DNA from: Cyanobacteria bacterium FACHB-DQ100
GTDB lineage: Bacteria > Cyanobacteriota > Cyanobacteriia > Leptolyngbyales > Leptolyngbyaceae
Length of the DNA: 64,000 bases
Direction of reading: 5' to 3'
Assembly (NCBI GenBank): GCA_014695195.1
Contig: JACJNW010000034.1
Coordinates: forward strand, 62,001-126,000
The notes under the pieces were generated by a model. That model saw nothing but the letters and a program-made list of their open reading frames with translations. It ran no database searches and was not told the DNA's origin. This document shows, in pieces, positions 1-64,000 of the stretch (its first letter is position 1; each line of letters opens with the position of its first letter). The position numbers and the translations under genes are program-made.

Positions 1-636
1 AATCTCCTCAGCACCGTGAATCTATTAACCCTAATGGCGGAAGCCGGCGGACGCAGAATCATTTTGGCAGGGTCACTGGAAGAACCAGATGTAGGCGATG
101 CTCCGATTCCTTCATCACCCTATGCCGCAGCGAAATGGTCGAGTAGCGCTTATGCGCAAATGTTCTATCAGCTTTACCAAGTGCCGATCGTCAATGCGCG
201 AATTTTCATGGTGTACGGCCCTGCTCAAAAAGACATCAAAAAGTTAATTCCCTATGTGACGCTTTCGATGCTGGAAGGAAAAGCACCCGAACTCAGCAGC
301 GGTCAGCGACAAATCGACTGGATTTATGTCGAGGATCTCGTCGATGGCTTGATTGCAACCGCCCAAGCGCCCGGTGTCGAAGGCTGTACATTCGAGCTAG
401 GGTCAAGCACCTTAACCCCAATTTCAACCCTTGTCGAGCAGATTAATCAATTAATTAATCCCAGCATTCGACCTCAATTTGGAGCATTACCCGATCGACC
501 GATGGAACAAGTCCGGGCAGCAAAGATTGCACAATCAATATCAAAGCTAGGCTGGAAGCCAAAAACCTCTCTACAGCAAGGTTTGAGAAGAACTGTCGAA
601 TGGTATACCGCCCATCGGGATCTATACGTCCTCTAA
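1..636 (+). CDS. NAD-dependent epimerase/dehydratase, 3' part (cut by window start)
   Basis: The reading frame is open from the first base, so the N-terminal half with the Rossmann GxxGxxG motif lies outside the window. The visible 211 residues carry the extended short-chain dehydrogenase signature: SSPYAAAKWSS holds the catalytic Tyr-x3-Lys pair, followed by a NARIFMVYGP-type stretch and a QIDWIYVEDLVDGL segment typical of UDP-sugar epimerases and dehydratases. Such enzymes rework nucleotide sugars for cell-surface polysaccharide, which would fit the deacetylase lipoprotein two genes downstream. The exact substrate cannot be read from this part. Confidence 0.85.
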   Translation, partial: NLLSTVNLLTLMAEAGGRRIILAGSLEEPDVGDAPIPSSPYAAAKWSSSAYAQMFYQLYQVPIVNARIFMVYGPAQKDIKKLIPYVTLSMLEGKAPELSSGQRQIDWIYVEDLVDGLIATAQAPGVEGCTFELGSSTLTPISTLVEQINQLINPSIRPQFGALPDRPMEQVRAAKIAQSISKLGWKPKTSLQQGLRRTVEWYTAHRDLYVL

Positions 637-687
637 TCGTGTAATTCTGCCACAATGAGATCAGCACCTTGAAGATTTGTGAAAATT

Positions 688-1362
688 ATGAGTTTCAGCC
701 TACAGCAGATTTCCCAACACCTCGAAAGCACCTCCAGTCGCGATCGCATGATTGCTTTAGCGAACCTGCGAGAAGTCCCTGCAGAAGATGCCGTACCGCT
801 GATCAAAAAGGTGCTGAACGACGAGAGTTTACAAATTCGATCGATGGCAGTCTTTGCGCTGGGAATTAAGCAAACTGACGAATGCTTTCCAATCTTGCTT
901 AATATTCTTGAAACCGAGAAAGATTATGGCATTCGCGCAGACGCCGCAGGTGCTTTAGGATATCTCGAAGATATCAGAGCCTTCGAGCCGTTAGTGCGTG
1001 CCTTTTATGAGGATACAGATTGGCTGGTGCGCTTTAGTGCGGCGGTGGCGCTGGGAAACCTGAAAGATTCACGAGCGCGGGAAGTGCTCTTGCAGGCATT
1101 AGACAGCGAAGAAGTAGTGGTACAACAAGCTGCGATCGCGGCGTTGGGAGAAATTAAAGCCGTCGATACCGTCGATGCGATCCTGCGATTCGCCCAGTCC
1201 GAAGATTGGCTTGTGCGGCAGCGGCTTGCAGAAGCATTAGGCAACCTGCCGAGCGAAAAGAGCCATTCTGCTCTGCGCTATTTGGAGAAAGACAATAATT
1301 CCAACGTGGCAGAATCGGCGCGGCTTGCCTTAAAGCGGTTGAGCGAGTCTGAAGCGGTTTAA
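688..1362 (+). CDS. HEAT-repeat protein
   Basis: The product is 224 residues long and is made almost entirely of about 30-residue alpha-helical HEAT repeats; DWLVRFSAAVALGNL and DWLVRQRLAEALGNL are two well-kept copies. Cyanobacterial HEAT-repeat proteins of this kind include phycobilin lyase relatives (CpcE/F, NblB) and general scaffolds, but nothing here singles out a lyase. A GTG at 679 would add three residues; the ATG at 688 is preferred because MSFSLQQISQHLE resembles the start of related proteins. No phycobilisome gene is adjacent. Role unknown. Confidence 0.75.
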   Translation: MSFSLQQISQHLESTSSRDRMIALANLREVPAEDAVPLIKKVLNDESLQIRSMAVFALGIKQTDECFPILLNILETEKDYGIRADAAGALGYLEDIRAFEPLVRAFYEDTDWLVRFSAAVALGNLKDSRAREVLLQALDSEEVVVQQAAIAALGEIKAVDTVDAILRFAQSEDWLVRQRLAEALGNLPSEKSHSALRYLEKDNNSNVAESARLALKRLSESEAV

Positions 1363-1487
1363 CCGGATCAGGCAGGGGCTAGGGAGAAAAGATTGACAAG
1401 CTTCCCTTCAATTGTGTAAGTTGCATGACTTAGGGATGCCAGTCCGATCGAGTACATCTAATAACTGACCCTAACCCCATCTTCATC

Positions 1488-3317
1488 ATGAAATTGTCGC
1501 TTTGGACACGCCTTTCGAGCTTTTCTAAACGAATTGCTCCTCGATCGCACTGGAAACGATTCGCGCTTTTTGGTTTGTCCCTCGCTGCAACCGTGACGAT
1601 TGGGGCTTGCGCTGGAATGATTCCGACTCAAATGGCAACGATCGCGCCGCCAACCTTGATGGAGGTGATTGAAAAGCCACCAACGCTGAAATCGAGCCTT
1701 AACGTTGCGATCGCTCCAATTTGTACGCAAGGGGCGCAGATTGGCTATCAAGCTTCGACTTCGATTCCTCAAGATTTCAAGCCTGTCACGTTTAACGCTG
1801 AATCGAAGCAGTTCGCTGAAGCCTGGAAAGCCGAGTTTGCAGAAGCACCCTTTCCGCAAATTAATGTGCGGGCGCGATTGGCAAAGGTGCCGATCATGAT
1901 GTATCACGACATTGTGGCACAGAAAGAAGTGTTCTTTGATGTCACGCCCGAAGAGTTTGAGGCGCACTTAAAGCTGGTCCAGAAAAATAATCTCACTCCG
2001 ATTAGCTTTGATCAGCTTGTTGAGCATCTGAAGACGGGAATCCCGCTGCCTGCAAAACCGATCGTGCTCACCTTTGATGATGGATATTTAGGTCACTACA
2101 AGTTTGTCTATCCCTTGCTGAAAAAGTACGGCTACCCCGCAGCATTCGCGATCTATCCTGCCAAAATCGACAAGCCTAGAGGTCGTCCCGGCATGACCTG
2201 GGAGCAAATCAAGGAGATGTCGGCTGATCCTTTGGTAACGATCGCTTCGCATAGTGTGAATCATCCGCGTGATCTACGCGAAATCAAGGAGGATGCCAAG
2301 TTAGCGTTTGAAATGACCGAATCGAAGCGGGCGCTAGAGGAAAAACTCGGCATTCCGATTAAGTATTTTGTCTATCCCGAAGGCAAGAACGATGAGCGGG
2401 TGCAGCAAGCGGCGATCGCGGCCGGCTATCAAGCAGCTTGGACAATGAGCGATGAGGCAAACCTTTTTGCCGCTGAATCCGAAAACCTATTTAACGTCTC
2501 GCGAATTGGACAATCTCAGATCGAGAAAGTGATCGAGGCAGCAAACGGTGGCCCACCCGTGGCGTTGATTAAAGATGGACTGAACTTTAGTGCACCTGTG
2601 GAGTTGATTAAAACTACGGTCAACAAAGTGCCCCTGATCATGGCAGCAGGTGGAAAGCCAACTACGATTCATGCAGACAGCCGTTACCAGGTTGGAGAAA
2701 TCATGAAAGGCACTCCGGCGATCGCGGGTGTCGATGGTGGCTTCTTTTCATTAGAGGCGCTGAACTCGAATAAGATGATTGGCCCTGTGATGAGTTCTCA
2801 AGCTGGAACGTTCGTGCCCGCACCTCAAGGGACGCTGACAAAGCTGGAAGGACGACCGCTCGTTTTGATTAGCGAGCGCACGATCAAATACGTTCCGTTT
2901 GACCCGCTGAAGCATAATACCCGCGAAGGCATTGCCTCTGAATTAGACGGGGTTCAAGATGCGTTTGTGGCTGGGGCATGGTTGGTGAAAGATGGGCAAC
3001 CGCAATCTGCTGAAACTTTCCGGGGACTGTTTGGCTTTGATGCAGAGCGCGATCGAGCGTTTTGGGGAATTGATCAAGCCGATCGTCCGTTAGTTGGAGT
3101 TTCGGGCGATTACGTCAACTCGGTGGCGCTGGGTGAAGCGCTGGCAAAAGCGGGACTCAAAGAAGCGGTAATGTTGGATTCTGGGGCGAGTGCATCACTG
3201 GTGTACAAGGGTGAATCGATGATGAGTTATACGCCGCGTCCGGTGCCGCATATTGTGGCGCTGATGCCGCCTGTGCAGACCGATTCCTCATCTTGTAAGA
3301 CTGCTGCAAATCCGTAA
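1488..3317 (+). CDS. Lipoprotein with polysaccharide deacetylase and phosphodiester glycosidase domains
   Basis: This 609-residue protein begins with basic residues, a hydrophobic stretch and a possible lipobox ending at Cys41 (TIGAC), so it is probably a lipoprotein. Residues about 130-345 form a NodB-type polysaccharide deacetylase: TFDDGY at 195-200 supplies the metal-binding and catalytic Asp residues, and SHSVNH the zinc His pair. Residues about 350-590 look like the NAGPA/DUF2233 phosphodiester glycosidase fold, with AGVDGGFFS and VMLDSGASASL. The protein may trim N-acetylated surface glycan and cleave a sugar phosphodiester, but both activities are inferred from motifs. It appears to be a single gene, separate from pyrG downstream. 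Confidence 0.8.
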   Translation: MKLSLWTRLSSFSKRIAPRSHWKRFALFGLSLAATVTIGACAGMIPTQMATIAPPTLMEVIEKPPTLKSSLNVAIAPICTQGAQIGYQASTSIPQDFKPVTFNAESKQFAEAWKAEFAEAPFPQINVRARLAKVPIMMYHDIVAQKEVFFDVTPEEFEAHLKLVQKNNLTPISFDQLVEHLKTGIPLPAKPIVLTFDDGYLGHYKFVYPLLKKYGYPAAFAIYPAKIDKPRGRPGMTWEQIKEMSADPLVTIASHSVNHPRDLREIKEDAKLAFEMTESKRALEEKLGIPIKYFVYPEGKNDERVQQAAIAAGYQAAWTMSDEANLFAAESENLFNVSRIGQSQIEKVIEAANGGPPVALIKDGLNFSAPVELIKTTVNKVPLIMAAGGKPTTIHADSRYQVGEIMKGTPAIAGVDGGFFSLEALNSNKMIGPVMSSQAGTFVPAPQGTLTKLEGRPLVLISERTIKYVPFDPLKHNTREGIASELDGVQDAFVAGAWLVKDGQPQSAETFRGLFGFDAERDRAFWGIDQADRPLVGVSGDYVNSVALGEALAKAGLKEAVMLDSGASASLVYKGESMMSYTPRPVPHIVALMPPVQTDSSSCKTAANP

Positions 3318-3326
3318 GTAAAGGTA

Positions 3327-3375
3327 GCGCGATCGGTGCGATCGTATCGGTGCGATCGTATTGTTTCGATCGTGC
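3327..3375. repeat. HIP1-like tandem repeat
   Basis: Two perfect tandem copies of the 14-mer ATCGGTGCGATCGT lie at 3332-3345 and 3346-3359 within a stretch rich in CGATCG, between the deacetylase gene and pyrG. This looks like local slippage of HIP1-related sequence. No coding potential is evident. Confidence 0.6.
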
Positions 3376-3423
3376 TGCATTTATTTTTAACACGAGCGGA
3401 ATTTCTGGTAGCGGCGCAATTAA

Positions 3424-5169
<1,746 letters not shown>

Positions 5170-5210
5170 GTTGAGTTTCGCTGGATACCTGCTTTGATAA
5201 GAGTTTTGCG

Positions 5211-5238
5211 GTTGAATGGAAGTTGACTTCCATTCAAC
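5211..5238. promoter_or_regulatory. 28-bp perfect palindrome upstream of chrA
   Basis: The 13-base arm GTTGAATGGAAGT is followed by TG and then its exact reverse complement ACTTCCATTCAAC, ending six bases before the chrA ATG. There is no T-run after it, so it is not a typical terminator of pyrG. It may be an operator for a dimeric repressor or a hairpin that hides the ribosome binding site. Confidence 0.55.
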
Positions 5239-5244
5239 TTCTCT

Positions 5245-6441
5245 ATGGAACGATCGCTCGATCGACTAAAAGAACTCGCTGCCCTTTTCTTCAAGCTGGG
5301 GGTAATCGGGTTTGGAGGCCCCAATGCCCATATCGCCATGATTGAAGCGGAAGTCGTGGGCAAACGCCAATGGCTGAGCCGAGAGCACTTTCTCGATTTG
5401 CTTGGAGCAACAAACCTGATTCCAGGACCTAACTCGACCGAGATGGCGATTCATATCGGCTACATTTATGCGGGTTGGCTGGGCTTGATTGTGGCGGGCG
5501 TAGCATTCATTTTTCCGGCGGTCTTGATCACGGCTGGGTTTGCTTGGGCTTATGTTGCGCTGGGTGCGGTGCCGCAGTTTGCATTTTTGCTGTATGGCAT
5601 CAAGCCTGTGGTTTTGGCGATCGTAGTCGATGCCCTGTGGCGATTGGGGAAAAAGGCAATCAAAACGCGCAAATTGTTTGTGATTGCGATCGCCATTGCT
5701 TTGCTGCTTTGGTTAGGCAACATCAGCGAAATCATTGCGCTTCTTATCGGCGGGGTGCTGGGAATGATTTGGCTGCGATCGCCCGATCGCCCTCAACAAA
5801 CAAAAGAAGAAGCAAACATTTTAATCGCAAGCATTGTCACTAGCAGCACCTTGAAGGCAACGGCAGCAATGACCGCCGCATCGCAGATCTCACTGTGGCA
5901 ATTAGGTTTATCGTTTTTGAAAATCGGCAGCATTTTGTTTGGGGGTGGTTATGTGTTGCTGTCGTTTGTGCAGGGTGAGTTTGTGCAGGGATACGGCTGG
6001 TTAACGCAGCAGCAGTTGTTGGATGCGATCGCGATCGGACAATTTACTCCAGGCCCAATTCTCTCGACCGCAACGTTTATTGGTTACGTGATTGCAGGGC
6101 TTCCGGGCGCGATCGTCGCAACTGTGGGAATTTTTCTGCCTTCTTTTATCTTTGTCGCTGCCTTAAACCCAATCATTCCGTATTTGCGTCGCTCAAAATG
6201 GGCATCTGCATTTCTGGATGCGGTGAATGCCAGTGCGTTGGCGCTGATGACAGTTGTAACTATCCAGCTTGCGATCGCAACCTTCAGCAAATCAAGTGCG
6301 CCTTATGTTGATGGTTTAGCGGTTGCGATCGCGCTCCTGAGTGCAGTGTTGGCGCTTCAATTTAGAGTCAGTGCCGCTTGGCTGGTATTGGGAGGAGCTG
6401 CAATTGGATGGATTGCCTTCACCTTAGGCTATGTTCGATAA
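5245..6441 (+). CDS. chrA: Chromate transporter, two-domain CHR family
   Basis: This 398-residue membrane protein has two homologous CHR halves. The N-terminal half has FFKLGVIGFGGPNAHIAM and LGATNLIPGPNSTEMAI; the second half repeats the pattern as FLKIGSILFGGGYVLL and AIAIGQFTPGPILST. The GFGGP and PGPN/PGP signatures define the ChrA family, which exports chromate in the characterised members; in cyanobacteria the physiological anion is less certain. The start ATG lies just after a perfect palindrome, so expression may be controlled there. No dedicated regulator gene is adjacent. Confidence 0.88.
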   Translation: MERSLDRLKELAALFFKLGVIGFGGPNAHIAMIEAEVVGKRQWLSREHFLDLLGATNLIPGPNSTEMAIHIGYIYAGWLGLIVAGVAFIFPAVLITAGFAWAYVALGAVPQFAFLLYGIKPVVLAIVVDALWRLGKKAIKTRKLFVIAIAIALLLWLGNISEIIALLIGGVLGMIWLRSPDRPQQTKEEANILIASIVTSSTLKATAAMTAASQISLWQLGLSFLKIGSILFGGGYVLLSFVQGEFVQGYGWLTQQQLLDAIAIGQFTPGPILSTATFIGYVIAGLPGAIVATVGIFLPSFIFVAALNPIIPYLRRSKWASAFLDAVNASALALMTVVTIQLAIATFSKSSAPYVDGLAVAIALLSAVLALQFRVSAAWLVLGGAAIGWIAFTLGYVR

Positions 6442-6481
6442 CGGTTGTTCCGATTAGTATCGTGGGCATCTTATAGGCATT

Positions 6482-8710
6482 GTGACTACTCAGAGCTTTC
6501 CCGCAATGAAGCCCCAGCGATTCCTCAAAGGTAAGTCGTTTCCATTACAGATTGTTCTTGTCGTTCCCTTTGTGCTCCAAACTTTTGCAGCCGTGGGTCT
6601 CGTGGGATATTTGTCGTTTCGGAACGGTCAAAGCGCGGTTAACGAACTAGCAGAACAACTGATCGATCGGACAACTGATGTTGTTGATCAACATCTAGAC
6701 TCCTATCTCGCCGTTCCCCAAAAGCTCAATCAGGTAAATGCGGCAGCCATTCGTCGAGGAACGCTGGATGTAAGGAATCGCGAAGCAATGGGACGGTATT
6801 TCTGGGATCAAATGCAGGCGTATGACCTCAGTTATATTGGCGTTGGATTAACTGACGGTACGGGAGCGGGATCAGGTCGTTTTGATGGCACTGTGACCGT
6901 TGACGAATGGACTGCAAAATCACTCAACAATCTGACCAGCTACGCGACGGATCGCCAGGGCAACCGGATTGGAATGAAGAGCCGTTGGACTGCTGACAAT
7001 TTCAGCGAATCTTGGTATACCAATCCAATGGCGGCGGGTAAACCGATTTGGGGAGGAACTTTTGCAATTAACCTGCCAACCGGTCCTTATATCGCTGCGG
7101 CTGCGGGTCGCCCAATCTATGATGTGCAAAATCGCTTACTCGGCGCTATCACAGCGGAAATCCATCTCTTGAAACTGAGTGACTTCCTACGCCAGTTAAA
7201 CACGGGGCAGGTGTTTATTGTTGAGCGCGACGGCAACTTAATTGCGAACTCTAGTCCAGCAAAGCCCTTCACCCTCGTTAACGACAAAATTCAGCGCTTG
7301 CAAGCGATCGATAGCCCCGATCCGATTGTCCAAACCGTTGCCAAGCACATCCAAAGCACCCAAGGATTTCAGTCAATCGCTCAATCCTCTTTGCTTGAGC
7401 TTGAGATTCAGGGAGAACAGCATTTTGTCAATGTTGTGCCCTGGCGTGACGAGTACGGCTTAGACTGGCTGTTAGTCGTGAGCGTACCGGAGCAGACCTT
7501 TATGGCGCAGATCAACGCCAATACACGCACGACGATCGCGCTCTGTTTTGGTGCATTAGTGATTGCCTCGTTGATGGGAATCTTCACAACTCGTTGGATT
7601 GCTCGTCCGATTCTTCGCCTCAATCGAGCGAGTGAAGCGATCGCCGTTGGTCATCTTGACCAAACTGTGGAATCTAGCAACATTAACGAACTCAATGCTT
7701 TGTCCAGCTCTTTCAATCACATGGCAGGACGGCTAAATGAGCTATTCACCGCACTAGAACACAGCAAGAACGAATTAGAAGATCGCGTCGAGGAACGCAC
7801 CGCTAAGCTGAAGGATGCGTTGGCAGAATTGCAGCGAACTCAAGCTCAAATGGTGCAAAGCGAGAAAATGTCGAGCTTGGGGCAATTAGTTGCTGGAGTT
7901 GCACATGAGATTAACAACCCTGTCAACTTTATTCACGGCAATCTTAAGCATATTGCGGAATACGCTCAGGATTTATTAGCGTTTGTGCAGTTGTACCAAC
8001 ACTATTATCCCGATCCGGTCACTGAAATTCAAACCCTGTCTGAAGACATTGATCTAGAGTTCTTGCAGCAAGACCTGCCGAAAGTCTTGTCTTCGATGCA
8101 GCTTGGAACCGATCGCATTCGCCAGATTGTGCTGTCTTTGCGGACTTTCTCGCGCATGGATGAAGCCGAGTACAAAGAGGTCGATATCCACGAAGGCATC
8201 GACAGTACACTGCTGATTTTACAGCACCGCCTTAAAGCGACCTCTCGTCGATCGGAGATTAAGGTAATCAAAGACTACGCAACCTTACCGCACGTCGAAT
8301 GTTATGCGGGACAAATCAACCAAGTGTTTATGAATATCCTGGTGAATGCGATCGACGCAATCGAAGACAACATTGCAAAACAAGCGTTCGACAACAATCT
8401 TGGTCAAATTACAATTCGCACTTCGGTTGTTGATAGGGCATGGGTTGAGGTGGCGATCGTCGATAATGGATGTGGTATTCCTCCAGCCGTTCAGCAACGG
8501 ATTTTTGATCCATTCTTCACCACGAAATCTTTAGGTAAAGGAACCGGAATGGGAATGGCAATCAGTTATCAAATCGTGACCGAACAACATCACGGCAAGC
8601 TGGAGTGCTTTTCCACCGCTGGGGAAACAGAGTTTATCGTCCGGATTCCACTACAGCAGCAATCGCATCCAGAAAATCAGCAGGCACAAAGACTTGTCGG
8701 ATTGCACTGA
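6482..8710 (+). CDS. Membrane-bound sensor histidine kinase (Cache-HAMP-HisKA-HATPase)
   Basis: The 742-residue product has an N-terminal membrane segment, a large periplasmic sensor region of about 290 residues with Cache character (AAAAGRPIYD, VPEQTF), a second membrane segment around residues 350-370, a HAMP linker, a coiled coil starting KNELEDRVEERTAKL, and a kinase core. The phosphorylated His is H475 in GVAHEINNPVNF. The ATP lid motifs are DNGCGIP and GKGTGMGMAI. It probably senses a small extracellular ligand. No response regulator is next to it, so its partner is unknown. The start is a GTG; an in-frame ATG at 6506 is an alternative. Confidence 0.9.
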   Translation: MTTQSFPAMKPQRFLKGKSFPLQIVLVVPFVLQTFAAVGLVGYLSFRNGQSAVNELAEQLIDRTTDVVDQHLDSYLAVPQKLNQVNAAAIRRGTLDVRNREAMGRYFWDQMQAYDLSYIGVGLTDGTGAGSGRFDGTVTVDEWTAKSLNNLTSYATDRQGNRIGMKSRWTADNFSESWYTNPMAAGKPIWGGTFAINLPTGPYIAAAAGRPIYDVQNRLLGAITAEIHLLKLSDFLRQLNTGQVFIVERDGNLIANSSPAKPFTLVNDKIQRLQAIDSPDPIVQTVAKHIQSTQGFQSIAQSSLLELEIQGEQHFVNVVPWRDEYGLDWLLVVSVPEQTFMAQINANTRTTIALCFGALVIASLMGIFTTRWIARPILRLNRASEAIAVGHLDQTVESSNINELNALSSSFNHMAGRLNELFTALEHSKNELEDRVEERTAKLKDALAELQRTQAQMVQSEKMSSLGQLVAGVAHEINNPVNFIHGNLKHIAEYAQDLLAFVQLYQHYYPDPVTEIQTLSEDIDLEFLQQDLPKVLSSMQLGTDRIRQIVLSLRTFSRMDEAEYKEVDIHEGIDSTLLILQHRLKATSRRSEIKVIKDYATLPHVECYAGQINQVFMNILVNAIDAIEDNIAKQAFDNNLGQITIRTSVVDRAWVEVAIVDNGCGIPPAVQQRIFDPFFTTKSLGKGTGMGMAISYQIVTEQHHGKLECFSTAGETEFIVRIPLQQQSHPENQQAQRLVGLH

Positions 8711-8784
8711 GGTCAGGATTGCAAGTGCAATCTTGCAGACAAATCACGGATGATCCACGACCTCGAATGTTCAACTCTAATGAT

Positions 8785-9011
8785 TTAAGCTAGGATAGGC
8801 AACTGGATCATGAACTCAATTCCCTGACCTAGCTCGAACTGAACCTCTAAACGACCGCCATGGTTTTCTTCTACAATTTGACGGGCGATCGTTAGTCCGA
8901 GTCCCATTCCTTTACCTACCGCTGGTTCGTGCTAATCCCTCTAATCCGCTCTGTTGCACCTTTCATTGATTGTAGTAATTTGGCACGAGTGATAGCAGTA
9001 CCTATGAGATG
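8785..9011 (-). pseudogene. Remnant of a histidine kinase gene
   Basis: The minus strand encodes two pieces of a histidine kinase in different frames. The upstream piece reads LLQSMKGATERIRGIST, the conserved segment after the phosphorylation helix. The downstream piece reads EPAVGKGMGLGLTIARQIV and ends with EFMIQLPILA and a stop at 8785, the end of an HATPase domain. About a hundred residues between them are missing and the frame shifts at the join near 8935, so the gene is dead. It lies tail to tail with the intact kinase at 6482-8710 and is probably a decayed paralogue. Confidence 0.75.
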
Positions 9012-9048
9012 CTATCACTGCAAATTCAACTGATAACTCAATCAATCG

Positions 9049-10527
9049 TTATTGAGGCTTTGAACTGGGCTTCGGAGTTGGAGCTTTCAGCGCTTTGGGC
9101 AAGGGTGGCACCGACGGGACTGGAACAACGCTGGGTTTTGGGCTGGGCGCGATGATCGCACGAGGAGCTGCTTTTTCTCCTAAAATTCCTGGATTGCCTG
9201 TATCAAAAACTCCTGCCACACAAGCGATCATCATCGTGGCTAGAGTTCCAACAAATAAAGCTTTCCATCCCAACTCAGAGATATCTTTGCGGCGTGAGGG
9301 AATCAGCGCGATCGTTCCTCCCGCAAAGATGCCAACCGAAGCTAAATGAGCAAAGCCCGAAAGCGCATAGCTGATAATGAGAACGGCGCGATCGCTAATC
9401 GGATTTTCCGGTCGGGATGCTGCCGCTGCTAAAGCTTGATAGGGAGGAATTGCTGTTTCGAGCAAGCGCCGTCCGATGATTACAGAAGATTCCCAAAGCT
9501 CATTCCAGTCCAGCGAAACCCCGGTCAGAAACGTAAACGGCAAAAATAAAACGCCTGTAATATTCGCCAAAGTGACGACTTTGAAGATATCTCCGATCGG
9601 CGCTGGAAGCGTTGCCAATCCACCAAAGATTTGATTGATTAGTGAAACCAAGCCCAGAATCAGAATCAGCACGGCTGCGATCGACACTGCCATTTTCACG
9701 CCGTCGAATGCCCCCAGAATTGCTGCATCCAGGGGACTGACTCGCTCTTCCTTAGCTTGAACGATTCCGCCATCTTCAGCGAGATATTCTTCCTCTTTGG
9801 GAATGCCACCCATTGTTAATGGCTTTTCGGTCTCAGGAACAAGGATTTTGGACAGAACAAAACAAGCCGGGATTGCAATAATCGACGCAGAAACTAAGTG
9901 ACCCAGAATATTCGGAAACACTGGACGTAGAAAGCTGACATAGATCGCTAAAGTCGATGAAGCGGCGGTTCCAAAGCAGCAGGACAAAATCGCGCAGAGT
10001 TCGCTGCGGGTCATTTTCGGCAAATAGGGCTTAACCACGATCGCCGCCTCAATCCCAACAAAAATATTCGCCGCCCCGCTCAAGGCTTCAGCGCCACTCA
10101 ATCGCATCACCGCATAAAACGCTTTGGCAAATACGTTGGTGATCACCTGAATCACACCGAGATTTTGCAATAGTGCCATCAACCCGGAGAAAAAGATCAC
10201 CGTTGGCAGAGCACGAAACGCAAAAATGTATCCTAAATTCACGTCGCTCGGTTGTCCGAGCACAGGAACGATATTTCGCCCGAACACAAAACGCGCTCCA
10301 GCGTCCGCCGCTAGAAACACTCCATCGAGCAAATTACTAAAAATCTGAAGTGCTTCACGAGTTCCTGGCACCACAAAAACCATCGCACCAAGAACCAGTT
10401 GCAGCAGAATCCCAGACAGCACCACTCGCCAAGGAAACAGCTTAGGCGTGCGATCCTCAGAGAACAGCCACGCGATCGCACACAAGCCAAAGATGCCAGC
10501 CAACGAAACAAGATTGAGTACGCTCAT
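9049..10527 (-). CDS. Concentrative nucleoside transporter (CNT/NupC family)
   Basis: The 492-residue product is a polytopic membrane protein of the CNT family, which couples nucleoside uptake to a sodium or proton gradient. Family features include FSGLMALLQNLGVIQVI, GAANIFVGIEAAIVVKPYL and TRSELCAI, matching the gate and core domains of NupC. The last 40 residues are a Pro/Lys/Ser-rich tail (VPSVPPLPKALKAPTPKPS) that is not part of the fold and is probably exposed. The start is the ATG at 10527. It is probably monocistronic. Substrate preference cannot be decided from sequence alone. Confidence 0.85.
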   Translation of the reverse strand: MSVLNLVSLAGIFGLCAIAWLFSEDRTPKLFPWRVVLSGILLQLVLGAMVFVVPGTREALQIFSNLLDGVFLAADAGARFVFGRNIVPVLGQPSDVNLGYIFAFRALPTVIFFSGLMALLQNLGVIQVITNVFAKAFYAVMRLSGAEALSGAANIFVGIEAAIVVKPYLPKMTRSELCAILSCCFGTAASSTLAIYVSFLRPVFPNILGHLVSASIIAIPACFVLSKILVPETEKPLTMGGIPKEEEYLAEDGGIVQAKEERVSPLDAAILGAFDGVKMAVSIAAVLILILGLVSLINQIFGGLATLPAPIGDIFKVVTLANITGVLFLPFTFLTGVSLDWNELWESSVIIGRRLLETAIPPYQALAAAASRPENPISDRAVLIISYALSGFAHLASVGIFAGGTIALIPSRRKDISELGWKALFVGTLATMMIACVAGVFDTGNPGILGEKAAPRAIIAPSPKPSVVPVPSVPPLPKALKAPTPKPSSKPQ

Positions 10528-10685
10528 GGGTAGAATCGGGCGAGAACGCTAGAGAAGTCATCGTTCATAGCACGATACATAAGATTCCCGATTTCGGCGC
10601 AATAATCTTTCAGGCTTAAGGCTAAATGATCCTGAAACCCGAATTCCAAGCCATAATGATTGCAGCGTTAACTGACCCTGCATAA

Positions 10686-10982
10686 ATGATGGACGCTTTT
10701 GAGCCGACTCCGCCAACTTGGACACAGACGGCGGTTCATTCTTTCTCGTTTGCTTGTCCGACCTGTCATAAGCCTGCGATCGAAGCCGATCGCGTTTGGA
10801 TTAATCGCCGATCGCCTGTCTTTACCGAGGACTACCGCAAAAAATGGCAGGAGTTCTATCACTGTCAATGTGGTCAGGCGTGGTGGGCTTGGAGCAGTGA
10901 GCGACCTCCAAGCGAATTCGGAAACCGCGAAGACGATCTCCGCCGCCGATCGGATTCGTTTAACCCTTTTGACGACTTTTAG
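10686..10982 (+). CDS. Hypothetical protein with Cys pairs
   Basis: A 98-residue protein with CPTCHK near residues 24-29 and a second CQCGQ motif near 61, so it may bind zinc as a small ribbon. The C-terminus is rich in Arg, Asp and Phe. Two ATG codons follow each other at the start. Its last 23 bases overlap, tail to tail, the end of the metal transporter permease on the other strand. I do not recognise a family with a known function. Confidence 0.6.
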   Translation: MMDAFEPTPPTWTQTAVHSFSFACPTCHKPAIEADRVWINRRSPVFTEDYRKKWQEFYHCQCGQAWWAWSSERPPSEFGNREDDLRRRSDSFNPFDDF

Positions 10983-11865
10983 GCATCAATTCTCTAAGTT
11001 CGCGCAGTAGAGGCAATGTAGGCATAGTCCTTGATCCAGGCTGTGTGAGAATTCCGTGTCGCGGACTAAGTAAAAATGCTAGAAAAAATAAGCCCGATGC
11101 CACCATGACGATCGCCGCGCCAGAGGGCAGATTGTAGAAGTAGCTGAGGTACATTCCGCTAATGCTAGAAACAATTCCGATCGCGGCTCCCAAAATCATC
11201 ACATGATGCAATCGTTTGACCAGTAGATAAGCCGTTGAGCCGGGTGTAATTAGCAGCGATAACACGAGAATCACACCGACGGCTTTCATGCTAGCGACGA
11301 TCGTTAAAGCAATCAGTACCATTAAGCCTAAATTGAGTAAATTCGTCGGTAGTCCTGCCGCTTGTGCGCCCAGTGAATCAAAGGTATAGAAGAGAAGCTC
11401 TTTATAAAAAAGAAAGACGATCGCTAAAATAATCCCAGCAATAATTGCAGTATCTCGAACATCACTAGCGGTAACGCCTAAGATATTACCGAATAGAAAA
11501 TGATTCAAATCAATTTTGTTATCTTTTTGAATCACGGTAATTAGCGTGATTCCCAATGCAAAGAATGCACTAAAGACAATGCCCATTGCAGCATCTTCTT
11601 TGATGGGCGATCGTGTTCGTATCCAGGCAATAATTAAGGTGCTGAGAACGCCTGCAATAAAAGCGCCCACAAAGATATTGAATCCGAATAGAAACGCAAT
11701 CGCGAGTCCTGGCAGTACAGAATGGCTAATCGCATCACCCAACAGTGCCAATCGCTGCACAATCAGGTAGCTTCCAACGATCGCGCAAATTAATCCGACC
11801 AAAATCGCAATGATTAGCGATCGCTGCATGAATCCATATTGCAAAGGCTCAATCAAAGCATCCAT
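10960..11865 (-). CDS. Metal-ion (Mn/Zn/Fe) ABC transporter permease
   Basis: The 301-residue product is an ABC-3 family membrane permease, the MntB/ZnuB type, with about eight hydrophobic segments. Recognisable stretches are LGDAISHSVLPGLAIAF, RTRSPIKEDAAMGIVFS and VLSLLITPGSTAYLL. The gene follows its ATPase partner by only two bases, so the two form an operon. In cyanobacteria this type commonly imports manganese (MntCAB), but zinc or iron cannot be excluded. No periplasmic binding protein gene is seen next to the pair. Confidence 0.88.
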   Translation of the reverse strand: MDALIEPLQYGFMQRSLIIAILVGLICAIVGSYLIVQRLALLGDAISHSVLPGLAIAFLFGFNIFVGAFIAGVLSTLIIAWIRTRSPIKEDAAMGIVFSAFFALGITLITVIQKDNKIDLNHFLFGNILGVTASDVRDTAIIAGIILAIVFLFYKELLFYTFDSLGAQAAGLPTNLLNLGLMVLIALTIVASMKAVGVILVLSLLITPGSTAYLLVKRLHHVMILGAAIGIVSSISGMYLSYFYNLPSGAAIVMVASGLFFLAFLLSPRHGILTQPGSRTMPTLPLLRELRELMPKSRQKG

Positions 11866-11867
11866 AG

Positions 11868-12674
11868 TTATGCAGCATCCGAGAAGAAGACAACTTTACC
11901 GCCATAAGCCTGTTGTAGATTCTCTTGCGTCAAGACTTGCTGACGAGATCCGCTGGCAACCAGCGACTTATTCAACAAAATCAAATCATCAAAGTGCCTA
12001 ATCGATTCACCCAGGTCATGATTCACCACCAAGATTAATTTATTCTCGCGGGTCAATTCCTTGAACACATCGAACATAATCGACTGGGTTTTTTGATCAA
12101 TTCCGACAAAGGGTTCATCGAAACAAAACACTTCTGCTTGTTGCGCTAATGCTCTTGCGAGGAATACCCGTTGCTGTTGACCACCGGACAGATCAGAAAT
12201 CGCTCGATCGCGAAATTCGATCATTCCAACTCGTTCGAGTGCCTGAGTTGCCAATCGCCGACTAATCGAAGAATAGCGCTGAAACCATCCAGTTTTTCTG
12301 GTGCGTCCCATCATTACGACATCCCAGACGGTTACAGGATATGTCCAATCAATTTGCGATCGTTGCGGCACATACGCGACTTGATCCAACTGATTGACGA
12401 GCGGTTTTCCTTGATAAAGAACTTTACCGCTGATGCTTGGAATTAGACCCAACATGGCTTTGATCAGGGTACTTTTTCCAGCTCCATTCGGACCAAAAAT
12501 TCCAATTAAGCGCCCCGGTTTGACGGAGAAGCTAATTTGGCTCAGAGCTTCGATCGCACGATATCGAACGCTGAGATCTTCGACTACCAGATTCGATGTC
12601 GCTTGGTGGGGATGGGCTTGAGAATGAACGGTAAATCTAGGAGTGGCATCGTCGAAAAAGGGAGTCGATTGCAT
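11868..12674 (-). CDS. Metal-ion ABC transporter ATPase
   Basis: The 268-residue ATPase has Walker A GPNGAGKS, the Q-loop region VAYVPQRSQIDW, ABC signature LSGGQQQR, Walker B VFCFDEPF and the switch His in VVNHD. The QRSQIDWTYPVTVWDVVMMGR stretch matches the manganese/zinc importer subgroup (MntA/ZnuC). About 25 residues precede the usual start of the domain. It is the first gene of the operon with the permease at 10960-11865. No metal-responsive regulator is nearby and no clear operator was seen upstream. Confidence 0.88.
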   Translation of the reverse strand: MQSTPFFDDATPRFTVHSQAHPHQATSNLVVEDLSVRYRAIEALSQISFSVKPGRLIGIFGPNGAGKSTLIKAMLGLIPSISGKVLYQGKPLVNQLDQVAYVPQRSQIDWTYPVTVWDVVMMGRTRKTGWFQRYSSISRRLATQALERVGMIEFRDRAISDLSGGQQQRVFLARALAQQAEVFCFDEPFVGIDQKTQSIMFDVFKELTRENKLILVVNHDLGESIRHFDDLILLNKSLVASGSRQQVLTQENLQQAYGGKVVFFSDAA

Positions 12675-12894
12675 AACGGGTTCTCCGAAAATGAAAAAAA
12701 AATGAAAACCGTGATTACTAAAAGTATTGCAGAAAAATGAAAGGATTATGAAAGCTAAGAAAAATTTTGGAGGGCTTCAATCCTATCCCTGAGTGTAGGC
12801 AGCGATTGATCGAGTGCAATCACCATTCGGGCAGACGATCGCATTCGCCCCGCGACACACTTATTATGGAATCTGCTTCTGTTTCAAAAGTCGG

Positions 12895-14013
12895 ATGCCT
12901 GCCTTGAATCAATTTTCTTTCCACTGCCAAGCCCGCTGTCAACACACTCACGCCCGCGCTGGAGTTTTTCACACCCCGCATGGAATTGTCGAAACGCCGC
13001 GCTTCATGCCCGTGGGAACGCTAGCGAACGTGAAAACCATCACGCCGGATCAGCTCGAAGCCACGGGGGCACAGATGGTGCTGTCGAATACCTATCATTT
13101 GCACTTGCAGCCGGGGGAGGATATTGTTCAAAAAGCAGGCGGTGTCCATCGTTTCATGAATTGGTCAAAGCCGATGCTGACGGACTCTGGCGGCTTTCAG
13201 GTCTTTAGCCTCAGCGAGATGCGATCGATCACTGATGAAGGCGTAACCTTCCGCTCTCCTCGCGATGGTCAGATGATCAAAATTACGCCAGAGAAGTCAA
13301 TCCAGATTCAAAATGCGCTGGGTGCAGATGTGATTATGGCGTTTGATGAATGTCCGCCTCCAAGCGTGGGACGCGATGCCACCGAGAAGGCGACTTCTCG
13401 CACTTACGATTGGCTAAAACGCTGCATTGAGGCGCACCAACGATCAGATCAAGCCTTATTTGGAATTGTGCAAGGCGGAGAATTTCTAGACCTCAGAGCC
13501 GAAGCGGTTCGACAGTTAGCGGATTTAGATTTGCCGGGATATGCGATCGGGGGTGTCAGTGTCGGTGAAGCGCCCGAAATTATCGATCGAGTCGTTCAAG
13601 CGACAACGCCGTTGTTACCCGAAAATAAACCACGCTACTTAATGGGAGTGGGAACCTATCGCGAAATGGCACGAGCGATCGCGGCGGGAATGGATTTATT
13701 CGACTGTGTGATTCCGACTCGATTAGCACGGCACGGAGCGGCTTTGGTGCAGGGAGAACGCTGGAATCTGAAGAATGCGAAATTCCGCGAAGATTTTACG
13801 CCGATCGATGAATCCTGCCCGTGTTACACCTGTCAGAATTTTAGTCGGGCTTATGTCAGTCATCTGCTGCGATCGCAAGAATTGCTTGCCTATACCCTCA
13901 TCTCAATTCATAACATCACCGAACTGATCCGCTTCACTCAACGCATTCGCACCGCAATCTTTAACGGCACGTTTCACACTGAATTTGCTGCATGGCTTCA
14001 ACCCGTGGAATGA
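12895..14013 (+). CDS. tgt: tRNA-guanine transglycosylase
   Basis: Tgt swaps guanine-34 for the queuosine precursor preQ1 in tRNAs with GUN anticodons. The 372-residue product has the nucleophile region [12 protein letters not shown], the substrate pocket FGIVQGG and LMGVGT, the catalytic [12 protein letters not shown], and the zinc site CPCYTC with the downstream His in YVSHLL. Residues before the ATG at 12895 (open to 12814) do not resemble the family, so the ATG preceding [10 protein letters not shown] is used. Length is normal. psbK follows about 160 bp downstream and is probably transcribed separately. Confidence 0.95.
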
Positions 14014-14169
14014 GATGGAATTCTACGATCGTGATTTTCTCGAACTGCTTGCTCCAGGCTTTCAACCTTAATCTATGAATCCCTGAAAAATTGGCAACTA
14101 GAGACGCTCCTCGAATCGTGTTAAAATCCGTATCAATTATGAGTCCTGTGTTGGAGAGGTCATCGCGTC

Positions 14170-14307
14170 ATGGAAGCAGCAATGCTACTTGCAAAATTGC
14201 CTGAAGCTTACGCAATTTTTGATCCGTTAGTTAATGTTCTGCCTGTGATTCCTGTTTTCTTTCTCTTGCTGGCGTTTGTGTGGCAAGCTGCCGTCGGTTT
14301 CAAATAA
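14170..14307 (+). CDS. psbK: Photosystem II protein K
   Basis: A 45-codon gene. The mature part after an eight-residue leader is [20 protein letters not shown] followed by a single membrane helix ending [10 protein letters not shown], an essentially invariant PsbK sequence. PsbK is a one-helix subunit at the edge of photosystem II near CP43. A GGAGAGG ribosome site lies 9-15 bases before the ATG, and a strong hairpin follows the gene, so it is probably a single-gene transcript. Confidence 0.97.
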
Positions 14308-14325
14308 ACGGCTGAATCAAAACGT

Positions 14326-14365
14326 AAACAAAGAGAGGGGTCAAAGCTGATCCCTCTCTTTGTTT
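14326..14365 (+). terminator. Rho-independent terminator after psbK
   Basis: A 14-bp perfect stem pairs AAACAAAGAGAGGG with CCCTCTCTTTGTTT around a 12-base loop. The arm ends in T-rich sequence. It also reads as a terminator for the convergent GST gene on the minus strand. Confidence 0.85.
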
Positions 14366-14388
14366 GTTTAAGCAGAATCTTCTGTGAA

Positions 14389-14940
14389 TTACTTCCGTCC
14401 GCCGATCGCTTTTCGAAATGCAGGACGTTCTGTCATGCGCTTGATGTAATTCACGACATTCGGATAGTCGCTGAGATCAAGCTTCAACATCATGGGAATA
14501 TACGCCAACATTGAACCCACTGCGACATCAGAAACAGTGAAACGATCGCCCGCAATAAATTCCTGTTTTGCAAGAATCTCGTCTAAGGGCTGCATGAGCC
14601 GCGGCGTTTCGCGCTCTCGACTCGCTTCAACAAAGACTCCAGGGCCTAAGGTCGCATTTGCAAATAACACCCACTGAGCCGCAATCGCTCGATCGCTCGA
14701 ATTAGAATTGCCGTATTTGTCAAACAAATAGAGCAGAATTGCGCCCGACTCCCAAAGTTTGAGATCGCCATCGACGATCGCAGGAACTTTGGCAAACGGA
14801 TTGATTTCGCGAAATGCGGCTTGTTGATGCTCTCCGGATTGCATATCCAGCAGCACAAATTCGTAAGGCACCTCTAATTCTTCGAGATACCATTGCGCGA
14901 TCGATGCCCGACTCCGCGCACCGCCATAAAGCTTAAGCAT
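14389..14940 (-). CDS. Glutathione S-transferase family protein
   Basis: The 183-residue protein has a thioredoxin-like N-terminal domain (MLKLYGGARSRASIAQWYLEE, then the cis-Pro region FAKVPAIVDGDLKLWESGAI with the glutathione-binding ES) and an all-helical C-terminal domain with FTVSDVAVGSML. This fits a cytosolic GST of the bacterial type. It starts six bases after the end of the 154-residue hypothetical gene upstream, so the two are co-transcribed. Substrate unknown; detoxification or redox repair is the usual role. Confidence 0.85.
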   Translation of the reverse strand: MLKLYGGARSRASIAQWYLEELEVPYEFVLLDMQSGEHQQAAFREINPFAKVPAIVDGDLKLWESGAILLYLFDKYGNSNSSDRAIAAQWVLFANATLGPGVFVEASRERETPRLMQPLDEILAKQEFIAGDRFTVSDVAVGSMLAYIPMMLKLDLSDYPNVVNYIKRMTERPAFRKAIGGRK

Positions 14941-14946
14941 GATGTC

Positions 14947-15411
14947 TTACAGAACTTCGTGAGTGTACTGATGTTGTTTTACATTATCTTCGGTCTTGAC
15001 GATGCGTTGTGAATTGAGAACGCGCTTGCGATCGACCGAAAAATTGAAATCGTTGCGGCTTGTGCCTGCGGGAATATGAGATTGAGCGCTCGATTTGGCT
15101 TTGTAGGTGCGAGCGGATGCGGTGGCGCGAAAGGCGAAATCGTCGCAAAACTGCACATCAGTAGGGAAGTTTTCAGGCAGATGCAAGGAGTCCTCTGAGA
15201 TCACAGCCCCGATCGTAGTTGCGGTTGCCGATTCATAAGAGGTCGGAATGCCTTTGACGATCGCTTCGAGTGCAGCAGAGGGAATCGGCTCGACGACGCG
15301 GACTTCGTGAACTCCGTCATCGTCTTTGATAAAACAAGTGGCTAAACCGACAACAAGATAATCAGCGCTGGTTAGATCATCAGTGTGAGGATAAGCGATC
15401 GTAGTAGTCAT
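14947..15411 (-). CDS. Conserved-looking hypothetical protein, operon partner of GST
   Basis: A 154-residue protein starting MTTTIAYPHTDDLTSADYLVVGLATCF. It has no signal peptide or membrane segment. The middle is hydrophilic with mixed alpha/beta character (VRVVEPIPSAALEAIVKGIPTSY) and the C-terminus is rich in Lys, Gln and Asn. It does not match a family I can name. Its position six bases upstream of the GST gene suggests joint expression. Confidence 0.7.
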   Translation of the reverse strand: MTTTIAYPHTDDLTSADYLVVGLATCFIKDDDGVHEVRVVEPIPSAALEAIVKGIPTSYESATATTIGAVISEDSLHLPENFPTDVQFCDDFAFRATASARTYKAKSSAQSHIPAGTSRNDFNFSVDRKRVLNSQRIVKTEDNVKQHQYTHEVL

Positions 15412-15606
15412 AAGCGGTGGTGAAAGCCAGATTGAAGGGATTTAGCACAGTTGCGATCGTATCAACCGCTTAGAATCGAACTTTCAGAACGATGTAAATC
15501 TTAATCTTGATGCGATTGAAGTGATCGAGCCGCAACCTCCAAGAATTTTGCACGTCAACGGGACGGGATGTGATACCGTTATCCTTTCTTTATTTTGTCT
15601 GCGGCA

Positions 15607-17349
15607 ATGAAGCGATTTCTCGGCGCGTTAATTTTGGCAGTGTTGACGACTGGATTGATTGTCGGTGCAGCTTGGTCGAAGCCTTCTCTGGGCGTGGTTT
15701 ATCCGCCAAACCAGCATGAAACAACTGCCAAACAGATTTTCTTTATCGGCTCAGCCCCGCCCAAAGGTGAAGTGACAATCAATGGCAAGCCAATTCAACG
15801 CAGTCCTGGTGGTCATTTTGCACCGAGTCTTCCGCTTCAGTTGGGTGAAAATCAGTTTTCAGTGCGCTATCAAGATCAAGAACTCAAACTTAAAATCACG
15901 CGTAGCCCGATCGAACCGCCCGCACCCGTTGGCATGACGTTTGCCAAAGATTCGCTCATGCCTGATGTGGATCTCACTCGATCGCCCGGAGAAACAATCT
16001 GCCTCAGCGCGATCGCGCCTCCTAACATGATGGTGAATGCAAAGGTTGCAGGTCAACTGATCCCATTGATGCCGCAAACGCCGATCGCGAATCTCCCCGC
16101 AAATTCGGGCGTATTAACGGGCTTGGTTCAGCCGCTCTCGACTCAAGCCACTCAGTATGCTGGTTGTATTCGACCGCAATCGATCGGAGATTTGGGAAAA
16201 GTGACTTATCTTTTAGGCAATGTCACTCAGGAAGCCCCTGGAAAGCTTGTGATTCTTGATCCGGCTCGATTAGAAGTCGCAGAAGTGACAGCTGATCAAG
16301 GCGCTGCGCGAACAGGCGCAAGTACGAATTTCTCGCGTCTGACTCCACTACCGAAAGGAACGAGAGCCACGATTACAGCGCGTGAGGGTGATTGGGTACG
16401 GCTCGATTATGGTGGATGGATTCGATCGAGCGATGTCAAAATTGTTCCTGGAGCGACACCAGCACGATCGATCATTCGCGGCATTACTTCTCGTCAGGTA
16501 AAAGGCTGGACAGAAATTTTATTCCCACTGCAAACGCCTGTGCCGCTCTCCGTACAACAGGATCAAAATCGATTCACGCTTACGCTATATAACACCACTG
16601 CACAAACAGACACAATCCGATTAGATAATGATCCCGTGATTGCTAGAGCCAACTGGCAACAAGTTGAGCCTGAGAGAATTGAATATCGCTTTGACTTAAA
16701 ATCGAAGCAGCAATGGGGATATAAATTGCGATACGAGGGAACAACGTTAGTTTTATCGCTAAAACATCCGCCCCGAATCAAGCAGAAATCACTTTCAGGC
16801 ATCAAAATTCTGATTGATCCAGGACATGGCGGAAACGAAGACCTGGGATCAAGAGGTGGAAACGGCTATCCAGAGAAATCGGTCGCCTTGATTACGAGCA
16901 AATTACTGCGGGATGAATTGACGAGTCGGGGTGCAACCGTTGCCATGACGCGTGAAGCGGACGTTGATGTAGAACTTGCCGATCGCATCAAGCGGATTAA
17001 CGACACTGAGCCTGCGATCGCGCTTTCAGTTCACTACAACGCGCTGCCGGATGATGGCGATGCGATCAATACCAAAGGGGTTGGCACATTTTGGTATCAA
17101 CCCCAAGCGCATGATTTGGCGATGTTTCTGCACAACTACTTGGTGAAAGAACTCGATCGACCTTCTTATGGGGTGTACTGGAATAATCTTGCTCTGACTC
17201 GCCCCACGACGACACCCTCTGTGTTGTTAGAACTGGGATTTATGATTAACCCTGACGAGTTTGAGTGGATTACCAACCCGCAGGAACAAAAGAAACTAGC
17301 AGTAACGCTGGCAAATGGTATAACCACTTGGTTTGCTCAGGCTCAATAG
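15607..17349 (+). CDS. N-acetylmuramoyl-L-alanine amidase with SH3 domain
   Basis: The 580-residue protein cuts the amide bond between MurNAc and the stem peptide of peptidoglycan. It has a signal peptide (MKRFLGALILAVLTTGLIVG), N-terminal beta-rich regions, an SH3b-like segment around residues 230-285 (GASTNFSRL, WVRLDYGGWI), an AMIN-like beta domain, and a C-terminal Amidase_3 domain from about residue 397. Zinc ligands are visible in IDPGHGG, YPEKS and SVHYNA, and the catalytic Glu in LLELGF. The open frame begins at a TTG 12 bases earlier; the ATG at 15607 gives a proper signal peptide. It probably works in daughter-cell separation or wall turnover. Confidence 0.92.
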   Translation: MKRFLGALILAVLTTGLIVGAAWSKPSLGVVYPPNQHETTAKQIFFIGSAPPKGEVTINGKPIQRSPGGHFAPSLPLQLGENQFSVRYQDQELKLKITRSPIEPPAPVGMTFAKDSLMPDVDLTRSPGETICLSAIAPPNMMVNAKVAGQLIPLMPQTPIANLPANSGVLTGLVQPLSTQATQYAGCIRPQSIGDLGKVTYLLGNVTQEAPGKLVILDPARLEVAEVTADQGAARTGASTNFSRLTPLPKGTRATITAREGDWVRLDYGGWIRSSDVKIVPGATPARSIIRGITSRQVKGWTEILFPLQTPVPLSVQQDQNRFTLTLYNTTAQTDTIRLDNDPVIARANWQQVEPERIEYRFDLKSKQQWGYKLRYEGTTLVLSLKHPPRIKQKSLSGIKILIDPGHGGNEDLGSRGGNGYPEKSVALITSKLLRDELTSRGATVAMTREADVDVELADRIKRINDTEPAIALSVHYNALPDDGDAINTKGVGTFWYQPQAHDLAMFLHNYLVKELDRPSYGVYWNNLALTRPTTTPSVLLELGFMINPDEFEWITNPQEQKKLAVTLANGITTWFAQAQ

Positions 17350-17420
17350 ATCGACCTTTGGCAGATTGGAATGAAATGGTCTACCTTAGTAGCGTGTGTT
17401 GTTTGAGACAAGGGTAGATC

Positions 17421-17849
17421 GTGAAAAGAATGGGTCTAATGCTATTTCTGCTGCTATTCGTAGCAGTCGCGTGTGTCGCATTTAACAAGCTTCAATCCCG
17501 TAAACCCGGTGTTGTTTCCGGCTGTCCAGATTGGGTACTGACACAGACCGAAGCCGCAACAGAGTTTGTTCATCCCAATCAAATTGTCGTTGAACCGTGG
17601 CAGGGGCGGCACAATGTTTTTGCAACGTTCAACGTTCCTGATGGCTATCATCCGACTCCGTTTGCTGTAGTGAGGTTTGAGGGATCAAGCCCCTACTGCG
17701 GAGATGTAGTGGTACATTCGGCTGCAAACGGCGATCGTCAAGTCACAGCATTCTTTAGAACTCGGACGACGCTTTGGTTGATGTCAAAAGGACAGATCAA
17801 TCAGTTAGAGCAGCCAAACAACTGGAAACTGGCGATTTTCAAATCTTAG
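17421..17849 (+). CDS. Hypothetical secreted or membrane-anchored protein
   Basis: A 142-residue protein with an N-terminal hydrophobic segment (MLFLLLFVAVACVAF) that is a signal peptide or anchor; the Cys at its end could be a lipobox but the context is weak. The rest is a small globular domain with two Cys (SGCPDW and SPYCGD) that could form a disulfide. GTG start at 17421 follows AGGG; an ATG at 17430 is an alternative. It overlaps the end of recJ by four bases, tail to tail. Function unknown. Confidence 0.65.
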   Translation: MKRMGLMLFLLLFVAVACVAFNKLQSRKPGVVSGCPDWVLTQTEAATEFVHPNQIVVEPWQGRHNVFATFNVPDGYHPTPFAVVRFEGSSPYCGDVVVHSAANGDRQVTAFFRTRTTLWLMSKGQINQLEQPNNWKLAIFKS

Positions 17850-20143
17850 TTCCTTGTTGGAATATCCCACTGAGCGACGATCGCTTGCAGGGTACTAAAC
17901 GAGACTTGTGCAAAGTATTGTCTGTAGAACTGTTCCTCGCGGACTGCGGTGAAAAATTGCTCGATCGCAGCATTCGCTAACTGATCGGAGTCTTTCAGCG
18001 TTATCCTAAAGCGCTGATCGGCATAAGTCACCTGAAAACCAAGTTGCTCTAGTGCTTGAATGCCTGCTTTGAGCGCGACATCACCGATGTGTAAGCGATC
18101 GTACAACTGCTGTCGGGTTGCTGTTTTTCCAGTCCGACTGAGATATTTTGCAATTCCCACCAAGGTTTGCCAAATTTCAGCAGCAGGCATCAAAGTTGGG
18201 GGAGGATAAGCGATCGCTAAAGGACGCTGCTGATGAATTGCGCGTCTAAACCAGGTTTGAAACTCGATCCAATTTGCAGGAGCAGTTTTAAGTTCGAGCA
18301 CGTTTCCGTGTGCCGGAGGCAACGCATCTTCAGTTGTCCGATCGCTTCTCCAATCTAAAAGCCATTGTGACTGTGCAGCAACATTCACTTGCTCACAAGA
18401 ACGCACCGCAATTAAGCGAACCTCATACCGTTTCTGCTGAACATTGTTTTCAAGTTCAACGATCGCATCACACCGCCCTGATGGCAGCTCATACGCATAG
18501 TGTCCCCACCAAATACCCGGAAAACCTTTCTCAACTGTCTCATCCCAAATGGTGAAAGGAGTGCGAATGTATTCTACTTTGCGTCCACGGAAATCTTGAA
18601 GTTTAGTGTTTCGTCCGGCTTGGAACCAACAATTCCGAATCAGTAACTTAGGAATCGGATTACCCATGCCACAAGGCTCGATCAGCCGAATTTCCTTGTA
18701 GAGTTCTAAGTTCAGTTCGCTGACGGTGACACACAAATCTGCTTGAATGGTTGGAATCGGAGGCTCACTCGATTGTAATAATCGCTGATTGATAGCTTGA
18801 GCGAATAATTCCAAATTGTCGATCGCCAAACTCAATCCTGCTGCAAACGGATGCCCCCCAAAGCGATGTAAAAGATGCTCTTGATCTTTGACTAACTGAT
18901 AGAGATCAATTTGATTGGTCGATCGTGCCGATCCTCTGGCAAACTCTCCATCTATAGTTAATAAAATCGTTGGCTTACCGTATTCTTGAGCAATCTGTCC
19001 TGCAACCAATCCAAGGACACCCGCGCTCCATTGTTCATCCCACAGCACAATCACACCTGTTGTTGAAAGATCAAGCTGACTCAGTTTCGCCTTTGCTTGC
19101 TGCAACACATCTTTCTGCAACGCTTTTCTACGAGTGTTTGCAAGCTCTGTTTGTTCTGCAAGTTCTCGACAGCGCTGGACATCCTGACTGGTAAGTAGTT
19201 CCACACAGAAATGAGCATCCCCCTGAATTCGGCTGACTGCATTGATTCGAGGGCCTAACCCAAACGAAATATCAGTCGGTCGATCGCCCGATCGCTTACA
19301 CAATTCCAATAGTCGAGTAATCCCCGGTCGAGTTGCCTCTTTTGTGGATTGCTTCTGAAGTTGCTCAATGCCTTTCTGTGCTAGATACCGACAGTCTCCC
19401 TTTAGCTCAACAAGATCAGCAATCAAGCCGATCGCGACTAAATCTAATAATTGCTCGATCGACTTTTCGGGAACATCCGGTAAAGCTTCGTACAGTGCTT
19501 CAACCAGTTTGTAAGCCACTGCAACCCCAGAGAGCGAGGCAAACGGATGATTTTGATCCAGCGATCGCGGGTTGACGATCGCAATCACAGGCAGACGCAA
19601 TTCTGGCAAAGTATGATGATCAGTCACAATCACATCGATTCCAAGACTTTGAGCATACTGAATCTCATCTAGGTTCGTACTGCCCGTGTCGCAAGTCACT
19701 ATCAAGTGAACGTGCTTTAGTTGATCAATTCCCGTCTTGGATAGTCCATGTGATTCAGTCAAGCGATTTGGAATGTAGTAGAACAGCTTTTCATGCTGCG
19801 GAAAGAACTGTCCTAGACCGTCCCATAAAACCGCCGTAGAAGTAACTCCATCGGCATCGAAATCCCCCCAGATTGCGATCGTTTCATCCCGCTCGATCGC
19901 CTGCACTAATCGCTGTACTGCCCACTGCATTTCTTTTCCGAATGCGATCGCGCTCGTCGGTTGATAGCTTGCTGCAAACAAATACCCCGCTAATCGTTCT
20001 ACCTCTCGGATGCCACGCTGCCACAGCAATTGAGGTAAATAGCGTCCTTCAATTCCTGGAGCCTGTTGCTTCACCGCTTGCACAAACGCTTCTGGAACCT
20101 CAGAATCACCATAAACTTGCCATTGCAGAACCGGATCACCCAT
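17846..20143 (-). CDS. recJ: Single-stranded-DNA-specific exonuclease
   Basis: RecJ degrades single-stranded DNA 5' to 3' in recombination and mismatch repair. The 765-residue product has the DHH phosphoesterase motifs IWGDFDADGVTST, VTCDTGS and VTDHHTLP, the DHHA1 region (WSAGVLGLVAGQIAQEYGKP, then RFGGHPFAAGLS), and an OB-fold region around LIEPCGMGNP. The extra C-terminal 200 residues, with a winged-helix-like end (GKTATRQQLYDRLHIGD), are common in long cyanobacterial RecJ. The next gene in the same direction is a RecB-family nuclease 36 bases upstream, suggesting a repair operon. Confidence 0.95.
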   Translation of the reverse strand: MGDPVLQWQVYGDSEVPEAFVQAVKQQAPGIEGRYLPQLLWQRGIREVERLAGYLFAASYQPTSAIAFGKEMQWAVQRLVQAIERDETIAIWGDFDADGVTSTAVLWDGLGQFFPQHEKLFYYIPNRLTESHGLSKTGIDQLKHVHLIVTCDTGSTNLDEIQYAQSLGIDVIVTDHHTLPELRLPVIAIVNPRSLDQNHPFASLSGVAVAYKLVEALYEALPDVPEKSIEQLLDLVAIGLIADLVELKGDCRYLAQKGIEQLQKQSTKEATRPGITRLLELCKRSGDRPTDISFGLGPRINAVSRIQGDAHFCVELLTSQDVQRCRELAEQTELANTRRKALQKDVLQQAKAKLSQLDLSTTGVIVLWDEQWSAGVLGLVAGQIAQEYGKPTILLTIDGEFARGSARSTNQIDLYQLVKDQEHLLHRFGGHPFAAGLSLAIDNLELFAQAINQRLLQSSEPPIPTIQADLCVTVSELNLELYKEIRLIEPCGMGNPIPKLLIRNCWFQAGRNTKLQDFRGRKVEYIRTPFTIWDETVEKGFPGIWWGHYAYELPSGRCDAIVELENNVQQKRYEVRLIAVRSCEQVNVAAQSQWLLDWRSDRTTEDALPPAHGNVLELKTAPANWIEFQTWFRRAIHQQRPLAIAYPPPTLMPAAEIWQTLVGIAKYLSRTGKTATRQQLYDRLHIGDVALKAGIQALEQLGFQVTYADQRFRITLKDSDQLANAAIEQFFTAVREEQFYRQYFAQVSFSTLQAIVAQWDIPTRN

Positions 20144-20179
20144 AAGTTAACCAAGAAATAGATACATAAATACTACCTC

Positions 20180-20950
20180 TTAAATAGGAACTTCCTGAAT
20201 CTCTGCAAGGCTGCGAAACGGGTTAGAACTCACCGAATCTTGAGCCGATCGCTCACACCGAATCGCAAAGCTACAGTCCGCACAAGACTCCACAATTTCG
20301 GGAGTTTGAGGGAAAAACTCGCCCTGTGTTTCGTAGCGATCGAGCCACATCCCAAACTGATCCAACAATCGCGTCAACGTCTGTCGCGTCTCCTCATGCT
20401 GCCTGGAACTGTAGGGAAGCCTCAAGCTCTGCGCTGTTTCTCCATTCGCCTGAAAAAACCAATAAGTCATCGAAATCTGTTCCGGTGCATACTCACTCGT
20501 TTCAGCCAGCACAAAGGGATACAAGCGAGACTGCCAGCTTTGAGACAAATCACTTCTAGACGGCTTCGGATAGGTTTTCCAATCGAGAATCTGTGCTTCC
20601 TGCTCGGTCAGAATTAGCAAATCATACACCACCGTCAAAATATGCCCGCGAAACTCCAGCATCCGTAAATGTTCACTTTCTCGAAACAAGGGATCGTGAA
20701 TCTGGAGAATTTGCGGAGCGGCTGCGGTAAACGCATGAAACCACTGCCGCAATTGCGGGTCTTCCTGGAGAAAGGGCGCGATCGGTAACCCCATCTCCCA
20801 CTGCTGCATCAACGAGTGAAACCGGCTCCCCGCTAAGAGCCGCTCTTGCTGCTCCAGAGAATTTGGCGATCCCAACTGCTCTAGATAAGTGTGCTGAAAT
20901 TTGCGTGGACAGAGTTCCAATAAATTGAGATGACCTTGAGAAAGCCGCAT
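20180..20950 (-). CDS. PD-(D/E)XK nuclease, RecB/Cas4-like, with four cysteines
   Basis: The 256-residue protein has the catalytic core of the RecB nuclease family: GSRFHSLMQQ with the leading His, the metal Asp in VVYDLLIL, the DWKTYPKP stretch (D-x-K), and the Q/Y helix SWQSRLYPFVLAE. Cys14 (ELCPRKF) and Cys223, Cys226 and Cys232 near the C-terminus are spaced like the iron-sulfur ligands of AddB and Cas4. No CRISPR genes are present, so this is a stand-alone repair nuclease. It is four bases from the fibrillin gene upstream and 36 bases from recJ downstream, so all three may share a transcript. Confidence 0.85.
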   Translation of the reverse strand: MRLSQGHLNLLELCPRKFQHTYLEQLGSPNSLEQQERLLAGSRFHSLMQQWEMGLPIAPFLQEDPQLRQWFHAFTAAAPQILQIHDPLFRESEHLRMLEFRGHILTVVYDLLILTEQEAQILDWKTYPKPSRSDLSQSWQSRLYPFVLAETSEYAPEQISMTYWFFQANGETAQSLRLPYSSRQHEETRQTLTRLLDQFGMWLDRYETQGEFFPQTPEIVESCADCSFAIRCERSAQDSVSSNPFRSLAEIQEVPI

Positions 20951-20953
20951 CGA

Positions 20954-21538
20954 TTACTCTTTGGTTAAAACGAACACACTACCCTCGTTGCCACGCCCGA
21001 TCCGCAAGTCTTCATCGAGATACGTGATATCCAGCCAACCCTGCTGATCTCGGCTCTCGATACTAAAATCGATCGCGGCGAACTTCTGATCGGATTCTAG
21101 CTGGTGAATAAAGTAGTTGGGCGACTGGTAATCGATCAGCCGCTGCAACCCAATGACCGATCGCTCAAACTTCACTTCGACTCGCCGCTCTGTCCGAGGA
21201 CGGAACCGCGCCACAACGGCAACAATTCCCTCTAAAAACGGCAACCCCGAAACCTCTGCAATGTTATACAGCTTCGCTTCCGGAGCGCGAATACATTGAT
21301 ACACCTGCCCCAACCTTAAGAATGGAAATTGATCGATCCCCAAAATCCCGCGACTGGTTGTATAAAGCAAGCGCCAATTGCCATCGAGTAAACTCAGGGC
21401 TTCGAGCGGTCGTGGAGTTGGATTGCGATCCTCAAGCTGTGCGATCGCCGCTAAAATTCCCTGTTTTTGCGCTTCATCGGCAAGAATGCCGCGATTCTTT
21501 CCTGCAATCACTTCAAGTAAAGCCGCCTTCCCGATCAT
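20954..21538 (-). CDS. PAP/fibrillin family protein
   Basis: This 194-residue protein matches the plastid lipid-associated protein (plastoglobulin, fibrillin) fold. It has LDGNWRLLYTTSRGILGID near residues 50-68, a typical PAP_fibrillin beginning, and ends ITYLDEDLRIGRGNEGSVFVL, the conserved terminal motif. The domain is a lipocalin-like beta barrel that binds hydrophobic molecules at thylakoids or plastoglobules. Its transcription with a nuclease and recJ is probably positional. Start ATG at 21538. Confidence 0.9.
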   Translation of the reverse strand: MIGKAALLEVIAGKNRGILADEAQKQGILAAIAQLEDRNPTPRPLEALSLLDGNWRLLYTTSRGILGIDQFPFLRLGQVYQCIRAPEAKLYNIAEVSGLPFLEGIVAVVARFRPRTERRVEVKFERSVIGLQRLIDYQSPNYFIHQLESDQKFAAIDFSIESRDQQGWLDITYLDEDLRIGRGNEGSVFVLTKE

Positions 21539-21828
21539 GGCACGCTCCTGGAGTAAATAGACTTAATCCTAATCGCTCTCCATAGCTGTGTCTCAGTTTG
21601 GAGAAATATTCTTACAGTTGCCTGGATCGTTCTTTGAAAAAATACTTGACATTTTCAGAAAAATGTAGAAAATGCTTTGAATCTTAAGCAAGAAAGCTGA
21701 ATCAAGCCTATTGCTCTAATTCAAGCAAAAATCCACTCTAAGAGTGACCGCAAGTGGTAGACTCTGGGTGTTTTAGTCGATCTAAGATAGCATTAGAATT
21801 CCTTTACGGCTGGAGCTATAAACCCTCA

Positions 21829-22062
21829 ATGACTCACAATCCGTCCTTACGTCAAGAAACTCGAAATCAGCGTGCCGCTATCATTCCAATGCAGCAAGAG
21901 TCGTCAATTCTCGACTGGCTTGAAAGCAGCGGACGACTGTTAGCACGCGACAATGCAGATTTCGACTACCTTGATGATGAGGAAGAAATTAACGAACTGA
22001 TGGAAAACGACGGTGGTACTTTTGACACCGACGACGATGATGACCTCGATTTAGAAGATTAG
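21829..22062 (+). CDS. DUF3134 family protein
   Basis: The 77-residue protein begins MTHNPSLRQETRNQRAAIIP and ends in a strongly acidic tail (EEEINELMEN, then TDDDDDLDLED). This matches the small cyanobacterial DUF3134 family, whose function is unknown. The frame is open 25 codons upstream but those residues do not fit the family. A perfect 12-bp hairpin follows, so it is probably a single-gene unit. Confidence 0.85.
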   Translation: MTHNPSLRQETRNQRAAIIPMQQESSILDWLESSGRLLARDNADFDYLDDEEEINELMENDGGTFDTDDDDDLDLED

Positions 22063-22070
22063 ATGATGCT

Positions 22071-22098
22071 GGACTAGGTTCTCTAAAGAACCTAGTCC
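22071..22098 (+). terminator. Terminator hairpin after DUF3134 gene
   Basis: GGACTAGGTTCT pairs exactly with AGAACCTAGTCC across a four-base loop, followed by TTTAA. It lies nine bases after the stop codon. Confidence 0.8.
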
Positions 22099-22141
22099 TT
22101 TAATGAATGTGGTGTACTGTGCGGAGTGAGATGAAAAGCTT

Positions 22142-23233
22142 GTGGACGCGAAACTATTGACAGGAAGAGCCTTAAACTTTTCAGGAACGCGATTGTTCCT
22201 TGTATTAACGATCGGCATGACCATCGCCGCGATCGCACTCGATCAAACCAGTGGTCGCGCTTGGAGCCAGAACACATCGCTAACCTTCCCCATGTGGATG
22301 AGTGGACTGGCAACCGCAGGAGTCGGTTTCTGGGCGGTTCCATTTCTCAAAGCGCTCAAAGCGGGACAGATTATTCGCGAAGATGGGCCACAATCCCATC
22401 TAAAGAAAGCTGGTACTCCGACGATGGGAGGCGCATTCTTTGTTCCAGTCGCAGTCGCGATCGCACTGTATCTCTCTGGATTTTCCGGCAATGTGATTGC
22501 GGTTTCAGCCCTCACACTCTCTTATGCGGCGATCGGCTTTCTCGATGATTGGCAAATTATTCGCCGCAAGTCGAACAAAGGCATCTCCCCTAGAACCAAG
22601 ATGGGGTTGCAAATCTCTTTTGCCGTTGCTTTCTGTCTTTGGTTGATGGTGACAAATTCTAGCCTGACGACGATCGCCCTGCCGTTCGGTTTGATGTTGC
22701 CGTTGGGAGCGCTCTTTTGGGTGCTGGCTGGCTTTGTGTTAGTCGCAGAAAGCAATGCAACGAATTTGACCGATGGCATGGACGGCTTGGCGGGTGGAAC
22801 GGTGGCGATCGCGTTTCTCGGTTTGGGGGCGCTGATCTTTCCAAGTCATCCTGATCTGGCGGTTTTTTGCGCTGCTTTGAGCGGTGGTTGCCTTGGATTC
22901 TTGGTACATAACCGGAATCCGGCACGAGTATTCATGGGCGATACGGGATCGCTGGCGCTAGGCGGCGCATTAGCGGCAGTTGGGTTATTGACAAATTCGC
23001 TGTTTGCTTTGCTGATTTTGAGTGGTCTATTTTTCCTCGAAACGCTCTCGGTGATTGCCCAAGTCGCATACTTCAAAGCAACGAAAGATGCTAACGGAGT
23101 GGGTAAACGCCTGTTCAAGATGTCTCCGTTCCACAATCATCTAGAATTGACGGGCTGGACAGAAACTCAGGTTGTCGGCTGGTTCTATGCGATCGCCGCA
23201 CTACTCGCTGGTTTCAGTCTCGTGATTCATTAA
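22142..23233 (+). CDS. mraY: Phospho-N-acetylmuramoyl-pentapeptide transferase
   Basis: MraY transfers phospho-MurNAc-pentapeptide to undecaprenyl phosphate, making lipid I at the cytoplasmic face of the membrane. The 363-residue product has about ten membrane helices and the family motifs KKAGTPTMGG, the aspartates of GFLDDWQII, NLTDGMDGLAGG, the metal Asp in VFMGDTGSLALGG and the MSPFHNHLELTGW loop. The start codon is GTG. It stands apart from other mur genes here, as is common in cyanobacteria. Confidence 0.95.
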   Translation: MDAKLLTGRALNFSGTRLFLVLTIGMTIAAIALDQTSGRAWSQNTSLTFPMWMSGLATAGVGFWAVPFLKALKAGQIIREDGPQSHLKKAGTPTMGGAFFVPVAVAIALYLSGFSGNVIAVSALTLSYAAIGFLDDWQIIRRKSNKGISPRTKMGLQISFAVAFCLWLMVTNSSLTTIALPFGLMLPLGALFWVLAGFVLVAESNATNLTDGMDGLAGGTVAIAFLGLGALIFPSHPDLAVFCAALSGGCLGFLVHNRNPARVFMGDTGSLALGGALAAVGLLTNSLFALLILSGLFFLETLSVIAQVAYFKATKDANGVGKRLFKMSPFHNHLELTGWTETQVVGWFYAIAALLAGFSLVIH

Positions 23234-23280
23234 AAAGTTTAATTCCGCACAAAAACTATGATCGAGTCACTAAAATCTGT

Positions 23281-23286
23281 TATAAT
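23281..23286 (+). promoter_or_regulatory. -10 box of tRNA-Ser promoter
   Basis: A perfect TATAAT lies 17 bases before the tRNA 5' end. No good -35 box is visible at 16-18 bases upstream. Confidence 0.5.
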
Positions 23287-23302
23287 AGTGGCTCATCACT
23301 CT

Positions 23303-23392
23303 GGAGAGATGGCTGAGTGGTCGAAAGCGGCAGATTGCTAATCTGTTGTACGGTCTTGAACCGTACCGAGGGTTCGAATCCCTCTCTCTCCG
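23303..23392 (+). tRNA. tRNA-Ser(GCU)
   Basis: The 90-nt sequence folds as a class II tRNA: the acceptor stem pairs GGAGAGA with TCTCTCC, the D arm contains GGCTGAGTGGTCGAAAGC, the anticodon loop is TTGCTAA with anticodon GCT, a long variable arm (TACGGTCTTGAACCGTA) follows, and the T arm has GGTTCGAATCC. It reads AGC and AGU serine codons. CCA is not encoded. Confidence 0.95.
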
Positions 23393-23557
23393 TTTATTTC
23401 TAACAACTTATCTCTAACAACAATGTGCGCCCTCGATCGTGTACTACTGCTTTAGGCAGAGGCGACAATCGACGAATTATCGAGAATGAGATGGATCAAG
23501 CGTAGATTTTCGTATCTTCGTTTGAAAAAGCATCTTTAACTCTAGAGGGCACAAAAT

Positions 23558-24154
23558 ATGACACGATCGAATTTGTCTAAAATTCTGTCTGCGAGTGCGT
23601 TAGCGATCGGTCTTGCAACCTTGCCATTGGGATTACCTGCTGTAGCTCAAAGCAGTGGTTCGGGTAGCTCGTCAGGAAATGGCACTGCTGGCTCTACAAG
23701 CGGAACGACAGGCACGGGAACGACTGGCACTACAGGAACTGGAACAACAGGTACCGGAACCACGGGAACTGAAAGTTCAGGAACTGCGGGAACGACCGGA
23801 GCCGGAACCACGGGAACCGGAACGACAGGAAGTTCGGGGACGACTGGAACTGGAGCGGCAGGTACAGATACAACAGGTGCAGGTGTCGGAGCAGCAGGTA
23901 CAGGAACGACAGGCACGGGAACGACTGGGACAACAGGCACTGGGACAACAGGGACGACTGGAACCGGAGGTGTTTCTGGGGCAGGAACGACTGACCCAAG
24001 CGGAAATACAGGTGCAACCACGATTTCTCCTGCGGGTGCTAACACTTCGACCGCAGGGAGCAATCAAGACTCTGGCGGCAACTGGGGACTATTAGGCGCT
24101 TTAGGGCTTGCTGGATTAGTTGGCTTGAGCAGTAGAAGAAGACAAACCTCCTGA
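23558..24154 (+). CDS. Gly/Thr-repeat secreted protein with WGxxG C-terminal anchor
   Basis: The 198-residue protein has a signal peptide (ALAIGLATLPLGLPAVAQ), then about 120 residues of nearly pure Gly-Thr-Ser repeats such as TGTGTTGTTGTG, and a C-terminal anchor NWGLLGALGLAGLVGLSSRR with a basic tail. That tail matches the WGxxGxxG-type sorting segments found on surface proteins of cyanobacteria and other bacteria. AGAGGG ahead of the ATG is a ribosome site. The low-complexity region probably varies in length between strains. Function unknown; a cell-surface or sheath role is inferred. Confidence 0.75.
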   Translation: MTRSNLSKILSASALAIGLATLPLGLPAVAQSSGSGSSSGNGTAGSTSGTTGTGTTGTTGTGTTGTGTTGTESSGTAGTTGAGTTGTGTTGSSGTTGTGAAGTDTTGAGVGAAGTGTTGTGTTGTTGTGTTGTTGTGGVSGAGTTDPSGNTGATTISPAGANTSTAGSNQDSGGNWGLLGALGLAGLVGLSSRRRQTS

Positions 24155-24159
24155 TTCTT

Positions 24160-24211
24160 GGAGCGATCGCAGCATCGGCTCACACGGGTCAAACGATGGT
24201 GCGATCGCTCC
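24160..24211 (+). terminator. Long stem-loop downstream of the Gly/Thr-repeat gene
   Basis: GGAGCGATCGC and GCGATCGCTCC form an 11-bp perfect stem that extends seven more pairs with one mismatch. No T-run follows, so it may terminate, stabilise the mRNA or be a HIP1-derived palindrome. Confidence 0.45.
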
Positions 24212-24339
24212 TGTATAGATTTACAGGTAGATTGCAAACTAACCGTAATCTGAGAGTTCAGCTTGTATTTATCACAAGGGTCATCCTCTGCTGAGCATTT
24301 GGCAGATATGATCAATTCAATTTTGAATGGAATGCTCGA

Positions 24340-24993
24340 ATGATTGTCTGTCCAAATTGCAATCATCCCAATCCAGACGGCGCGGTGCAGTGTGAGTCTT
24401 GTTACACCCCTTTGCCTGCGACGATCGCTTGTCCCAACTGTTCTGCGACCATCCAAGCCGATGCCAGCTTTTGTGGACAGTGCGGCTTTAACCTGAAATC
24501 TATGAACGCTTCTATGCTATCGACTCCTGAATCTTCTGATCCGCAGAAACTTCCTGATCCGGTAATTCCTGATGCGTTAATCGAACCTGATCCGATCGTG
24601 CTTCCCACTCAAGCCGAAGCCGCTCCTGCGTCAATCCCGCAATCAAATTCAGTCACCCAACTTCAGCAGAGTTATGCCCGATTGCTGAACTTACAGACGA
24701 GTACCGAGATCGAGATTCCGCCGAGTTTGACGGTGATTCACATCGGTAAGCCTAACGATCGCATTCCCCCGGATATTGATGTCTCTGGGTTTCCCAATTC
24801 TGAGATCGTGTCGCGGATTCATGCAGATATTCGAGTAGAGGGCGATGCTTACTACATTGAAGATGTGGGTAGCTCGAATGGAACCTATATCAATAACTCA
24901 CCGCTGCCGATGGGTAATCGCCACCGGCTGAGAGCGGGCGATCGCATCTCACTGGGTAAAGGCGATAAGGTTGCGTTTCTGTTTCAGATGTAG
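24340..24993 (+). CDS. FHA-domain protein with N-terminal zinc ribbons
   Basis: The 217-residue protein starts with two zinc ribbons (CPNCNHPNPDGAVQCESC, then CPNCSATIQADASFCGQC), a Pro/Asp-rich linker, and a C-terminal forkhead-associated domain from about residue 130. The FHA phosphothreonine pocket is visible in SEIVSRIHADI and DVGSSNGTYINN. It probably docks to Ser/Thr-phosphorylated proteins. No kinase gene is adjacent. It ends 11 bases from the convergent TMEM14 gene. Confidence 0.88.
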   Translation: MIVCPNCNHPNPDGAVQCESCYTPLPATIACPNCSATIQADASFCGQCGFNLKSMNASMLSTPESSDPQKLPDPVIPDALIEPDPIVLPTQAEAAPASIPQSNSVTQLQQSYARLLNLQTSTEIEIPPSLTVIHIGKPNDRIPPDIDVSGFPNSEIVSRIHADIRVEGDAYYIEDVGSSNGTYINNSPLPMGNRHRLRAGDRISLGKGDKVAFLFQM

Positions 24994-25003
24994 GGCGGCA
25001 GGT

Positions 25004-25318
25004 CTAACGATTAGCAACTCCAACCGCAAATGCGATCGCGGCGACGGCACTCAGTAGCGTCATGAGTCCGGCAGGCATGAATTTACGAGTTTCTCTCCAG
25101 CGCAAGCCGAAAAAGGTTGTGAGTGCGATCGCGATTAAGATAGCAACGAGCAACCCTCGGACTCGATTCCCTGAATTGGCGTAGGCAGCGACTCCAAGCG
25201 CAACAGCGCTTCCTAATCCTGTCATGAGAGAAACGCGGCTTCCCGCTTTGATATAGCCAATGATGCCGCCGATCCCGACTAACAATCCGTAGAGGGCAAT
25301 GAGAATTGTCCAGAGCAT
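25004..25318 (-). CDS. TMEM14 family small membrane protein
   Basis: The 104-residue product has four hydrophobic helices with the TMEM14 pattern: GLLVGIGGIIGYIKAGSRVSL early, and FFGLRWRETRKFMPAGLM before the last helix. Plastid relatives (FAX proteins) export fatty acids; the role of the bacterial members is not settled. The gene lies 14 bases downstream of the methyltransferase gene and probably shares its transcript. Confidence 0.85.
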   Translation of the reverse strand: MLWTILIALYGLLVGIGGIIGYIKAGSRVSLMTGLGSAVALGVAAYANSGNRVRGLLVAILIAIALTTFFGLRWRETRKFMPAGLMTLLSAVAAIAFAVGVANR

Positions 25319-25332
25319 TGTGATTAATCTAG

Positions 25333-26145
25333 TTATTTGTCTAAAAACGGTTCCTTCACTGTAGAGGCAGATGCCTGATATTGCCGTCGTGCTTCGTACA
25401 GCATTAATGCAGTCGCGATCGCTACATTTAACGATTCCACCCCTGCTACTAATGGAATTGTCACCTGAACCTCTGCCAATTCCAGCAATTCGGCTGATAG
25501 TCCTGCGCCTTCATTTCCCATCAAAATCACGCTAGGTCGAGAAAAGTCAATTTCCCAATAACTCCGGGTCGCTGTGGGAACGGTTGCGATGATTTGCATT
25601 CCTTGAGATTTGGCTGTCGCTAAATCCGCCTTTAAGTCCGAGCGAATTGACATCGGTAAGCGAAACCATTGTCCAGCAGACGATCGCAAAACTTTCGGAT
25701 TTTCAATATCGGCACAGTCTTCACTCAGCCAGAGTCCTTCCACTCCTGCGGCAGCAGCCGTGCGAATAATCGTGCCTAAATTGCCGGGGTCTTGAATCGT
25801 TTCGAGAACTAGACCCAATTGAGAAAATTCGACGGGACGAGTGTGAAAGCGATCGACGGTTGCTACAACTCCATCAGGTTCTACGGTGGTGGCGGTCACT
25901 TTGATCACTTCCGGGGTAACGAGCTCAAGCCGCTGCGATCGTCGTTGCAGGTATGCAAACAAATCCGGATGCTGGTGCTGCCAGGTTTCGGTGCAGCAGA
26001 CGGTGAGAAAAAATAAGCCGATCGCGCTTGCTTCCTCGATCAGATGCGTTCCTTCAAGTAAAACGACTTGTTGTTCTCGCCGTTCTTTAGCGCGATGCAG
26101 CTTTCGTAATTGTTTGATCAGTGGATTTTGCAGACTGGTAATCAT
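25333..26145 (-). CDS. SpoU/TrmH-family RNA 2'-O-methyltransferase
   Basis: The 270-residue enzyme carries the SPOUT knot motifs: QDPGNLGTIIRTAAAAG (motif 1), VILMGNEGAGLS (motif 2) and VTIPLVAGVESLNVAIATALMLYEA (motif 3). The N-terminal part (SLQNPLIKQLRKLHRAKER, VLLEGTHLIEEA) is the usual RNA-binding segment. It methylates a ribose in rRNA or tRNA using S-adenosylmethionine; the exact position is not predictable. The frame is open to a TTG 66 bases earlier, but the ATG at 26145 fits the family. Confidence 0.9.
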   Translation of the reverse strand: MITSLQNPLIKQLRKLHRAKERREQQVVLLEGTHLIEEASAIGLFFLTVCCTETWQHQHPDLFAYLQRRSQRLELVTPEVIKVTATTVEPDGVVATVDRFHTRPVEFSQLGLVLETIQDPGNLGTIIRTAAAAGVEGLWLSEDCADIENPKVLRSSAGQWFRLPMSIRSDLKADLATAKSQGMQIIATVPTATRSYWEIDFSRPSVILMGNEGAGLSAELLELAEVQVTIPLVAGVESLNVAIATALMLYEARRQYQASASTVKEPFLDK

Positions 26146-26225
26146 CTTCTCTTCCGACACTAAAGGAATTTTAGTGCGTCGCTGAATTCCTGGTACACTC
26201 AAAAAACTCAATTTGGGCTGCTGTC

Positions 26226-27827
26226 ATGCTGAGAGAACTTTGGCGATCGCTGATCCTCTGCGTTCTGTGTTTTTCTGTCGTGATCGGCTGTACTCGGTCT
26301 ACGCCTGAACCAATGGCGCAGAATGACGGGCGAATTACGATCGGGACGACTGCCAGTATCAGCACCCTTGATCCGGCAGATGCGTATAGTATTTTTGCCG
26401 GAAATCTCCTGTATAACTTAGGCGATCGACTTTATCGCTATAAACCGGGTACGAGTGAGTTAGAGCCGCAGTTAGCGACAGCATTACCGAAAGTGAGTGC
26501 GGATCAGTTGACGTATACGATTCCGTTGCGGCGTGGGATTGTATTTCATGATGGTGAGCCATTTAACGCAAAAGCAATGGAGTTTTCATTGCGGCGCTTT
26601 ATTCAAAATGGGGGTTCGCCTGCATTTTTGCTAGCTGATGCCGTGGATTCGATTTCGGCACAGGGTGAAAATCAGTTAAGCATTAAGTTGAAAAAGCCGT
26701 TTGCTGGATTTCCTGCTCTGCTTGCATTTTCAGGTGCGTGTGCGGTTTCTCCCAAAGCCTACAAAATCGAGAAAGGATCGTTTAATTCTGAAAGTTTTGT
26801 GGGAACTGGAGCCTACAAATTAGCGAAGTTTGGGACTGATTCGATCGTCCTCGATGCGTTCGAGCAATATTGGGGCGATAAACCTGCAAATCGGGGTGTA
26901 AACGTTCAGTTTTTCTCAAGTCCAGCGAACTTATTTAATGCGTTTCGGACAGGCGCGATCGATGTCGCTTACCAGGGACTTGCACTCGAACAAATCCGCA
27001 ATCTCAGAGAAAACGCTGGCGACAATACTTGGAGAATGATCGAGCGATCGGGCAGTGGAATCGACTATCTCACTTTAAATATGAAATCTCCGCCGCTTGA
27101 TCAGTTGGAGGTGCGACAAGCGATCGCCGCCATCATGGATCGTCCAATTTTAGAGAGTCGGATTTTTCAAGGACAAGTTGAGCCTTTATATAGTTTGATT
27201 CCGAGCAGCTTACGGGAACAGAAGCCCGTGTTTAAGGAATATGGCGATCGCAACATTGAGAAAGCGCGAAATTTACTTACAAGAGCGGGTTATTCAGAAT
27301 CGAATCCGCTTAAGGTTGAATTTTGGTATCGATCGAACATCTCAAACGATCAGCTTGCAGCCGTGACCTTAAAGGCAGTGGTGCAAAAATATCTCGGTAA
27401 TTTGATGCAGCTTCAACTCAACAGTGTTGAATCCGTTACCGCTTACAGAAATCTCGACAAAGGCGCATATCCGATCTTTTTGCTGGACTGGACACCTGAT
27501 TTTCTGGATGCAGATAACTATATTCAGCCGTTTATGGAATGTGCAAAAGGCTCACCGAATCAGGGCTGTGAAGAGGGATCGAGCGCGTTGCAGGGATCGT
27601 ATTATTACAGCGATCGCGTGAATCAATTAATCGATCAAAGCCGCAAAGAACGCAATCCAGAGGCGCGTCGGCAAATGTTTGAACAACTGCAAGATGCACT
27701 GGCAAAAGATGTTCCCTTCATTCCGCTTTGGCAGAACAAGGATGTTCTATTTGTGCAGAAAAATATTCAAGATGCAACGCTAGAAGTGACTCAGAAAGTT
27801 CCGTTTGGAACGATGAAAAAGGCTTAG
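26226..27827 (+). CDS. ABC transporter substrate-binding lipoprotein, family 5
   Basis: The 533-residue protein has a lipoprotein signal ending in VVIGC (Cys22) and the extracytoplasmic family 5 fold used for oligopeptides, dipeptides or nickel: LDPADAYSIFAGNLLYNL near the start, then LTYTIPLRRGIVFHDGEPFNA, GTGAYKLAKF and the C-terminal VPFIPLWQNKD. It captures the substrate outside the inner membrane for an ABC permease. No permease or ATPase genes are adjacent, which is common for these in cyanobacteria. Substrate unknown. Confidence 0.88.
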   Translation: MLRELWRSLILCVLCFSVVIGCTRSTPEPMAQNDGRITIGTTASISTLDPADAYSIFAGNLLYNLGDRLYRYKPGTSELEPQLATALPKVSADQLTYTIPLRRGIVFHDGEPFNAKAMEFSLRRFIQNGGSPAFLLADAVDSISAQGENQLSIKLKKPFAGFPALLAFSGACAVSPKAYKIEKGSFNSESFVGTGAYKLAKFGTDSIVLDAFEQYWGDKPANRGVNVQFFSSPANLFNAFRTGAIDVAYQGLALEQIRNLRENAGDNTWRMIERSGSGIDYLTLNMKSPPLDQLEVRQAIAAIMDRPILESRIFQGQVEPLYSLIPSSLREQKPVFKEYGDRNIEKARNLLTRAGYSESNPLKVEFWYRSNISNDQLAAVTLKAVVQKYLGNLMQLQLNSVESVTAYRNLDKGAYPIFLLDWTPDFLDADNYIQPFMECAKGSPNQGCEEGSSALQGSYYYSDRVNQLIDQSRKERNPEARRQMFEQLQDALAKDVPFIPLWQNKDVLFVQKNIQDATLEVTQKVPFGTMKKA

Positions 27828-28072
27828 TTCGATGAGTTTTTCCGATTCGAGCCGAGTTGCCCCTAAACCCCCCATTCCTACTCTGTACACACAAAATCGT
27901 TTGTCGCTCCGTTTTAGTCAGCCTGTGCCCCCTAGATCCCCCATGACTGAGGAACTTAAAGACAGGAGACTTCCTAAGATTAAGAGATTTTCTATCCTTC
28001 AAAGTCCCCCACACGTGGGGGATTTAGGGGGCAAGAAGCCGATAAAAAGAAGCAAGCGATCCGTCGAATTCA
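27828..28072. repeat. Palindromic MITE-like repeat, composite copy
   Basis: This intergenic stretch holds GCCCCTAAACCCCCC, then GCCCCCTAGATCCCCC, then the hairpin end CCCCCACACGTGGGGG followed by GATTTAGGGGGC. The outer ends (TTCGATGAG at the left, CGTCGAA at the right) are related in inverted orientation to other copies in the window. The doubled left half suggests a nested or partly duplicated element. It fills the gap between the binding-protein gene and aroB. Confidence 0.65.
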
Positions 28073-28080
28073 CATTAAAT

Positions 28081-29169
28081 CTACATCTGAGAAATTACAG
28101 ACTGGATCACATCCGGTTCAACTTGATCCGTCACAATCACCGTTCCGATTTGTCGCGGTAAAACAAAGCGGACTTTTCCATCTTTGACTTTCTTATCAGC
28201 TTGCAGCGTTGGCAGAATCTTCGACCGATCGCACTCCTCCGGAATTCGAGTTGGTAAACCCGCTTTTTCAATCAGAACCTTTTGACGATCGCACTCTCCT
28301 CGATCCCAGAGTCCCATTTCAACCGCAATCAATCCCGCCGCCATCATGCCAATCGCAACGCCTTCTCCGTGATTGACCACGCGATAATTCGTTAAACTTT
28401 CGATCGCGTGTCCGATCGTGTGTCCGTAATTGAGAATTTCCCGTAATCCTGATTCTTTCTCGTCTTTGCTGACGACGTGCGCCTTCGCTTGCGCCGATCG
28501 CACCAACATTTCATACACCAAATCATCTCCGACAGCGCGAATCTGATCTAATCGCTTCGCTTGCTCTAGTTTCTCAAATAGCTCCGCGTCCCAGATGATC
28601 CCGTATTTGATCACTTCGGCGATCGCGGCGCGGAACTCCCGCGAAGGCAGCGTTTTCAAAACTTGCGGATCAATCAAGACCAGTCGGGGCTGATGAAAGG
28701 CCCCGATCAAATTTTTCCCGTTCGGGTGATTCACCCCAGTTTTGCCACCGATCGCGGCATCCACCATCGCCAAGAGCGTCGTTGGCACCTGAACCACGTT
28801 AATTCCCCGGAGCCAAGTTGCCGCAGCAAACCCCGTCATATCTCCGATCACGCCGCCACCTAACGCGACCATCACCGACGATCGTTCTAACCGATTCTCT
28901 AACGCTGCATCATAAATCTTTTGCAGCGTTGCCGGGGTTTTGTATCGCTCCCCCGCCGGCAAAATGCACGAACTCACCGTAAAGCCTGCTTGCGTCAGCG
29001 CATCGATCACCGTTTGCCCATAATGCTTAAAAATCACTGGATTCGAGACAATTAGCGCTTTTTTGCCGAGCTTGGTCAAAGTTTGCATCCGATCGCCAAT
29101 TTCGTTAATCGACGCGATCGCGATGTCGTAGGAGTTTTGGGGTAGCGTAACGGGAATAACAGACGGCAT
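28081..29169 (-). CDS. aroB: 3-dehydroquinate synthase
   Basis: AroB converts DAHP to 3-dehydroquinate, the second step of the shikimate pathway. The 362-residue product has the NAD-binding [20 protein letters not shown], the [20 protein letters not shown] stretch, and the metal His residues in [12 protein letters not shown] and [10 protein letters not shown]. Length and motifs are normal. The ATG at 29169 is used. It faces petL across a 119-bp divergent promoter region. Confidence 0.96.
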
Positions 29170-29288
29170 GAGTCGCTCTCAAAAACAGCGTTTGGAGTGA
29201 TTTTATCAAGCGATCGAGCCGCATGAAGTGATCAAACGCCCTCCGTTTTTTTGTATAGTTTTGTTAGAGAGGTTAGGAGACACAATTT

Positions 29289-29384
29289 ATGTCTGCAGTC
29301 ATTGCTTATTTCTTGATTGTCGGTGGCGCGATCGCGCTTGCTTATGGTCTGTTCTTTACTTTCCGCGCAATCAAGCTGATCTAG
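29289..29384 (+). CDS. petL: Cytochrome b6f complex subunit PetL
   Basis: A 31-residue protein with one membrane helix, MSAVIAYFLIVGGAIALAYG, ending LFFTFRAIKLI. The end matches the (F/L)xxRxxKLI-type terminus and the length matches PetL, a small subunit at the edge of the cytochrome b6f dimer. AGGAG lies ten bases before the ATG. It is separated by 44 bases from the convergent glycosidase gene. Confidence 0.8.
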   Translation: MSAVIAYFLIVGGAIALAYGLFFTFRAIKLI

Positions 29385-29428
29385 GTTTCTTTGGGGCGAT
29401 ACAAGTTGTACAGCCCCAAATTGACCCT

Positions 29429-31525
29429 CTAAGCTTTTGGCACCACTTTCAGGATGATTGGTGCATCGGGTACATCCATCGTAATGCGGCTTGGGGTCGC
29501 AAACGTGGCAGTTGCATTCGGCGATCGATTCGGTAAAAAGGTTGCAGCTTCCTGGGTTGGCGTTAGCAAATTCACGGTGACTCGCTGAGTTTTTAGCGTC
29601 TCGGTACTTTCAGAATTCAGCCACATCACCAGATAAAACTCCCCATTGCTCTTTTGTAAAAGCGTGTGGCGCAAGTCTTTCACATTTCCACTGAAATAAT
29701 AGGAAAGCCCTCCGCTTGCGGTACTTCCAGGCGTGTCCTTTAGGATGCGAATCAGATTTCGCAGCGCATAAAACGCAGGTTTCGGGGTTCCATCGGCACG
29801 AATAATGCCAAAGTTATTTTCAGCATCCGGTAAAGGACGCTGATCCATGAATTCATAGAGATACGTCCGATTCACGCCACGATTGAAAAACTCCAAGAAC
29901 GTTCGCGGAATGTATTTCGCTGACACTTGCTCAGTCACCGCTTTGTGACCCGTTTCACGATCGTTCACTGCATTGTGATATCCCGTTTCCGTCGCGATAA
30001 TCGGTTGATTGCCAGAATACTCTCTGGTCAATGGAAGCCAGCGACGATCGAAATCAAATCCCGGAATTCGTCCGCCTGAATAGCTGTGCATATTACCGAA
30101 ATCGCTAAATTCAGCCAGTGATCCCACTCGTTGCCCGTTCTCTGGTTGCGCCATCGATGGAACGAGCACTGGAAGATGAGCGGTCGCCGGATCGCTTTTT
30201 ACCGCACGATACAAATCTGCCTGATACTCCCGCAGCCCATCCGGGAAAGGCTTGCCTTCATAGCGCATCGTTTCAGCGCTAGCATCCCACTCGTTTGGGC
30301 CTTCGACAGCCGCAATTCCTGGTAATGCCTGTTTGATTTGCTGTACAACGTTGTCGGGTGTACCGCCGAGTCGCGGATCGATAATCAGCGTAGACTTAAT
30401 TCCAAACGTTGCCAGTCGTCGCAGCTTAGTGAACACTTCTGGCTTGTTTCCACCATCGCGAATATGGCGAATGCCCAATTCTCGTAAACGCGGCTCGAAG
30501 ACATCGGCGTAACGGTCATGATAACTAATCCCCGTATAGCGCAGATTCACGTTCATGCCGATCGAGTCAATAAACGTATCTGCTGGTCTTGCCCGTTCTC
30601 GAATCGTGTTGGCGATCGCAGTCGTCATGACATAGCTTGTGTCTACAGGTTGACTAGAGAACACTTGCAGTAGATAAGTTCCAGCACTCAGAACAGCAGC
30701 GATCGATTCGATCATGGTTCCATCATTGGCAGAGGTGCTAATAATATCGCCCTGCTCATTGAGCAGTTTCAGATCTACGTTAGCAGCTAAGTTTCCAATG
30801 CTGATGTTAATCGGTGTGGGTTCAGTTAGGGTAAACCGATAAAAATCAGCCGGGTGATCGGGACTCAAAGCGCCATTAATCGGAGTGAAGTCATCGAGAT
30901 TGATGTCTTGTGGATCGCTCGACAAGGCTGCACCCGGATTGGTATTCGTGCTAATCAGGGGCGATCGTAGCTGACTTTGTGGAATCACTTCCTCGGTTTG
31001 ACTCGGACTTGACCACTGGAGTTTGACTGACGCATCTCCCCCGAATTCTGCATATTCGACTCGGATGCTGTAATTTTGCCCCGCATCGAGAGCGATGGTT
31101 GAATTGCGATCGGTCGGGTTGTACCAGCGATCGATCAGCAGTTGATCATTGATCCAAACGCGAATCATATCGTCTGCATCTGCCGAAAAAGTATAAGGCT
31201 CGGAATACAGTGGGGTAACTTCCCCTGTCCAGCGCACCGAAAAATCATCGGCATTCACCGCCGAATTTGGGCTACTCCTGCCCCAGTTGAAATCGATCGT
31301 CGGATCAGTGCGAGTGATCGATCGCTGCTCTAGATGGGTGTCATTGAAGTATTCCGCCTTGAGTCCCATCGCACCATAAGTGGTAGAACTCGAAGATGCC
31401 ACCACATTCATCGATGGAAACAACGCATCAGGATTTGGATCACTCATAAGCGCGGCGGTTGGATTTGCAGACAGGCTAAAGCTGCCAATATCCCGATTGA
31501 GATTGGGAGATGGGTCTAACACCAT
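29429..31525 (-). CDS. Predicted glycoside hydrolase (clan A) with PA14 and PPC domains
   Basis: The 698-residue protein has a PA14 carbohydrate-binding domain at about residues 55-185 (LKAEYFNDTHLE, FTFSADADDMIRVWINDQLL), a PPC beta-sandwich at about 205-310 (NGALSPDHPADFYRFTL, SAGTYLLQVFS), and a TIM-barrel region after about 320. The barrel shows the clan A pattern: the acid/base E412 in EGPNEWD and the probable nucleophile E513 in IATETGY. PPC domains are typical of secreted proteins, but no signal peptide is seen, so a non-classical export route is likely. The frame extends to a TTG nine codons earlier. The target glycan is unknown. Confidence 0.75.
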   Translation of the reverse strand: MVLDPSPNLNRDIGSFSLSANPTAALMSDPNPDALFPSMNVVASSSSTTYGAMGLKAEYFNDTHLEQRSITRTDPTIDFNWGRSSPNSAVNADDFSVRWTGEVTPLYSEPYTFSADADDMIRVWINDQLLIDRWYNPTDRNSTIALDAGQNYSIRVEYAEFGGDASVKLQWSSPSQTEEVIPQSQLRSPLISTNTNPGAALSSDPQDINLDDFTPINGALSPDHPADFYRFTLTEPTPINISIGNLAANVDLKLLNEQGDIISTSANDGTMIESIAAVLSAGTYLLQVFSSQPVDTSYVMTTAIANTIRERARPADTFIDSIGMNVNLRYTGISYHDRYADVFEPRLRELGIRHIRDGGNKPEVFTKLRRLATFGIKSTLIIDPRLGGTPDNVVQQIKQALPGIAAVEGPNEWDASAETMRYEGKPFPDGLREYQADLYRAVKSDPATAHLPVLVPSMAQPENGQRVGSLAEFSDFGNMHSYSGGRIPGFDFDRRWLPLTREYSGNQPIIATETGYHNAVNDRETGHKAVTEQVSAKYIPRTFLEFFNRGVNRTYLYEFMDQRPLPDAENNFGIIRADGTPKPAFYALRNLIRILKDTPGSTASGGLSYYFSGNVKDLRHTLLQKSNGEFYLVMWLNSESTETLKTQRVTVNLLTPTQEAATFLPNRSPNATATFATPSRITMDVPDAPIILKVVPKA

Positions 31526-33550
<2,025 letters not shown>

Positions 33551-33582
33551 CGCTTTGTCAACCCTTCCATTTGTTCTAACGA

Positions 33583-34518
33583 ATGCTGCAATTGCCCGAA
33601 CAACCCTCCTCCTATGTACGATCGCTGGCTTCTGTCGATGAGGCTTACGAACAGTGCCGCCAATTGATGGAACACTTCACCAAGTCTTTCTACTTGGCGA
33701 CCTTGTTATTTCCGACTGAAAAACGACGTGCGATCTGGGCAATTTATGTCTGGTGTCGTCGCACCGATGAGTTAGTCGATGGCTTCAACGGCAAGTCCGC
33801 CACGATGGACACCCTGGACGAGTGGGAAACACGACTCGAAAAAATCTTTGCGGGCTACCCGGAAGATGATTTTGATGTGGCACTGGTAGACACGGTGGAG
33901 CGATTCCCGATCGAGATTCAGCCGTTCCGCGACATGATCGCGGGACAACGGATGGATCTCTATCGCAGTCGCTATGAGACGTTTGACGATCTTTATCTCT
34001 ATTGCTATCGAGTGGCGAGTACCGTTGGGCTAATGTCTACTTCAGTGATGGGACTCGCCGAACCGGATACTTCTGCACCTTGGTATTGCCCAGAGCCGGG
34101 ATATTCAGCGCTGGATGATGCGATCGCGCTCGGTGTGGCAAAACAGTTGACGAATATTCTGCGCGATGTGGGTGAAGATGCGCGACGGGGTCGAATTTAT
34201 TTGCCGCTTGAGGACTTGCGGCGCTTTGGGTATGGCGAAGATGATTTGTTCAAGGGCGTGAACGACGATCGTTGGAAAGCGCTGATGCAGTTTCAGATTG
34301 AGCGGGCGCGGCAGTTTTACACGCAGGCAGAGCGGGGAATCGCTACGCTGAATGAAGATGCGCGTTGGCCCGTTTGGTCGGCATTGATGCTGTATAGCCG
34401 GATTTTGAATGCGATCGAGAACAACAACTACGACAACTTCAATCGTCGGGCATATGTGCCGGGAATGCGGAAGTTGTCGCTGCTGCCGATTTCTTGGCTG
34501 AGAGCGAAGGTACTATAA
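33583..34518 (+). CDS. crtB: 15-cis-phytoene synthase
   Basis: CrtB joins two geranylgeranyl diphosphates to make phytoene. The 311-residue product has the first Asp-rich motif in CRRTDELVDGFNG and the second in NILRDVGEDARRGRIYLP, plus the YCYRVASTVGLMS segment. The end (RRAYVPGMRKLSLLPISWL) is typical. Together with crtP it supplies the first two committed steps of carotenoid synthesis; retinal for the rhodopsin 13 kb away would derive from this pathway. Confidence 0.97.
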   Translation: MLQLPEQPSSYVRSLASVDEAYEQCRQLMEHFTKSFYLATLLFPTEKRRAIWAIYVWCRRTDELVDGFNGKSATMDTLDEWETRLEKIFAGYPEDDFDVALVDTVERFPIEIQPFRDMIAGQRMDLYRSRYETFDDLYLYCYRVASTVGLMSTSVMGLAEPDTSAPWYCPEPGYSALDDAIALGVAKQLTNILRDVGEDARRGRIYLPLEDLRRFGYGEDDLFKGVNDDRWKALMQFQIERARQFYTQAERGIATLNEDARWPVWSALMLYSRILNAIENNNYDNFNRRAYVPGMRKLSLLPISWLRAKVL

Positions 34519-34635
34519 CGATCGCGATCGCACAATTAACGAGGTGCGATCGCTGGCATGAACTTGAGTTTTTCCCAAAATTGAAGAATTCCGGGCTTGC
34601 CATAACCTTTCCCAAAGGGAACAAGAGTTTTAGAG

Positions 34636-35964
34636 CTAGCGATCGCCTTCAGATAGTTTGAGGTTCTCAATGATCGTCTTTAAGTGAGGCTCAAACTGCT
34701 CTAAGCTGCTCAGCTCTTTGAACACACTACTCTCTGCCGCTGGGTCGTATCCCGTGACGATGGTGTTCAAATTGCTATCAAACGCCATGTAACTGACGTA
34801 CTTTTCTCGAACCTTTCCAGACTGATCGATTCCCTTAAAGCCATACCTTAATCCGGGTAGAGCACCGACTTTAACTTCTTCGGGGGATTGTACCTGAACT
34901 TTGTAAGCTTTGCCGTAAGTTGAAGTTCGATCGGCTTGAATGGTTTTGTAGTAATCTGCGATTACAGCTTTCAATGCTGTTAGTACCTTTGCTTTATCAT
35001 TCGGATTACTGTAAGTAAACAGTCCTGGAACTAAGCCAAGCTTGTCAAATTGAGCCTGCAAGATCGGAGACTTGTCGTATGTCCAGCGCTGGAGTTCGAC
35101 GCTGCCCAGATACACTTGATTGCGGTAGGCGCACAAAAAGGGAGCTTCACGATCGCATGGGCGAACCTGCCATCCTGCAGGCGCAGACGTTTTACCAAGT
35201 AGAGAGATCCAGGCATTGTTTAATGCTTTCTGTGTGTCATAAAGCGGTGTTCCGTCCGTTGCTAACACGACATAGCGGTACTGGCGAAATGCAGTAGCTA
35301 GGTAAGGCTTGAGTTGGTTGAGATCATCAGCATTGCGAACAGCCACTTCAAAGTAGCCCCCTTCAGGAACCCAAGCAATCCACCAGCCTTGATTTGCCCT
35401 AGCGTAGCCTACAGTTTCCCAGAACTTAAACCTCGCTCTGCGTTCGTCTTCAGGATGGATACTTTGGTTGACTTTACGCCAGCGGGGTTGCCCTGGGTTC
35501 CGTAAGGCATCACGCAGCATTGGTAAAGGCATCTGTACGGGGGGACGATTGAGATACCAGCTATAGCGATCGCGCTCGGTCATTAGATGCGTTCGAGTAC
35601 AGCCATCATATTGAGCCGAGACTAATCGCCCATCGGCTGTGTAAACTTCATAGGTCGAGCCTTCTAACTGTAAGGTGTTGAGAATTTGTCGTTTTTCGAG
35701 TCCAGTTAAACGATCGAAAGCCGGAGTCAGCGTAATGCGGCGCTCTGCGATCGTCTCTAACATCTTCTTCCCAAAGAACTGATTGGGATCATTTTTAAGT
35801 TGATTGGCGCGTTGTCTAACTTCAAGGTTGACTTGTTCGGGTGGGCGACCGTAGCCAGCACAGTTTGCAAGAGCAGGTTTTGAAGCTGTAGTGAGGCTTG
35901 CAAGTAAGAGAATCGGAAATAAAGAACGGAGGAGATACGACTGTAATCTAAGTGACGTGAACAT
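34636..35964 (-). CDS. Hypothetical secreted protein
   Basis: The 442-residue protein has a signal peptide (SLFPILLLASLTTASKPALA) and a mature start NCAGYGRPPEQVNLEVRQRA. Four Cys residues (NCAGY, DGCTRTH, RPCDREAPFLCAY) could form two disulfides. The middle is Trp-rich (GQPRWRKVNQ, NQGWWIAWVPEGGYF). The C-terminal part (LRYGFKGIDQSGKVREKYVSY) looks like a small alpha/beta domain. I do not recognise the family. It is 94 bases from the export operon and may be independent of it. Confidence 0.7.
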   Translation of the reverse strand: MFTSLRLQSYLLRSLFPILLLASLTTASKPALANCAGYGRPPEQVNLEVRQRANQLKNDPNQFFGKKMLETIAERRITLTPAFDRLTGLEKRQILNTLQLEGSTYEVYTADGRLVSAQYDGCTRTHLMTERDRYSWYLNRPPVQMPLPMLRDALRNPGQPRWRKVNQSIHPEDERRARFKFWETVGYARANQGWWIAWVPEGGYFEVAVRNADDLNQLKPYLATAFRQYRYVVLATDGTPLYDTQKALNNAWISLLGKTSAPAGWQVRPCDREAPFLCAYRNQVYLGSVELQRWTYDKSPILQAQFDKLGLVPGLFTYSNPNDKAKVLTALKAVIADYYKTIQADRTSTYGKAYKVQVQSPEEVKVGALPGLRYGFKGIDQSGKVREKYVSYMAFDSNLNTIVTGYDPAAESSVFKELSSLEQFEPHLKTIIENLKLSEGDR

Positions 35965-36058
35965 TTACAGGAACATCAATCTATGTGTTTGCTCTATTGA
36001 GATACAATCGTGTTTGCCTCAATTCTGGAAGGTATTGCAACCCCACCAGACTTCTTTG

Positions 36059-36766
36059 TCAGGCTGATGTCATACTCATCGCGCTTTTCCCATCGCTGAC
36101 TAAATGTCCATCCTCCATGTAGACAATACGATCGGCAATATCTAAGATGCGGTTGTCGTGCGTGACGAGCAAAATCGTACAGTGCTGCTCTTTTGCAAGT
36201 TTCTGCATTAGTTCAACCACATCGCGACCTGACTTTTTATCGAGTGCAGCAGTCGGCTCATCGGCAAGCACAATTTTTGGATGACTGATTAAGGCACGAG
36301 CGATCGCGACTCGCTGTTTTTGACCGCCAGAGAGTCCGTCAGGATAGTAGTCTGCTCGATGTCCGAGTCCAACGGCTTCGAGCATTGAGATCGCCATCGC
36401 ATCCAAGTCTTGATGGAGATAGCGATCGTGCAATTCCAGCGACATTCTGATATTTTGCTTTGCGGTTAAGAACGTCATTAAGTTATGCGCTTGGAAGATG
36501 TAACCAATGTTTTTGCGGAGTTGCGACAATTGTTGTTTTGTGGCTTCTCGAATTTGTTGATCCAGAATCGTGAGGCTGCCTTCTTGAGCCGATCGCAAGC
36601 CGCCTAAAAGCGTTAACAGTGTAGTTTTACCCGAACCAGAAGGACCCGTCATGATCACAATCTCGCCTGCATAAATATCGAGATTGATATCAAACAAAAC
36701 TTGCTTCCTCAGATTGCCTTGACCAAAGTAGTGGTTCAGGTTTTTAACAGAAATAACAGGTTGCAT
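36059..36766 (-). CDS. devA: DevA-type ABC exporter ATPase
   Basis: The 235-residue ATPase is of the MacB/LolD/DevA group: NHYFGQGNLRKQVLFDI at the start, Walker A GPSGSGKTT, the GYIFQAHNL Q-loop, signature LSGGQKQR, Walker B IVLADEPTAALD and the His switch VTHDNR. With the DevC permease two bases upstream and the DevB adaptor in the same operon it would power an inner-membrane pump that exports a lipid or small molecule through a TolC-like channel. This is the last gene of the TetR-led operon. Confidence 0.92.
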   Translation of the reverse strand: MQPVISVKNLNHYFGQGNLRKQVLFDINLDIYAGEIVIMTGPSGSGKTTLLTLLGGLRSAQEGSLTILDQQIREATKQQLSQLRKNIGYIFQAHNLMTFLTAKQNIRMSLELHDRYLHQDLDAMAISMLEAVGLGHRADYYPDGLSGGQKQRVAIARALISHPKIVLADEPTAALDKKSGRDVVELMQKLAKEQHCTILLVTHDNRILDIADRIVYMEDGHLVSDGKSAMSMTSA

Positions 36767-36768
36767 GA

Positions 36769-37920
36769 TTAGAAAATATCCGCAGGATCAGCAGCTTGGA
36801 GTTTTCGCATTGCGATCGCGCCCGAAATCGAACACATCGCAACAGTAAGAACAAACACCGTAATGGCACGATTGGTATTCATGGCAATGGGGAGCAAGGT
36901 TGCAGCATAGGTAATTTGATAGAGTCCAACCGCAACCGCAAAGCCTGGAATAAAGCCAAGCACAACGAGAATTAGTGCTTCTTGAAGTAGAACATTGAGC
37001 AAAAAGCGATCGCTATATCCCATTGCTTTCAATGTGGCATATTCAGGTAAGTGGTTAGCAACATCAGTGTAGAGAATTTGATAAACAATCACTGTTCCAA
37101 CAATAAAGCCTACAACTACACCAATTCCGAAGATAAATCCGATTGTTCCTTGACTTTCCCAGTAGTTCCGTTCGATCGCTGCAAACTCTTGAGGAGTCAG
37201 CACTTTTACATTAGGTAAGTTTGCACTCAGTTGCGCCTGAACTGCTTTGATATCTGAGTCTGGTTTGAGTTGAATCAGTCCAATATCGATTTTGTTTGCT
37301 TGTCGATCGTTGTAGAGCTTCAGGAAAGTTGAATCGCTCATGAACACATTTCCATCTGCGGTAAAGGATGCGCCCATGGTGACGAGTCCGCTCACTTGGA
37401 TCACTTGCTGATTAAGTTCAGTCGTAACCGTGCCTTGCTTTTGGAAAGTATCTGCGATCGCGCCAAATTCAGGACGACCAACGCGATCGAACACAACATT
37501 GTTTAATAGCTTGAGTGGTTCTAAGCTCTCTTGCAATGCGGGCAGCTTAAAGCTCGGTGCATCTGGTTCAATTCCCCAAATCAGAATGCTTCGAGTTAAG
37601 CGAGTTTCGGGATTTTTCCATTGTCCCATTGCAATCCGGATCGAACTGACGGATTGAACACGATCGTTGGTCAGCGATTGATAAAGCTGCTCCCGCGAGA
37701 ACGGTGTGAAGGAAGCTAAGCTTTTGAACTGTGGATCAATCAGTACCAAATCCGCTTGCAACAACCGATGTGGCACTGTTGCACTGTCATACAGCGAATC
37801 TTGAAAGCCAAGCTGCATAAACATCAGCATATCTGCGAAGCCAATTCCCGCGATCGCAACAATTAAGCGGGCTTTCTCTTTCATTAACTGGAACCACGCC
37901 AGTGGTGTTTTGCGAGGCAT
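36769..37920 (-). CDS. devC: DevC-type ABC exporter permease
   Basis: The 383-residue permease has four membrane helices and a large periplasmic domain, as in MacB/FtsX-like DevC. It begins MPRKTPLAWFQLMKEKARLI and ends RKLQAADPADIF, both characteristic of DevC; LPEYATLKAMGYSD is the coupling-loop motif. Heterocyst glycolipid export by DevBCA is the best-studied case, but unicellular cyanobacteria carry paralogues for other substrates. It is translated just before devA. Confidence 0.92.
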   Translation of the reverse strand: MPRKTPLAWFQLMKEKARLIVAIAGIGFADMLMFMQLGFQDSLYDSATVPHRLLQADLVLIDPQFKSLASFTPFSREQLYQSLTNDRVQSVSSIRIAMGQWKNPETRLTRSILIWGIEPDAPSFKLPALQESLEPLKLLNNVVFDRVGRPEFGAIADTFQKQGTVTTELNQQVIQVSGLVTMGASFTADGNVFMSDSTFLKLYNDRQANKIDIGLIQLKPDSDIKAVQAQLSANLPNVKVLTPQEFAAIERNYWESQGTIGFIFGIGVVVGFIVGTVIVYQILYTDVANHLPEYATLKAMGYSDRFLLNVLLQEALILVVLGFIPGFAVAVGLYQITYAATLLPIAMNTNRAITVFVLTVAMCSISGAIAMRKLQAADPADIF

Positions 37921-37929
37921 ATCACAGTC

Positions 37930-38130
37930 CTAATAGGGTGGATAGCGGATTAAATCATCGAGCAAATCGTAGATCGTCAGTATGTTGAGCTTTGCGATCG
38001 ATATCATGAGGCGAGTGCGACTGTAAGAGCAGCCTCGAAGCGCTTGATATCCTGCTTGAATCAGCGTAAACCACGGTGAAAGCTGCATCCGTGCAAAACG
38101 TACCCACACTGAGAAAGTCTTAAAGTTCAT
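37930..38130 (-). CDS. Small hypothetical protein in the export operon
   Basis: A 66-codon frame starting MNFKTFSVWVRFARMQLSPW and ending DDLIRYPPY. Its ATG overlaps the end of the DUF5367 gene by 11 bases, and devC follows nine bases after its stop, an arrangement that suggests translational coupling. It is rich in aromatic and basic residues with no clear membrane helix. Function unknown; coding status is moderately supported by operon spacing only. Confidence 0.45.
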   Translation of the reverse strand: MNFKTFSVWVRFARMQLSPWFTLIQAGYQALRGCSYSRTRLMISIAKLNILTIYDLLDDLIRYPPY

Positions 38131-38485
38131 AGCGTAAAAAGCTTGTTACGAGAATTGATGAATAGCCCCACAACATCAAGCCCGCAAATAAGATATTTGC
38201 GTTTGGATCAATGTTTGGAAAGACCATTGGAAAGAATAAGACACTTCCAACATCTAATAGCATTCCCGGTAAAGCAATCAGCAATGCAGCTTTGGGACGT
38301 GCGATCGCATCCACTCGCTGCCAGACAAAAACTCCTGTCACAACAATCAGCATTGCGATCGTTGTTGCTAAAAACAATCCAATCGATAGTGCAAGGTTAG
38401 ATGGATTAAGAAGGAACTGGCCGATCAAACGAAATGCGATCGTTGCCACAAGCCAGATCAGAAACCCAACTCCTAAAAACAGCAT
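38120..38485 (-). CDS. DUF5367-like four-helix membrane protein
   Basis: The 121-residue product has four predicted membrane helices: FLGVGFLIWLVATIAFRLIG, an ALSIGLFLATTIAML segment, a third helix around ALLIALPGMLLDVGSVLFF, and a last one ending MLWGYSSILVTS. The pattern fits the DUF5367 family. It sits 14 bases after the acetyltransferase gene inside the TetR/DevBCA operon, so it may help the exporter or protect the membrane from the same compound. Confidence 0.65.
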   Translation of the reverse strand: MLFLGVGFLIWLVATIAFRLIGQFLLNPSNLALSIGLFLATTIAMLIVVTGVFVWQRVDAIARPKAALLIALPGMLLDVGSVLFFPMVFPNIDPNANILFAGLMLWGYSSILVTSFLRYEL

Positions 38486-38499
38486 TGTGAATTCCCCTG

Positions 38500-39117
38500 T
38501 TATGCTTCTTGAGGTGAACGTTTCATTGCCCAGTAATCACGACCTGCAAAGGTTCCGTGATGAGCAATCACAAAGCCATGACGCTGATAAAATCGCACTC
38601 CGCCTGGGGTTGAGGTTTCTAGATAGCAAGGTAGTTTTGTACGATCGGCTTCTTGCAAAACGGGCTGAAGTAACTGTCCACCAATGCCTTGACTTTGACA
38701 TTCAGGCGACACTCCTAACATCGCTAAGTACCAATGCGGTTCTGAAGCGGTGCGATCGTGCAATCGAATCTCTGTACCGATAAACGAAGCAAAATCAAGA
38801 ATGCGATCCCAACGCAGATAAAACGGGACAAAGAGCAATCCTGATGTCACGACTTGCCACAGTTGAGATAGGGTAATTCGAGCAGCCTCCGGAGGCAGCC
38901 ACATTGCAACTCCTTTGGGATATTCGGCAGTCGTATAGATCTGGTTGTACGATTGCCCATAATTGAGCATGGCTTGACTGATTTGCTTTAGAGCCGTTTG
39001 CTTTGCGGTACTTTCTTCGGGTAAAAACTGCCCAATAAGTGGATCTTGACTAAAAGCAGCTGCGAGTTGATTCGATGCGATCGCAAACTCTGACGGGTTC
39101 AACTTAACAATGTCCAT
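38500..39117 (-). CDS. GNAT-family N-acetyltransferase
   Basis: The 205-residue protein has the acetyl-CoA motif A in LAMLGVSPECQSQGIGGQLL and motif B in ETSTPGGVRFYQRHGFV. It acetylates an unknown amine. Being co-transcribed with an efflux-type ABC system and a TetR regulator, it could modify the exported compound or a toxic amine. An operator-like palindrome lies just upstream, in the 33-bp gap to devB. Confidence 0.85.
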   Translation of the reverse strand: MDIVKLNPSEFAIASNQLAAAFSQDPLIGQFLPEESTAKQTALKQISQAMLNYGQSYNQIYTTAEYPKGVAMWLPPEAARITLSQLWQVVTSGLLFVPFYLRWDRILDFASFIGTEIRLHDRTASEPHWYLAMLGVSPECQSQGIGGQLLQPVLQEADRTKLPCYLETSTPGGVRFYQRHGFVIAHHGTFAGRDYWAMKRSPQEA

Positions 39118-39130
39118 CTCTTTCTCCTTA

Positions 39131-39148
39131 AATCGAACGTTCGTTATC
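39131..39148. promoter_or_regulatory. Putative TetR operator, site 3 (inside the operon)
   Basis: AATCGAACGTTCGTTATC matches the palindromes at 40922 and 41020 (core ATCGAACxTTCGxTAT). It fills the gap between devB and the acetyltransferase gene, so it may control an internal promoter. Confidence 0.55.
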
Positions 39149-39150
39149 CG

Positions 39151-40323
39151 TTAGTTCAGCAGAATTGAGGTTTGAACTTGTAAATTGGTTAAGCTCGAAA
39201 CTCGCTTGCTTGCTTCTGGAGTTAAGCGAATTTTTACCTCAATGACCCGCCGATCGAGGTTTTCTCCGGGTTGATTGCTAAACACATTCTGCTTGTCCAC
39301 CTGCAATCCAATCTCAGAAACAGTTCCCTGCAATTCTCCAGTAAAGGCTTGCCCTGTAATTGTTGCTGCCTGTCCAACTTTCACATTGGCAATATCACTT
39401 TGATAAACTTCAGCCACTGCCACCATCTGATCATTCTGTGCTAAATCTGCAACGCCAGAGTCGCTAATCTTTTCGCCACTGCGGGTATGAACTTTGAGAA
39501 TCTGACCCGCCATCGGCGCACGAATGTAGGCTTGCTCTAGTTCGGTTTCAGCACGTTTCATTGCTGCGATCGCGCTACTTACCTCAGTGGCAACCGTCTG
39601 AACATCCACAGGGCGCACTTCTGCAATTCGATCTAATGTAGCTCTTGCTTCGGTTAACTGTGCTTCGAGTGAATTCGCAGATTGACTTTGTTTCGCTTGG
39701 GCTTGTCTCAGTTGGGATTGTGCTGTGTCAAGTGCAAGACGTTTACTATCTAAGTTAGACGCTGCGATCGCACCTTGCTGATAGAGTTGATTGAATCGAT
39801 CGAACTCTGCTTGTGCGGTTCTGGCTTCAGATTGCCAACGTTTGACTTCTGCGGCTTGAACTGCAATTTCACCCTGGCGATCGGCTTGCAAGCGAGTAAT
39901 CGCGGCTTGCTGGGCTTCAATCTCTCCCGTCTTTGCGCCTGCTTTGACTTGGGCAAGCTTGGCTTGGGCAACTCGTACCTGTTCACGGGCTTGATCGAGC
40001 GCATTTTGCAAGCGATCTCGTGAATCTAAAATCGCAACTACCTGACCTTTCGTGACTCGATCTCCCTGCTTAACCAAGAGTTGGGCTACGCGATCTCCAT
40101 CAAGCGCGATCGGAGCCGAGATCCGAATCACCTCAGATCCAGGTTCTAGTCGTCCCAAGGCAGCAATCTTCTTAACAGTTGGAGCGGTTTCGACAGGCAG
40201 AGCGGCAGGCTTCGGAGTGAATTGAGAAACAACATAAAATGACGTTCCACCTGTAATCAGTGTAGCAATCCCAATTCCAATCCAAAGACGATTCTTAGGT
40301 TTCAGAAAGATGTCAAGACTCAT
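39151..40323 (-). CDS. devB: DevB/HlyD-type periplasmic adaptor
   Basis: The 390-residue adaptor has an N-terminal membrane anchor (RLWIGIGIATLITGGTSFYV), a split lipoyl domain (KIAALGRLEPGSEVIRI and AYIRAPMAGQILKVHTRSGE), a long alpha-helical hairpin with heptads (residues about 105-245), and beta-barrel parts (VAEVYQSDIANVKVGQ). It bridges the DevCA pump to an outer-membrane TolC channel, which is not in this window. Its ATG overlaps the tetR-like stop by four bases. Confidence 0.9.
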   Translation of the reverse strand: MSLDIFLKPKNRLWIGIGIATLITGGTSFYVVSQFTPKPAALPVETAPTVKKIAALGRLEPGSEVIRISAPIALDGDRVAQLLVKQGDRVTKGQVVAILDSRDRLQNALDQAREQVRVAQAKLAQVKAGAKTGEIEAQQAAITRLQADRQGEIAVQAAEVKRWQSEARTAQAEFDRFNQLYQQGAIAASNLDSKRLALDTAQSQLRQAQAKQSQSANSLEAQLTEARATLDRIAEVRPVDVQTVATEVSSAIAAMKRAETELEQAYIRAPMAGQILKVHTRSGEKISDSGVADLAQNDQMVAVAEVYQSDIANVKVGQAATITGQAFTGELQGTVSEIGLQVDKQNVFSNQPGENLDRRVIEVKIRLTPEASKRVSSLTNLQVQTSILLN

Positions 40324-40907
40324 GGTTTTTTTGGTTTCAGGTTGTGTTTCTCTAAGTACAGCGTTAGCATTTCCGATAACAATTTCGCTTGTGCTTGGTA
40401 ATCAATCTTTCGATGTCCATAAAGTTCTTGCAGTAATAATCCATCAACAACGCTCATCATGAAGAGCAAGATTTGTGGATTATCAATTCCAAGCATTTCA
40501 GACATGATCTTTTCAGCTTGGTCACAAATCCGTCTGAAGACTTCGCTGACTTCTTTTCCTTCTCGTTGCTGATGTTGGTAAAAGTCTGCCATCAGCAATG
40601 TTTGTTTTAGAAAGTAGTCTCGATGCTCCTCAAATATTGCAAATGCAGCCTGAGTTTGCTCTGCAAGGTCCTTTCCTTCTAACCGAGTCGAAAAATTGCG
40701 AATATCTAACTCAGATAGTTCTTTTAGTAACTGCTCGAATAATGCCTCCTTACTCGGAAAGTAGTGATACAGCGTTCCAGTCGAAACACCTAACCCTTGA
40801 GCAATTTGCCGCATTGTGATCGCGGCATATCCTTTCTCTGCAAACAGATCAAACGACTTAACTAACAGTTCCTTGCGATAGCGATCGTGGTCAACAACCT
40901 TAGGCAT
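40320..40907 (-). CDS. TetR-family repressor of the export operon
   Basis: The 195-residue protein has an N-terminal helix-turn-helix (YAAITMRQIAQGLGVSTGTL, then YHYFPSKEALFEQLL) and a helical ligand-binding domain. As first gene of the operon with a perfect palindrome 15 bases before its start, it most likely represses itself and the devB-GNAT-DUF5367-devCA genes until an inducing ligand binds. The inducer is unknown. Confidence 0.9.
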   Translation of the reverse strand: MPKVVDHDRYRKELLVKSFDLFAEKGYAAITMRQIAQGLGVSTGTLYHYFPSKEALFEQLLKELSELDIRNFSTRLEGKDLAEQTQAAFAIFEEHRDYFLKQTLLMADFYQHQQREGKEVSEVFRRICDQAEKIMSEMLGIDNPQILLFMMSVVDGLLLQELYGHRKIDYQAQAKLLSEMLTLYLEKHNLKPKKP

Positions 40908-40921
40908 ACAGGTGAATTCAG

Positions 40922-40939
40922 ATATCGAACATTCGATAT
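40922..40939. promoter_or_regulatory. Putative TetR operator, site 1
   Basis: ATATCGAACATTCGATAT is a perfect 18-bp palindrome 15 bases upstream of the TetR gene. It is the best candidate autoregulatory operator. Confidence 0.7.
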
Positions 40940-41019
40940 ATTTTACTGGTTAAACATTGAGAAACCCCCGATGTCTTCTGCAATTGTTCTTTGACGATCC
41001 TTGCTCGATCGTTCTATTT

Positions 41020-41038
41020 ATATCGAACGCTTGTTATA
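41020..41038. promoter_or_regulatory. Putative TetR operator, site 2
   Basis: ATATCGAACGCTTGTTATA is an imperfect copy of the site 1 palindrome, 80 bp further upstream. It lies in the divergent region between the TetR gene and the hpnJ-like gene, so it could also affect the latter. Confidence 0.5.
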
Positions 41039-41206
41039 AATTCTGTCTCATAAATTTCTGTTTGTAAACCCCCTTTAGAAAATTGTTTGAGATGCAGTTT
41101 GCATCTTCTTTAGGCGATCGCTCCTAAATCCGCTCGAAGATTGCTCAAGTCAAAAGATTCGCTTACTATTCTCGATAGTGTGATCAACTTGAGGTGCGAA
41201 GCGGCG

Positions 41207-42652
41207 ATGAAAAAAACTTTATTTCTTAGTCCACCTTCCTTTGATGGGTTTGATGGCGGTGCAGGTGCCCGGTATCAAGCAAAGCGAGAAATCACTTCAT
41301 TTTGGTACCCAACCTGGCTCGCTCAGCCTGCTGCTCTCGTTCCAGAAAGCCGTCTTGTAGATGCACCCCCTCATCATCAAACGCTTGAGGATATCTTAGC
41401 GATCGCTAAAGACTACGAACTGGTGATCATGCACACCAGCACGCCAACACTTGCAAATGATGCTAAAGTTGCTGCCGCGATCAAAGCACAAAATCCTGGC
41501 ACTCAAGTCGGACTGATTGGCGCTCATGTTGCCGTGTTACCAGAGCCAACGTTAGAGCAGCACCCGATTATTGATTTTGTCTGTCGGCATGAGTTCGACT
41601 ACACCTGCAAAGAACTCGCAGAAGGGAAACCTTGGGATCAGATTGATGGTCTGAGCTATCGGGATCAATTTGGCACGATTCACCACAACAAAGATCGCGC
41701 CCTGATTCACGATTGGGATCAGATGCCGAGTGTTCTCCCGACTTACGATCGTGATCTCGATATCAACAAATACTTCATCGGCTATCTGCTACATCCTTAC
41801 ATTTCTTTCTATACGGGTCGCGGTTGTCCTGCAAAATGCTCGTTCTGTCTTTGGCCTCAAACGATCGGCGGACATCAATACCGCGCTAAGAGTCCTGATG
41901 TCGTTGGGCGGGAAATGGAGGAAGCGAAAGCAATTTTTGGCGATCGTGTGCGCGAATACATGTTTGATGACGATACCTTCACCATTGACAAGCATCGAGC
42001 GATCGCGATTAGCGAACATATGAAGCGCTTGAAGCTGACTTGGAGCTGTAACGCTCGTGCAAATCTCGACTACGACACCTTGAAGCAACTCCGAGACAAT
42101 GGTTTACGGTTGCTGCTGGTTGGATTTGAGTCAGGTAATCAAGAGATTCTCAATAATATCCGCAAAGGTGTGAAGCTCGAAGTCGCAAAACAATTTATGA
42201 AAAATTGCCACGACTTAGGCATTACTGTACACGGCACATTCATTATCGGGCTGCCGATCGAAACGCCTGAAACAGTCGAAGAAACGATTCGATTTGCTTG
42301 TGAAATCAATCCGCATACAATTCAAGTGTCGATCGCAGCTCCATATCCGGGGACTGAACTGTTTGCCCAAGCGCAAGCGAACGGCTGGTTCAGCGATGCC
42401 GCAATGGTGACGGATTCAGGCATTCAAACTTCAACTTTGCATTATCCCTCGCTGTCGAGTGCAGACATTGAAGCTGCGGTCGAGCAGATGTATCGTCGCT
42501 TCTATTTTCGACCGAAAGCAATCGTCCCGATTGTGCGGGAAATGCTGAGCGATCGCCAAATGCTGATTCGACGCTTACGAGAAGGTCGTGAATTCTTTGA
42601 TTATCTGAAAGAGCGTCGTGCCCAAGCTCAGAAGCAGTCTGTGCATTCTTGA
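41207..42652 (+). CDS. hpnJ: HpnJ-like B12-binding radical SAM protein
   Basis: The 481-residue protein has an N-terminal cobalamin-binding domain (ELVIMHTSTPTL, QVGLIGAHVAVLPE) and a radical SAM core with the cluster motif GRGCPAKCSFCLWPQ (C-x3-C-x2-C). The start MKKTLFLSPPSFDGFDGGAG is characteristic of HpnJ, which acts in side-chain maturation of hopanoids (bacteriohopanetetrol cyclitol ether). No other hopanoid gene is next to it. The frame is open 22 codons upstream of the chosen ATG. Confidence 0.82.
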   Translation: MKKTLFLSPPSFDGFDGGAGARYQAKREITSFWYPTWLAQPAALVPESRLVDAPPHHQTLEDILAIAKDYELVIMHTSTPTLANDAKVAAAIKAQNPGTQVGLIGAHVAVLPEPTLEQHPIIDFVCRHEFDYTCKELAEGKPWDQIDGLSYRDQFGTIHHNKDRALIHDWDQMPSVLPTYDRDLDINKYFIGYLLHPYISFYTGRGCPAKCSFCLWPQTIGGHQYRAKSPDVVGREMEEAKAIFGDRVREYMFDDDTFTIDKHRAIAISEHMKRLKLTWSCNARANLDYDTLKQLRDNGLRLLLVGFESGNQEILNNIRKGVKLEVAKQFMKNCHDLGITVHGTFIIGLPIETPETVEETIRFACEINPHTIQVSIAAPYPGTELFAQAQANGWFSDAAMVTDSGIQTSTLHYPSLSSADIEAAVEQMYRRFYFRPKAIVPIVREMLSDRQMLIRRLREGREFFDYLKERRAQAQKQSVHS

Positions 42653-42665
42653 GAGCCGCTCTCAC

Positions 42666-43682
42666 CTAAATCGAGTAGTACAGCGGGAAGGACTTCGCGT
42701 CTTTGGGTTTGACATAAACGCGCTGATCGGGCGAAAGATTCAACTCATCAAAACGATCGCGGGTTAAATGCGCCGTCACCACTTGACCATCATCGAGCGT
42801 CAATTCTGCCTGAATTTCCCAACCTAAGTGAATTAATCGCGTGACTCGTGCGGAAACCGTCGAACCATTCGGAGACGTTTCTACAACGACATCATGCGGA
42901 CGCAAGAACATTTCAGGATGTGCGGAGTCAAAGCCGTTATTTTGGAAAATTCGCGACGAACTTGGCAACACATTCACAGGGCCAATAAAGCTCATCACAA
43001 ACGCAGTTGCCGGATGATCATAAACATTCGCAGGCGTTCCGATTTGCTCAACCTTGCCTTTATTCATCACGACGATTTCGTCTGCGACTTCCATCGCTTC
43101 TTCTTGATCGTGCGTCACAAATACGGTCGTGACATGGACTTCATCGTGCAATCGTCGCAGCCAAGCCCGCAAATCTTTCCGCACTTTGGCATCGAGCGCT
43201 CCGAACGGTTCATCGAGCAATAACACTTTCGGCTCGACGGCTAGAGCGCGAGCCAGGGCGATTCGTTGCCGTTGACCGCCAGAGAGTTGAGACGGATAGC
43301 GATCGCCCATTCCCCCTAACTGCACCAAATCCAGCAGCTCCTCGACTCGCTTTTTCGCTTTATCAGGAGGATACTTGCGAATCTCCATGCCGAAGGCGAT
43401 GTTTTTCCGTACAGTCAGATGCTTGAACAGGGCGTAATGCTGGAACACAAAGCCAATGTTGCGGTCTTGGACGCTGCGATCGGTGGCATCTTCGCCGGTG
43501 AGAAAAATCCGACCGGAATCCGGACTTTCTAAGCCTGAGATCAAGCGTAACAGCGTCGATTTACCTGACCCTGACGGGCCTAACAGCGCCACCAGCGAAC
43601 CACTCTTAATTTCTAAACTGACTTGATCGACCGCTTGAAAGCTCCCAAAGCGTTTAGAAACGTCCTGTACTACGATACCCAC
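42666..43682 (-). CDS. cysA: Sulfate/thiosulfate ABC importer ATPase
   Basis: The 338-residue ATPase has Walker [10 protein letters not shown], signature LSGGQRQR, Walker [16 protein letters not shown] and the His switch VTHDQEE, followed by a C-terminal TOBE regulatory domain ([16 protein letters not shown]). The [17 protein letters not shown] stretch and GPVNVLPSS region match CysA. Start is a GTG with GAGG eight bases before it. The CysT/CysW permeases and sulfate-binding protein are not here. Confidence 0.87.
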
Positions 43683-43826
43683 AGCAATGACCTCAAGGAA
43701 TCCCGGTTTTCCGACAAGATTACTGTAGTTTTATAGCATAAAGCTGCGATCGTTTTCTAAGACCTCGCAAAATTAAAAAGGTATCTCCGATGAGACACCC
43801 TGAATTGTGTTTAAATCCAAACTTGT

Positions 43827-44402
43827 TTAGCGCGCGTTCTGGCTCTCGCTGTGTGCTGGGGAGAGCGTCGCCTGCGGAATCGAAGCTGCGGTGATGCTGG
43901 ACTGCGCGGACGGCATTTCTCCCCCGGCGCGGATTTGCCGCATCAAGCTTGCCATCTCGATCGCGCTCATAGCGTATTCCCAACCGAGATTGCTCTTGAT
44001 TCCAGCGCGTTCGATCGCTTGCTGCATCGTATCCGTGGTCAGCACTCCAAAAATCACCGGAACGCCCGTCTGAAATCCTGCCGCCGCGATTCCTTTCGAG
44101 ACTTCTGCCGAAACATGATCAAAGTGAGGCGTTTGTCCTTTAATCACCGCACCGAGACAAATGACTGCATCGTAGCGACCGGAGAGCGCAAATTGACGCG
44201 CCACCAGTGGCACCTCAAACGCGCCCGGAACCCAAGCATAATCGACTTGCGTTCCCTGGGGATTAACATCAATGCCATGACGCTTCAGACAATCTTGACA
44301 AGCTTCGAGCAAGCGCGTTGTCACCAAATCATTAAAGCGACCGACCACGATCGCAAACCGTAGCGACTCACTCTGAGCGAACGTTCCTTCAAAAATAGTC
44401 AT
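43827..44402 (-). CDS. ribH: 6,7-dimethyl-8-ribityllumazine synthase
   Basis: RibH makes lumazine, the direct precursor of riboflavin, and assembles into hollow capsids. The 191-residue product has [19 protein letters not shown], the [11 protein letters not shown] site, [16 protein letters not shown] with the catalytic His, and [16 protein letters not shown]. The last 35 residues, rich in Ser, Ala and Gln, extend beyond the usual family end. The neighbour psbZ is also found next to ribH in other cyanobacteria. Confidence 0.95.
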
Positions 44403-44515
44403 TGTTTTAGTCCGAGTCCCAAGACGCGATAGCTACGCAGTCATTACAACACTCTACAGAATGAACTGAAAAAACTGGGGATGAAGCTTGAATTCTTCCC
44501 CAGTTGATGCAGAAC

Positions 44516-44704
44516 TCAGGTCACAAGATAATTTAAAACGCCGACCGTAATCACTAGAATGAACCAGATGCCCGAACCAAGATAAAGCAATTTCTTGGAG
44601 GTATCCCAGTTTTGCGGCGTTGCATAAGCGACCGGAACGCCAACGACCATCACAAACGAGAATAGAACCAGTGCCAACAGCGCTAGCTGGAAAATAAAGG
44701 TCAT
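44516..44704 (-). CDS. psbZ: Photosystem II protein Z
   Basis: The 62-residue protein has two membrane helices with the invariant PsbZ (Ycf9) sequence: [20 protein letters not shown] between the helices and [19 protein letters not shown] at the end. PsbZ sits at the outer edge of photosystem II near CP43 and PsbK. Confidence 0.96.
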
Positions 44705-44803
44705 GTGTCTCTCCCTAAAACAGCGTTTTTAGTGTCTCAATGTTCTTAAGACGCGATCGAAAGTCCTGAATAGTACGTTATCAGAAAAGGCGGACGCGAT
44801 TCT

Positions 44804-46531
44804 ATGCCTCATATCAATCCAGAGCAATCTGCCCGCGAGTTGATGTCGTCGCCGGTGCGGACGATTCGACCGGAGACGACGATCGAGGAGGCACAAAAGC
44901 TGCTGCTGCGCTACGGACATTCGGGATTGCCGATCGTCGAGGGCGATCGATTGGTGGGGATCGTTTCACGACGGGATGTGGAGTTGGCGGCGCATCACGG
45001 GTTGAAGCAGGTGCCTGTGGAGAAGGTGATGGTGACGCAGGTAAGAACGATCGCGCCTGATACGCCGATGTCCCAGATTCAAGCGTTGATGGGAACGTAT
45101 GATATCGGGCGGCTTCCGGTGATCGATCGCGGGCAATTAGTGGGGATTGTGACGCGAACTGATGTGCTGCGACAGATTCAAGCTGCGCCGAAATTGCTGC
45201 AATTAGAGCGGCTGGCGGTGCCGTTTCAGAAAATTTTGACGATCGCGGCTCAAGCGGCTGAAGCGCGGGGATGGCATCTTTATCTAGTCGGGGGTGCGGT
45301 GCGGGATTTGCTTCTTGCTGATCCGGATGCTGAAGTCAGTTTGAGCGATATTGATATGGTGGTGGATGGGTTTCATCGATCGGCGGATGTGGGGGCGGGA
45401 GTTGAGTTAGCGAAAGCACTTCAGGCGATTTACCCGCAAGCCCGACTGGAGATTCACGGGAAGTTTCAAACGGCGGCGGTACTTTGGCACAATGATCTGG
45501 AGTTGGGTTCGCTGTGGATTGATATTGCTACAGCGCGGACTGAATTTTATTTGTATCCAGCCGCCAATCCGGAGGTCGAATCGAGTTCAATTCGACAAGA
45601 TCTTTACCGTCGGGATTTTACGATCAATGCGTTGGCGTTGAGATTGACCGAGCCACGAACACGTACCCGTGCGCCAGAGGCATCGCAAGAACTTCTCGAT
45701 TTCTTTGGAGGTGTGGCGGATTTACGATCGAAACAAATTCGCGTTTTACATCCGAATAGTTTTATCGAAGATCCGACTCGAATTTATCGAGCCGTCCGGT
45801 TTGCGGTGCGGTTGGGATTTGAGATTGAGCCGCAAACGGAAATGTATATTCGTCATGCGATCGCATCCGGAGTTTATCAGTTTCGCAATCGTCCTGTTCC
45901 AGCGTTGCAAAGTCGGCTCAGGTCGGAACTGAAGTACATTTTGCAAGCGGCTTATTGGAAAGCGGCGATCCGAAAGTTAGCCGATCTCGATGCCTTGGTT
46001 TGCATTCATCCACACTTGAAGCTCGATCGCGAACTTTGGCGACAGTTGAAATGGGCGGATCGGTTCCAGCGATATGATTTTTCGATTCCGCATTGGCAAT
46101 TGTTATTAGAGGTGCTGATTGCGAGAATCGATGACCGCGCAATCGTTGCCCAAACGCTACAGCTACCGCAGGATGCGATTCAGCGATTAGCTCATCTCTG
46201 CGAAATTGAGCAAACGATCGGGCAAAAATTACCGCAGTGTGAGAAACCCAGTCAGATCGTGCAATTGTTGAAACCGTTTGATTCTGAAACGCTGGGATTA
46301 GTTGCGGCACGAGGAACGCGATCGCTGCGTCGATCAATCTGGCAATATTTCACGGTTTGGTTACAGGTGAAAGCACCGCTTGATGGTTCAGATCTAAAAG
46401 CGATCGGCTACAAACCCGGTAAACAGTTCAAATTGATGCTTGAAGAGTTGCTGAAGGCGACCTTGGACGGCGAGATTTGCGATCGCGCTACTGCCGAACA
46501 GTATCTAGCCGAACATTACCCGCTAAACTGA
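44804..46531 (+). CDS. CBS-domain tRNA nucleotidyltransferase/poly(A) polymerase family protein
   Basis: The 575-residue protein begins with two CBS domains (residues about 8-125, for example [19 protein letters not shown] and GIVSRRDV) and continues with a class II nucleotidyltransferase head from about 150: [11 protein letters not shown] and the metal site [10 protein letters not shown], then [13 protein letters not shown] and [20 protein letters not shown]. It adds CCA or part of it to tRNA 3' ends; CC-adding versus A-adding cannot be told by eye. The CBS pair suggests control by adenine nucleotides. hisIE follows 27 bases downstream. Confidence 0.9.
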
Positions 46532-46558
46532 AAAATGCCCTGATTGCACAACTCCTTT

Positions 46559-47194
46559 ATGGCTCCGATTTTTGCTGATTCAATTCCCACCGATGCAATT
46601 CGATACGACGATCGTGGTTTAGTGCCTGCGATCGTTCAAGACTACCTCGATGGCACCGTGTTAATGATGGCGTGGATGAATCAGGAATCTTTGCAGAAAA
46701 CGCTTTCTACGGGAGAGACTTGGTTTTGGAGTCGATCGCGCCAAGAGTTCTGGCACAAAGGCGCAACCTCAGGACACACGCAAAAGGTGAAAGCGATTCG
46801 ATACGACTGTGATAGTGATGCGCTACTCGTCACGGTTGAGCAAATCGGGGATATTGCTTGTCACACCGGAGAGCGAAGCTGTTTTCATCAAGTCGATGGC
46901 AAGGTTACACCGCCGCCTGCGGATACGTTGTCGCAAGTGTTTGGGGTGGTGTGCGATCGTCGTGATAATCCAACTGAAGGATCTTACACTCGAACCTTAT
47001 TTGCAGGCGGGGATAACAAAATTCTCAAAAAGATCGGAGAAGAAGCGGCAGAAGTCGTGATGGCTTGTAAAGACGATGACAAAGAGGCGATCGCCGGAGA
47101 AGCCGCAGATTTGTTCTTCCATACGCTGGTGGCGCTGGCTCATCACAATGTCGATCTCAAAGCGGTGTATCGCAAGCTGCAAGAACGGCGATAA
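46559..47194 (+). CDS. hisIE: Bifunctional PRA-CH/PRA-PH histidine biosynthesis enzyme
   Basis: The 211-residue protein joins two steps of histidine synthesis: phosphoribosyl-AMP cyclohydrolase (residues about 10-120, with [19 protein letters not shown] and the zinc site Cys residues in YDCDSDALL and [12 protein letters not shown]) and phosphoribosyl-ATP pyrophosphohydrolase ([20 protein letters not shown]). A TTG 15 bases earlier is open, but the ATG at 46559 is preferred. A repeat element starts soon after the gene. Confidence 0.95.
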
Positions 47195-47254
47195 CGTCAT
47201 TCGTCGGTCAGAGGTATTTCAGTTAAACACGCTCTACAGTTCTAATAAATGTGA

Positions 47255-47437
47255 GTTCGACACAAATTTTTGGCTACGTTTAGATCTGCGGGTTGCCCCC
47301 TAAGTCCCCCATTCTGGGGGACTTAGAGAACAGCAATGTCTCAGGCTGAGGAGTTCCCTAGCTTTCAAAGTCCCCCACGAGTGGGGGATTTAGGGGGCAC
47401 GACCGAGCAGGAACGAAGCGAAGATATCCGTCGAACT
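47255..47437. repeat. MITE-like palindromic repeat, upstream of the rhodopsin gene
   Basis: The element carries GCCCCCTAAGTCCCCC, a hairpin around CCCCCATTCTGGGGG, and CCCCCACGAGTGGGGG with GATTTAGGGGGC. The outer ends, GTTCGACACAAATTTT at the left and AAGATATCCGTCGAAC at the right, are related inverted repeats. It ends 33 bases before the rhodopsin ATG and shares its right end, inverted, with the left end of the copy at 50192. Confidence 0.7.
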
Positions 47438-47470
47438 GATGTTGATAAACCATTCTCAGAGTAGGGCGCA

Positions 47471-48181
47471 ATGACACAACAAGCATGGCTGTGGCTCGGT
47501 TGTCTCAGTATGACCGCAGGAGCAATCTTTTTCGGATTTGGAGCAGAACGAGCGAAAAACGATCGCTGGCAAATCGTTTATGTGCTGAACTTCTTTATCT
47601 GCGCGATCGCAGCAGTGCTATATCTCGCAATGACGCAGCGCCAAGGGTTTAATGTGATCTTCGATCGTCCCACTTTTTGGGTGCGCTATATCACCTGGAC
47701 ATTCTCGACTCCGTTGACGCTCGTGTTACTGAGCTATTTGGGCAAAACGAAACCGATTATTCTCGCCAGCATGATCGGGGCGGATGTGTTGATGATTGCG
47801 ACGGGGTTTGTGGCGGCGATTTCGCCGAAGCCGATTACAAATCTTTGGTATATCGTCAGTTGTGGTTTTTATTTGGGACTGGCGTATTTATTGTTGAAGC
47901 ATTATCGTAATCAAGCGATCGACACTTATCCACGATCGAAGTCTGTGTTTAACCGCTTGCTTACCGTACATTTAGTCATTTGGTCGCTGTATCCGGTCGT
48001 GTGGATTCTTGCCAGAACTGGAATTAACGTCATCAACAGCACAACTGAGACGGCGTTTTATACCATTCTCGATGTCGCGGCAAAAGTGGGATTTGGATTT
48101 TTGGCGCTGAGTTCGTTGCAGAAATTAGAGCAGGCGGACGTGAGACAGACGGAGTTCGATCGTGTTGAGATGTCGCGTTAA
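47471..48181 (+). CDS. Microbial rhodopsin, probable light-driven anion (chloride) pump
   Basis: The 236-residue protein is a seven-helix type I rhodopsin. Retinal would attach to K205 in LDVAAKVGFGF, with D201 as counter-ion partner; E193 and the aromatic pocket residues W76, W171, Y174 and W178 are kept. Helix C reads RYITWTFSTPLTLVL, so the three positions that are Asp85, Thr89 and Asp96 in bacteriorhodopsin are T75, S79 and L86. A Thr-Ser pair at the first two is the halorhodopsin pattern of chloride pumps. A proton pump is unlikely because both carboxylates are missing. No carotene oxygenase gene is adjacent. Confidence 0.92.
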   Translation: MTQQAWLWLGCLSMTAGAIFFGFGAERAKNDRWQIVYVLNFFICAIAAVLYLAMTQRQGFNVIFDRPTFWVRYITWTFSTPLTLVLLSYLGKTKPIILASMIGADVLMIATGFVAAISPKPITNLWYIVSCGFYLGLAYLLLKHYRNQAIDTYPRSKSVFNRLLTVHLVIWSLYPVVWILARTGINVINSTTETAFYTILDVAAKVGFGFLALSSLQKLEQADVRQTEFDRVEMSR

Positions 48182-48203
48182 CGTGAGTTCGATAGAGCTT
48201 CTC

Positions 48204-48363
48204 ATACCGAATCAATTTATTAATGTGACAGATTCTTCGCCCCCTAAATCCCCCATACTGGGGGACTTTGAGAACCCGAAACAGATTTAGGCTTGAAGTC
48301 CCCCACTCGTGGGGGATTTAGGGGGCTTCCAAGATCTGTCGCACTCAAAAATCAATTGGGTAT
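48204..48363. repeat. MITE-like element of about 160 bp, downstream of the rhodopsin gene
   Basis: Imperfect terminal inverted repeats of about 30 bp (ATACCGAATCAATTTATTAA at the left, TTTTTGAGTGCGACAG in reverse at the right) enclose two hairpins built on CCCCCATACTGGGGG and CCCCCACTCGTGGGGG. It is nearly identical, in opposite orientation, to 57808-57966. No coding potential, as expected for a non-autonomous element. Confidence 0.8.
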
Positions 48364-48472
48364 CACGTCGTATTAGCGTCAAGGATGCTCAAGCGGCAGT
48401 TCGGGGGCAAGTTGAATTTGCGACTCGAAGAACTGCAAGCAACCTGCCACCCTCATCCCCGAAACAAACTGT

Positions 48473-49453
48473 CTACTTTGCCGCCACCGTTGCCAGCTTG
48501 CGCGGCTTGAAGCGTTTGATCAACGGACGAATGCCGAGCGACAGGAATCCCCAAATCGGTGTGAAGCCGAAGGGTACAGGAGTCGCGACCGCAAAGCGAG
48601 AAACGGAGTTATTACCGTGGTTTGCGACTAAGAGATCCCCATTGCTCGCGATCGCCATGCTAGCGGGTTGGTTTAAGCCAGTGAGAGTTTGCAGTAAAGT
48701 ACCACTGCTACTAAACCGCGTTACGGTACCGCCGCTAAAATTCGAGACCAACACATCGCCACTGCTGTCGATGACGATACCCCAAGGACCGCTGAAACCG
48801 GAGCCAAAGGTGCCCAGGGAGGTGCCAGCGCTGTTAAAGCGACTCACGCCGCCGCCAGCATTCGAGACCAACACATCGCCATTGCTGGCAACCGCAATGT
48901 CACGAGGAGCGCTGAAACCGGAGGCAAAGGTGCCCAGGGAGCCACCAGCGCTGTTAAAGCGACTCACGGTACCGCTATTGTTTGAGATGAACACATTACC
49001 ATTGCTGGCAAACGCGATGCCAGCAGGATTAGTGAAACCGGAGCCAAAGGTGCCCAGGGGGTTGCCAATGCTGTTAAAGCGACTCACGGTACTGCTGTTA
49101 TAATTCGCGACCAACACATCACCATTGCTGGCAACCGCAATGTCAAGAGGACCATTGAAACCGGAGCCAAAGGTGCCTAGGGAGGTACCTGTGCTGCTAA
49201 AGCGACTCACGGTACTGTTGCCAAAATTCGCGACCAACACATCACCATTGCTGGCAACTCCGATGCCATAAGAACGGTTGAGACCTGTTGCAAAAGTGGT
49301 GGGTATGGAAGCGTAAGAAAGCGCGATCGCAGATTCTGTTTGCATCGCACCTAACAGGATTGAACCTGCGATCGCTCCGACTCCCAGTTTTGCGATCGTC
49401 GATCGTCTTTTTGGAGATGGTGCGATCGTGGGGGCTGTTGTATTTATAGACAT
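48473..49453 (-). CDS. NHL-type six-bladed beta-propeller secreted protein with C-terminal sorting signal
   Basis: The 326-residue protein has a signal sequence (KLGVGAIAGSILLGAMQTES), six tandem repeats of about 39 residues with the pattern GDVLVANxxxxTVSRFNSxG, and a C-terminal anchor GFTPIWGFLSLGIRPLI followed by Lys/Arg. That tail resembles the PEP-CTERM-type signals (PFE-CTERM variant) cut by exosortase in cyanobacteria. The propeller probably binds carbohydrate or protein at the cell surface. The DNA repeats are highly similar, so the blade number may vary between strains. Confidence 0.8.
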   Translation of the reverse strand: MSINTTAPTIAPSPKRRSTIAKLGVGAIAGSILLGAMQTESAIALSYASIPTTFATGLNRSYGIGVASNGDVLVANFGNSTVSRFSSTGTSLGTFGSGFNGPLDIAVASNGDVLVANYNSSTVSRFNSIGNPLGTFGSGFTNPAGIAFASNGNVFISNNSGTVSRFNSAGGSLGTFASGFSAPRDIAVASNGDVLVSNAGGGVSRFNSAGTSLGTFGSGFSGPWGIVIDSSGDVLVSNFSGGTVTRFSSSGTLLQTLTGLNQPASMAIASNGDLLVANHGNNSVSRFAVATPVPFGFTPIWGFLSLGIRPLIKRFKPRKLATVAAK

Positions 49454-49689
49454 GTTTGCTCATCGTAGAGAACTCGCCACCCCTGCTCTGAGTAGCGACT
49501 ACTGCCATTTAAGCGAGATTTTGTTTCGCGACCTCTGTAAATCCGCGTAAGAATCGTATGGGTAAAAGAAAATATATACGGCTTCGGAGCGAAGCGCACC
49601 AAAGAAGCGATTTCAGGGTGTCTCACCCCTTCGACGATCGCTAATCAATTAAGCTACTTAGATATTAATCGAGTTCAAAAGTATTAAAT

Positions 49690-50181
49690 ATGACAACCAA
49701 TCGGATCAGTGCCACCTTAAGCGCCGAAGACCGCAAGCAGATCATGAGCGCGATCGACACGATTAAACAAGCGATGCCCTTTCTGGTGCATTTGTCGAAA
49801 GAAGAACGCAAGAGCCTACCGAAAACAGGCGATCGGGGTCGTGGCTTTATGCTCAATTGCTTGGATGCCGCACAGCAACATACGGACTGTTTACCGCGAT
49901 CGTTCAACGTTGAGGAAATGCAGAAAGATATCCGCTTGGTCGAGGATCTCTATCCCGTGTTGATGGCATTGACTGAACTGCATAGCTTGGTCGATGACAC
50001 CTATCTTGCTGCCCACAGTGAAGCGTATGTTGCAGCGCTGAAAGTCTATGATTCGGTCAAATCGCATGACGATCAGCCTGGCATGAAGATTGTTGTGAAT
50101 CAACTAAAGCAGCAGTTTGCGCGTCGCAATAAGAAAGAGGCGGCTGAGACTAGCGCAGAATTGGAGGCGACACCCGCTTAA
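49690..50181 (+). CDS. Hypothetical helical cytoplasmic protein
   Basis: A 163-residue protein beginning MTTNRISATLSAEDRKQIMS with no signal peptide or membrane segment. It is almost entirely helical (TIKQAMPFLVHLSKEERKSL, VEDLYPVLMALTELHSLVDD) and may form a four-helix bundle. No active-site motif was seen. A terminator-like hairpin at 50357 follows, after a repeat element. Function unknown. Confidence 0.75.
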   Translation: MTTNRISATLSAEDRKQIMSAIDTIKQAMPFLVHLSKEERKSLPKTGDRGRGFMLNCLDAAQQHTDCLPRSFNVEEMQKDIRLVEDLYPVLMALTELHSLVDDTYLAAHSEAYVAALKVYDSVKSHDDQPGMKIVVNQLKQQFARRNKKEAAETSAELEATPA

Positions 50182-50191
50182 TCTAACGTTA

Positions 50192-50352
50192 GTTCGACGG
50201 ATTTTTTCGCTTCGTTGATGCTCAGTCGTGCCCCCTAAATCCCCCATTCTGGGGGACTTCAAGCCTAAATCTGTTTCGGATTCTCAAAGTCCCCCAGAAT
50301 GGGGGATTTAGGGGGCGAAAGATCTGTAGCATTAACAGACTGATTTGGTATG
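50192..50352. repeat. MITE-like element, chimeric copy
   Basis: The left end (GTTCGACGGATTTTTTCGCT) matches the inverted right end of the copy at 47255, while the right end (GATCTGTAGCATTAAC and TTTGGTATGAG) matches the termini of the copies at 48204 and 57808. Two hairpins with CCCCCATTCTGGGGG and CCCCCAGAATGGGGG lie between. The copy appears to combine two subfamilies. Confidence 0.75.
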
Positions 50353-50356
50353 AGAG

Positions 50357-50390
50357 CGTTCCTATCTTCGCGGTAGGAGCGTTTCTTTTT
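50357..50390 (+). terminator. Rho-independent terminator
   Basis: CGTTCCTA pairs with TAGGAGCG (one G-T wobble) around a nine-base loop and is followed by TTTCTTTTT. It probably ends the transcript of the 49690 gene. Confidence 0.75.
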
Positions 50391-50421
50391 TGAACAGGAC
50401 ACTTGCGATCGTTTACAGCGA

Positions 50422-50629
50422 CCTTGCTCTAAAAAATCAAAACCTTGCTCTAAAAAACCGAAACCTTGCTGTGAAAAATCAAAACCTTGCTCTAAAAAAT
50501 CAAAACCTTGCTGTGAAAAATCAAAACCTTGCTCTAAAAAATCAAAACCTTGCTCTAAAAGACCGAAACGTGAGTCTAAAAAATCAAAACCTTGCTCTAA
50601 AAAACCGAAACCTCGCTCTATGGCTCAAA
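50422..50629 (+). repeat. 21-bp tandem repeat, nine full copies plus a partial one
   Basis: The unit CCTTGCTCTAAAAAATCAAA plus A begins at 50422 and recurs every 21 bases to about 50610, with the last copy fused to a fragment of the palindromic repeat. In one plus-strand frame it encodes a heptad LALKNQN repeated with conservative changes (L to V, Q to R, N to D). A TTG-started frame at 50390-50653 would contain it, but the only possible ribosome site is inside the terminator stem. More likely non-coding. Confidence 0.85.
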
Positions 50630-50660
50630 GTCCCCCACGAGTGGGGGATTTAGGGGGCAA
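50630..50660. repeat. Half copy of the palindromic repeat
   Basis: AAAGTCCCCCACGAGTGGGG followed by GATTTAGGGGGC is one arm of the MITE-like family, directly after the 21-bp tandem repeat. The other arm is missing. Confidence 0.75.
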
Positions 50661-50710
50661 CCCACCACGCAACAAAGCAAAAACCCCCCAGGATCAAACG
50701 CCGATCAAAA

Positions 50711-51463
50711 TCAAACCGCCAAAAATCGCTGCACCACGTCTTTACTCAGTTCGGCGGTCGAACCCGATGCCACAATTCCACCTTTCTGCATCGCATAGTA
50801 CCAATCTGCTTGGCGCACAAAATGTAAATGCTGCTCCACCAGCAAAACCGAAATCCCAGTCGTTTCGATAATCCGACGCACAGCCGCTTCGATTTCCAGA
50901 ATAATCGACGGTTGAATCCCTTCGGTCGGTTCATCCAGCACCAGTAATCTCGGCTGACCCATCAAGGCACGCGCGATCGCGAGTTGCTGCTGTTGTCCGC
51001 CGCTCAAGTCCCCGCCCATCCGCCACAGCATCGTTTTCAGTACCGGAAACAGTTCAAAGATCTCATCGGGAATCTCAGCCGTTTTCTTCCGCTTCGGGAG
51101 CGCTTCAAGTCCGAGAATCAGATTCTCTTTCACCGTCAGGCGCGGAATCACTTCTCGCCCTTGTGGAACGTAGCCAATTCCGAGACGAGCGCGTTGATCC
51201 GGAGACTTCGCGGTGACGGGTTCTCCAGCGAACATGATCGATCCCGATCGTGGTTTCAGCAATCCCATGATCGACTTCAGCAGCGTCGTTTTACCGACCC
51301 CATTTCGCCCGATGAGACAAACCATTTTGCCCGGCTGCACCGTCATATCAACGCCGCGAAGAATATGGCTTTCTCCGTAATACACATTCAGATCAGAAAC
51401 TTGCAGCGTTGGCGCTGTTGTACTGAATTCCATTGGCTCTAGCGTGGTGTTCGTGTAGCTCAT
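50711..51463 (-). CDS. urtE: Urea ABC transporter ATPase UrtE
   Basis: The 250-residue ATPase is of the branched-chain amino acid/urea (LivF) type: VYYGESHILRGVDMTV, Walker A GRNGVGKTT, signature LSGGQQQQ, Walker B LLVLDEPTEGI and the His switch VEQHLHF. It is the last gene of urtABCDE, six bases downstream of urtD. An ATG 30 bases later (MEFSTTAP) is an alternative start. With UrtD it drives high-affinity uptake of urea from the periplasm. Confidence 0.93.
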   Translation of the reverse strand: MSYTNTTLEPMEFSTTAPTLQVSDLNVYYGESHILRGVDMTVQPGKMVCLIGRNGVGKTTLLKSIMGLLKPRSGSIMFAGEPVTAKSPDQRARLGIGYVPQGREVIPRLTVKENLILGLEALPKRKKTAEIPDEIFELFPVLKTMLWRMGGDLSGGQQQQLAIARALMGQPRLLVLDEPTEGIQPSIILEIEAAVRRIIETTGISVLLVEQHLHFVRQADWYYAMQKGGIVASGSTAELSKDVVQRFLAV

Positions 51464-51469
51464 AGTGTT

Positions 51470-52225
51470 CTAAGCAGCGTGATCTTCTTGTTGACCCAGA
51501 TAAACCTCAATCACTCGCGGATCGTTCTGTACTTCGTCCATTGTGCCTTCACATAAGACACTGCCTTGATGAAGTACCGTCACTCTCCGAGCAATTTGTC
51601 TAACGAATTCCATATCGTGCTCAATCACGACGATCGAATGACTTTCAGCCAGCGCCAAAAGTAAATCTCCAACTTTCTCAGTTTCTTCGTCGGTGAGCCC
51701 CGCGACAGGTTCATCGACTAAGAGCAATTCCGGTGATTGAGCTACAAGCATTCCAATCTCTAGGCGTTGCTTTTCGCCGTGAGAGAGCAATGCCGCTTTG
51801 ATATCGGCTTTGAGGTCAAGCCCGATCGTCTCCAGCAATCCCGATACAGTGCGCTGTTCTGCAACCGGACGCTTACCGACGATCGCATTCCACAGATTTT
51901 TATCACGAGTGCAAGACAGTTCCAAATTCTCGCGGGGCGTGAGATTGAGATAAACACGCGGAGTCTGAAACTTGCGCCCGACACCTAACCGAGCGATCTC
52001 ATGCTCTTTCAAGCCTTTGGTATTGCGCCCTTTGAAATAAACCGTTCCAACCGTCGGCTGCGTTTTGCCTGTAATGGTATCTAGGAACGTTGTTTTTCCG
52101 GCTCCATTCGGTCCGATTACAACGCGCAACTCGCCCCGATCGAGATCAAAGTTGAGATTATTGATCGCCTTAAAGCCATCAAAACTAACCGTCAGATTTT
52201 CGATTTGTAAGATTTTCTCGCTCAT
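51470..52225 (-). CDS. urtD: Urea ABC transporter ATPase UrtD
   Basis: The 251-residue ATPase is of the LivG type: LTVSFDGFKAINNLNFDL, Walker A GPNGAGKTT, TPRENLELS, LLSHGEKQRLE as signature and LLLVDEPVAGLT as Walker B, with VIEHD as switch. A strong GGAGG site precedes the ATG. The start lies 41 bases inside urtC, so translation is probably coupled. Confidence 0.94.
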   Translation of the reverse strand: MSEKILQIENLTVSFDGFKAINNLNFDLDRGELRVVIGPNGAGKTTFLDTITGKTQPTVGTVYFKGRNTKGLKEHEIARLGVGRKFQTPRVYLNLTPRENLELSCTRDKNLWNAIVGKRPVAEQRTVSGLLETIGLDLKADIKAALLSHGEKQRLEIGMLVAQSPELLLVDEPVAGLTDEETEKVGDLLLALAESHSIVVIEHDMEFVRQIARRVTVLHQGSVLCEGTMDEVQNDPRVIEVYLGQQEDHAA

Positions 52226-53360
52226 ATTGCACCTCCGGATCTTCTTCTAAGCTGGGATAGGTCATTAATCTGCGCTTGCCCAAGAACCGCGATCGAACTA
52301 GCTCCACTCCATCGGTACGCAGCCACCCAATCAGTCCGCCCGGCACCACCGTCACCACGATCAGGAACAATGCGCCCTGGAAAAAGAACCAGAACTGCGG
52401 AAACTGTTCGCTGAGAATGCTTTTCGCGAAGTTGACAATCAGTGCGCCCAGAATCGCGCCGACTAAACTCGCACGACCCCCAACCGCCACCCAGATCACC
52501 ATCTCGATCGAAAACGCAATATCCATCGCTTTTGGTGAAATGATCCCAGACTGCACCGTAAACAATGCCCCCGAAACCCCTGCTAATGCAGCAGAAACCG
52601 CAAACACCAGCACCTTAAACACAGTCGGGTTATAGCCAGAAAATCTCAGCCGGGGTTCATCATCTCGAATCGCAACCAATAGCCTTCCCAGCCTGCCGCT
52701 CGTCAGCCACCGACACAGCGCATAAGCCCCAACTAATAGCCAAACGGTTAGGATATAAAACGCCCACTGCAACGGCGGATCGCCAACCGTTTGACCCATA
52801 AAGGTTGTCGTATCGGTTTTCAAGCCGTTCGTACCATTGATCAGCTTTTGCTGACCGTTGAAGAAGTTAAAAAACACAATCAACGCCGCTTGCGTCAGAA
52901 TCGAGAAATAAACGCCGCGAAGTCGGTTACGAAACACCAAATAACCGAGAACCGCCGCGACGATCGCAGGCAACAACACGATCGCAAATACGGTAAACGG
53001 GAGCGAGTAAAACGGCAGCCAAAACGCCGGAAGCTCAGTCACACCATACAGTGTAAAAAAGTCAGGTAACTGTCCAGCCGGAATCTGCAACTGCAAAAAC
53101 ATCGCCAAACTATAGCCACCCAGCGCAAAAAACAAGCCGTGTCCCAAACTGAGAATTCCGGTATAGCCCCAAATCAAATCGATTCCTAAAGCCACGATCG
53201 CCAGCGCTAAAAACCGCCCCAACAATCCGACTCGAAACCCTTGCCCAATGCCAACCAGCAAATTCGGCACAATGTAAATGAGCGCGAGCGCGATCACCAC
53301 GACGAGTCCCGCTTCAATTAAAAACGATCGCTGCTTCCACCAAGGCGCTTCTTTATTCAC
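52185..53360 (-). CDS. urtC: Urea ABC transporter permease UrtC
   Basis: The 391-residue LivM-type permease has about ten membrane helices; LGIDLIWGYTGILSLGHGLF is the family hallmark, and VWVAVGGRASLVGAILGALI is the coupling region. Together with UrtB it forms the urea channel. The C-terminal cytoplasmic tail (YPSLEEDPEVQYERENLT) overlaps the urtD start. Confidence 0.93.
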   Translation of the reverse strand: MNKEAPWWKQRSFLIEAGLVVVIALALIYIVPNLLVGIGQGFRVGLLGRFLALAIVALGIDLIWGYTGILSLGHGLFFALGGYSLAMFLQLQIPAGQLPDFFTLYGVTELPAFWLPFYSLPFTVFAIVLLPAIVAAVLGYLVFRNRLRGVYFSILTQAALIVFFNFFNGQQKLINGTNGLKTDTTTFMGQTVGDPPLQWAFYILTVWLLVGAYALCRWLTSGRLGRLLVAIRDDEPRLRFSGYNPTVFKVLVFAVSAALAGVSGALFTVQSGIISPKAMDIAFSIEMVIWVAVGGRASLVGAILGALIVNFAKSILSEQFPQFWFFFQGALFLIVVTVVPGGLIGWLRTDGVELVRSRFLGKRRLMTYPSLEEDPEVQYERENLTNRKSDG

Positions 53361-53372
53361 GTCAACTTCTCC

Positions 53373-54533
53373 CTAAGCATCCACGGTTCGTCCTTTCTGC
53401 GGAAATAGCCCAGCCGGACGGAATTGCAGAAACACAATGATCAATGCAAACACCATCACCTTTGCCATGCTGATCGTCGAGAAAAATTTGAAAAATTCAG
53501 ACAGTTGCGGAGAGAAGCTAAACATATCGACTAACACATTCGATCCGATGATGTAGTTAGCAGTGCCGATCGCTAGAGCTGCAATAATGCTGCCGACCAG
53601 CTTTCCAACGCCACCCACGACCACAATCATGAACGTATCCACAATATAGTTCTGTCCCGTGTTTGGCCCGACTGATCCCAACAAGCTCACCGCACAGCCC
53701 GCAACTCCTGCCAGTCCTGATCCCAGCGCAAATGCCAGCGCATCCACTTTCTGAGTCGGAATTCCAAGACAAGCGCTCATACTGCGATTTTGAGTCACCG
53801 CCCGAATTCTCAAACCCCAAGACGTTTTGTTCAAGAACCAATACACGCCGAACACAGCCGCGATCGTCAACACAATAATGAAAATTCGCGCATACGATAG
53901 CTGTGTTCCCGCGATCGACAATCCCCCCCGCAGCCAACGTGGAGCGGTGACATCGACGTTCTGTGCGCCAAACCAAGGTTTGGTGACGGCTAACCCATAG
54001 ATTTGTCCGACCGTGTTGCCCGTGACAATTGCGATGGCAGCCGATAGCGGCAGCAACAGCGCGATCGACCAGCCGCGAATCTGCTCATAGTTCGGACGAC
54101 GTGCCAGAATCCACAATGCGCCAAAAAACAGCACACAGAACATCGCCACCAGCGTGACTAATTGCCAACTCACGCTCCGCACCAACTGTTGCAGAATCAA
54201 GCTCACGCCCCAAGTCGCCAGCAATGTTTCAAGCGGTCGCCCATACAAATATCGAATCACGCCCCGTTCTAGAACAATGCCAAACAGCGCCGTAACGATA
54301 AACGCCGCAATTAGAGCTACAAAGATGTAGATATCAAACCAAAACCCACCCATTGGTCTGAGCGCATTCTGCACCACAAAGGTTGTGTAAGCACCGAGCA
54401 TCATCAACTCCCCGTGAGCCATGTTGATCACGCCCATCAGCCCGAAGACGATCGCCAGTCCCAATGCTGCCAACAACAACACCGAGCCGACGCTAACACC
54501 ACTGAAGATCCCGTTTAAAAGTCCTGACAGCAA
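53373..54533 (-). CDS. urtB: Urea ABC transporter permease UrtB
   Basis: The 386-residue LivH-type permease has the family hallmark VFGLMGVINMAHGELMMLG near residue 30, plus VTQNRSMSACLGIPTQKVD and VVVGGVGKLVGSIIAALAI. It lies 12 bases upstream of urtC and is separated from urtA by a 101-bp gap with a hairpin-forming repeat. Confidence 0.93.
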   Translation of the reverse strand: MLSGLLNGIFSGVSVGSVLLLAALGLAIVFGLMGVINMAHGELMMLGAYTTFVVQNALRPMGGFWFDIYIFVALIAAFIVTALFGIVLERGVIRYLYGRPLETLLATWGVSLILQQLVRSVSWQLVTLVAMFCVLFFGALWILARRPNYEQIRGWSIALLLPLSAAIAIVTGNTVGQIYGLAVTKPWFGAQNVDVTAPRWLRGGLSIAGTQLSYARIFIIVLTIAAVFGVYWFLNKTSWGLRIRAVTQNRSMSACLGIPTQKVDALAFALGSGLAGVAGCAVSLLGSVGPNTGQNYIVDTFMIVVVGGVGKLVGSIIAALAIGTANYIIGSNVLVDMFSFSPQLSEFFKFFSTISMAKVMVFALIIVFLQFRPAGLFPQKGRTVDA

Positions 54534-54565
54534 AGCTTTCTCCGTGTCTAAATCGTGTTCCCTAA

Positions 54566-54634
54566 AAGTAGAAAGTAGGGAGCGGGGAAAAAACTGACTT
54601 CTCCCCCCACTCCCTACTCCCTACTCCCCACTCA
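54566..54634. repeat. Short tandem heptamer repeats with hairpin, urtA-urtB gap
   Basis: AGTAGAAAGTAGGGAGCGGGG and, 15 bases on, CCCCCCACTCCCTACTCCCT with further ACTCCCC units can pair. This is the STRR type of heptamer repeat common in cyanobacteria. The hairpin may attenuate expression between the abundant binding protein and the membrane genes. Confidence 0.65.
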
Positions 54635-55954
54635 TCAAGTGGTCTTAAACTTTCCGCCCTTCGCCGGATCAGACCAGTCGCACGCAAAGCCCTTCGTTTC
54701 TGTCACAAACTGGTTCCAAGGCACAGGTTTCACCGCATCCTTAGTTTCGGATACGATCTTGAAGAGTCCGTCTTGTGCAACTTCACCGATCCGCACGAAC
54801 TTCGACAAGTGGTGGTTCGAGTTCATTGTTACCTTGCCTTCCGGTGCATCAAAGGTCTGACCGTAAGCGGCGGCTTTCACTTTTGCAAGATCGTCAGCGG
54901 TTCCGGCTTTTTCGACCGCTTGCTTCCACAGGTAAACCATAATGTAAGCCGCTTCCATCGGGTCGTTGACCACGCGATCGCTGCCGTATTTTGCCTTGAA
55001 TGCTTCGACAAACTTCTTGCTGGCGGGTGTTTCTACGGTTTGGAAGTAGTTCCAAGCGGCGTAATGTCCTTTCAAGTATTCGACCCCGATCGCTTTGACT
55101 TCTTCTTCTGCGATACTGACCGACATTGACGGATACTTATCTGGAGTCAAGCCAGAGGCTTGCAGTTCTTTGAAGAAGGCAACGTTGGTGTCACCGTTCA
55201 AGCTGTTATAGATCACGCCACCGTTCGGCAGAGCTTGCTTGATCTTGTCTACTACGGGTTTGACATCGGTGTTACCGAGCGGAATGTAGTCTTCGCCTTT
55301 GGTGTTGCCACCTAATGCTGCAAGTTGGGCTTTGATAATCGTGTTTGCCGTGCGCGGAAACACATAGTCTGAACCCACCAAGAAGAAGTCTTTACCTTTG
55401 TTCTTCAGCAGCCATTCCACCGAAGGCTCAATTTGTTGGTTCGGAGCCGCGCCCGTGTAGAACACATTGTTCGAGCATTCTTGTCCTTCGTACTGCACCG
55501 GATACCAAAGCAAGTGCTTTTTCGACTCGAACACAGGCAGAACCGCTTTACGGCTGGCAGAAGTCCAGCAGCCAAACACCGTTGCTACTTTGTCTTGATC
55601 GATCAATTTCTTCGCTTTTTCAGCAAAGGTAGGCCAATCGGAGTTGCCATCTTCGACGACGGCTTCGATTTGCTTACCTAACACACCGCCCGCTTTGTTG
55701 ATTTCTTCGATCGCGAGTTGTTCTGCATCGACGACGCTCTTCTCAGAGATCGACATCGTGCCAGACAGCGAGTGCAGAATACCAACTTTGATCGTGTTGC
55801 CTGATGCAGTCGTATTGGCTGCGGGAGAAGCTGCGGGAGCATTGGCAGACGTTGTTCCCGTTTGAGGCGGAGCGCCACAAGACTTTAACAGAACGCTTCC
55901 TGCCGCCGTAGAGCCAAGGATAATAAATTCGCGCCGTCCAAATGATTTTGTCAT
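54635..55954 (-). CDS. urtA: Urea-binding lipoprotein UrtA
   Basis: The 439-residue periplasmic receptor starts MTKSFGRREFIILGSTAAGS, a twin-arginine signal that ends in a lipobox Cys (LLKSCG), so it is probably Tat-exported and lipidated. The mature domain is of the urea subgroup: GILHSLSGTMSISEKSVVDA, FGCWTSASRKAVLPVFE, LLWYPVQYEGQECS. First gene of the urt operon. A TTG start nine codons earlier is open but less likely. Confidence 0.95.
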   Translation of the reverse strand: MTKSFGRREFIILGSTAAGSVLLKSCGAPPQTGTTSANAPAASPAANTTASGNTIKVGILHSLSGTMSISEKSVVDAEQLAIEEINKAGGVLGKQIEAVVEDGNSDWPTFAEKAKKLIDQDKVATVFGCWTSASRKAVLPVFESKKHLLWYPVQYEGQECSNNVFYTGAAPNQQIEPSVEWLLKNKGKDFFLVGSDYVFPRTANTIIKAQLAALGGNTKGEDYIPLGNTDVKPVVDKIKQALPNGGVIYNSLNGDTNVAFFKELQASGLTPDKYPSMSVSIAEEEVKAIGVEYLKGHYAAWNYFQTVETPASKKFVEAFKAKYGSDRVVNDPMEAAYIMVYLWKQAVEKAGTADDLAKVKAAAYGQTFDAPEGKVTMNSNHHLSKFVRIGEVAQDGLFKIVSETKDAVKPVPWNQFVTETKGFACDWSDPAKGGKFKTT

Positions 55955-56075
55955 GTCCAAAGGTGTAGTGAGTTGATCCAAGCTCAGGCGATCAACAATC
56001 CCAATCGAGATTGCTTCTGCGGAGGAGCGAGTCGCAGAATCATCGCGGTTTCAAGCTTTAAGTAATAACTCTGAA

Positions 56076-56117
56076 ATACTAGGGCTTGGGTTTTCGGGAA
56101 ATTGTATACAAGATTAC
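56076..56117 (-). promoter_or_regulatory. NtcA-activated promoter of urtABCDE
   Basis: GTA-N8-TAC occurs at 56104-56117 (minus strand GTAATCTTGTATAC). Exactly 22 bases further along the minus strand is TAGTAT at 56081-56076, matching the TAN3T -10 box. This spacing is the classic class II NtcA promoter. Transcription would start near 56069, leaving a leader of about 115 bases before urtA. Confidence 0.8.
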
Positions 56118-56135
56118 TTTTTAAGGATTGTTTTG

Positions 56136-56768
56136 TTATTTTTGCTTCAAGTTCATCCCTGCGTAGGTTGCTACAAAGTCGATCACGCTATCTAGTCCTA
56201 CACGAGTTTTGAGATTTGTGAACACAAACGGTTTTTCTCCCCGCATTTGTTTTGCATCTCGCTCCATCACGTCTAAATCTGCGCCCACATAGGGAGCAAG
56301 ATCGATTTTGTTAATTACAAGCAGATCAGATTTCGTAATTCCAGGCCCCCCTTTGCGGGGGATTTTGTCGCCGCCTGCAACATCAATCACATAAATATTC
56401 AAGTCAACTAATTCAGGGCTAAAGGTTGCCGCTAAGTTATCTCCGCCGCTCTCGACAAAAATTAATTCTAAGTTCTCAAATCGCTGCTCAAGCTGGTCGA
56501 TCGCAGCTAAATTCATCGACGCATCTTCACGGATTGCTGTGTGTGGACATCCCCCGGTTTCAACTCCGAGAATGCGATCGGGAGTCAGTGCTTGCGATCG
56601 CACTAAGAACTTGGCATCTTCTTGGGTGTAAATATCATTGGTGACAACCGCGATTTGAGCGCGATCGCGCATTGCTTTACAGAGTGCATCAACGAGTGCG
56701 GTTTTACCAGAACCCACAGGTCCCGCAATTCCAACGCGAAAGGCAGTAGAAACCAGAGTGTGTGTCAT
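56136..56768 (-). CDS. ureG: Urease accessory GTPase UreG
   Basis: UreG is the GTPase that delivers nickel to urease. The 210-residue product has the P-loop [15 protein letters not shown], the metal-binding [19 protein letters not shown] (Cys-Pro-His), [15 protein letters not shown] and the NKID guanine motif. The structural genes ureABC and accessories ureDEF are not in the window, so the urease genes are scattered. It is divergent from an AraC regulator. Confidence 0.96.
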
Positions 56769-56769
56769 G

Positions 56770-56840
56770 AGAGTTTCTTAAAATTTTGCTGATCTTAATG
56801 ACTTATCACGATCGCTTTGGATTACGGTGAAAGAAACTCT
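56770..56840. promoter_or_regulatory. Inverted repeat in the ureG/AraC divergent promoter region
   Basis: AGAGTTTCTT at 56770-56779 has its exact reverse complement AAGAAACTCT at 56831-56840. The arms sit next to the two start codons, spaced about five helical turns apart. It may be a looped operator bound by the AraC protein. Confidence 0.4.
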
Positions 56841-56852
56841 TAAGTTAGCGCT

Positions 56853-57746
56853 ATGAGCAATGCACTCACAATCGACTTTGCAAGAGAAGGAGAGGCAGGC
56901 TATCGGCGAATTTTTGCGCGATCGCCTCAACTGACAAGTCTTGCAGCAGGGTGGGATGGAATTTGCTTTGGCTATGACTATATGCCGCCCGGAGAAACGA
57001 CTGAAGTTTTTTCTTTGCAGCATACGTTAGCAATTTTTACGCATACCAATCAGTCACAGATTGCAGAGCGATCGATTGATGGCAAGTTTCATCGGGAACA
57101 GGTCGCGAACGGCAATATGGTATTGGTTCCCGCCCGGATCGGTTGTCGAAGCCGCTGGTTTGACTGGGGTGGCGTGATGTTCTTTGGATTTGATTCGATT
57201 AAGCTTGCTCAAGCTGTTGATGAGGCGACTGATCAAACTGAACTATTACCGCAATTCGCGTTGAATGATCCGCTGGTCTATCACATTGGACTCTCCCTAA
57301 AAACGGTTCTAGAGCGTGATGGCAACGCAAGTCGCTTATATGCTGAATCACTATCAAATGCGCTCATCGTTCATCTCCTACAGCATTATTCAGCACAACG
57401 ACCCTTAATTCGAGACTATACAAACGGATTATCTCAATCCCGTTTACGTTGCGTTGTCGATTATATACAGGCTCATTTAGATCAAGATTTGAGCTTGGGT
57501 GAACTTGCTGCGATCGCAAAAATGAGTCCGCGCTATTTCTTACAGTTGTTCAAACAATCGACTGGCGTGACACCGCATCAGTTCGTGATTCGGGCGCGAG
57601 TGGCGCGGGCAAAGGAATTGCTCATTGCAGGAAGATTACCGATCGCAGAAGTTGCAAAGCAGGTCGGATTTGTGGATCAAAGTCACTTGCATCGGCACTG
57701 TAAAAAGCTATTGGGTATCACACCAAAAATGATTCAAAACTCATAG
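56853..57746 (+). CDS. AraC-family transcriptional regulator
   Basis: The 297-residue protein has an N-terminal cupin-like sensor region and a C-terminal AraC DNA-binding domain with two helix-turn-helix motifs (LSLGELAAIAKMSPRYFLQL and LPIAEVAKQVGFVDQSHLHR). Divergent placement from ureG suggests that it may regulate ureG, itself or both; the inducer is unknown. A MITE-like repeat begins about 60 bases after its stop. Confidence 0.88.
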   Translation: MSNALTIDFAREGEAGYRRIFARSPQLTSLAAGWDGICFGYDYMPPGETTEVFSLQHTLAIFTHTNQSQIAERSIDGKFHREQVANGNMVLVPARIGCRSRWFDWGGVMFFGFDSIKLAQAVDEATDQTELLPQFALNDPLVYHIGLSLKTVLERDGNASRLYAESLSNALIVHLLQHYSAQRPLIRDYTNGLSQSRLRCVVDYIQAHLDQDLSLGELAAIAKMSPRYFLQLFKQSTGVTPHQFVIRARVARAKELLIAGRLPIAEVAKQVGFVDQSHLHRHCKKLLGITPKMIQNS

Positions 57747-57807
57747 GAAGAATTTACAAAAAGCGGAAGAATCTACAAGACGATCGCACCCTCAATTTTT
57801 GATAGTC

Positions 57808-57966
57808 ATATCAAATTGATTTTTGAGTGCGACAGATCTTGGAAGCCCTTGAAGTCCCCCACGCGTGGGGGACTTCAAGCCCAATCTGTTTCGGATTCTC
57901 AAAGTCCCCCAGTATGGGGGATTTAGGGGGCGAAGGATCTGTCGCATTAATAAATTGATTCGGTAT
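57808..57966. repeat. MITE-like element of 159 bp upstream of ndhH
   Basis: Terminal inverted repeats ATATCAAATTGATTTTTGAG and, in reverse, ATACCGAATCAATTTATTAA enclose two hairpins (CCCCCACGCGTGGGGG and CCCCCAGTATGGGGG). It is nearly identical in reverse orientation to 48204-48363. It ends 26 bases before the ndhH ATG, so it may carry or disturb the ndhH promoter. Confidence 0.8.
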
Positions 57967-57992
57967 CAGAATAAACATCAGGAGTTCGACTT

Positions 57993-59177
57993 ATGGGCTG
58001 GATCGAAACCAAAACAGAACCGATGGTGATCAATATGGGACCTCACCATCCAGCAATGCACGGTTGTTTTCGGATCATTGTCACGTTAGATGGGGAAGAT
58101 GTGGTCGATTGTGAACCCGTGATTGGCTATCTGCATCGCGGCATGGAGAAGATCGCTGAAAACCGCACCACGACGATGTTTATTCCCTATACGAGCCGAT
58201 GGGACTATTACGGTGGAATGTTTAACGAAGCTGTCACCGTGAATGCAGTTGAGAAGCTCGCGCAGATCGAAGTTCCGAAACGTGCCCGTTACATTCGGAT
58301 GATCATGTTGGAACTCACTCGCATTGTGAATCATTTACTGTGGTTAGGTCCATTTGTCGGCGATGTAGGCACACAAGCATTATTTTTTCCGACGCTGCGC
58401 GATCGTGAACTCATCCTCGATTTGTTTGAAGCCGTCACAGGCTATCGCATGATCAATCACAACTATTTCCGTGTGGGAGGCGTTGCAGCAGATTTACCCT
58501 ACGGTTGGGTTGATAAATGTACGGACTTTTGCGACTATCTACCGCCAACTCTGGATGAGTACGAACGATTGATGACGGATAATCCAATCTTCCGACGACG
58601 CACAGAGGGCGTTGGTATCCTCACACGCGAAACCGCAATCAATTGGGGCGTGACAGGACCAATGTTACGGGCTTCGGGTGTGAAATGGGACTTACGCAAA
58701 GTTGACCACTATGAATGCTATGACGAATTAGATTGGGAGATTCAGTGGGAAACGGCAGGCGATTGTTTTGCTAGATACGCGGTGCGAATCCGAGAAATGC
58801 GAGAGTCGATCAAAATCATCAAGCAAGCTCTAAAGGCGCTACCAGGTGGAGCTTACGAAAACCTAGAAGTAAAACGAATCGAATCCGGAGCAAAATCCGA
58901 GTGGAATAGGTTCGACTATCAATTTATTGCCAAAAAAATCGCGCCAACCTTCAAAATCCCCAAAGGCGAACACTATGTTCGAGTAGAGTCGGGGCGAGGT
59001 GAACTGGGAATATTTATCATTGGCGATGACAATGTGTTTCCGTGGCGTTGGAAAATTCGCCCCGGAGATTACAACAACCTGCAATTGCTGCCTCAGTTAA
59101 TTCAAGGCTGTAAAGTTGCTGATATTTTTGTGATTTTGGCGAGCATCGATTTGGTTATGGGATCGGTCGATCGTTAA
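57993..59177 (+). CDS. ndhH: NAD(P)H-quinone oxidoreductase (NDH-1) subunit H
   Basis: NdhH is the 49-kDa-type subunit of the NDH-1 complex, used in cyanobacterial respiration and cyclic electron flow at thylakoids. The 394-residue product has the invariant [31 protein letters not shown] and the C-terminal [13 protein letters not shown]. Length and motifs are fully conserved. The ribosome site (CAGGAG) lies about 12 bases before the ATG. Confidence 0.97.
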
Positions 59178-59201
59178 ATTCATCAAGCAAATCTGCTCAA
59201 A

Positions 59202-59237
59202 AAAGACGATCGCGGTTTGAGAACTGCGATCGTCTTT
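59202..59237. terminator. Bidirectional terminator between ndhH and secA
   Basis: AAAGACGATCGC pairs perfectly with GCGATCGTCTTT around a 12-base loop that itself begins GGTT and ends AACT. A-rich and T-rich flanks make it work for both convergent genes. Confidence 0.85.
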
Positions 59238-59251
59238 GCTATCAATACGCT

Positions 59252-62200
59252 TTAAACGACTTCAACTTCAACCTGTGGCTGTTGTTGCTGCGGCTGGAAT
59301 TGGAACAGCGAGTAGACCACATCCCGACGAATATTGATCATCATTTCCAAGAACAACTCATAGCCTTCGCTCTTATACTCAATCAGCGGATCTTTCTGTC
59401 CGTAACCCCGCAACCCAACAGACTCACGCAAGCCATCCATTGACTGCAGGTGTTCACGCCACAGGGTATCAATCCGATTGAGAATAAAGAATCGTTCTGC
59501 CTGACGCATTAATCCCGGCTGCACAGAATCGACTTCCGCTTCCTTCAGGTCATAAGCAATTCGAGCCTGCTCGTGTAAGAACGCTTTCAGCTCACCCAGG
59601 CTCATGTCTTCAAGATCTTTGGGTTCGAGATCGCTCAGCAGATAAACAAATTCTTTCACTTTGCTCAAGAGCTTGTCGAGTTCCCACTCTTCTGACGGCA
59701 GTTCGGGATTGATATACGCTTCCACAATGTCATCCATCGTGCGTTCTGCGTATTCAATCACCTTCTCTTTGAGATCTTGTCCTTCTAGCACTCGACGACG
59801 TTCAGCGTAGATGGCTCGACGCTGATTATTCATCACTTCGTCGTATTCAAACACCTGCTTCCGGATGTCGTAGTAGTAGGTTTCCACCTTCTTCTGAGCG
59901 CCTTCGAGCGATCGCGTCAGCATCTTCGACTCGATCGGCATATCTTCCTCAACGCGGAACATATTCATCATGTTCGCAACTCGATCTCCCCCGAAAATCC
60001 GCAGCAAGTTATCCTGCAAACTGAGGAAGAACTTGGTTGATCCAGGGTCGCCCTGCCGTCCGGCTCGTCCCCGCAGTTGGTTGTCAATCCGCCGCGATTC
60101 GTGGCGCTCTGTTCCAATGACGTGCAGTCCACCGAGTTTCACAACTTCTTCGTGTTCGCGATCGGTGTAGGCATCATATTCCACACGAATCCGCTTATAC
60201 ACTTCCCGCAAGCTTTGAATTACCGGGTCGTTCGTGGGAGCTTTTTCGGCTGCGGTCGCGATTTTGTCTTCGGCTTCCAGTTCTGGCAGACTGCGTTCCC
60301 CGTATTGCTGCACCGCGAAGTGAACCGCATCTTTCAATGCCTGCTCCGTTTCCTGAGAAAGTTCGGTCGGGTAAATATCAGATTTCGCTTTCCAGGTTTT
60401 GATCTTGCGTCCGGGTTCAAAGCCTTGTCCGCCGCCTCGCGAATCGCCAAAGCCCATCCCCGAAAAATCATCGTCGTCTTCTGGCTCGACAATTCGCGGC
60501 ATGAAGTATTCGCGGATCTTCAGACGCGCCATGTAATCGGAATTACCGCCCAAGATGATGTCGGTTCCGCGTCCTGCCATGTTGGTGGCGATCGTCACTT
60601 TGCCTGTCCGACCTGCTTGAGCGATGATTTCAGATTCCCGCTCTACGTTCTCTGGTTTTGCGTTCAGCAAGTTGTGAGGAACGTTCAATTCTTGCAGCAG
60701 TTGAGACAGTAGTTCAGACTTCTCAACACTGGTGGTTCCAACCAGGACTGGGCGACCGGTGCGGTGCATTTCCTCGCATTCAAGCGCGATCGCGCTCCAT
60801 TTTCCGGTGATGCCTAACACAAACAGTCCGTTTTCACCTTCAGGAACCGCTTGACGAATCATCCGGTAAACTTCGTAACTGTTGGTCACGGTAATCATGC
60901 CGGGATGTTTCGCTTGCCGCACGATTTCTCTCGCTTGATCGCTGCTTTGAGGTAGACCCGGACAGAGATTATGGGCAAGTCCTTGTTCATCAAGCAATTG
61001 AGACAGATTACTCAATGCTTCTAGGTTCATCGCCCAAACGAGAACGGGACGACCTTGAGCCGATTTTTCTGCACATTCCCGCGCAAACACTTTCAGATCG
61101 CCTGCTTCGGTCTTGTAAACTACATCCGACAAATCGATCCGGCGGCGCGGTTGGTTAGTTGGAACCAGCGTGACTTCGAGCTTGTAGATTTTTTCAAGTT
61201 CCGCTTCCTCGGTCTTCGCGGTTCCGGTCATCCCCGCAAGCTTCGGATAAAGCAAGAAGAAGTTTTGATAGGTGATTGTCGCTAAGGTCTGAGTTTCGTT
61301 TTGGATCTCGACTCCTTCTTTAGCTTCGATCGCTTGGTGCAGTCCATCACTCCACCGCCGACCCGGCATGACTCGTCCGGTAAATTCATCTACAATCACG
61401 ATTTCGCCGTTTCTAACGATGTAATTCACATCATTGATGAACAGTTCTTTTGCTTTGATTGCGTTAAAAATATAGTGCGCCCAAGGATCATTCGGGTCGA
61501 ATAAGTCAGAAACACCCAGATTTTGTTCTGCGGCGATAAACCCTTCGTCGGTGAGCAGAATATTACGCTGCTTCTCATCGACTTCGTAATGATCATCGCG
61601 TTTAAGCGATCGTGCCACTGCTGCCGCCTGCATATATTTCTCAGTCGGGCGCTCAACTTGACCCGAAATAATCAACGGAGTCCGGGCTTCATCGATCAGC
61701 ACCGAATCCACTTCGTCGATGACGCAGTAGTTAAACGGACGCTGCACGACTTCTTCCATCGCAGTCGCCATGTTATCGCGCAGGTAGTCGAATCCTAATT
61801 CGCTGTTGGTGGCGTAAGTGATGTCGCAAGCGTAGTTTTTCTGACGCTCGATCGGACTCATGTTCTGCTGAATTAGCCCCACGCTCAAGCCCAAAAAGCG
61901 GTGAACTTGTCCCATCCATTCCGCGTCGCGCTTTGCCAGGTAATCGTTCACCGTGACGACGTGAACGCCTTTTCCAGACAGCGCATTGAGATAAGCAGGC
62001 AGCGTCGAAACTAGGGTTTTTCCTTCCCCGGTTTTCATTTCAGCGATTTGTCCATCGTGCAGCACCATACCGCCGATTAGCTGCACATCGAAGTGCCGCA
62101 TTCCCAAGACCCGCTTGCCCGCTTCACGCACGACCGCAAACGCTTCCGGCAGAATGTCATCGAGAATTTGCTTTTCTTCGTCTTTATTCTTTGCCTTGGC

Positions 62201-62350
62201 GAGTCGCTCTCTGAATTCAGTGGTCTTGGCTCTCAATGCGTCATCTGAGAGCGGCTCAATCTCTTCTTCTAAAAGATTGACTTCATTGACCAGGGGTTTG
62301 TATTTCTTGAGCTTGCGTTGATTGGGGTCGCCCAGGAGAGATTTAAGCAT
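59252..62350 (-). CDS. secA: Preprotein translocase ATPase SecA with internal duplication
   Basis: SecA is the motor that pushes unfolded proteins through SecYEG at the plasma and thylakoid membranes. The 1032-residue product starts [18 protein letters not shown], with Walker [14 protein letters not shown], the [12 protein letters not shown] box, [14 protein letters not shown] and the [22 protein letters not shown] arginine-finger region. The usual C-terminal zinc-binding tail is absent, as is normal in cyanobacteria. Residues about 417-515 are extra: the segment [20 protein letters not shown] to GLFVLGIT repeats the pattern of the following [20 protein letters not shown] region in diverged form. 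Without it the length would be 933, normal for the group. Confidence 0.96.
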
Positions 62351-62674
62351 GACAGGGGAAAATCAGAGCTTCTGAATGTGGGTGTGGGGGTGCGATCGAC
62401 CAAAACGTGCAGAGTTGCACATTTATTCCGATCCCGATAAAGGTATTCCAATCCTATCACTCAGATCGAAACCTGAACGGGCAATGGCATCGGGGAAAAC
62501 CGTAATTCGCGAGTGGTGAGAGGATCTTTAGGTAAAAGTGGCAACTTCTACAGGACGTTCTACGCTCAACGCTTTGCGATCGCGCTTAATCCGGTCAACT
62601 TGATGTAATGTCGCAGCCGTTGTCCTTGAAGCTTCTGTGCTACTTTGCTTATCGCTCAGAGTAGCACCTCAAAT
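62351..62674. other. 324-bp intergenic region upstream of secA
   Basis: No RNA, repeat or convincing gene is seen. A start-less minus-strand frame from about 62665 to a stop at 62528 is open for 45 codons but has no family likeness. The region presumably holds the secA promoter. Confidence 0.4.
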
Positions 62675-63211
62675 TTAAGGTGCGTTTTCCCAATCTGGGG
62701 TGAGTTTACGGAAGTTGTACTGATTCGTTCCGGGGTGGCAGGTGGCGCAGCTAGAGAGGGAAATCGATCGCGAAATCCCAACTTTCGGATGCAGAAGCTT
62801 AAATGGTTTCGATTCGCCAAAACGGTAAGGAATGCGCTCGTCTTCGAGGGCTTGGCGAGAGAAGGTTCTGAGGTAAGTCCAGACGAGCGATCGTTCCGGC
62901 TCAACCAGTGGAGTCAGGGTTGCGCCATAGTGCTGCGAGTCTCGGAGCAATTCGCGCCAGGTTTGGGTTGGGAAAGCGGCGGGAGGAATGCCAATATGAC
63001 AAGTCGCGCAGTTTTGGAGATACGTTTGCTGGGCAAGCTGGAGATTGCCTGAAACGACATCAACGGTTCCGATTTCGGCCGATTGAGGTTTTTCTACAGC
63101 TTGAGCCAGTCCCCAGCCTAAAATTAGGCTCCAAATCAGCAAAATCAGGATGAGAATGACCGGAGAACGCCTACGAATCCGACGCGGTTTAGACTGAGAT
63201 GAGTTTGGCAT
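62675..63211 (-). CDS. Membrane-anchored diheme cytochrome c
   Basis: The 178-residue protein has an N-terminal basic stretch and a membrane segment (SPVILILILLIWSLILGWGL) and two heme c motifs, both CATCH, at residues 68-72 and 155-159. It would carry two covalently bound hemes on the periplasmic or lumenal side. Related small diheme proteins occur in cyanobacteria without known role. The gene lies 324 bp upstream of secA and may be independent. Confidence 0.85.
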   Translation of the reverse strand: MPNSSQSKPRRIRRRSPVILILILLIWSLILGWGLAQAVEKPQSAEIGTVDVVSGNLQLAQQTYLQNCATCHIGIPPAAFPTQTWRELLRDSQHYGATLTPLVEPERSLVWTYLRTFSRQALEDERIPYRFGESKPFKLLHPKVGISRSISLSSCATCHPGTNQYNFRKLTPDWENAP

Positions 63212-63440
63212 ACGGTGATTCTGACGTGAATCCGGGTGAGTTTGTTTTTCTGCTGTAGAGACATCGACTTATGCTGGACTTAATTTGTTTCGGAATCTAA
63301 CATCAGTGCGATGTGATCTCTAAGCAATTCATAGAATAATCGAGAAGATTTCTGCGGTCAAAGTGCGATCGGCATGAGAATCGTCAGAGATCCCTGTTCG
63401 ATCACACACAACCTCACCTTCAACTTCAGGAATTTTCACG

Positions 63441-63905
63441 ATGGATTGCAGTCACGTTCAGCTTTGCGATCGCAAAAGTCAGGTCGATCTGGTTCAGCTT
63501 CAGGCTTTGTTTCAAGTTGCGGCATTTTGGGCGGGTGATCGCAAGCTCGAAGATTTAGCGATCGCGATTAAAAATAGTGATCCGGTGATTTCGGCGTGGG
63601 ATCACGATCGTCTGATTGGATTTGCGAGAGCGACTTCGGATGGAGTTTACCGCGCTACGATTTGGGATGTCGTCGTGCATCCGGATTATCAGGGAGCAGG
63701 TCTCGGACGCAAGTTAGTGCAAACTGTATTGAGTCATCCGCACGTATCAAAGGTCGAGCGGCTGTACTTGATGACGACGAATCAGCAAGAGTTTTATAAG
63801 CGGATCGGATTTGAGATCAATCAGACAACCACAATGGTGTATTTCAATCAGCCATTAGTGTTGCCGACTCCTGCACCTGAAGTCGAATGTGATATTGGCA
63901 GGTAA
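63441..63905 (+). CDS. GNAT-family acetyltransferase
   Basis: The 154-residue protein has the acetyl-CoA motif A IWDVVVHPDYQGAGLGRKL and motif B YLMTTNQQEFYKRIGFEIN. It resembles the cyanobacterial relatives of the plastid GNAT enzymes (NSI/SNAT type) that acetylate protein lysines, N-termini or serotonin. The substrate cannot be fixed from sequence. Confidence 0.85.
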   Translation: MDCSHVQLCDRKSQVDLVQLQALFQVAAFWAGDRKLEDLAIAIKNSDPVISAWDHDRLIGFARATSDGVYRATIWDVVVHPDYQGAGLGRKLVQTVLSHPHVSKVERLYLMTTNQQEFYKRIGFEINQTTTMVYFNQPLVLPTPAPEVECDIGR

Positions 63906-63911
63906 AGCGAA

Positions 63912-63940
63912 GCCCCCAGTGTTGTTAGAACGCTGGGGGC
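63912..63940. terminator. Terminator hairpin after the acetyltransferase gene
   Basis: GCCCCCAGTGTT pairs with AACGCTGGGGGC (one T-G wobble) around a five-base loop. It lies between convergent genes. Confidence 0.75.
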
Positions 63941-63961
63941 GAATATTCACAAACTTAGAAG

Positions 63962-64000
63962 TTAGTTTGCAACACCTGCGGGGAACTTCACTTCGTTCGG
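63962..64000 (-). CDS. 3' end of an unknown gene (cut by window end)
   Basis: The minus strand reads PNEVKFPAGVAN and a TAA stop at 63962. Only 12 codons are in the window, too few to name the product. Its position after a shared terminator supports a real convergent gene. Confidence 0.45.
   Translation of the reverse strand, partial: PNEVKFPAGVAN

Follow-up and report, generated by a model that had tools for sequence, protein, structure and literature searches.

The window, a 64,000-nucleotide stretch of the FACHB-DQ100 genome, carries on its forward strand a rhodopsin gene (Table 1) whose product gave a single Pfam match, to Bac_rhodopsin (PF01036; 1.3e-47, 162.6 bits against a cut-off of 24.6), the sole PF01036 match in the 5.5-Mb genome. 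Upstream of the gene are hisIE, as in strain FACHB-63 (L031, L080), and a gene for a CBS/poly(A)-polymerase-head protein. Downstream, on the opposite strand, is a gene for an NHL-repeat beta-propeller protein that contains 4.4 copies of a 120-base tandem repeat and whose C-terminus resembles a PEP-CTERM-type sorting signal. A Pfam scan of seven neighbouring proteins left two without a match. In four genomes of the same genus (L012; L015; L013, taken to be the same as L032; L030, taken to be the same as L033) the rhodopsin gene stands tail to tail with a gene that, from its translation, we take to encode an ABC-transporter ATPase, with fewer than 10 bases between the protein matches; the same gene is 2.5 kb from the rhodopsin in the window. 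Because the closest neighbour is convergent in these four genomes, the arrangement argues that there is no rhodopsin operon.

On either side of the rhodopsin gene stands a copy of a MITE-like palindromic repeat of about 90 bases, with CCCCCTAAATCCCCC at both ends, which also occurs elsewhere in the window. A mobile cassette was considered and ruled out, as the repeat pattern did not directly flank the rhodopsin in 13 scanned loci bearing a rhodopsin with the same Thr-Ser-Leu (TSL) motif, among which the nearest copy was 1.1 kb downstream (L031). Also located between copies of the repeat is a 21-base tandem repeat of 9.5 copies, which produces an open reading frame of repeated 'LALKNQN' that gave no Pfam match.

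Table 1. Features of the rhodopsin gene and its surroundings, in window coordinates. MrHR, halorhodopsin of Mastigocladopsis repens; SyHR, halorhodopsin of Synechocystis sp. PCC 7509; CyHR, cyanobacterial halorhodopsin.
Feature	Position	Strand	Remark
Rhodopsin gene, CyHR with TSL motif	47471..48181	+	ATG start, 236 aa
R72 codon	47684..47686	+	Equivalent to MrHR/SyHR R71, anion-site arginine; R in 37 of 37 CyHR rows
T75 codon	47693..47695	+	Equivalent to MrHR T74, first motif position; read directly and by alignment
S79 codon	47705..47707	+	Equivalent to MrHR S78, second motif position; read directly and by alignment
T83 codon	47717..47719	+	Equivalent to bacteriorhodopsin Leu93/proteorhodopsin 105, L/Q colour switch
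L86 codon	47726..47728	+	Equivalent to MrHR/SyHR D85, third motif position
D105 codon	47783..47785	+	Equivalent to SyHR N104, beside release cavity
H167 codon	47969..47971	+	Equivalent to SyHR H167/MrHR H166, proposed anion-release histidine (role: passages of PMC9617919 and PMC11995866)
T183 codon	48017..48019	+	Equivalent to SyHR T183 and MrHR E182; sulfate determinant (role: passages of PMC9525653)
A204 and K205 codons	48080..48085	+	A204, A/TS switch (Ser in MrHR and SyHR); K205, retinal Schiff-base lysine
MITE-like repeat	47296-47396		
MITE-like repeat	48240-48324		
MITE-like repeat	50231-50314		
MITE-like repeat	57915		
MITE-like repeat	28016		
NHL-repeat protein gene	48473-49453	-	
120-base tandem repeat	48723-49258		4.4 copies
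21-base tandem repeat	50421-50620		9.5 copies
ORF of repeated 'LALKNQN'	50390-50653		No Pfam match

The initial annotation had read a T75/S79/L86 motif in this protein and predicted an anion pump. The motif is real: read directly from the translation, the three residues align with T74, S78 and D85 of MrHR, and K205 aligns with MrHR K204. The comparisons drawn in the annotation were also correct, since the haloarchaeal halorhodopsins are TSA (rows L075 and L078) and the M. repens pump is TSD (6xl3). Like the FACHB-DQ100 protein, the haloarchaeal halorhodopsins combine Thr-Ser with a non-acidic third residue, but this residue is Ala rather than Leu and they form a separate, distant branch.

The best-scoring relatives of solved structure were MrHR, a chloride pump (6xl3, 286.7 bits), and SyHR, which pumps chloride and sulfate (7zou, 280.5 bits), followed by 6lm0 at 156.1 bits. 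For tree building we retained distinct relatives of at least 200 bits in the first collection; a 66-row maximum-likelihood tree left out the gene's own copies (L001, L039), fragments and odd frames (L022, L027, L028, L029, L067) and identical rows, and a larger CyHR tree (47 rows, 37 of them CyHRs) excluded rows identical to or contained in others, those below 200 bits other than named outgroups, and the 164-aa fragment L067. In the 66-row tree the protein grouped with MrHR and SyHR in a clade of 25 rows (support 100/99), with the proton-pumping cyanorhodopsins (CyR) adjoining this clade at a fork of 83/93; DTA/DTS, bacteriorhodopsin-like, haloarchaeal TSA, DTE and NDQ rows fell elsewhere. The 47-row tree recovered the clade of the protein, MrHR and SyHR at 100/100, and the CyHR clade was still supported at 100/99 after removal of two long rows (L066 and L104) and of the trait columns (11, 83, 86, 105 and 204). 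The third-position Leu is also found in a part of the 66-row tree away from anion pumps, in DTL rows from the haloarchaeon Halorutilus salinus (L038, L077).

Since it lies inside the clade of MrHR and SyHR, with CyR and the other types placed elsewhere, the product of 47471-48181 is, by its phylogenetic position, a CyHR. Thr and Ser occupy the first two positions of its motif, and the retinal lysine and the release histidine H167 are present; the third-position Asp, common in CyHRs but not defining for them, given the published TSV, TSL and TSI variants, is absent. The haloarchaeal type is excluded by the motif (TSL, not TSA) and by a branch apart from L075 and L078 in the 66-row tree. The CyR proton-pump type is excluded by the missing Asp acceptor and acid donor (T75, L86) and by the separate clade of the CyR rows 6lm0 and 6lm1 in both trees. 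The xenorhodopsin/Anabaena sensory rhodopsin type is excluded by a position outside a ten-row DTA/DTS clade (100/100) in the 66-row tree, a clade that from its motifs is presumably of this type. The tree check suggested by the annotation put the protein among the crystallised pumps MrHR and SyHR and outside any sensory clade. Residues R72, H167, E193, D201 and K205 are invariant in all 37 CyHR rows, and the retention of R72, T75, S79, H167, E193, D201 and K205, together with this kinship, argues well for the predicted anion pump.

The annotation's further suggestion, that Leu at the third position was undescribed, did not hold, as TSL is already listed among CyHR motifs in passages of two papers: PMC5877348 gives TSD, TSV and TSL, and PMC9617919 gives TSV, TSL and TSI. 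Novelty of the motif itself is therefore ruled out. The 37 distinct CyHR rows, which include the FACHB-DQ100 protein, MrHR and SyHR, comprised 14 TSD, 12 TSL, 4 TSI, 2 TSV, 2 SSI, 2 TST and 1 TTV, so that the third-position Asp is missing in 23. The 12 TSL rows formed one clade (100/97 in the 66-row tree; 99/97 in the 47-row tree, also without the trait columns), and 11 of them came from the same family as FACHB-DQ100, seven from its genus, the exception being L060 from another family (G442, in a genome sample drawn from a larger group). TSL and TST rows were sisters at 97/91 in the 47-row tree with trait columns included; the grouping was lost without those columns and the two long rows, so the putative sister relation is weakened. 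On the tree without trait columns the third-position acid required at least three changes, which argues that losing it is not peculiar to TSL. Expression of a TSL protein was not found in open-licence PMC papers.

Seven of the eight same-genus genomes examined (FACHB-DQ100 included) carried a TSL rhodopsin. Five same-genus orthologues were 87-97% identical to the FACHB-DQ100 protein and the copy in G022 was 65-68% identical; in one scan the nearest named relatives, by protein identity, were FACHB-63 (97%), Phormidium tanganyikae FI6-MK23 (90%) and Pseudanabaenaceae cyanobacterium LEGE 13415 (87%). Several genomes of the same genus or family (G020, G021, G022 and G030) had four PF01036 matches each, compared to one in FACHB-DQ100, with motif types that include TSL, DTS, DTA, DTE, DTD and NDQ. 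The dN/dS values against the five genus orthologues were 0.059, 0.056, 0.047, 0.067 and 0.068: the TSL rhodopsin is under strong purifying selection. Its presence in seven of eight genomes and the low dN/dS of its orthologues indicate that it is not there by chance.

The expectation that the protein is functional is probably correct, in view of the purifying selection and the pump core invariant in 37 of 37 rows. We also searched the FACHB-DQ100 genome for a source of retinal and found two RPE65-family oxygenases, one a close match to the Synechocystis apocarotenoid-15,15'-oxygenase 2biw (640.6 bits) and the other weaker (223 bits). The 2biw-like oxygenase makes retinal production in this strain plausible. 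A search for Blh gave no match in the genome and none in the controls.

We compared the 12 TSL rows with 10 TSD rows, which represent nine distinct proteins as SyHR was counted twice (7zou and L042). At eleven positions the two sets had no residue in common and a single residue occupied at least nine TSL rows; eight of these positions (11, 83, 86, 101, 105, 136, 137 and 204) were invariant in TSL. Three of the separating positions, 83, 204 and 105, may bear on function. Position 83, which aligns with bacteriorhodopsin Leu93, is Thr in 12 of 12 TSL rows, Gln in both TST rows and Leu in all remaining CyHR rows (23), and in the 66-row set, which holds no TST rows, Thr was confined to the 12 TSL rows. 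The equivalent site in bacteriorhodopsin (Leu93) and proteorhodopsin (105) is described as the L/Q colour switch in passages of PMC7979833 and PMC6491443. At position 204, the residue preceding the Schiff-base lysine, 16 CyHR rows (TSL, TST, L066 and L093) have Ala and 21 have Ser; at this A/TS switch a change from Ala to Ser or Thr brings a 9-20 nm blue shift (PMC7979833, in part). A description of Thr or Gln at the Leu93 position in CyHRs was not found in open-licence PMC papers, and the colour-switch residues of the TSL clade would be a modest new observation. They also qualify the annotation's statement that the retinal pocket and the Schiff-base lysine are intact: K205 is present, but T83 and A204 are unlike the residues of all 10 TSD rows (nine distinct proteins).

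All 14 TSL and TST rows have Asp at position 105, where the remaining 23 have Asn. In SyHR the corresponding N104, with T137 and H167, coordinates water molecules in a cavity close to the release histidine (passages of PMC9617919), and T137 is replaced by Leu in TSL rows. In the network around SyHR D85, S212 is replaced by Ala in nine of the 12 TSL rows and N39 (N40 in the FACHB-DQ100 protein) is kept. We considered D105 as a general compensation for the missing acid at 86 and ruled it out, because nine acid-less TSI, TSV, SSI and TTV rows keep Asn at 105.

The FACHB-DQ100 protein thus shares a clade, Thr and Ser of the motif and the pump-core Arg, His, Asp, Glu and Lys with MrHR (6xl3, 6k6i; 56% identity), and differs from it at L86, T183, T83, D105 and A204 (MrHR D85, E182, L82, N104 and S203). 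SyHR, of the same clade and 57% identical, has T183 in common and differs at D85, L82, N104, T137, S204 and S212 (L86, T83, D105, L137, A204 and A212 in the FACHB-DQ100 protein). From these likenesses we infer that the product is most likely a light-driven pump of seven helices that binds retinal and moves anions inward, and that it would transport Cl- and perhaps SO4 2-. R72, T75 and S79 would hold an anion close to the protonated Schiff base of K205; light would isomerise the retinal, the Schiff base would carry the anion toward the cytoplasmic side, and the anion would exit by way of H167, in line with the proposal for SyHR (PMC9617919 and PMC11995866, each in part). Such a pump would do without a carboxylate on the cytoplasmic side at position 86. 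The natural TTV protein of Myxosarcina (557 nm), likened to the FACHB-DQ100 protein by motif only, also lacks the third-position acid, with Val in place of Leu, and pumps Cl- in E. coli, which suggests that this acid is dispensable (passages of PMC7979833). In the same assay the TSV protein of Cyanothece PCC 7425 (566 nm), again likened by motif only and with Val for Leu at an acid-less third position, showed no substantial transport, so that CyHR membership is no guarantee of pumping (PMC7979833, in part). T83 and D105 are changes close to the retinal and the release path, and might count against the pump reading.

Sulfate may be a main substrate, as in SyHR; this special case of the anion pump does not exclude the general reading, and we regard it as possible though not favoured. 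Sulfate transport is suggested by T183, which matches the sulfate-pumping SyHR and not MrHR E182, and by the presence of R72 and E193, the proposed sulfate binders of SyHR (passages of PMC11995866). In MrHR the E182T change increased relative sulfate pumping some 11-fold (0.008 to 0.092), but alone it left sulfate at just 0.092 of the Cl- activity (PMC9525653, in part). T183 is a weak pointer, because a non-acidic residue at 183 is the rule in CyHRs (34 of 37 rows), and positions 64 and 119 are Phe and Pro in the FACHB-DQ100 protein as against Ala63 and Ala118 in SyHR.

An unlikely alternative is a light sensor or too-slow pump, a protein that would bind retinal and an anion yet serve chiefly in signalling or run slowly through its photocycle. 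The Cyanothece result is in keeping with it, as is Thr at the Leu93 position, where the L93A change in bacteriorhodopsin stabilises the O intermediate (PMC3760879, in part), and the neighbouring ORF at 49690-50181, which has no Pfam match, could encode a partner protein. The trees, however, place the protein among pumps, no known transducer family was found among the seven neighbouring proteins scanned with Pfam, and the convergent transporter gene speaks against an operon. A proton pump, outward or inward, is highly improbable: the fold is common to proton pumps, the adjoining CyR clade pumps protons and the single T74D change turned MrHR into one (PMC9617919, in part), but the FACHB-DQ100 protein has Thr at the proton-acceptor position, no acid at 86 and a place inside the anion-pump clade.

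For the inward anion pump, the residues at the switches bear on colour and kinetics. SyHR and MrHR absorb maximally at 536 and 537 nm (passages of PMC9617919), and a table of proteorhodopsin position-105 mutants, from which Thr is absent, gives 493 nm for Gln, 516 nm for Leu and 523 nm for Val (PMC8347797, in part). By analogy, A204 should cause a red shift and the Gln of the TST rows should cause a blue shift; the TST CyHRs L090 and L092, with Gln at the L/Q switch, are candidate blue-shifted anion pumps. The absorption maximum and photocycle speed of TSL proteins are expected to differ, probably, from those of MrHR and SyHR, because the D85 carboxylate is absent, Asp is at 105, and Thr83 and Ala204 occupy retinal-contact switches. 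More tentatively, the TSL lineage, perhaps with TST, might be a branch of anion pumps retuned in colour and kinetics, with a polar residue at the L/Q switch (Thr, or Gln in TST), Ala at the A/TS switch, Asp at the release cavity and pumping without the cytoplasmic carboxylate. If true, nature would be using the L/Q switch in anion pumps, and the lineage would provide a ready-made test of the role of MrHR D85.

According to passages of PMC9617919 (2022), only two CyHRs, MrHR and SyHR, had been experimentally characterised, both TSD, and what the Asp does in anion transport was called unclear; PMC7979833 (2021), in part, reports the absorption of several more CyHRs and the ion transport of some, including TSV and TTV. 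Judged from its residues and relatives, the FACHB-DQ100 rhodopsin genuinely belongs to a known family of anion pumps, in a sub-lineage whose motif is already in print, and if it is simply another CyHR it would be an ordinary family member. The TSL clade offers natural variants, under purifying selection, with which to ask whether the third-position Asp matters and whether anion pumps, too, make use of the L/Q and A/TS colour switches. Anion pumps of a different colour, or ones that carry sulfate, would be of interest to optogenetics.
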